Origin: Desulfovibrio sp. A2
GTDB taxonomy: Bacteria; Desulfobacterota; Desulfovibrionia; Desulfovibrionales; Desulfovibrionaceae
NCBI RefSeq assembly: GCF_000226255.1
Contig: NZ_AGFG01000059.1
Coordinates: 1-24,675, forward strand
Length of the DNA stretch: 24,675 bases
Reading direction: 5' to 3'
The position numbers and the translations under genes are program-made. Under the pieces are notes generated by a model. It saw only the letters and a list, made by a program, of their open reading frames with translations, ran no database searches and was not told the origin of the DNA. Below, in pieces: positions 1 through 24,675 of this stretch (within the stretch, counting starts at the first letter, position 1; the number at the start of each line of letters is the position of its first letter).

Positions 1-1
1 C

Positions 2-3000
2 CACCACCGGCACCCATGGCGGCGTGGCCTGGGGGGCCATGCTCTCGCCCATGCGGATGCGCCTGGTGGTCTCCATGCCGTCCATTTCGGGCATCTGGAT
101 GTCCATGAGCACGGCGTCGTAGCGCGTGCGGGCCAGCATTTCCAAAGCCAGCCGCCCGGACGCGGCGCGGTCGGCCGTGTAGCCCAGGCGCGTCAGCAGC
201 CGTTGCGCGGTGATCAGGTTCACCTCGTCGTCGTCCACCACCAGGATGCGCTGCGCGCCGTCGCGTGGCTCCGCCGGGGGCGTTTCGTTCGCGCGGTTGC
301 CCGCCGTTTCCGCAGCGGCCGCGTCGACCGCTCCGTCCGGCCTGCCAGTAGCGCCAGTCGCGCCGGTCGCGCCAGTCGTTACAGTCGTGCCAGTCGTTGC
401 GGTCGTGGCTGACGGGCCGTGCTGTTCCGTGTCGGCGGGTTGCGTCGCGTCGCGCCCCGCCGCGCGCCGTCGCCGGGCGGCCTGCTTTTGTTCGGTGCGC
501 AGGGGCAGGGTGATGTGGAATTCCGCCCCTTCGCCGGGGGCGGTGGCCACGCAGGCGGTGCCGCCCATGAGCAGGGTGAGCCGCCGCACGATGGCAAGGC
601 CAAGGCCCGCTCCGGCGGCCCTAGCGGTGGCCGCGTCGCCTGCGGCGTAGCTGTCGAACAGGGTGCGCAGCCGTTCCGGCTGGAAGCCCGCGCCCGTGTC
701 GGACACCGCCATGTGGATGTTCACCCGGTCCGGCCGCCCGCAGCGGGGCAGCGGGTAGATATCCACGCGCACGCCGCCCGCGTCGGTGCACTTCACGGCG
801 TTGGACACCAGGTTCACCAGCACCTGCCGGATGCGGCCCGCGTCGCCCACCAGTTCCTGGGGCAGGGTCGGATCCGCCGCCACCTCGAAGGTCAGGCCCT
901 TGGCGAGGGCCTGGTGGGCCAGAATGGCGCGCAGGGGTTCCGTCACCTCGGCCATGGAGAACGATTCTTCCATCAGCGGCAGCGCGCCCGCCTCCATGCG
1001 CGAAATGTCCAGAATGTCGTCCAGGATGCGCAGCAGGTTGCGGCTGGCGCCCAGCGCGGTTTCCACGCAGTCTTCCTGCTCGGCGGAAAGCTGGGTGCCG
1101 CGCAGCAGTTGCAGCATGCCCATGACCCCGTTGATGGGGGTGCGCACCTCGTGGCTCATGACCGCCACGAATTCCGATTTGGACCGGTTGGCCTTCTCCG
1201 CCCCTTCCTTGGCCTGGCGCAACTCTTCCTCGGCACGGGTGCGCCGGGTGACGTCGGCGAACATCACGGCGATCTGGCGGTTTCCGGTGCGGAACACCCA
1301 CAGGTCGGCAAAGGCCCACCCGGCGGGCAGCCAGCCGGAGCTGGCGTGGGCCGAGACGCTGAACGCCCCGCCCTTGCTGGCGATGCCGCCGAAGATGGTA
1401 GGCAGGTTGGTGGCGGCGATGCCGGGCAGGGCCTCGGTCAGCCGCCGTCCCAGCATGCCCCGCCCGGTGATGCGCAGGGCCTCGTCCGCCGTGGGGTTCA
1501 CCGCCTCTATGCGCAGGTGCTCGGCCTGGTCCAGGGTGAGCAGCAGCACGCCGAAGGGCGCGCCCTCGACGATGGAGCGGAAGCGGGCCTCCACCTCGCG
1601 CAGTTGCTGTTCCGACTGCCTGCGCTCGGTGATGTCGTGGAACATGCCCACGGCCACGTCCCGTTCGCCCACGCGCAGCACCCTGGCCTTCACCAGCATG
1701 TCCCGTTCCACGCCATCCCGGGTGCGCATGGGCATTTCCACGGGCAGTTCAAGGGGCTGTTGCCGCAGGGTGTTGAAGCGCCCGCCAAAGCCACCCTGGT
1801 GCAGCCGCTCCGGGTGCAGGACGCGCTGGTGCATGCCCACCAGTTCTTCGCGGGTGTAGCCGAACACCTGCGCCGCCGCCCGGTTGGCGTCCATGATGAT
1901 GCCGGTGTCCGCGTCGGCCAGCAGAATGGCGTCCATGGCGTTGTCGAACACGGTGCGGTAGCGGGTCTCGTTGTCGCGCAATTCCGCCGTGAAGGCCTCG
2001 CGCTCGCGCAGGCGGCTGGTGAGAATGGCGGCCATGGTGTCCACGCTGAAGGCCAACTGGCCGATTTCGCCCCGGTCATGGCTTATGCCGGTGCGCGCCC
2101 CAAGCTGGCCTTCGCCGATGCGGGTGGCCGTGGCGGCGATGCTGGAAAGTGGCCGGGCCACCAGCCTGCCGCCCGCCAGCCAGGCCACGGCCAGGGTCAC
2201 GGCCATGGCTCCGCCCAGCAGAACCAGCGCGCGGTTGCGCGCGGCGCGCACGGGGGCCAGCACGGCGTCTTCGGGAATGCCCACGATGACGTTCATGTAG
2301 GGCGCGGCTTGCGGGTACAGGCGCAGGCGGGTGAACCCGTAAAGCCGGACAGTGCCGTCCGCGCCTTCGTGCGTGAGCAGCCCTTCGTCGCCCATGACGC
2401 GCATGGACTCCCACACTCCGCTCCGGATGGGGCTGCCCACGGGATTGCTGGGGGTTTTGGGATGGAAGGACAGGCGGATGCCGCGATGGTCGGACAGGCT
2501 GAGCACCGATCCGGGGGGCAGGTTCAGCTTGTCGAACAGCGTGTCGTAGTGGTCGAGGCGCATGGGTGCGGCCAGCACGCCGTAGACGCGCCCCTCGCCG
2601 TCCACGAGCGGCAGCGCGAAGTGGAAGGTGGCCTCTTGCAGGGTGCGCGCCACCACGTATTCGCCGCTGCTGAAGCGCCGGTCGCGCGTGGCGGCGCGGA
2701 AATACAGGCGGTCGGCAAGGTTGAACGGGGCCTGGCCGGGGTTGGGCACGGGCTGGCGGCCGGAGGCCACCAGGTCGCCGTTGGCGTCCAGGGCCAGCAG
2801 GTTCAGCAGGGCCGCGTCATCGGCCAGCACTTTCCGGAACACGGCCTCGCAGGCGGCCGGATCCAGCCGCCGCACGTCGGGCAGGGCGGCCAGGGTGGTC
2901 AGGGTCTGGCGGGCGCCGTCGGTGACGCGCGCCTGCAACGCGGCGATGCTGCTGGCCGCGCGCGAGACGGACGCCTCGGCCTCGGCCTGCAGTTGCGTGG

Positions 3001-3103
3001 CCAGGCGGTGCGAATCGTACAGGATGACGCCGAACGAGGGCAGTGCCGCCAACAGGGCGACCCAGACCAGGGTGACGCGAATGGAAAGCATGTGCGGCCG
3101 CAT
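2..3103 (-). CDS. Hybrid sensor histidine kinase with receiver domain (C-terminus cut by window edge)
   Basis: Membrane hybrid kinase; 1034 residues are visible and the frame is still open at the window edge. Order: transmembrane helix near residues 5-27, extracytoplasmic sensor region to about 290, second helix about 293-313 (ALVLLGGAMAVTLAVAWLAG), HAMP, two PAS domains (about 385-610), HisKA with phospho-acceptor H651 in SHEVRTPING, and HATPase_c with an N box (NLVSNAVK), DTGAGF and GAGLGLAIV. A low-complexity Thr/Gly/Ala linker (about 898-921) precedes a receiver domain with VVDDDE and acceptor D1001 in LMDIQMPEMDG. The sequence stops near the end of receiver strand 4, so anything after that, such as an Hpt domain, cannot be seen. 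Start 3103 is chosen because GGAG lies 5 nt upstream; an in-frame ATG at 3160 has no such site. The ligand is unknown. Confidence 0.93.
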   Translation of the reverse strand, partial: MRPHMLSIRVTLVWVALLAALPSFGVILYDSHRLATQLQAEAEASVSRAASSIAALQARVTDGARQTLTTLAALPDVRRLDPAACEAVFRKVLADDAALLNLLALDANGDLVASGRQPVPNPGQAPFNLADRLYFRAATRDRRFSSGEYVVARTLQEATFHFALPLVDGEGRVYGVLAAPMRLDHYDTLFDKLNLPPGSVLSLSDHRGIRLSFHPKTPSNPVGSPIRSGVWESMRVMGDEGLLTHEGADGTVRLYGFTRLRLYPQAAPYMNVIVGIPEDAVLAPVRAARNRALVLLGGAMAVTLAVAWLAGGRLVARPLSSIAATATRIGEGQLGARTGISHDRGEIGQLAFSVDTMAAILTSRLREREAFTAELRDNETRYRTVFDNAMDAILLADADTGIIMDANRAAAQVFGYTREELVGMHQRVLHPERLHQGGFGGRFNTLRQQPLELPVEMPMRTRDGVERDMLVKARVLRVGERDVAVGMFHDITERRQSEQQLREVEARFRSIVEGAPFGVLLLTLDQAEHLRIEAVNPTADEALRITGRGMLGRRLTEALPGIAATNLPTIFGGIASKGGAFSVSAHASSGWLPAGWAFADLWVFRTGNRQIAVMFADVTRRTRAEEELRQAKEGAEKANRSKSEFVAVMSHEVRTPINGVMGMLQLLRGTQLSAEQEDCVETALGASRNLLRILDDILDISRMEAGALPLMEESFSMAEVTEPLRAILAHQALAKGLTFEVAADPTLPQELVGDAGRIRQVLVNLVSNAVKCTDAGGVRVDIYPLPRCGRPDRVNIHMAVSDTGAGFQPERLRTLFDSYAAGDAATARAAGAGLGLAIVRRLTLLMGGTACVATAPGEGAEFHITLPLRTEQKQAARRRRAAGRDATQPADTEQHGPSATTATTGTTVTTGATGATGATGRPDGAVDAAAAETAGNRANETPPAEPRDGAQRILVVDDDEVNLITAQRLLTRLGYTADRAASGRLALEMLARTRYDAVLMDIQMPEMDGMETTRRIRMGESMAPQATPPWVPVV

Positions 3104-3236
3104 GGCGACTCCGGGCACGGAAGGCTTGTCGGCCGGTCTGCGGCCGTTGGAACCTGCCATGAGAATGGCACGCTTTCTTGCCGTGCGCCACCGCAAAATC
3201 GCGCCCGGCCAGCATCTTTGCGCGGCAACCACGCGA

Positions 3237-3266
3237 AACGGGGCGGACCATGCGGCCCGCCCCGTT
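3237..3266 (-). terminator. Hairpin terminator after purL
   Basis: A perfect 10-bp GC-rich stem (3237-3246 with 3257-3266) with a 10-nt loop lies about 30 nt past the purL stop. On the minus strand it is followed by TTTCGCG, a short U-tract. It would separate purL from the downstream sensor kinase gene. Confidence 0.6.
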
Positions 3267-3294
3267 GTGGAAAACGTGTACTTTCGGGGTATTG

Positions 3295-6200
3295 CTACCA
3301 GTCGAAGGTGGCCTTGAACGACCGGGCCAGGCCCTCCACGCCTTCCGCCAGCAGGGGCGCGCCCGCCGCCGTGACGGTGAGGGTGGCGTCCGAGGTCACC
3401 TCGCCGATGCAGGCGCAGGCGGAACCGGCGAAGCGCGCCTCGAAGGCGGCGGCGTTCTCGGGCTTCACGGTGACCAGCAGGCGGCTGGCCGATTCGGAGT
3501 ACAGCAGTTCCGTGGGTGTCATTGCGCCGCCATGCGAGGGCGCGGGCACGGCGGCGATGTCGCAGCGCGCGCCCAGCCGTCCGCCCACGGCCATTTCGGC
3601 CAGGGCCACGGCAAGGCCGCCGTCGGACAGATCGTGGCATGCGGTGACGAGGCCCGCGTTGATGGCCCCGTGCAGGGCGCGGTAGCGGTCCATGGCGGCC
3701 AGGGCGTCCACCTGCGGCACGTGCGCGCCCACGGTGTTCAGTTGGTCGGCGATTTCGCTGCCGCCCAGTTCGCGGAAGGTGTCGCCCAGCAGGTACACCT
3801 TGTCGCCGGGCCGCTTGAAGTCGGAGGTGACGGCCCGGTTCACGTCATCCATGACGCCCAGCACCGAGTACAGCACCGTGGGCGGGATGGAGATTTTCAC
3901 CCCGCCACCGAAGTAGTCGTTCTTCATGGAGTCCTTGCCCGAGACGCAGGGCACCCCGTAGGCAAGGCAGAAGTGGGCCAGGGCCTGGTTGGCGCGCACC
4001 AGCTGGGCCAGCTTGTACTGGCCGTCGGGGGTCTTTTCCGACTGCACCGGGTCGCACCAGCAGAAGTTGTCGGTGCCGGCCATGCGGTCGGGGTCGCCGC
4101 CCACGGCCACGGCGTTGCGCACCGCCTCGTCGATGGCGTTGGCCATCATCCAGTAGGTGTCGTAGTCGCTGAACTTGGGGCAGATGCCGTGCGAAAGCAC
4201 GATGCCCGCCTGGCTGCCCAGCAGGGGACGCACCACGGCGGCATCGGCCGGGCCGTCGCGTTTCACGCCGACCAGCGGCTTCACCACGCTGCCGCCCTTC
4301 ACCTCGTGGTCGTACTGACGGATCAGGTATTCCTTGCTGCAGATGTTCAGGCGGCCCAGCATGGCGTGCAGCAGCGGCCCCTGTTCGGCCGGGGCCGGGT
4401 TCAGGCGGCATTCGCACTCGGGCGCGAAGGCCGGGCGTTCCCACACGGCGGAAAGCTGCATCTGGGGCACGCCGTCATGCAGAAAGTCCATGTCCAGGCA
4501 GGCCACCTGCCGGTCGCCGTAGACCACGTGGAAGCGGCCCGATTCGGTGAACTCGCCCAGCGGGGTCAGCTCCACGTCCATCTCCCTGGCCAGGGCCAGG
4601 AAGGCGTCCAGCTTTTCCGGCGGCACGGCCAGGGTCATGCGCTCCTGCGCTTCGGACAGCAGGATTTCCCACGGGCGCAGGCCGTCGTACTTCAGCGGCG
4701 CGCGCGAAAGGTCCAGGCGGCAGCCGCCGGTGTCCTGGGCCATTTCGCCCACGGACGAGGACAGGCCCCCCGCGCCGTTGTCGGTGATGGCGTTGTACAG
4801 GCCCATGTCGCGCGCGCGCATGATGCAGTCGTACATCTTGCGCTGGGTGATGGGGTCGCCGATCTGCACGGCCGTGGCCGGTGAGCCTTCGTGCAGTTCT
4901 TCCGACGAGAAGGTGGCGCCGTGGATGCCGTCCTTGCCGATGCGCCCGCCCGCCATGACGATGACGTCGCCGGGCAGGGCCTTCTTGTACCAGCCGGGGC
5001 GGCCGTGAATCTCCTTGGGCAGCATGCCCACGGTGCCGCAGTACACCAGCGGCTTGCCCAGGTAGCGTTCGTCGAACACGATGGAGCCGTTGACGGTGGG
5101 GATGCCCGACTTGTTGCCGCCGTGCTCCACGCCTTCGCGCACGCCTTCCATGACCCGGCGCGGGTGCAGCAGGCGGGGGGGCAGCTCCCCTTCGTGGAAG
5201 GGCGAGGCAAAGCAGAACACGTCGGTGTTGCACAAGAGTTCCGCGCCAAGGCCGGTGCCCATGGGGTCGCGGTTCACGCCCACGATGCCGGTCAGCGCGC
5301 CGCCGTAAGGGTCCAGCGCCGAGGGGCTGTTGTGGGTCTCCACCTTGATGCACACGTCGTGGGTGTCGTTGAAGGCGATGACCCCGGCGTTGTCCTTGAA
5401 CACCGAGCGGCAGAAGTCGCGCTCGCCAAGGCGCTGGCGGATGGTTTTGGTGGAACCCTGAATGTACGTCTTGTACAGGCTGTCCACCACCTCGCGGCGG
5501 CCCGTTTCGCGGTTCTCGTAGTCGATGCGGGCGGAAAATATCTTGTGCTTGCAGTGCTCGGACCAGGTCTGGGCCAGCACCTCGATTTCCGCGTCGGTGG
5601 GGTCTGCGGGCAGGCCAAGGGCGGCGCGGTCCTGGCGCACGGCGGGGTCCGCGTAGTAGGCGCGGATGGCGTGCAACTCTTCCAGGCTGAGGGCCAGGGT
5701 GTTCTCGCGGCTGAAGGCCAGCATGGCCGCGTCGTCCATGGAGGACAGCGGGATGATGGCCACCTCGTCGCTGGATGCCCCGGTCACCTGCGCGGCCTGC
5801 GGGACGAAGCCGGGCTCGGCGGCCCATTCGTCGCGGCTTTTCAGCATGAAGCGCTGGATGAGTTCGTTGGCCAGCAGGTCGCGGGCGATGTGTTCCATGT
5901 CCGCGCGGGACAGGGGCGCGTCCTTGGCGCAGGTCACGTGGAACTGGGCCGAGGTGTACACGGCGATGGACCGGCGGTCGGCGTTCAGCACCAGGGCCAG
6001 GGTGTCGCGCGCGGTGCGGCCCTCGTTGTCGGTGACGCCGGGGCGAAAGCCCACTTCCAGCACCCAGTCCGCCGGGGCCGCGCCCTGCGGGGCGGGCAGC
6101 AGGTCCAGCGCGGCGTCCTGCAGCACGGGGTCGTGCAGCACGCCCTGGGCCACCATGCGGGCGAGATCATCGCCGGAAAGGCCATCCACGGTGAACACCC

Positions 6201-6318
6201 TGACGAGGCGCACGGACTCCACGTTCAGGCCCAGCGAGGCCCGGATCTTGGCGGCGACGTTGCGGCCCACGGTATCGGTGACCTGCGGCCGAAGCCCAAC
6301 TTCTATGCGCCGAAGCAT
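3295..6318 (-). CDS. purL: Phosphoribosylformylglycinamidine synthase, PurS-PurS-PurL form without glutaminase domain
   Basis: Converts FGAR to FGAM in purine synthesis using ATP and ammonia. The protein has 1007 aa. Two PurS-like repeats are visible at the N-terminus: EVGLRPQVTDTVGR (about 6-19) and EVGFRPGVTDNEGR (about 88-101). The PurL core follows with WSEHCKHKIF (252-261), GGNKSGIPTVNGS, GKDGIHGATFSSEE, TDNGAGGLSSSVGE, DHEVKGGSV, DRMAGTDNFCW, VSGKDSMKNDY and ACHDLSDGGLAVAL. It ends at ATFDW, so the C-terminal glutaminase of the roughly 1300-aa enterobacterial enzyme is absent and a separate PurQ must supply ammonia. It is longer than the small PurL of Bacillus, which works with a free PurS. 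Start 6318 has AGGAG 6 nt upstream; the frame stays open further upstream but without conserved sequence. Confidence 0.96.
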   Translation of the reverse strand: MLRRIEVGLRPQVTDTVGRNVAAKIRASLGLNVESVRLVRVFTVDGLSGDDLARMVAQGVLHDPVLQDAALDLLPAPQGAAPADWVLEVGFRPGVTDNEGRTARDTLALVLNADRRSIAVYTSAQFHVTCAKDAPLSRADMEHIARDLLANELIQRFMLKSRDEWAAEPGFVPQAAQVTGASSDEVAIIPLSSMDDAAMLAFSRENTLALSLEELHAIRAYYADPAVRQDRAALGLPADPTDAEIEVLAQTWSEHCKHKIFSARIDYENRETGRREVVDSLYKTYIQGSTKTIRQRLGERDFCRSVFKDNAGVIAFNDTHDVCIKVETHNSPSALDPYGGALTGIVGVNRDPMGTGLGAELLCNTDVFCFASPFHEGELPPRLLHPRRVMEGVREGVEHGGNKSGIPTVNGSIVFDERYLGKPLVYCGTVGMLPKEIHGRPGWYKKALPGDVIVMAGGRIGKDGIHGATFSSEELHEGSPATAVQIGDPITQRKMYDCIMRARDMGLYNAITDNGAGGLSSSVGEMAQDTGGCRLDLSRAPLKYDGLRPWEILLSEAQERMTLAVPPEKLDAFLALAREMDVELTPLGEFTESGRFHVVYGDRQVACLDMDFLHDGVPQMQLSAVWERPAFAPECECRLNPAPAEQGPLLHAMLGRLNICSKEYLIRQYDHEVKGGSVVKPLVGVKRDGPADAAVVRPLLGSQAGIVLSHGICPKFSDYDTYWMMANAIDEAVRNAVAVGGDPDRMAGTDNFCWCDPVQSEKTPDGQYKLAQLVRANQALAHFCLAYGVPCVSGKDSMKNDYFGGGVKISIPPTVLYSVLGVMDDVNRAVTSDFKRPGDKVYLLGDTFRELGGSEIADQLNTVGAHVPQVDALAAMDRYRALHGAINAGLVTACHDLSDGGLAVALAEMAVGGRLGARCDIAAVPAPSHGGAMTPTELLYSESASRLLVTVKPENAAAFEARFAGSACACIGEVTSDATLTVTAAGAPLLAEGVEGLARSFKATFDW

Positions 6319-6361
6319 GACTGACTCCTGAGGGTGTTTGGGGGTGGCGAGCGGTTGGCTC

Positions 6362-6390
6362 TCCATAAAGGCAAACGGCGTGGTTTGCAA
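6362..6390 (-). promoter_or_regulatory. Candidate sigma70 promoter for purL
   Basis: Reading the minus strand, TTGCAA (6385-6390) and TATGGA (6362-6367) are separated by exactly 17 nt, about 44 nt upstream of the purL start. The -35 lies within the small palindrome TTTGCAAA. Match is moderate and untested. Confidence 0.35.
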
Positions 6391-6463
6391 ATACGTGAAG
6401 GGGGCTCGTGGCGCGGGGGGGATGGAGGCGGGATGCCAGGGCCGCGCGGGGCGCGTACGGCGC

Positions 6464-6498
6464 GGCGGCATGCACGGATGGTTTCCGTACATGCCGCC
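6464..6498. repeat. 15-bp inverted repeat between the HDOD-GGDEF gene and purL
   Basis: Arms 6464-6478 and 6484-6498 are complementary at 14 of 15 positions with a 5-nt loop. It lies 42 nt past the HDOD-GGDEF stop and about 145 nt upstream of the purL start. It has no U-tract on either strand, so it may be a factor-assisted terminator or a protein-binding site. Confidence 0.6.
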
Positions 6499-6539
6499 TG
6501 TTGTTCCGTGATGTTCCGGATGGCGGCGGGCGTGGCTGC

Positions 6540-9050
6540 CTATTCCGCCCAGCGCACCTTCACGCCGTCCATCTTCTTGGCGGTGTAGCTGGCCCGGTCG
6601 GCCCGCTGGACCAGGCTTTCACCCGTGTCGGAGGGGGCCAGCAGGGCAAGGCCCATGCTCAGGTCCACCGCGCCCTTGCAACTGGTCACCACGCCTTCGC
6701 GAATGCGCTTGGCAAGCCCTTCCATGGCCTCGGGCGAGACCTCGGTGACCACTACGGCGAATTCGTCGCCGCCGTAACGGCATGGAAAGTCCATGCCCTT
6801 GCGCACCACCGCGCTGATGCCCGCGGCCACCCGGCGCAGCACGGTGTCGCCCGCCTGGTGTCCGTAGGTGTCGTTGATGGACTTGAACCGGTCGAGGTCG
6901 AAGAAGATCAGCCCCAGCTGGCGGCCGGTGCGGCGGCTGCGTTCCATCTCGCGTTCCAGGATCATGTGGAACTGCGAATGGTTGAACAGCCCGGTCAGGC
7001 CATCGTACATGGCCTGCTGCTTCACCTTTTCCTCCAGGCGGCGGATGCTGGTCAGGTCGCGTCCCACCACCAGGAAGGCCGGGCCATCGTGCTCGCGCGA
7101 ATCCAGCGCGGAAAAGACCAGTTCGAACAGGCCCATGCTGCCGTCGCCCAGTTCCAGCACCGCTTCCACCGGCGCGGCCGGAGAAGCGCCGGACAGGTAG
7201 GCCACGTCCCATGCCTCGGTGAAGGTGGCCGTGGGGCGCGAGACCGCGAACAGGTTCTTGCCCCGCAGGCCCGCGCAGCGGCGTGACGCCCAAGAGACCA
7301 GACCCGCCCGGTCCACGGTGAGCACGATTTCCTGCATGGAGTCCAGCAGCCGTTCCAGAAAGTCGCGCTGGCGCAGGTTCTGCACGTCCACGTCGGATAT
7401 CTCGGTCACGTCCTCGATGAGCAGCAGGGCGTCGTCGTGAGTGGCGTCGCGGCGGCGGTGCAGCGAAACGTAGGCGCACGGGGCCTCCGTGCGCGCGCTC
7501 GCCGCGCCGGAGGGGCAGAACAGGCGGCTGATGAAGGCGGGGCCGTCGTCGGCGGTAAAGGTCTGCCATTCGGGGCCGAAGTCGAAGCCAAGGGCCTCGG
7601 CCAGCAGGGGGCGCACCGGCGTGCGGGGGGGCAGTTCGTCGCGGCCCACGTAGTCCAGGAAGCGCCGGTTGGCCTCCACCAGCAGGCCTTCGCGGTCCAG
7701 CCGGGCCACGCCCAAGGGCAGCGCGTCCAGGGTGTCGGCCTTGGCTTCCAGCACGGCCTGCTGGCGGTAGTAGTTTTCAAGCGCCATGGCCATGAAGTGG
7801 CAGTACACCAGCAGGGCCGACTTGCGCGCCGGGGCCAGGGCGTCCTTGGGCAGGCGCAGTTGGCCCCAGTCGGTGCCGGAGGCGGACAGGGGCACCCGTT
7901 CCTGGCCGGACTGCCACGGCAGCCGCGCGAAGGGGCCGGGACCGGCCTGACGTGGGGTGGGGGTGGTTTCGTCCGCGCTGAACAGCAGATAGTCCTCGCC
8001 GCCCGGCACGCGCAGCGCCACTTCCCATCGCTGCACGTTCCAGTACCAGCGCAGCTGCCGCCCCAGGGTGGCGGCCAGCGAGGGCAGCCCCCCGGCCACG
8101 TGCGACAGTTCCGCCCCCAGGAAATAGAAGGATTGCAGCGTTTCCAGCGACTGTTCGTACAGCCGCGCCCCCACCGGACGGTCCTGGATGGCCAGTTGCG
8201 CCAGCATGGACTTGAAGCGCTGGGCGCAGGATTCGCGCAGGTTTTCCAACGCCTGGTCGTCCAGCGCGAGGCGGGCGCGCAGCAGCATCTCGAACTGGAT
8301 GATCAGCGCGGGGTGGGTGGCCTGGCCGTGCAGCAGGTCGGCCCACTGGGTGCCCAGGATCACCGCCTGGGTCAGCGGCGGGTGGTGGGGCACGCCGTCC
8401 AGGTCGTGGTGGTTGGCGATGGCCTCGGCGATGGCCTCGGGCAGCCCCCACCTGTGGATGATGTTGCGGGCCATGGCCGCGTGGTCCGCGCCCCAGCAGG
8501 TGTTTTCCAGCGAAAGCTGGTCGCGTTCCAGGCTGGTGATGCAGGCCTTGCCGCGCAGCACCGGGTCTTCGTCGGCGGAGCACAGGTGCATGAACAGGGC
8601 AAGGTCTTTCAGCAGGGACGCGAGATAGGCCAGGTGGGCCATGTCGGGCTGCACGCGCAGGGCGATCTGCTCCGCCGCGATGGACGACCAGACCACCAGC
8701 CGCCAGTCCTGGTACATGGCCTGCTGGGGGCGCTTCAGCTCGCTGCTCACCCGCTTCTGGAACGACAGCGACAGGGCCAGCTTGAGGATTTCGCGGGTGC
8801 CCAGCACCGTTGCGGCGCGTTGCAGGTCCGCCACCTTGGTGCCCAGGCCGTAGTAGGGCGAGTTGACCAGATTCAGCACCGCCGCGGCCAGCATGGGGTC
8901 CATGGCCAGGATGCGGGCGATGGTGGAGAATTCCGGAAACGGGGCCACCAGCGCCTGCACCAGTTGCACCATGACCGGGGGAAAGGTGAGTTGCAGGCAG
9001 CGGTTGATGGCTTCTTCGTCGGCCGGTGGCCGACCCTGCGGAGCATTCAT
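6540..9050 (-). CDS. HDOD - PAS - GGDEF signalling protein (putative diguanylate cyclase)
   Basis: An 836-aa protein with no obvious membrane segment. Residues about 10-215 form an HDOD domain (VLNLVNSPYYGL, ILKLALSLSFQ, IAEAIANHHDLDG). A middle region of unclear type follows, then two PAS-like segments (LPLGVARLDREGLLVEANRR; LERLLDSMQEIVLTVDRAG). The C-terminal domain starts near YDGLTGLFNH and has an intact active site, GGDEF at 760-764, plus FFDLDRFKSINDTYGH. The product would be cyclic di-GMP. The inhibitory I-site RxxD expected five residues before GGDEF reads KGMD, so canonical feedback binding is probably missing. Start 9050 has GGAGG 5 nt upstream; an in-frame ATG at 9083 has none. 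The inputs are unknown. Confidence 0.93.
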   Translation of the reverse strand: MNAPQGRPPADEEAINRCLQLTFPPVMVQLVQALVAPFPEFSTIARILAMDPMLAAAVLNLVNSPYYGLGTKVADLQRAATVLGTREILKLALSLSFQKRVSSELKRPQQAMYQDWRLVVWSSIAAEQIALRVQPDMAHLAYLASLLKDLALFMHLCSADEDPVLRGKACITSLERDQLSLENTCWGADHAAMARNIIHRWGLPEAIAEAIANHHDLDGVPHHPPLTQAVILGTQWADLLHGQATHPALIIQFEMLLRARLALDDQALENLRESCAQRFKSMLAQLAIQDRPVGARLYEQSLETLQSFYFLGAELSHVAGGLPSLAATLGRQLRWYWNVQRWEVALRVPGGEDYLLFSADETTPTPRQAGPGPFARLPWQSGQERVPLSASGTDWGQLRLPKDALAPARKSALLVYCHFMAMALENYYRQQAVLEAKADTLDALPLGVARLDREGLLVEANRRFLDYVGRDELPPRTPVRPLLAEALGFDFGPEWQTFTADDGPAFISRLFCPSGAASARTEAPCAYVSLHRRRDATHDDALLLIEDVTEISDVDVQNLRQRDFLERLLDSMQEIVLTVDRAGLVSWASRRCAGLRGKNLFAVSRPTATFTEAWDVAYLSGASPAAPVEAVLELGDGSMGLFELVFSALDSREHDGPAFLVVGRDLTSIRRLEEKVKQQAMYDGLTGLFNHSQFHMILEREMERSRRTGRQLGLIFFDLDRFKSINDTYGHQAGDTVLRRVAAGISAVVRKGMDFPCRYGGDEFAVVVTEVSPEAMEGLAKRIREGVVTSCKGAVDLSMGLALLAPSDTGESLVQRADRASYTAKKMDGVKVRWAE

Positions 9051-9140
9051 GCGCCCCTCCGGCTGTGGGGTTGCGTGGAGCATGGCGTGGCGTGCGGGGC
9101 ATGCGGCGAACCGCGCGCCGGTAAGGCTGGCCCGGCTGAG

Positions 9141-9174
9141 TGGTCTGGCCGTGTGGTCTGGCCGTGTGGTCGGG
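9141..9174. repeat. 13-bp tandem repeat, about 2.6 copies, in an intergenic gap
   Basis: The unit TGGTCTGGCCGTG occurs at 9141-9153 and 9154-9166, followed by a partial third copy. It lies in the 141-bp gap between the polyprenyl synthase stop and the HDOD-GGDEF start. No coding role is apparent. Confidence 0.8.
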
Positions 9175-9191
9175 CGGCGGCGCGGGGTGCG

Positions 9192-10187
9192 CTATGCGCC
9201 GCGATTCAGGACGTAGTCGATGCTTTGCCGCAGGATACGACGTTCCGGGGTGTCGGGCAATGCATCAAGGCACGCCGCCGCCTTGTCCAGGTAGGTTCCG
9301 GCCAGTTCGCGGGTTTTCGCGTCGCAGCCGCGCGCGCGCAGGTCGGCGGTGACGGCGGCCACCGAGGCGTCGTCGAAGGTTCCCTGCCGGAAGCGCGTCA
9401 CGAAGTCGTCGCGTTCCTGCGGAGAAAGGGTTTCAAGGTAGTAGATCAGCGGCGGGGTCAGCTTGCCCTCGCGCAGGTCGCCGCCCACGGGCTTGCCCGT
9501 GTCCTTGGACGAGGCGGCGAAATCCAGCGCGTCGTCCACGATCTGGAAGGCGATGCCGAGGTTCAGGCCGAACCCGGCGGCGGCCGCCACGGCCTCCGCA
9601 TCGGCCTGCGCGGCCAGCGCGCCCAGTTCGCACGAGGCGCGCAGCATCCACGCGGTCTTGCCGGTGATGATCTCGATGTAGGCGTCGTGCCCGTGGTCGG
9701 TGGAGCGCTGGTGGGCGATCTCCACGATTTCGCCGGTGGCCGTCTGCACGATGGCCTCGGCGATGGTTTCGGTAAGCCGGGCGTCGCCGTAGCGGGCCAC
9801 GATGCGGTTGGCCAGCGCCAGCAGGGCGTCCCCGGCCAGCACGGTCTCCGTCTGGCCGAACACGGTGTGCGCGGCGGGCAGGCCGCGCCGCAGGTCCGCG
9901 CCGTCCAGGATGTCGTCGTGCAGCAGGGTGGCCGAGTGCAGCAGTTCCACGGAACACGCCAGCGGGTACAGGTCCGTTCCGGATTTCTTGCGGAACAGCC
10001 CGCTGCCTTCCGCTCCCAACGCCCGCGCGGTGAGCAGGGTCAGCAGGGGGCGCAGCCGTTTGCCGCCAGCGCGCAGCACATGCTCGGCCACGGGGCGCAC
10101 CAGCGGGTGGAGCACGGCCACCTCGGCGTCGAGCGTCTTGTTGATGCGCGGCAGTTCCGTGGCCAGGTAGGCTTTGAGCTTCAGCAT
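9192..10187 (-). CDS. Long-chain polyprenyl diphosphate synthase
   Basis: A trans-isoprenyl diphosphate synthase of 331 aa that condenses IPP onto an allylic diphosphate; the likely product is the menaquinone side-chain precursor. GGKRLRP (41-47) binds IPP. The first Asp-rich motif is DDILD (91-95) and the second DDALD (218-222). The residue five before the first motif is A86; a small residue there is typical of long-chain enzymes, while short-chain FPP/GGPP synthases carry aromatic residues near it. Exact chain length cannot be read. The gene is 71 bp downstream of mqnB on the same strand, which supports a menaquinone role. Start 10187 begins MLKLKAYLATELPRI, the usual family N-terminus; its ribosome site is weak. 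Confidence 0.93.
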   Translation of the reverse strand: MLKLKAYLATELPRINKTLDAEVAVLHPLVRPVAEHVLRAGGKRLRPLLTLLTARALGAEGSGLFRKKSGTDLYPLACSVELLHSATLLHDDILDGADLRRGLPAAHTVFGQTETVLAGDALLALANRIVARYGDARLTETIAEAIVQTATGEIVEIAHQRSTDHGHDAYIEIITGKTAWMLRASCELGALAAQADAEAVAAAAGFGLNLGIAFQIVDDALDFAASSKDTGKPVGGDLREGKLTPPLIYYLETLSPQERDDFVTRFRQGTFDDASVAAVTADLRARGCDAKTRELAGTYLDKAAACLDALPDTPERRILRQSIDYVLNRGA

Positions 10188-10258
10188 GGGAATGTCCGTA
10201 GGGCTTGCGGCAGGGCCGCCGGGTATGTCGCGCGGCGCTGCCGCCGCTGTCCAGAACG

Positions 10259-10978
10259 TCAGTCGGTAAGGAAAAGTTCTCGCGCCAGGCACCCCAGGGC
10301 GTCCAGCGCTCCTTCCAGCGCCCAGTCCTCCGCCGCGCGCGAACCCACGATGTTGGACATGGTGCGCGCCTCGGCAAAGGGCAGGCCGTGGCGCAGGCAG
10401 GCCAGGGCCAGGGCAAAGCCTTCCATGTTCTCCATCAGCGGGCCGTGGCGGCGGCGCATGGCGTCCGCCCGCGCCGGGGTGCCGGAAACGCCGGCCACGG
10501 TCAGCGAAACGCCGTTGCGCGCGGCCTTGGGCATGGAAAGATGCCACTGGCCGAACAGCGCTTCCGGCGCAAGGTCGATGCGGTCCCAGACCGGCCCCGC
10601 CGGGCCTTCGGCCTGCGGAAAGGCGATGCCCCGAGGGTCCACGCCGTCGTCACCGGCCAGGCCGTATTCGGGCCAGACTTCGGCGGACGCAAGCACGGCG
10701 CTGCCCAGCGGGGCGCGCAGCACGTCGAAGGTGCCCGCCACGCCCAGGTTCAGCACGCCGCGCACGCCGCGGTGCGCGCCCAGCACCCGGCCCAGCGACA
10801 AGGCCGCGTTGACCGGGCCCACCCCGGTGACCACCAGCAGACAGTTGCGCCCATTGACGGGCGACGGGCAGGCCTCGCCCGGTCCGGGCAGGGCGCAGCC
10901 CACGCGGCCACGCCCGTTGAAGCCGGTGAGCACGGCCTTCATTTCACGGGTGGTGGCGGTGGCTATGACAAGGCTCAT
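10259..10978 (-). CDS. mqnB: Futalosine hydrolase (menaquinone biosynthesis)
   Basis: A nucleoside-phosphorylase-fold hydrolase of 239 aa that cleaves futalosine to dehypoxanthine futalosine in the futalosine pathway to menaquinone. Visible signatures: VVTGVGPVNAA near 49-59, LNLGVAGTF, and the catalytic block MENMEGFALALACLRHGLPF followed by RTMSNIVGSR. MTA/SAH nucleosidases have related blocks, but the MENMEG form and the adjacent polyprenyl synthase favour MqnB. It starts 48 bp after the UGA-containing gene and is 71 bp before the polyprenyl synthase, so the three are probably cotranscribed. No strong Shine-Dalgarno is seen at this start, which could mean translational coupling. Confidence 0.88.
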   Translation of the reverse strand: MSLVIATATTREMKAVLTGFNGRGRVGCALPGPGEACPSPVNGRNCLLVVTGVGPVNAALSLGRVLGAHRGVRGVLNLGVAGTFDVLRAPLGSAVLASAEVWPEYGLAGDDGVDPRGIAFPQAEGPAGPVWDRIDLAPEALFGQWHLSMPKAARNGVSLTVAGVSGTPARADAMRRRHGPLMENMEGFALALACLRHGLPFAEARTMSNIVGSRAAEDWALEGALDALGCLARELFLTD

Positions 10979-11026
10979 GCGTGAAGGCTGTCCATGAACG
11001 GCGCGGGTGCGCCGGATGCGTCGTTG

Positions 11027-11446
11027 TTATCGTTTGCGCAGCAGCAGGCGCAAATGCCCGTCGGCGGTGGCGCAGGGCATGCCCAGCACGTCGGCCTGGC
11101 GCACCCGGGCGATGTGCCGGGCGCTGCCCATCTGGCTGGGCGCGATGTCCAGCAGCAACTGCCCGCCGGAAGGCATGGACCGCAGAAGCGAACTCGCCTC
11201 CTGCAGGCCCCGTCAGCAGTCGTCCCAGCACAGCACCACCGGCACGTCGCGGGGGGGCAGTTCGCACAGCAGGGTGCCGCGCGGAATGCCCGGCATCAGC
11301 GCGCAGGCCGGGCCGGTGGGCGAGTCGTCCGTCTTGCCCAGGCTGTCGTCGGCCTGTTCCTTTTCCGCCGTGCGGCGCAGGGCCGCGCGCAACATGGCGT
11401 CGTCCGGCGGGGGGGGCAGGCGTTTGCGGCGTTGGCTGGCGAGCAT
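11027..11446 (-). CDS. Putative TusA/SirA-like selenoprotein with in-frame UGA at codon 78
   Basis: Not annotated by a standard code, which would end it at 11213 after 77 residues. The same frame continues from the UGA (11213-11215) for 61 codons to a TAA at 11027-11029, and 55 of those codons end in G or C, matching its neighbours. Reading UGA as selenocysteine gives 139 aa. The N-terminal 60 residues are charged and probably disordered. From about residue 64 the pattern is strand (PVVLCWDDC-U), helix (RGLQEASSLLRSM), strand (GGQLLLDIA), helix (GSARHIARVRQADVLG), strand (DGHLRLLLRK). This matches the TusA/SirA fold, including the closing DG..R.L.RK; C77 falls 14 residues before M91, as the catalytic Cys does in E. 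coli TusA. U78 would replace the following Pro. A hairpin suited to SECIS follows the UGA. It lies 47 bp after the dehydrogenase gene and 48 bp before mqnB. A TGG-to-TGA nonsense mutation is the main alternative. Confidence 0.6.
11177..11215 (-). promoter_or_regulatory. Candidate bacterial SECIS element after the UGA
   Basis: Counting from the base after UGA, positions 4-18 can pair with 23-36. There is one C-U mismatch at 6/34 and one bulged G at 16, leaving an apical loop AGUU at positions 19-22 (11191-11194). Known bacterial SECIS hairpins sit in the coding sequence just after the UGA with a small loop containing GU; the E. coli fdhF loop begins at a nearly identical distance. The fold was drawn by hand, and GC-rich DNA makes chance hairpins common. 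Confidence 0.45.
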
Positions 11447-11493
11447 GTGCGTCCCGATGTCCTTTGGGGCCGGATGTGCGCGGCGAGGCCCCG

Positions 11494-12810
<1,317 letters not shown>

Positions 12811-13090
12811 GTCGTTCTCTCGGATGGGTATCGTGTGCCCGGTGCTTGTCGGCGCGTGTTGGCGCGCGCCTGATGCCGCTCCGGGCCGGTTCATTGTCGT
12901 TTTCTGCCGTCCGGGCAGGCATGCTGCATGCCCCTGTCCCGGCGTGTCCCGGCGCGTCCCGCTGGCCCGTTCTGCCTCGTCCTGTCTCGTCCTGCCGCGT
13001 CCGGCGGGCGGCCTGCCCCTGCGCTTGCGGGCGCACAACCCATGGCGGCAGGGGCTTGCCACGGGCGGGGGCTCCGTGTGAGAAGGCCCC
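12811..13090. other. Divergent intergenic region with degenerate 10-bp repeats
   Basis: This 280-bp gap separates the minus-strand dehydrogenase from the plus-strand DUF2065 gene and should hold both promoters, though none is convincing. TGTCCCGGCG occurs twice in tandem at 12935-12954, followed by CGTCCC. At 12971-13000 three consecutive 10-mers are variants of CCTGYCTCGT. I see no coding signal. Confidence 0.6.
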
Positions 13091-13297
13091 ATGCATATTG
13101 ACTGGAATACGCTGCTCTGCGCCCTGGGCCTTGCCTTCGTCATCGAAAGCGTTCCCTACGTCCTGTTCGCCGAACGGATGCGCCCCGTGTTGCGGTCGCT
13201 GTCCGACCAGCCCCCGGCGGTGCTGCGGGCCATGGGCCTTGCCGCCATGTGCGTGGGGGTGCTGGTGGTCTGGCTGGCCCGGCGCGCCCTGTCCTGA
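13091..13297 (+). CDS. DUF2065 family (YjeT-like) small membrane protein
   Basis: A 68-aa protein with two hydrophobic helices: about residues 8-27 (LLCALGLAFVIESVPYVLFA) and 46-62 (AMGLAAMCVGVLVVWLA), joined by a basic, polar loop containing SLSDQPPAVLRAMG. This is the DUF2065/YjeT pattern of an E/P-containing first helix, a short 'L.D.P...LR..G' linker and a second helix. Function is unknown. AAGG lies 4 nt before the ATG. It is the only plus-strand gene in the left and central part of the window and converges on ubiE. Confidence 0.82.
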   Translation: MHIDWNTLLCALGLAFVIESVPYVLFAERMRPVLRSLSDQPPAVLRAMGLAAMCVGVLVVWLARRALS

Positions 13298-13385
13298 CGC
13301 CCGCCGGATCCGGTTCGCCCGTCCGTTCCTTCCGGCCTGCCTGTCCGTTTACTCAGGCCTGTCTGCCCGCCACGCCCGCGCCGGG

Positions 13386-14537
13386 CTAGCGGGCCTTCTT
13401 GCCTGCCTTCGCGCCGCCCGTGGCGCGTTTCTTTTTGGTTGCATCCTTCGCGGCCGCGCCGGGCAGGGTGGCCTGCACCGCGCTCCGCGCGGCGGCCGTC
13501 TTGCCGCCCCTGGTCTTGCCGGTGACGGCGGGCGCGGCGGTCGATGCGTCCGATTCCGCGATGGGCGGGGCCTGCGGAGCCGCGATTGGAGCCTCAGCCG
13601 GGGGCTCGGTGGTGGGTGCCGTTTCCACGGTCGCCACGGGGACTGCCTGGGACTTCGCGACGGTTGCCTTCCCGCGCGTCTTGCCGGTGGAGGGTTCCGC
13701 CCCGGCCGTGCCGGAACCGGCCCGCCTGTCCACGCCGCCCGCGCGGGGTTTTTCCGCCACGTGCAGGCGCACGATGCCCGAGGTCAGCGGCAGGTGGAAC
13801 ACCCGGCCAAAGCCCGCCGCCGTCATCTCCCCGGCCAGTTCGTCCGCCGTGGGAAAGGCCATGATGGTGTCGGCCAGGTAGCGGTAGGCCCCGGCATCGC
13901 CGGAAACGGCCTTGCCCACCAGCGGCAGCAGCCGGTTCAGGTAGAAATTGTACAGTCCGCGCCACACCGGGGTCTTGCCGGTGCCGAATTCCAGCACGCA
14001 CAGCCGCCCGCCGGGCACCAGCACCCGCAGGATTTCGGCAAAGGCCTCCGCGCGGGGCACGATGTTGCGGATGCCGAAGGCGATGGTCACGCAGTCCACG
14101 CTGGCGTCGGCCAGGGGCAGGCGGCGTCCGTCGGCCGTGACGGGCCAGATGGCGCGCGCCGTTTCGCCGAACAGCTTGCCCCGCCCCCGTTGCAGCATGG
14201 GGCGGCAGAAGTCCAGCGCGGGCACGCGCACGCCGGGGTGCTGGCGCATGATTTCCAGCGAAACGTCCAGGGTGCCCGCCGCCAGGTCCAGCACGCGGCC
14301 GGTGGGGCCGGGCGTCACGTGGCGCACCAGGCGGTGCCGCCAGTACATGTCCAGCCCGCCGCTGAGCACGCGGTTCAGCAGGTCGTACCAGTCGGCGATG
14401 CGGCCGAACATGCCGGAAACGCTGCGGGCGTGCCCGCACGGGTCGGGCGCGCGGGGGGCGTCCTGTGTGGCGTTTCCGGCGGGCGCGGAACTGTCGGCGG
14501 CGGGGGCGCCTTCGCAGGTGGCGGCGGTGCGGTGCAT
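13386..14537 (-). CDS. ubiE: Demethylmenaquinone methyltransferase UbiE/MenG with long basic C-terminal tail
   Basis: SAM-dependent methyltransferase for the last step of menaquinone synthesis. The core spans residues about 40-263: SGMFGRIADWYDLLN, SAM motif VLDLAAGTLDVSL (85-97), AFGIRNI (153-159), GGRLCVLEFG, LYNFYLNRLLPLVG and AYRYLADTI are family hallmarks. The SAM loop reads GTLD where GTGD is usual. Residues about 264-383 form a tail rich in Ala, Pro and Lys, containing TGKTRGK and TGKTRGGK and ending KAGKKAR; the family normally stops near 230-260 aa. The first 40 residues are also low-complexity. GGAG lies 9 nt before the ATG. It begins 6 bp after the stop of the 68-aa gene, so the two form an operon. 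Confidence 0.93.
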   Translation of the reverse strand: MHRTAATCEGAPAADSSAPAGNATQDAPRAPDPCGHARSVSGMFGRIADWYDLLNRVLSGGLDMYWRHRLVRHVTPGPTGRVLDLAAGTLDVSLEIMRQHPGVRVPALDFCRPMLQRGRGKLFGETARAIWPVTADGRRLPLADASVDCVTIAFGIRNIVPRAEAFAEILRVLVPGGRLCVLEFGTGKTPVWRGLYNFYLNRLLPLVGKAVSGDAGAYRYLADTIMAFPTADELAGEMTAAGFGRVFHLPLTSGIVRLHVAEKPRAGGVDRRAGSGTAGAEPSTGKTRGKATVAKSQAVPVATVETAPTTEPPAEAPIAAPQAPPIAESDASTAAPAVTGKTRGGKTAAARSAVQATLPGAAAKDATKKKRATGGAKAGKKAR

Positions 14538-14543
14538 GCGCGG

Positions 14544-14750
14544 CTACTCCCGCTCCGCGCCCATGGAGGGCGCGGGGGCCACGGGGGGCTGGCCGTCGCG
14601 CGCGCCGTCGGTGGCGATGGATTCCAGCACCACGCGGTAGATGGAGGGGAACACCTCGCCCAGGCTCGCCGGGGAAACCCGCTGGGTTTCGATGAATTTG
14701 ACCACGATTTCCTTGGTCACCTGCAGGGCTTCCTTGCGAATCTTGTCCAT
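14544..14750 (-). CDS. 68-aa conserved-looking protein, resembling the N-terminus of MucR/Ros regulators
   Basis: Not firmly recognised. It begins MDKIRKEALQVTKEIVVKFI and continues ETQRVSPASLGEVFPSIYRV, then has a Pro/Ala-rich end. The pattern 'T..IV..FI....V....L....PSIY.V...I' recalls the helical N-terminal part of MucR/Ros proteins, but the zinc-finger half is absent, so a DNA-binding role is only a guess. AAAGGA lies 6 nt upstream of the chosen ATG at 14750; an in-frame ATG at 14831 lies inside a terminator-like leader and is less likely. It is tightly coupled to ubiE (6-bp gap). Confidence 0.75.
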   Translation of the reverse strand: MDKIRKEALQVTKEIVVKFIETQRVSPASLGEVFPSIYRVVLESIATDGARDGQPPVAPAPSMGAERE

Positions 14751-14797
14751 CTGCGGTCCTTTGGGCGCTCGCGCGGCGGGCGCGGCCGGGAAAAGGG

Positions 14798-14904
14798 AAA
14801 AACCCGCCCGTGGGGGAATGGTCTCGACCACGGCGGACGAAGACCGGACGGGTGAAAGAGGAATAACCGGTAAGCCATCCCTCTTTTTTCAGGCGTCTAT
14901 ACCA
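14798..14904 (-). promoter_or_regulatory. Leader of the 68-aa/ubiE operon with possible attenuator or small RNA
   Basis: On the minus strand TGGTATAGA (14896-14904) is an extended -10. About 85 nt further on, arms CGCCGTGG and CCACGGGCG (14805-14835, one bulge) are followed by GG and TTTTT, an intrinsic-terminator layout, still 48 nt before the 68-aa start codon. Between them is another hairpin (14855-14886). The unit could be an attenuated leader or a short terminated RNA. Confidence 0.35.
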
Positions 14905-14907
14905 TTG

Positions 14908-14956
14908 CGGCCCGCGCCCGTCGAGGCCCGGCGCGGGCCTCGACGGGCGCGGGCCG
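14908..14956. repeat. Perfect 22-bp GC palindrome with 5-nt loop
   Basis: Arms 14908-14929 and 14935-14956 are exactly complementary, leaving the loop GGCGC. No T-run flanks it on either strand. It lies 318 nt past the stop of the 502-aa gene and about 160 nt before the 68-aa gene. Confidence 0.9.
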
Positions 14957-15072
14957 GCTGGTCCCGACTGTGGTCGTGCCCTTGCCGGCATTCCGGTCCC
15001 GGCCGATGTGCCTGCCGTAACCTGGGCTGACTGACGGGCCGGAGGGTTCGGCCCTCGTCCTGCCTGTCTTGT

Positions 15073-15102
15073 CCTGCCCAGTCTGGCCCTGCCCAGTCTG
15101 GC
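15073..15102. repeat. 15-bp perfect tandem duplication
   Basis: The unit CCTGCCCAGTCTGGC occurs twice back to back at 15073-15087 and 15088-15102 in noncoding DNA. Confidence 0.9.
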
Positions 15103-15152
15103 CCGGCCCGTTGCGGCGTTTCCGGTGGTCGCGGCCTGCCGGACACGCGAAA

Positions 15153-15182
15153 GGGCGGAACCGGCAAGCCCCGGTCCCGCCC
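15153..15182 (-). terminator. Terminator-like hairpin after the 502-aa gene
   Basis: Arms 15153-15164 and 15171-15182 pair at 11 of 12 positions around a 6-nt loop. On the minus strand the stem is followed by TTTCGCG, the same tail as the purL terminator. It lies about 90 nt after the stop codon. Confidence 0.55.
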
Positions 15183-15273
15183 CGCGGGTGTCACGATGTG
15201 CTGACGTTGGCCGCGCAGATGGTGCGGAAGACGTTTCACCCCGCGCCGTCAGCGAACGGGCGCGGCCGCCGGG

Positions 15274-16782
15274 CTACAGGGCCTCTGCCAGCGCGGCGAT
15301 TTCCTCGCGGATGATCCGCGCGGCGGCGGAGGCCGCGGCCTTGTCCGTCTCGGCCAGCAGCGCGGTGCGCAGGTCGGCGGCCATCATGTCGAGGTCGGCC
15401 TGGGTCACGCCTTCGGCCTGGGGGGCTGCTCCCGCGCGGTCGCGAAGCGGGGCCAGATGTTCTTCGATGCGCGCATCCAGGTCTTCGGCCAGGGCGGCGC
15501 GCACGCGTTCCAGCAGCGGGGCGAACGGGCCGTCCTCGCGGGCCAGCAGGGGTTCCAGCAACGCGGCCAGATTGTCCTCGGACAGGGATGGGGCGGCGTC
15601 GGCCAGCGATTCGATGGCCGAAAGGCGCGTTTCCAGGGCCTCGCGGGCGGCGCGCTCCTCGTCGTTGCGCTCGGCCAGGGCAGCCAGGGAGCCTTCCAGC
15701 GCCTCGATGCGCGCGGCGTACCCGGCGGGGGTGTCCCCTGCATCGGGCGCGGCGGCAGCCGTGGAAATATCGGACGATTCGCCTGCTGCTTCCGCAGCCG
15801 CGGCTACGGGCGTGGCCTTGGTCGCGGGCCTGGGCGATTCCGGCGCGGCGATGGCAGCGGCGGTGGCGGCGGCCGCCAGGGCGGCCTCGAACGGGTCGCC
15901 GTCTGCCGGGGGCTCGTCGGGCGGTGCGGCGGAGGGCTGCGCGGCGCTGGCGGCCAGGGCGGCCTCGAAGGGGTCCAGATCTTCGGGGGCGGCGGGCGCG
16001 GGTTCCGGCGCGGGGGCGGCCTTGGGGCCGGAGCCCAGCATGTCTTCCAGCAGGGCGTCCAGATCGGCCACGTCCACCATGTCGGCGGGTTTCTGCGGGG
16101 CGGCCTGTTCCGTGGAAGCGGGGGGCGCGGGGACCGCAGGCGTGGCCGGGGCCTTGGCGTCCAGCCCGGCGATGAGGTCGTCGATGTCGTCGCCCATGGT
16201 CCGTCCCGCGCCGCCCGACGTCAGGTCGGCGGCGGTGGGTGCGCCAAGGTCGCCGAGCAGGGCGTCCACGTCGGTCATGTCGGGCATGCGCAGTTCCTCG
16301 TCGGGGTCGACCGGGCGTCCGGTGATGGCCGAGGGCGTGGACGAGACGGGCTTGGCGGACATGGAGGTGGCCTCCTCTGCGTCGTTGTGGGCGGCTGTAG
16401 CCGGGGCCGGACGCGGCGCGGGCGCGGGCTCCGGAGTGTCCGGCAGGTCGCCGATGCTGTTCAGCAGGGCGTCGATGTCGGCGTCCATGCTCGCGTCCAT
16501 GCCGGCATCGGGGCCCGCACCGGGGCCCGCATCCATGCCGTCGTCGGGCGAGGATGCGGCGGAATCGGCAGGGACCGGGGGCGGGATGTCGGCGTCGAGG
16601 GAATCGAAGCCCTTCAGCGATTCAAGACCGCCGCCGTCGGAAAAGAGGTCTTCGAGTTCCTTCTCGAAGCTCGCGGCATCGGATCCGGGTTGCGCCTGCG
16701 GCGCGGTGCCCTTCTCAATGATGTCGGTAAGCTCGATGATGTCCTCGTCGGCCGTCAGGTGGGCATCGTCGGTGGGAGACAT
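15274..16782 (-). CDS. Disordered Asp/Ala/Pro-rich protein with repeated DIDALL-type motifs
   Basis: A 502-aa protein of no family I recognise. It opens with an acidic motif, DEDIIELTDIIEKG (12-25). A long low-complexity region then carries spaced short helical motifs: DIDALLNSI (102), DVDALLGDL (171), DIDDLIAGL (199), DLDALLEDM (240), and two copies of DPFEAALAA (about 270 and 296). Residues about 355-395 look like coiled coil, and the C-terminus is helical (ADLRTALLAETDKAAASAAA). There is no signal peptide or membrane helix. The motif resembles the CheY-binding N-terminus of FliM and the C-terminus of CheZ, suggesting docking of receiver or similar domains, but this is inference from short matches. 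AAGGG precedes the ATG at 16782. Codon use matches neighbours. Confidence 0.8.
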   Translation of the reverse strand: MSPTDDAHLTADEDIIELTDIIEKGTAPQAQPGSDAASFEKELEDLFSDGGGLESLKGFDSLDADIPPPVPADSAASSPDDGMDAGPGAGPDAGMDASMDADIDALLNSIGDLPDTPEPAPAPRPAPATAAHNDAEEATSMSAKPVSSTPSAITGRPVDPDEELRMPDMTDVDALLGDLGAPTAADLTSGGAGRTMGDDIDDLIAGLDAKAPATPAVPAPPASTEQAAPQKPADMVDVADLDALLEDMLGSGPKAAPAPEPAPAAPEDLDPFEAALAASAAQPSAAPPDEPPADGDPFEAALAAAATAAAIAAPESPRPATKATPVAAAAEAAGESSDISTAAAAPDAGDTPAGYAARIEALEGSLAALAERNDEERAAREALETRLSAIESLADAAPSLSEDNLAALLEPLLAREDGPFAPLLERVRAALAEDLDARIEEHLAPLRDRAGAAPQAEGVTQADLDMMAADLRTALLAETDKAAASAAARIIREEIAALAEAL

Positions 16783-16840
16783 GACAGACCCTTGGGCAAA
16801 CCTTCGGTAACGGTTGCGGCGCGGCGCGCGCACCTGCCGG

Positions 16841-16867
16841 AAAAAGGCCCGCGCGACCATGGCGGGC
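16841..16867 (-). terminator. Intrinsic terminator upstream of the 502-aa gene
   Basis: A 6-bp stem GCCCGC/GCGGGC (16847-16852 with 16862-16867) is followed on the minus strand by C and TTTTT (16841-16845). It lies 60 nt before the 502-aa start and 175 nt past the cytochrome c3 stop. It may be a backup terminator for the cytochrome gene, or an attenuator if the promoter at 16891-16920 is real. Confidence 0.5.
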
Positions 16868-16890
16868 GCTTTGCGTGTTTCAAGGCATCA

Positions 16891-16920
16891 ATACTACACA
16901 CAGGTGCGGGCATGGCGCAA
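16891..16920 (-). promoter_or_regulatory. Candidate sigma70 promoter for the 502-aa gene
   Basis: On the minus strand TTGCGC (16915-16920) and TAGTAT (16891-16896) are 18 nt apart, about 110 nt before the start codon. The terminator-like hairpin lies between it and the gene. Confidence 0.3.
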
Positions 16921-16988
16921 GCGCGTGCGGCACGACACGGTGTCGCGGGGCGCGGCGGTCGTGCGGGCGGCAGCCCGCCCGGAAACGC

Positions 16989-17015
16989 AAAGGGCCGCCC
17001 CCGAAGGGACGGCCC
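16989..17015 (-). terminator. Terminator of the cytochrome c3 gene
   Basis: Arms 16992-17001 and 17006-17015 pair at 9 of 10 positions around a CGAA loop (plus-strand reading), and the minus strand continues TTTGCGTTT. It begins 27 nt after the stop codon. Confidence 0.65.
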
Positions 17016-17042
17016 CGAAAGCCGGGAGAATGACGGCAGCGC

Positions 17043-17435
17043 CTAGCTATGGCACTTCGAGCCCTTGCAGCCCGTCAGTTCCTTTTTCTTGGCGGCGTCG
17101 GCGCCGGCGGCTTCAAGGTGGCAGCCCACGCAGGTCTTGAACTTGGTGCCCTTGTCATGCATGGCGTGGTAGTAGCCCTTGGCGGACTTGTCCTTCTTGT
17201 CCATGCTGTCGTGGCAACCGGCGGTGGCACACTTCTGGTAGTCTTCCTTGCCGTTGACCGGATGGTGGCAGTCGCCACACTTCACGGCCTTGTGGGTCGA
17301 GTGGTTGAAGACCACGGGCTGCTTGGTCTTGTCCATCTTCAGGCCATCGGCGGGGGCCTTCGGAGCAGCGGCAAGGGCGGGCATGGCAATGGCGACGGCC
17401 AGCGCGAGCACGCCAGTGAGGAACATTTTCTTCAT
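17043..17435 (-). CDS. cycA: Tetrahaem cytochrome c3, type I, periplasmic
   Basis: Small periplasmic electron carrier of sulfate reducers that accepts electrons from periplasmic hydrogenases and formate dehydrogenases and passes them to membrane complexes. The 130-aa precursor has a signal peptide [23 protein letters not shown], cleaved before A24, giving a 107-aa mature protein beginning [10 protein letters not shown]. Four haem sites are seen: CGDCH, CATAGCH, CVGCH and CKGSKCH, two of them the CxxxxCH type usual in this family; further His (for example HSTH, HH) supply distal ligands. From memory it is almost identical to the Miyazaki F protein with a few substitutions. Start 17435 is fixed by AAGGAGG 10 nt upstream. 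A strong promoter and terminators flank it as a single-gene unit. Confidence 0.98.
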
Positions 17436-17483
17436 TGCTGAAATACCTCCTTCACAAGGCATGTTAAGGATTTCCCAAGCGCC

Positions 17484-17512
17484 ATGGTAGTAGGTCGCGT
17501 TCGCGGTGTCAA
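17484..17512 (-). promoter_or_regulatory. Strong sigma70-type promoter of cytochrome c3
   Basis: On the minus strand a consensus -35, TTGACA (17507-17512), is 17 nt from TACCAT (17484-17489). Predicted transcription starts near 17477, giving a leader of about 42 nt ending in AAGGAGG. This fits a very abundant protein. Confidence 0.65.
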
Positions 17513-17740
17513 TACGGGCCGGGAAAATGCCGCGAACTCTGGTGGGTTAGGGGGAATCGCCGCCCCATTCCGAAGGCGTCGCGCGTGCCGTGCGGCACAA
17601 GGTGCCCCGGCCATCCATGGAATTTCAGCTCTGACGGCTTCGGAATATTCCGGATGGGCAAAGCGAATGTTGCGGCGTTTGTCGGGTATTTCAGCGGATT
17701 ATGCGCATGGCTCGCCTTCGCCCCGGCGTGCGGCGCGGCG
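17513..17740. other. Gene-free stretch between cobJ and the cytochrome promoter
   Basis: No gene is seen. Two small palindromes stand out: CGGAATATTCCG at 17641-17652 (perfect, AT core) and TGCCGTGCGGCA at 17586-17597. The first could be an operator; there is no further evidence. Confidence 0.4.
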
Positions 17741-17758
17741 TTATTTTTCGGCCGCGCC
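17732..17758 (-). repeat. 8-bp inverted repeat with the cobJ stop codon in its loop
   Basis: GGCGCGGC (17732-17739) and GCCGCGCC (17751-17758) are perfect complements, and the 11-nt AT-rich loop contains the last codons and TAA of cobJ. It may act as a terminator or protect the 3' end. Confidence 0.5.
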
Positions 17759-18562
17759 CTTTCTGCGCGCGCCGTCGGGGGCATATTTGTCCAGGTAGCC
17801 GCGCGGGGTGACCATGCGGTTTCCCACCATGCCCGTGGCCCCGTTGCCGATGATGACGATGGACAGCATGTCCACCGTTGCCGGGTCGAAGGCGGCAAGC
17901 GGCGTCACCGATACCTGTTGGTCGGGCCGGTAGGCCTGGCGCACTAGGCCCACGGGGGTTTCCGGCCCACGGTGGCGGGCGGCGATGGCCAGCGCCTTTT
18001 CCAGGTGGTCGGCCCGGCGGCGCGAGCGGGGGTTGTAGATGACCACCACGAAATCCGCGCCAAGGGCCGCTTCCAGGCGGCGTTCGATGACCGGCCACGG
18101 CGTGAGCAGGTCGCTCAGGCTCACCGAGGCGAAGTCGTGCATCAGCGGCGCGCCCAGCAGGGCGGCGGCCCCGCACAGCGCGGGCACGCCGGGCACCACC
18201 TCCACCGTGTCGGCCAGTTCGGCCAGTCCGGTCAGTTCGGCCCGTTGCGACAGGCCACGCTGTGCCAGCAGTTCGAAGACCAGACCGGCCATGGCGTACA
18301 CGCCGGGGTCGCCGGAGCAGACCACGCAGGTGGCGCGCCCGGCCAGCGCGGCGTCGATGGCGGCATTGCAGCGTTCCACCTCGGCCATCATGCCGGTGGC
18401 CAGCACCTCGCGGCCGTGGCGCAGGTCTTCCGGCACCATGTCCACGTACAGGGTGTAGCCGACGATGCACTGGGAACCGGCGATGGCCGCGCGGGCCTGG
18501 GGAGTGAGCAGGGCGGCGTCGCCCGGGCCGAGCCCGACGACGCGCAGGGGGGCAATGGTCAT
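17741..18562 (-). CDS. cobJ: Precorrin-3B / cobalt-factor III C17-methyltransferase
   Basis: SAM-dependent methyltransferase of corrin ring synthesis (CobJ/CbiH); it methylates C17 and drives ring contraction. 273 aa. Signatures: VVGLGPGDAALLTPQA (8-23), VGYTLYVDMV, VCSGDPGVYAMAG, VVPGVPALCGAAALLGAPL, VVIYNPRSRRR and SIVIIGNGAT are those of the tetrapyrrole methylase family, with YNPRS and IIGN specific to CobJ/CbiH. It overlaps the cbiG stop by 4 bp (ATGA), so the pair is translationally coupled. Pairing with CbiG points to the anaerobic (early cobalt insertion) route. The stop codon lies in the loop of an 8-bp hairpin (17732-17758). Confidence 0.94.
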   Translation of the reverse strand: MTIAPLRVVGLGPGDAALLTPQARAAIAGSQCIVGYTLYVDMVPEDLRHGREVLATGMMAEVERCNAAIDAALAGRATCVVCSGDPGVYAMAGLVFELLAQRGLSQRAELTGLAELADTVEVVPGVPALCGAAALLGAPLMHDFASVSLSDLLTPWPVIERRLEAALGADFVVVIYNPRSRRRADHLEKALAIAARHRGPETPVGLVRQAYRPDQQVSVTPLAAFDPATVDMLSIVIIGNGATGMVGNRMVTPRGYLDKYAPDGARRKGAAEK

Positions 18563-19818
18563 GATGGGGTCTCGCTGGATGCGTGTGGGAAAGGGGTGCG
18601 GGGCCGGGCGGCATGGGCGTCGGGCACGGCGGCCACGGCCACGGTGACGCCCCGCGCGGCGGATTTGGGAAGCAGCAGGGTGGGCGCACCGCCCGCTTGC
18701 CGGGCGGACAGCAGGGCGGCGGCCTCGGCCACGCCCACTTCGGCCACGCCCAGCACTTCCGCCGCTTTCGGGGATGGATGGGGCACCGGCACGGCGGCAA
18801 GGCTGGCGGCGTCGAAAAAGTGCAAGGGTGCGCCCAGCGCGGCGGCGGCCTGGCGCAGGCCCGGCTCATTGGCCTTCAGGTCCGCCGAGGCCAGCGCGGC
18901 GATGGCGGCGGGGGCAAGGTTGGCCCCGGCCAGCGTTTCGCGGATGCGCGATTCGATGACCGCTCCGTCCACGCCGCGCCGGCAGCCCACGCCCACGTGC
19001 AGCACCCGGGGGTGCAGCACCAGGCGACGCGGGGCGGCAAGGTGGGCGTGCGGGGTGACCAGCACCGTGGCGGCGTCGGGCGGGAGGTCGCCGGGGGCGT
19101 CCACGAAGCGGAAAATGGGGGCCGGGCGGGCGGGGGAAGACGCGCCGCCGTAGGCATCGCCTGCGGCATCCGCATCGGTCTGGTCAGGCGCGGAGTAAGT
19201 GCCGCGCAGGCCCAGCCGGTCGCCGGGGTCGCATATCCACACCGTTTCCCCGGCCAGCAGCGCGCCGTTGACGTGGCGGACCATGGCGATGTCGGCCATG
19301 GACAGCCCGGCCCGCGCGGCCAGCAGGTCCAGCGAGGGCAACCCCTCGGTGTCCGTGGCCGTGGTGATGACCGCCGTGCCGCCGGTGGCGGCGGCCACCC
19401 GCAGGGCAAGGTCGTTGCCGCCGCCGAGATGCCCCGACAGCAGGCTGATGGCGTGCGCGCCGCGCTGGTCGCAGACCACCACGCACGGGTCCTGCGCCTT
19501 GGAGGCGATGTGCGGGGCGATGCAGCGCACCACGATGCCCGTGGCCGCCACGAAGACGTGGCCCGGATGTTCCCGGAAGGTGCGCGCCACCAGTTCCGCC
19601 AGCGAGACGAAGGGCTGGGCGCTTGATGTGTCCGGCACTCCGTCCGCGTCCGTATCGCCCGCGCCCGCCGTTGCGGCGTGCGCCGCGCACAGTCGTTCCG
19701 GCAGGTACAGCACCCCGCCCAGCGCCCCGGCAATACGCCGTGCCAGCGCCGCCCCGCCGGGGGTCAGCGCGTAGACGGCCAGCGGCCGCGCGGATGCGTG
19801 GGGGGGCGTGTGGGGCAT
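18559..19818 (-). CDS. cbiG: Cobalt-precorrin-5A hydrolase
   Basis: Opens the delta-lactone of cobalt-precorrin-5A, releasing acetaldehyde, in anaerobic cobalamin synthesis. 419 aa. N-terminal part: FVAATGIVVRCIAPHI, KAQDPCVVVCDQRGAHAISL and LLSGHLGGGNDLA. C-terminal part: LHVGVGCRRGV and EVLGVAEVGVAEAAAL. These are CbiG hallmarks. A variable region between the two (about 215-250) is Asp/Ala-rich. No good ribosome site precedes 19818, but the N-terminus (LAVYALTPGGAALARRIA) is right for the family. No cobalamin-riboswitch core box was found in the 247 bp upstream. Confidence 0.93.
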   Translation of the reverse strand: MPHTPPHASARPLAVYALTPGGAALARRIAGALGGVLYLPERLCAAHAATAGAGDTDADGVPDTSSAQPFVSLAELVARTFREHPGHVFVAATGIVVRCIAPHIASKAQDPCVVVCDQRGAHAISLLSGHLGGGNDLALRVAAATGGTAVITTATDTEGLPSLDLLAARAGLSMADIAMVRHVNGALLAGETVWICDPGDRLGLRGTYSAPDQTDADAAGDAYGGASSPARPAPIFRFVDAPGDLPPDAATVLVTPHAHLAAPRRLVLHPRVLHVGVGCRRGVDGAVIESRIRETLAGANLAPAAIAALASADLKANEPGLRQAAAALGAPLHFFDAASLAAVPVPHPSPKAAEVLGVAEVGVAEAAALLSARQAGGAPTLLLPKSAARGVTVAVAAVPDAHAARPRTPFPHASSETPS

Positions 19819-19920
19819 GGCGGGCAGACGGGGTTGAGGTGGAGCGGCCTGAAGGTTTCAGCCGTTGCCGTTCGGGAAGGGCGGTTGGGTGCCGTGCGGG
19901 CGACCCTTGCCGGAATCGCC

Positions 19921-19982
19921 CGGTTCCATCCGGTTCCATCCGGGGGCATCCGGCCCGACGGCCCGACGGCCCGACGGTCCAA
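19921..19982. repeat. Two adjacent short tandem arrays
   Basis: CGGTTCCATC occurs twice (19921-19940) with a degenerate third copy (19941-19950); CGGCCCGA then occurs three times (19951-19974) with a degenerate fourth copy (19975-19982). The array lies in the 247-bp gap between hemL and cbiG. Confidence 0.85.
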
Positions 19983-19990
19983 CGGGGAAC

Positions 19991-20021
19991 GGGGGCGGGG
20001 CCGGGCTTCGGCTCCACCCCC
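19991..20021 (-). terminator. Possible terminator after hemL
   Basis: Arms 19991-20002 and 20010-20021 pair at 11 of 12 positions on the minus strand (one G-U, one A-C mismatch). It is 45 nt past the hemL stop. There is no clear U-tract. Confidence 0.35.
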
Positions 20022-20065
20022 GTGGTCGATGCAATGGGCCGGAGTTGCGCCCGGCGCGTGGTGCG

Positions 20066-21343
<1,278 letters not shown>

Positions 21344-21466
21344 GCTGCGTTCTCCGTGGTGTCGCCGAATGAGGTGGCGGTAGTTGGCGAAGCGTGCGGT
21401 GGCTTGCGGGGTAGATTGGTGGCGTAGTCTGCGGTTACCGCGGTGGCGTTGCCAGCAGAATCCGCC

Positions 21467-21564
21467 TTTTGCCGCCGGGCTGCGTTGGCTCGGCATTTTT
21501 GATGCTCACGTACACGAGTACGTTCCGCTCAAAAATGCCGACCCGCCTTGCCCGGCGGACAAAA
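21467..21564. repeat. Nested inverted repeat of about 98 bp
   Basis: Three concentric pairs: outer CCGCCGGGC (21472-21480) with GCCCGGCGG (21550-21558), flanked by TTTTG and CAAAA; middle CGGCATTTTTGA (21491-21502) with TCAAAAATGCCG (21529-21540); inner ACGTAC (21508-21513) with GTACGT (21518-21523). It could fold as one long hairpin on either strand. Confidence 0.85.
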
Positions 21565-21660
21565 ATCGTAATTCCTTGCACCGCCCCCGTACTAGCCATC
21601 CGCGCCGGAGGACCGGCGCGGAGTATAAGGAAGAAAGGCAGTTTCACGGGATGGGCGGGG

Positions 21661-21696
21661 AAAAGAATCGGACAGGCGGCAAGGCCGCAAGCCGAT
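21661..21696 (-). terminator. Intrinsic terminator of the siroheme decarboxylase gene
   Basis: On the minus strand ATCGG...CCGAT encloses GCGGC...GCCGC with small internal loops, followed by TCTTTTCC. It begins 14 nt after the stop codon. Confidence 0.65.
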
Positions 21697-21709
21697 CGTA
21701 CGTTTTTGC

Positions 21710-22210
21710 CTATTCCGGAAAATAGACCATGGAGGTCTTTTTCAACTCGCGCAGCGATTCGAGCACGGCGTATTCGTCGAGCACGGTTTCGCGGCGCAGT
21801 TGTTCGATCACTTCCAGGTGTTCCGTTTCGTGGCGGCCGTGGATCATGGTGTACAGTTCGTACGGCCAGTCCGGCGCGGACGAGGGGCGGTAGTAGGCGT
21901 GCGAGATCAGCGGGTGCTCGGCGGCCTGTTTGCCCGCCTCTTCGGCCTGCTGCTCGGTGACCCGCCAGGCCACCATGGCGTTGTGGGTCCACCCGGCGCG
22001 CTGGTGCTTGATGCTGGCGCCGAAGCGGCGGATGGCCCCGTCTTCCTTCATGCGGCGCAACAGGTCGAGCACGGTGGCTTCATCGGTGTCCGCTGCGGCG
22101 GCGATGTCGGCGTAGGGGGTGGCGCTGTCGGGCAGGTTCTTCTGCACGATGGCCAGGATGCGGCGCTCGGTTTCGGTGAACCGGGGCGATGTTTCTTCGG
22201 GACGGCTCAT
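21710..22210 (-). CDS. Siroheme decarboxylase subunit (AhbA/AhbB type, Lrp/AsnC-like)
   Basis: 166 aa. The fold is Lrp/AsnC-like: an N-terminal helix-turn-helix ([20 protein letters not shown] to [16 protein letters not shown]), then an effector-like domain. Motifs [30 protein letters not shown] and [11 protein letters not shown] match the AhbA/AhbB subunits that decarboxylate siroheme to didecarboxysiroheme in the alternative haem b pathway of sulfate reducers. It would often be annotated as an AsnC-family regulator, but context beside hemL and the cob genes favours the enzyme. AhbA and AhbB form a heterodimer; only one subunit is here, and I cannot say which. GAGG lies 8 nt before the ATG at 22210. 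Confidence 0.86.
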
Positions 22211-22244
22211 GCGGTGGCCTCGTTCGGTTGCGGTTCGACACACG

Positions 22245-22273
22245 CTGATACCCCGTCCCACCGGCCGACGCAA
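22245..22273 (-). promoter_or_regulatory. Candidate promoter of the siroheme decarboxylase gene
   Basis: Minus strand: TTGCGT (22268-22273) and TATCAG (22245-22250) with 17-nt spacing, 35 nt before the start codon. Weak to moderate match. Confidence 0.3.
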
Positions 22274-22458
22274 CCCGCGGGCGCCCGTGCCGCGCACGGT
22301 GCCAACGCTGCCGGTTGCCATCGGGATGACGGCGGGAAGGGGATGGCCGCCCGTTTGCATGGTGTGTCACGCATTCGCCACGCGGTTGCCGTATCCCTGT
22401 CGCCCGGCGGCATGCGGCGGGCGTTCGCCCGGGGTCTGCCGCGCGCGGCGCACGCGCC

Positions 22459-22487
22459 TTGAACCACGCCCCGCTTTGCCATATCCT
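22459..22487 (+). promoter_or_regulatory. Candidate promoter of gpsA
   Basis: TTGAAC (22459-22464) and TATCCT (22482-22487) with 17-nt spacing, 50 nt before the gpsA start. The rest of the 327-bp divergent region (22211-22537) shows no gene. Confidence 0.4.
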
Positions 22488-22537
22488 TGCGGAATGCAAG
22501 ACACACAGCGCGCCATACCGGCCATGGAGCAACGCAT

Positions 22538-23545
22538 ATGACCAGCGACGCCATGCGCATCGCCGTCATCGGGGGCGGCAGTTGGGGCACGGCCCTGGCC
22601 CACCTGCTGGCGGGCAAGGGCTACGACACGCGGCTGCTGCTGCGCGACGCCGAGGTGGCCGAGGCCATCAACGCGCGCCACGAGAACCCGCGCTACCTCG
22701 CGGGGCTGGCCCTGCATCCCGGCGTGCGCGCGCACGTGACGGCCCAGCCCGCGCTGGACGGCGCGGACGTGGTGCTTTCCGTGGTGCCCTGCCAGCAGGT
22801 GCGCGGCGTGCTGCGCACCCTGCGGCCGCTGCTGCCGCGCGAGGTGGTGTTCGTCAGCGCCAGCAAGGGCGTGGAGACGGGGAGCATGCGCACCATCGCC
22901 GAGATGGTGGCGGAGGAACTGGCCGGGCTGGACCCCCGCTACGCGGTGCTTTCCGGGCCGTCCTTCGCGGCGGAGGTGGTGCGCAACCTGCCCACGGCCG
23001 TGGTGCTGGGCTGCGTGGACCCGGACCTGGGCGCGCGGCTGCGCGAGGTGTTTTCCACCCCCGGCTTCCGCACCTATTCCAGCACCGACGTGCGCGGGGT
23101 GGAGCTTGGCGGCGCGGTGAAGAACGTCATCGCCATCGCCGCCGGGTTGTCCGACGGCCTCGGCTTTGGCAGCAACGCGCGGGCCGGGCTGATCACACGC
23201 GGGCTGGCGGAAATGTCGCGCCTGGGCGAAGCGCTGGGGGCGCGGCCGTCCACCTTCATGGGGCTTTCCGGCCTGGGCGATCTGGTGCTGACCTGCACGG
23301 GCGACCTTTCGCGCAACCGGCAGGTGGGGTTGCGCCTGGCCGAGGGGCGCGCGCTGGCCGACATCGTGGCCGAGATGCGCATGGTGGCCGAAGGGGTGAA
23401 GACCACCGAGGCGGTGCACGACCTTGCAGCCGCCATGGGCGTGGACATGCCCATCACCGACGCCATGTACAGCGTGCTGCACGACGGCGCGAACCCGCAC
23501 GACGCGGTGCGCGAACTGATGACGCGGGAGTTGAAGGAAGAGTGA
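22538..23545 (+). CDS. gpsA: Glycerol-3-phosphate dehydrogenase [NAD(P)+]
   Basis: Reduces dihydroxyacetone phosphate to sn-glycerol-3-phosphate for phospholipid synthesis. 335 aa, normal length. The nucleotide fold is IAVIGGGSWGTALAHLLA (8-25); SVVPCQQVR, SASKGVE, VLSGPSFAAEVV, the catalytic lysine region GGAVKNVIAIAAGL, and TFMGLSGLGDLVLTCTG are family blocks. GGAG lies 8 nt before ATG 22538; an ATG at 22553 (MRIAVIGG) is a possible alternative. It is monocistronic on the plus strand and directly abuts the AT-rich insert at its stop codon. Confidence 0.97.
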   Translation: MTSDAMRIAVIGGGSWGTALAHLLAGKGYDTRLLLRDAEVAEAINARHENPRYLAGLALHPGVRAHVTAQPALDGADVVLSVVPCQQVRGVLRTLRPLLPREVVFVSASKGVETGSMRTIAEMVAEELAGLDPRYAVLSGPSFAAEVVRNLPTAVVLGCVDPDLGARLREVFSTPGFRTYSSTDVRGVELGGAVKNVIAIAAGLSDGLGFGSNARAGLITRGLAEMSRLGEALGARPSTFMGLSGLGDLVLTCTGDLSRNRQVGLRLAEGRALADIVAEMRMVAEGVKTTEAVHDLAAAMGVDMPITDAMYSVLHDGANPHDAVRELMTRELKEE

Positions 23546-23554
23546 GATTGTTTT

Positions 23555-23583
23555 TTGATATAAAAATTAAATTTTTATATTCT
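23555..23583 (+). promoter_or_regulatory. Candidate promoter of the AT-rich gene
   Basis: TTGATA (23555-23560) and TATTCT (23578-23583) are 17 nt apart. The spacer is part of a perfect 23-nt palindrome, ATATAAAAATT-A-AATTTTTATAT (23558-23580), which could be an operator. Confidence 0.35.
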
Positions 23584-23630
23584 TTGTACTATATAGGGCG
23601 AGAGGGCTTGTAGGGCAAGGAGGGCTCGTC

Positions 23631-24234
23631 ATGACGAAGAAAAGCATGTTGCGTTGGGTCGCAGTTTATGTGGCTTGGTTGTCCTTTGTGACGGTGATTG
23701 CTTTTTTTTGTATATCTATATGGGGCGGCATGTGAGGCTTGGTATTATAAGTTATACAAGGATCTTATACCTATTTTTGTGTCTTTCCCGCTTGCATGGC
23801 TTGGTTTTTGTCTCCAAAGAAGAATGTCCTATCTCCAACAATTGAGAGTATTGTGGTCTAAGCTAATTGATGCAGTGCAAAAATCTATTCAATATACGCA
23901 TAAGAAAAGTCCAACTCAAGATGAGTATGGAGAAGTTTTGACATCTATAAGCTCTGCGATAGAAGAGGTGAGGGGCGTTTTTTCGAACATTGGAGAGAAT
24001 GATAAGAATATTGGATTGTACCCATTTGAGCCGATAAAGCGTATTTATAATACAATTTCTGGGCTTGGCTATGGAGTAGGATATGAATTCGACGCCGCGC
24101 GAGATGCAAGAAATTTAATTATGGATCTTTGGAAAATTGCTCGTACAGAAATATTAAAAGAATTTGATAGAGAAATTCCCACATGGCCCGTCGATTATTG
24201 GCATCTCGACAAATTATCGTCGAAAGGGCGTTAG
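23631..24234 (+). pseudogene. Frameshifted gene for a membrane-anchored hypothetical protein
   Basis: An ATG at 23631 has an excellent ribosome site (AAGGAGG, 9 nt upstream) and encodes MTKKSMLRWVAVYVAWLSFV, then meets TGA at 23733 after 34 residues. A second frame runs through the same eight-T tract (23702-23709) to a TAG at 24232 but has only a TTG as start and no ribosome site. Removing one T joins them into 200 aa: a first membrane helix, FVYLYGAACEAWYYKLYKDL, a second helix (IPIFVSFPLAWLGFCLQRRM), then a soluble region with SIEEV-type helices and the end PVDYWHLDKL. I believe this is a conserved hypothetical family but cannot name it. It could be a pseudogene, a slippage-dependent gene, or a sequencing error. 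Confidence 0.75.
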
Positions 24235-24235
24235 A

Positions 24236-24266
24236 TTCCGAAAAGATTCCTAATCACCTTTTGGAA
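24236..24266. terminator. Convergent terminator hairpin
   Basis: TTCC-AAAAG (24236-24245, with a bulged G) pairs with CTTTTGGAA (24258-24266) around a 12-nt loop, between the convergent AT-rich gene and the yjbQ-like gene. It is AT-rich and weak but T-flanked within the arms. Confidence 0.35.
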
Positions 24267-24272
24267 AGACTT

Positions 24273-24668
24273 CTAACCCGGCAGCCACTGCACCCACAGC
24301 TTGCGGTCGCGCGGGCCGTCGAATTCGCAGAAATACACGCCCTGCCACGTGCCCAGGCGCACCCGCCCGCCATCCACGATGAGCAGCAGCGACGGCCCGA
24401 ACAGGCTGGTCTTGATGTGTGCGTCGCTGTTGCCTTCGGCGTGGCGGTAATCGCCGCGCCGGGGGACAAGCGTTCCCATGTTCACGGCGATGTCGCGGGC
24501 CACGTCCGGGTCGGCCGCCTCGTTCACGGTCACCGCGCCTGTGGTGTGCGGGCAGAACAGCACCAGCGCGCCGTCGGTCCAGCCCTTGCGGGCCATCAGT
24601 GCCTGAAGTTCCTCGGTCACGTCCAGCAATTGTTCGCGCGCGGTGGTGCGCAGGGACAGCGTTTCCAT
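24273..24668 (-). CDS. YjbQ/UPF0047 family protein
   Basis: 131 aa, complete. Signatures: VLFCPHTTGAVTVNEAADPD, YRHAEGNSDAHIKTSLFGPS and LGTWQGVYFCEFDGPRDRK are the conserved His/Asn/Glu-rich core of YjbQ proteins. Members are small trimeric proteins, and some show thiamine-phosphate synthase side activity; the cellular role is unsettled. It starts 8 nt from the window end, so the ribosome site and upstream neighbour cannot be judged. Confidence 0.92.
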   Translation of the reverse strand: METLSLRTTAREQLLDVTEELQALMARKGWTDGALVLFCPHTTGAVTVNEAADPDVARDIAVNMGTLVPRRGDYRHAEGNSDAHIKTSLFGPSLLLIVDGGRVRLGTWQGVYFCEFDGPRDRKLWVQWLPG

Positions 24669-24675
24669 GGGGGCT

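Follow-up and report, generated by a model that had tools for sequence, protein, structure and literature searches.

The minus strand of the window, i.e. the whole analysed stretch of 24,675 nucleotides from Desulfovibrio sp. A2, carries a small gene with an in-frame UGA at codon 78 that almost certainly encodes selenocysteine (Sec). The evidence for this reading consists of the conserved in-frame UGA, a covarying hairpin, coding selection on both sides, the Sec machinery and the predicted fold. As a whole, the gene is probably best explained as a selenoprotein of the TusA/SirA fold with a candidate reactive Cys-Sec pair, from a family present in no list found. Annotation pipelines split this small gene at its internal UGA. 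Its features are as follows:

11027..11446, minus strand: candidate TusA-like selenoprotein gene, ATG 11446-11444, 139 residues with Sec78, TAA 11029-11027
11213..11215, minus strand: in-frame TGA, candidate Sec78, next to Cys77 (TGC); based on ortholog conservation
11030..11245, minus strand: predicted TusA-like core domain, residues 68-139, beta-alpha-beta-alpha-beta-beta; based on AlphaFold2 and fold matches
11249..11446, minus strand: N-terminal extension, about residues 1-66; among collected members in the own genus only
11460..11465, minus strand: AAAGGA, possible ribosome-binding site; in the same place in 7/7 same-genus genes, the window's included

Gene structure and conservation of the UGA

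The preliminary description of this DNA gave no strand; the gene lies on the minus strand (11446-11027), and the plus strand of 11027..11446 reads as a different, Ala/Gly/Arg/Gln-rich peptide. The frame itself is as described there, with 77 codons including the ATG, TGA at 11215-11213, 61 codons and TAA, the UGA being directly 3' of the Cys77 codon. Codons with a final G or C number 71 of 77 upstream of the TGA and, as previously counted, 55 of 61 downstream. The reported MxxG spacing (Met91-Pro-Ser-Gly, 14 residues past Cys77) and C-terminal pattern are likewise present, the protein closing with ADGHLRLLLRKR.

Seven genomes of the genus were searched besides the own genome; six contain the full gene, and the seventh (G002) is cut by a contig end. 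All six complete orthologs possess TGA at the identical codon, and one TGA each. Within the genus, dN/dS 3' of the TGA is 0.11 (227 synonymous vs 76 nonsynonymous differences, all pairwise comparisons among seven sequences added up), and 23 of the 34 variable columns after the TGA are third codon positions. The 27 codons before the TGA display 18 synonymous and no nonsynonymous differences. Relatives from other genera keep the TGA at 29-41% identity over the aligned part. The TGA conserved in orthologs and other genera, together with the dN/dS of 0.11, indicates that the reading frame across the TGA is more than chance.

The window protein as query matched 49 of 247 genomes of the taxonomic family. 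Forty-six of these matches passed a pattern filter that required Ser at U+7, G or A at U+2, Cys before U and either C or G at U-5, so the invariance of these residues in the first alignment is partly by construction. Outside the pattern set are L009 (contig end), L043 (G165; without the motif, it looks spurious) and L058 (G020; Gly at U+7). A profile of 27 short members matched 53 of the 247 genomes, with exactly one in-frame TGA and, on reading of all matches, CU at the aligned position in 53/53. Common to all 53 are also [DE]CUxG and a Cys at U-5, and Ser occupies U+7 in 52. Among them are seven remaining profile matches that were read without the pattern, with Cys at U-5, CU and Gly at U+2 in 7/7 and Ser at U+7 in 6/7. 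The 39 first-collected members outside the own genus are short, 73-83 residues with 11-19 codons before the UGA (starts chosen by the analyst); the extension of ~60 residues is therefore particular to the own genus in the collected set.

Over the phylum, the first profile matched 21 of 395 genomes, with one TGA in each, and a wider profile matched 32, of which 31 have one TGA. CU at the aligned position is found in 30 loci (the window's own included) and in G545. The 32nd match, G405 (E 8.5e-5), is an ordinary TusA with CPVP and no in-frame stop. For broader alignments 17 wider relatives were taken by motif pattern from 20 loci, leaving aside L076, L077 and L078. Wider members bear DYRxDCUx[GA][FY] or DSRxDCUK and similar motifs; the Cys at U-5 is a feature of Desulfovibrionaceae members. 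After the Cys-Sec pair, nearly every member read continues with xG or xA; L145 has CUKP. From its sequence relatives, the window gene looks like part of a phylum-wide family of sulfate-reducing and related bacteria (Desulfobacterota); the ortholog alignment earlier proposed as a check finds the UGA kept in genus, family and phylum.

SECIS-like hairpin and Sec machinery

A stem-loop follows the UGA, as anticipated when a SECIS search was proposed, and it covaries:

11177..11210, minus strand: bacterial SECIS-like hairpin, upper stem 11199-11195/11190-11186, loop AGUU 11194-11191, lower stem 11210-11206/11181-11177
11192..11194, minus strand: Ser85 codon AGT, in the hairpin loop; AGT in 50/53 family members

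The window hairpin folds at -19.8 kcal/mol (z -2.43; 7 of 200 shuffles fold as well). The model used for counting adds a sixth upper pair, 11200-11185, and 42 of 46 members form all six pairs, in either of two registers that start 12 bases past the UGA and have AGUU or AGUUNN as loop. Compared to synonymous recoding, z is below -1.5 in 40 of 46 members (mean z -2.34). Six of seven members read later also form six pairs; the standard stem is absent in L041, L044 and L053 of the 46 and in L159 of the seven. Pair counts, which leave out L041, L044 and L053 and so cover loci fitting one of the two loop registers (L073 and L075, whose loops differ, are kept), amount to 99.3% of cells paired with 18 double-change cells in the six-base-loop set (25 sequences), and 100% paired with 48 double-change cells in the four-base-loop set over the phylum (33 distinct sequences). 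The covariation score, paired cells and double-change cells are reached by 0 of 500 shuffles in both sets. Pairs with double changes are reached by 355/500 (six-base loop) and 45/500 (four-base loop), and further pair types by 459/500 and 386/500, respectively. Slid versions of the stem pair in 33-63% of cells.

Elsewhere AGT is rare: it accounts for 8 of the 201 remaining Ser codons when 46 of these genes are counted, and for 3 of 259 across 11 genes of the window. Its retention at Ser85 despite this rarity suggests that the base sequence itself is conserved, as expected of a loop bound by SelB. In wider members the loop is often a different one, e.g. GGUC. Rfam yields nothing at the gathering threshold on the window.

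In a third clade (L148-L155, L164; DSRxDCUK and similar) the hairpin loop starts with GG, not AGUU. SECIS-like folds also occur after the UGA of a formate dehydrogenase gene and of selD in the own genome.

A search for the sel genes, another check earlier proposed, finds selA, selB, selD and tRNA-Sec in the genome: SelA (613.6 bits), SelD with its own TGA (356.1 bits), the SelB C-terminal domain and tRNA-Sec (80.2 bits). Two formate dehydrogenases with one TGA each serve as positive controls. SelB occurs in 49 of 53 gene-positive family genomes vs 206 of 247 overall (P 0.06), the four genomes in which it was not found all being fragmented (430-810 contigs). In the phylum search, it occurs in all 31 Sec-gene genomes vs 347 of 395 overall; tested on all 32 profile-positive genomes, i.e. 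the 31 plus G405, P is 0.02. Genomes were matched to SelB lists by eye, and the co-occurrence has the expected direction but is weak.

Database relatives and the reading of the UGA

Against 5.8 billion proteins, the first profile finds 10 matches, all of them pieces of 45-58 residues 3' of the UGA, one titled 'sulfurtransferase TusA family protein [Maridesulfovibrio bastinii]'. The wider profile finds 34 matches, 17 of which are full-length with Trp at the Sec position and 17 again post-UGA pieces. The earlier expectation of a 77-residue stub with loss of the functional domain is thus correct in that standard calling stops at the UGA, but in relatives the databases hold the piece behind it.

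The same records could be taken for a true stop, with the gene either a pseudogene or a short upstream peptide followed by noncoding sequence, since standard calling ends at the UGA and public databases carry pieces starting past it. The probability of this is next to nil: the UGA is conserved over the phylum, dN/dS past it is low, the predicted fold is continuous across it, the covarying hairpin follows it, and the short members would be left with just the 11-19 codons before it (with analyst-chosen starts). The 17 full-length relatives with Trp would in turn suggest that UGA is read as tryptophan in these lineages, a reading that can practically be disregarded as well. The contigs that carry these 17 measure 506 to 1601 bases, a setting in which code 4 may be selected by metagenome gene callers, and the Trp forms are presumably translations of this kind; the post-UGA pieces lie on contigs of up to 541,887 bases. 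Orthologs with TGG, named earlier as a refuting result, are missing among the genome matches, every Sec-family match having TGA, and Trp is confined to the 17 database proteins. In addition, many members also use TGA as their final stop, and both Sec machinery and SECIS-like hairpin are present. Pseudogene, true stop and Trp codon are consequently rejected on conservation, dN/dS, fold, hairpin and the TGA in all genome matches.

A close Cys homolog occurs neither among the 10 and 34 database matches, all of which were read, nor among the Sec-family genome matches. Because the protein-database search depends on short words in common with the query, a Cys form may exist elsewhere; canonical TusA proteins would be distant Cys relatives. 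According to the accessible part of a 2025 paper, Cys homologs now seem to exist for every known selenoprotein (PMC12013277); given this statement, the absence of a close Cys relative counts against the reading as a Sec family.

Predicted fold and position of Sec

The AlphaFold2 model consists of one small domain plus the extension, which is mostly of low confidence. Ten-residue blocks in the core score 92-96, except for 79 at residues 121-130. The beta-alpha-beta-alpha-beta-beta fold is present in the predicted model, and VIA-align placed the YeeD/TusA group on top; on this basis a TusA-like fold is very likely. With Foldseek alone nothing reaches E 0.001: much of its list consists of methyltransferase and other folds, other folds being among the first rows, and YeeD/TusA chains appear at ranks 3, 13, 19, 21 and 35.

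At the sequence level, four of the 27 members match the Pfam TusA model (PF01206) with E values no higher than 0.1, the best at 27.9 bits (E 2.1e-6) vs a cut-off of 28.6. The comparison of the wider-member alignment with a two-sequence TusA profile by hhalign is negative; the wider Sec profile matches the CPVP TusA of G405 and thereby reaches canonical TusA. The window protein has no Pfam or NCBIfam match at E up to 5, short and wider members match NCBIfam at chance level only, and PDB sequence searches with two family alignments return only zinc-finger and synaptotagmin chance matches. In the own genome, PF01206 matches another locus only (C76) and not the selenoprotein gene. A protein search with this TusA-like piece gives no candidates, and a PDB search with two TusA-like sequences gives one SirA-like chain, too little for a better TusA profile.

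TusA (E. coli YhhP) is a sulfur carrier acting with IscS. The present family differs from it in the Cys-Sec pair and in the best Pfam score below the cut-off, and the members read have CUxG, CUxA or once CUKP instead of CPxP, which makes them TusA-like rather than canonical TusA. The original assignment to TusA holds for the predicted fold, but not for the CPxP motif; the profile evidence on it is mixed. As to the proposal that Sec takes the place of the Pro next to the catalytic Cys, the helix-side alignments favour it, while the strand side (DxxGDCU, wider clade) and equal fold offsets would allow Sec on the Cys itself. Overall, Sec rather likely occupies the Pro position of TusA and not the Cys position.

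Genomic neighbourhood

The gene is surrounded in the window by the following frames:

10259..10978, minus strand: futalosine hydrolase MqnB (menaquinone pathway), next gene downstream; TIGR03664 180.7 bits, cut-off 124.7
9192..10547, minus strand: polyprenyl diphosphate synthase frame; several polyprenyl synthase models, each below its own cut-off; near the gene in relatives
11494..13143, minus strand: nucleotide-sugar dehydrogenase, preceding gene (open frame, start not fixed); TIGR03026 391 bits, cut-off 189.8
13386..14537, minus strand: MenG/UbiE-type demethylmenaquinone methyltransferase, further upstream; TIGR01934 207.7 bits, cut-off 158.35

The true start of the polyprenyl synthase frame lies lower, because its upstream part overlaps mqnB. 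Directly behind this frame, at 6540-9083 (minus), is a gene for a long protein that presumably begins with an HDOD-like part and ends with a GGDEF-like one; the gene has the same place in L082 and L089 of the same genus. Other parts of the window contain a frame for what is presumably a small secreted protein resembling tetrahaem cytochrome c3, with several haem motifs of the CxxCH type (17043-17462, minus), and two overlapping frames that presumably belong to the cobalamin pathway (CobJ/CbiH-like and CbiG-like; 17741-19818, minus).

The order dehydrogenase - selenoprotein gene - MqnB is found in 29 of 46 loci, window included. The polyprenyl synthase often follows, and MenG is situated further upstream where the locus reaches it. 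In 16 of 46 loci, all from one genus (g8), an S1-domain protein precedes the gene and a TauE/SafE exporter follows it; the longer of these loci also show, further up, a double-cubane-cluster reductase and a CoA-dehydratase activase. The 46th locus (L053) has neither setting. In five of 20 wider loci a LysR regulator is located just upstream. Two of these LysR genes were tested against NF040786, 'selenium metabolism-associated LysR family transcriptional regulator', and score 269.7 and 259.2 bits (cut-off 250); one of the two loci (L104) has yedF about 3 kb from the member. The accessible part of PMC5322559 links the NF040786-type regulator subfamily to selenium use.

In genus g8 (L093-L096, L085) the double-cubane-cluster reductase (NF040772, 496 bits in L093) is near the gene, and the activase is so in most; similar gene types are named in a Slackia selenium cluster (PMC5322559, accessible part). 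In the wider relatives L060, L062-L064 and L068, an opposite-strand DUF4198 gene adjoins, with a molybdopterin oxidoreductase beyond it in longer loci.

In 10 of 23 loci inspected, the gene ends within an ATGA that also contains the mqnB start. This overlap, the order in the 29 loci and the selenium-metabolism LysR regulators in front of one clade would fit a UGA that mainly acts as a selenium-sensing switch for the next gene (mqnB in many Desulfovibrionaceae), the protein being secondary or a feedback element: at low selenium, ribosomes would stop at the UGA and miss the downstream start codon, and less of the next product would be made. This is very unlikely to be the main function, as 48 bases separate stop and mqnB start in the window, the downstream gene varies between clades, and the post-UGA protein is under coding selection with a conserved predicted fold. 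Another reading, also quite unlikely, is a Sec-only family that serves as dedicated chalcogen carrier or selenium-status sensor. A Cys version would be missing here because Sec arose beside the reactive Cys, replacing a structural Pro and not the catalytic Cys. The overlap of the stop with the next start in a number of species would allow UGA reading to gate mqnB translation as well, and respiration would then be tied to selenium supply via mqnB.

Possible function

Returning to the preferred reading of a TusA/SirA-fold selenoprotein, SelB and tRNA-Sec would insert Sec at the UGA as directed by the SECIS hairpin just downstream. Cys77 and Sec78 would place a thiol and a selenol side by side where helix 1 begins, at the site of the sulfur-carrying Cys of TusA. 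This pair may be the reactive site and would most likely serve in the handling of selenium or sulfur, either by carrying S or Se as persulfide or perselenide or by cycling through a Cys-Sec bridge. A chalcogen carrier is our tentative choice, a little short of evenly balanced against all other roles; handling of chalcogens is favoured by two neighbours from different clades, the selenium regulator and the exporter of the sulfite type.

The same selenoprotein might instead be a thiol/selenol redox enzyme, e.g. a small reductase or peroxidase with a Cys-Sec bridge, of which the GCUG tail of mammalian thioredoxin reductase is an example. The xG or xA after Cys-Sec in nearly all members read would agree with this, as would the further Cys at U-5 in 53/53 family members (the pattern for 46 allowing only C or G there). 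Known TusA-fold proteins, however, are mostly sulfur carriers, and neither the TauE/SafE exporter in 16/16 loci of one genus nor the selenium regulator beside another clade is a typical redox partner. A redox role is accordingly regarded as rather unlikely, though the 2026 review, in its accessible part, considers most uncharacterised selenoproteins likely redox proteins (PMC13188914).

Relation to known systems and selenoprotein catalogues

YeeD (TsuB) is the TusA-like partner of the thiosulfate transporter YeeE (TsuA). Beside the window gene no YeeE-type transporter was recognised; one genus has the adjoining TauE/SafE exporter. YedF, the selenium-metabolism SirA-DsrE fusion (TIGR03527), resembles the family in its TusA-like domain and its link to selenium. 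It differs in its DsrE part, for which the window protein has no match, and the YedF of L104 has CPAP and an open frame without TGA. The 'SirA-like' proteins in the accessible parts of PMC2432076 and PMC5322559 are YedF, which is not a selenoprotein. SaoL, SaoC, HgcA, MbdU and KCU-star share the motif CU in the table of PMC13188914, as far as accessible, but are listed there under other domain models.

This 2026 review counts 119 selenoprotein families and, in its accessible part, has none under PF01206, TusA or SirA (PMC13188914). Likewise, none of the eight selenoproteins in the 2006 D. vulgaris list is TusA-like in the part accessible (PMC1794560), nor, by name, is any of the nine new families of deep-Sep, among whose test genomes were two from Desulfovibrionia (PMC12013277, accessible part). 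Our search of the literature on TusA/SirA-like selenoproteins, outside subscription papers and preprints, found nothing on this Cys-Sec family, which is apparently undescribed. Without close Cys homologs, it would be dropped by finders relying on Cys/TGA pairs; the deep-Sep authors state, in the accessible text, that their homology filter may discard cases lacking Cys homologs (PMC12013277).

The selenoproteomes of sulfate reducers and related Desulfobacterota have been catalogued repeatedly; the gene brings to them a selenoprotein family that is apparently undescribed. The delivery of selenium in cells is incompletely understood, as the accessible part of the 2026 review says with respect to SelD (PMC13188914). 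A TusA-like Cys-Sec protein, encoded directly behind a selenium regulator in one clade, would be a concrete candidate for this delivery.
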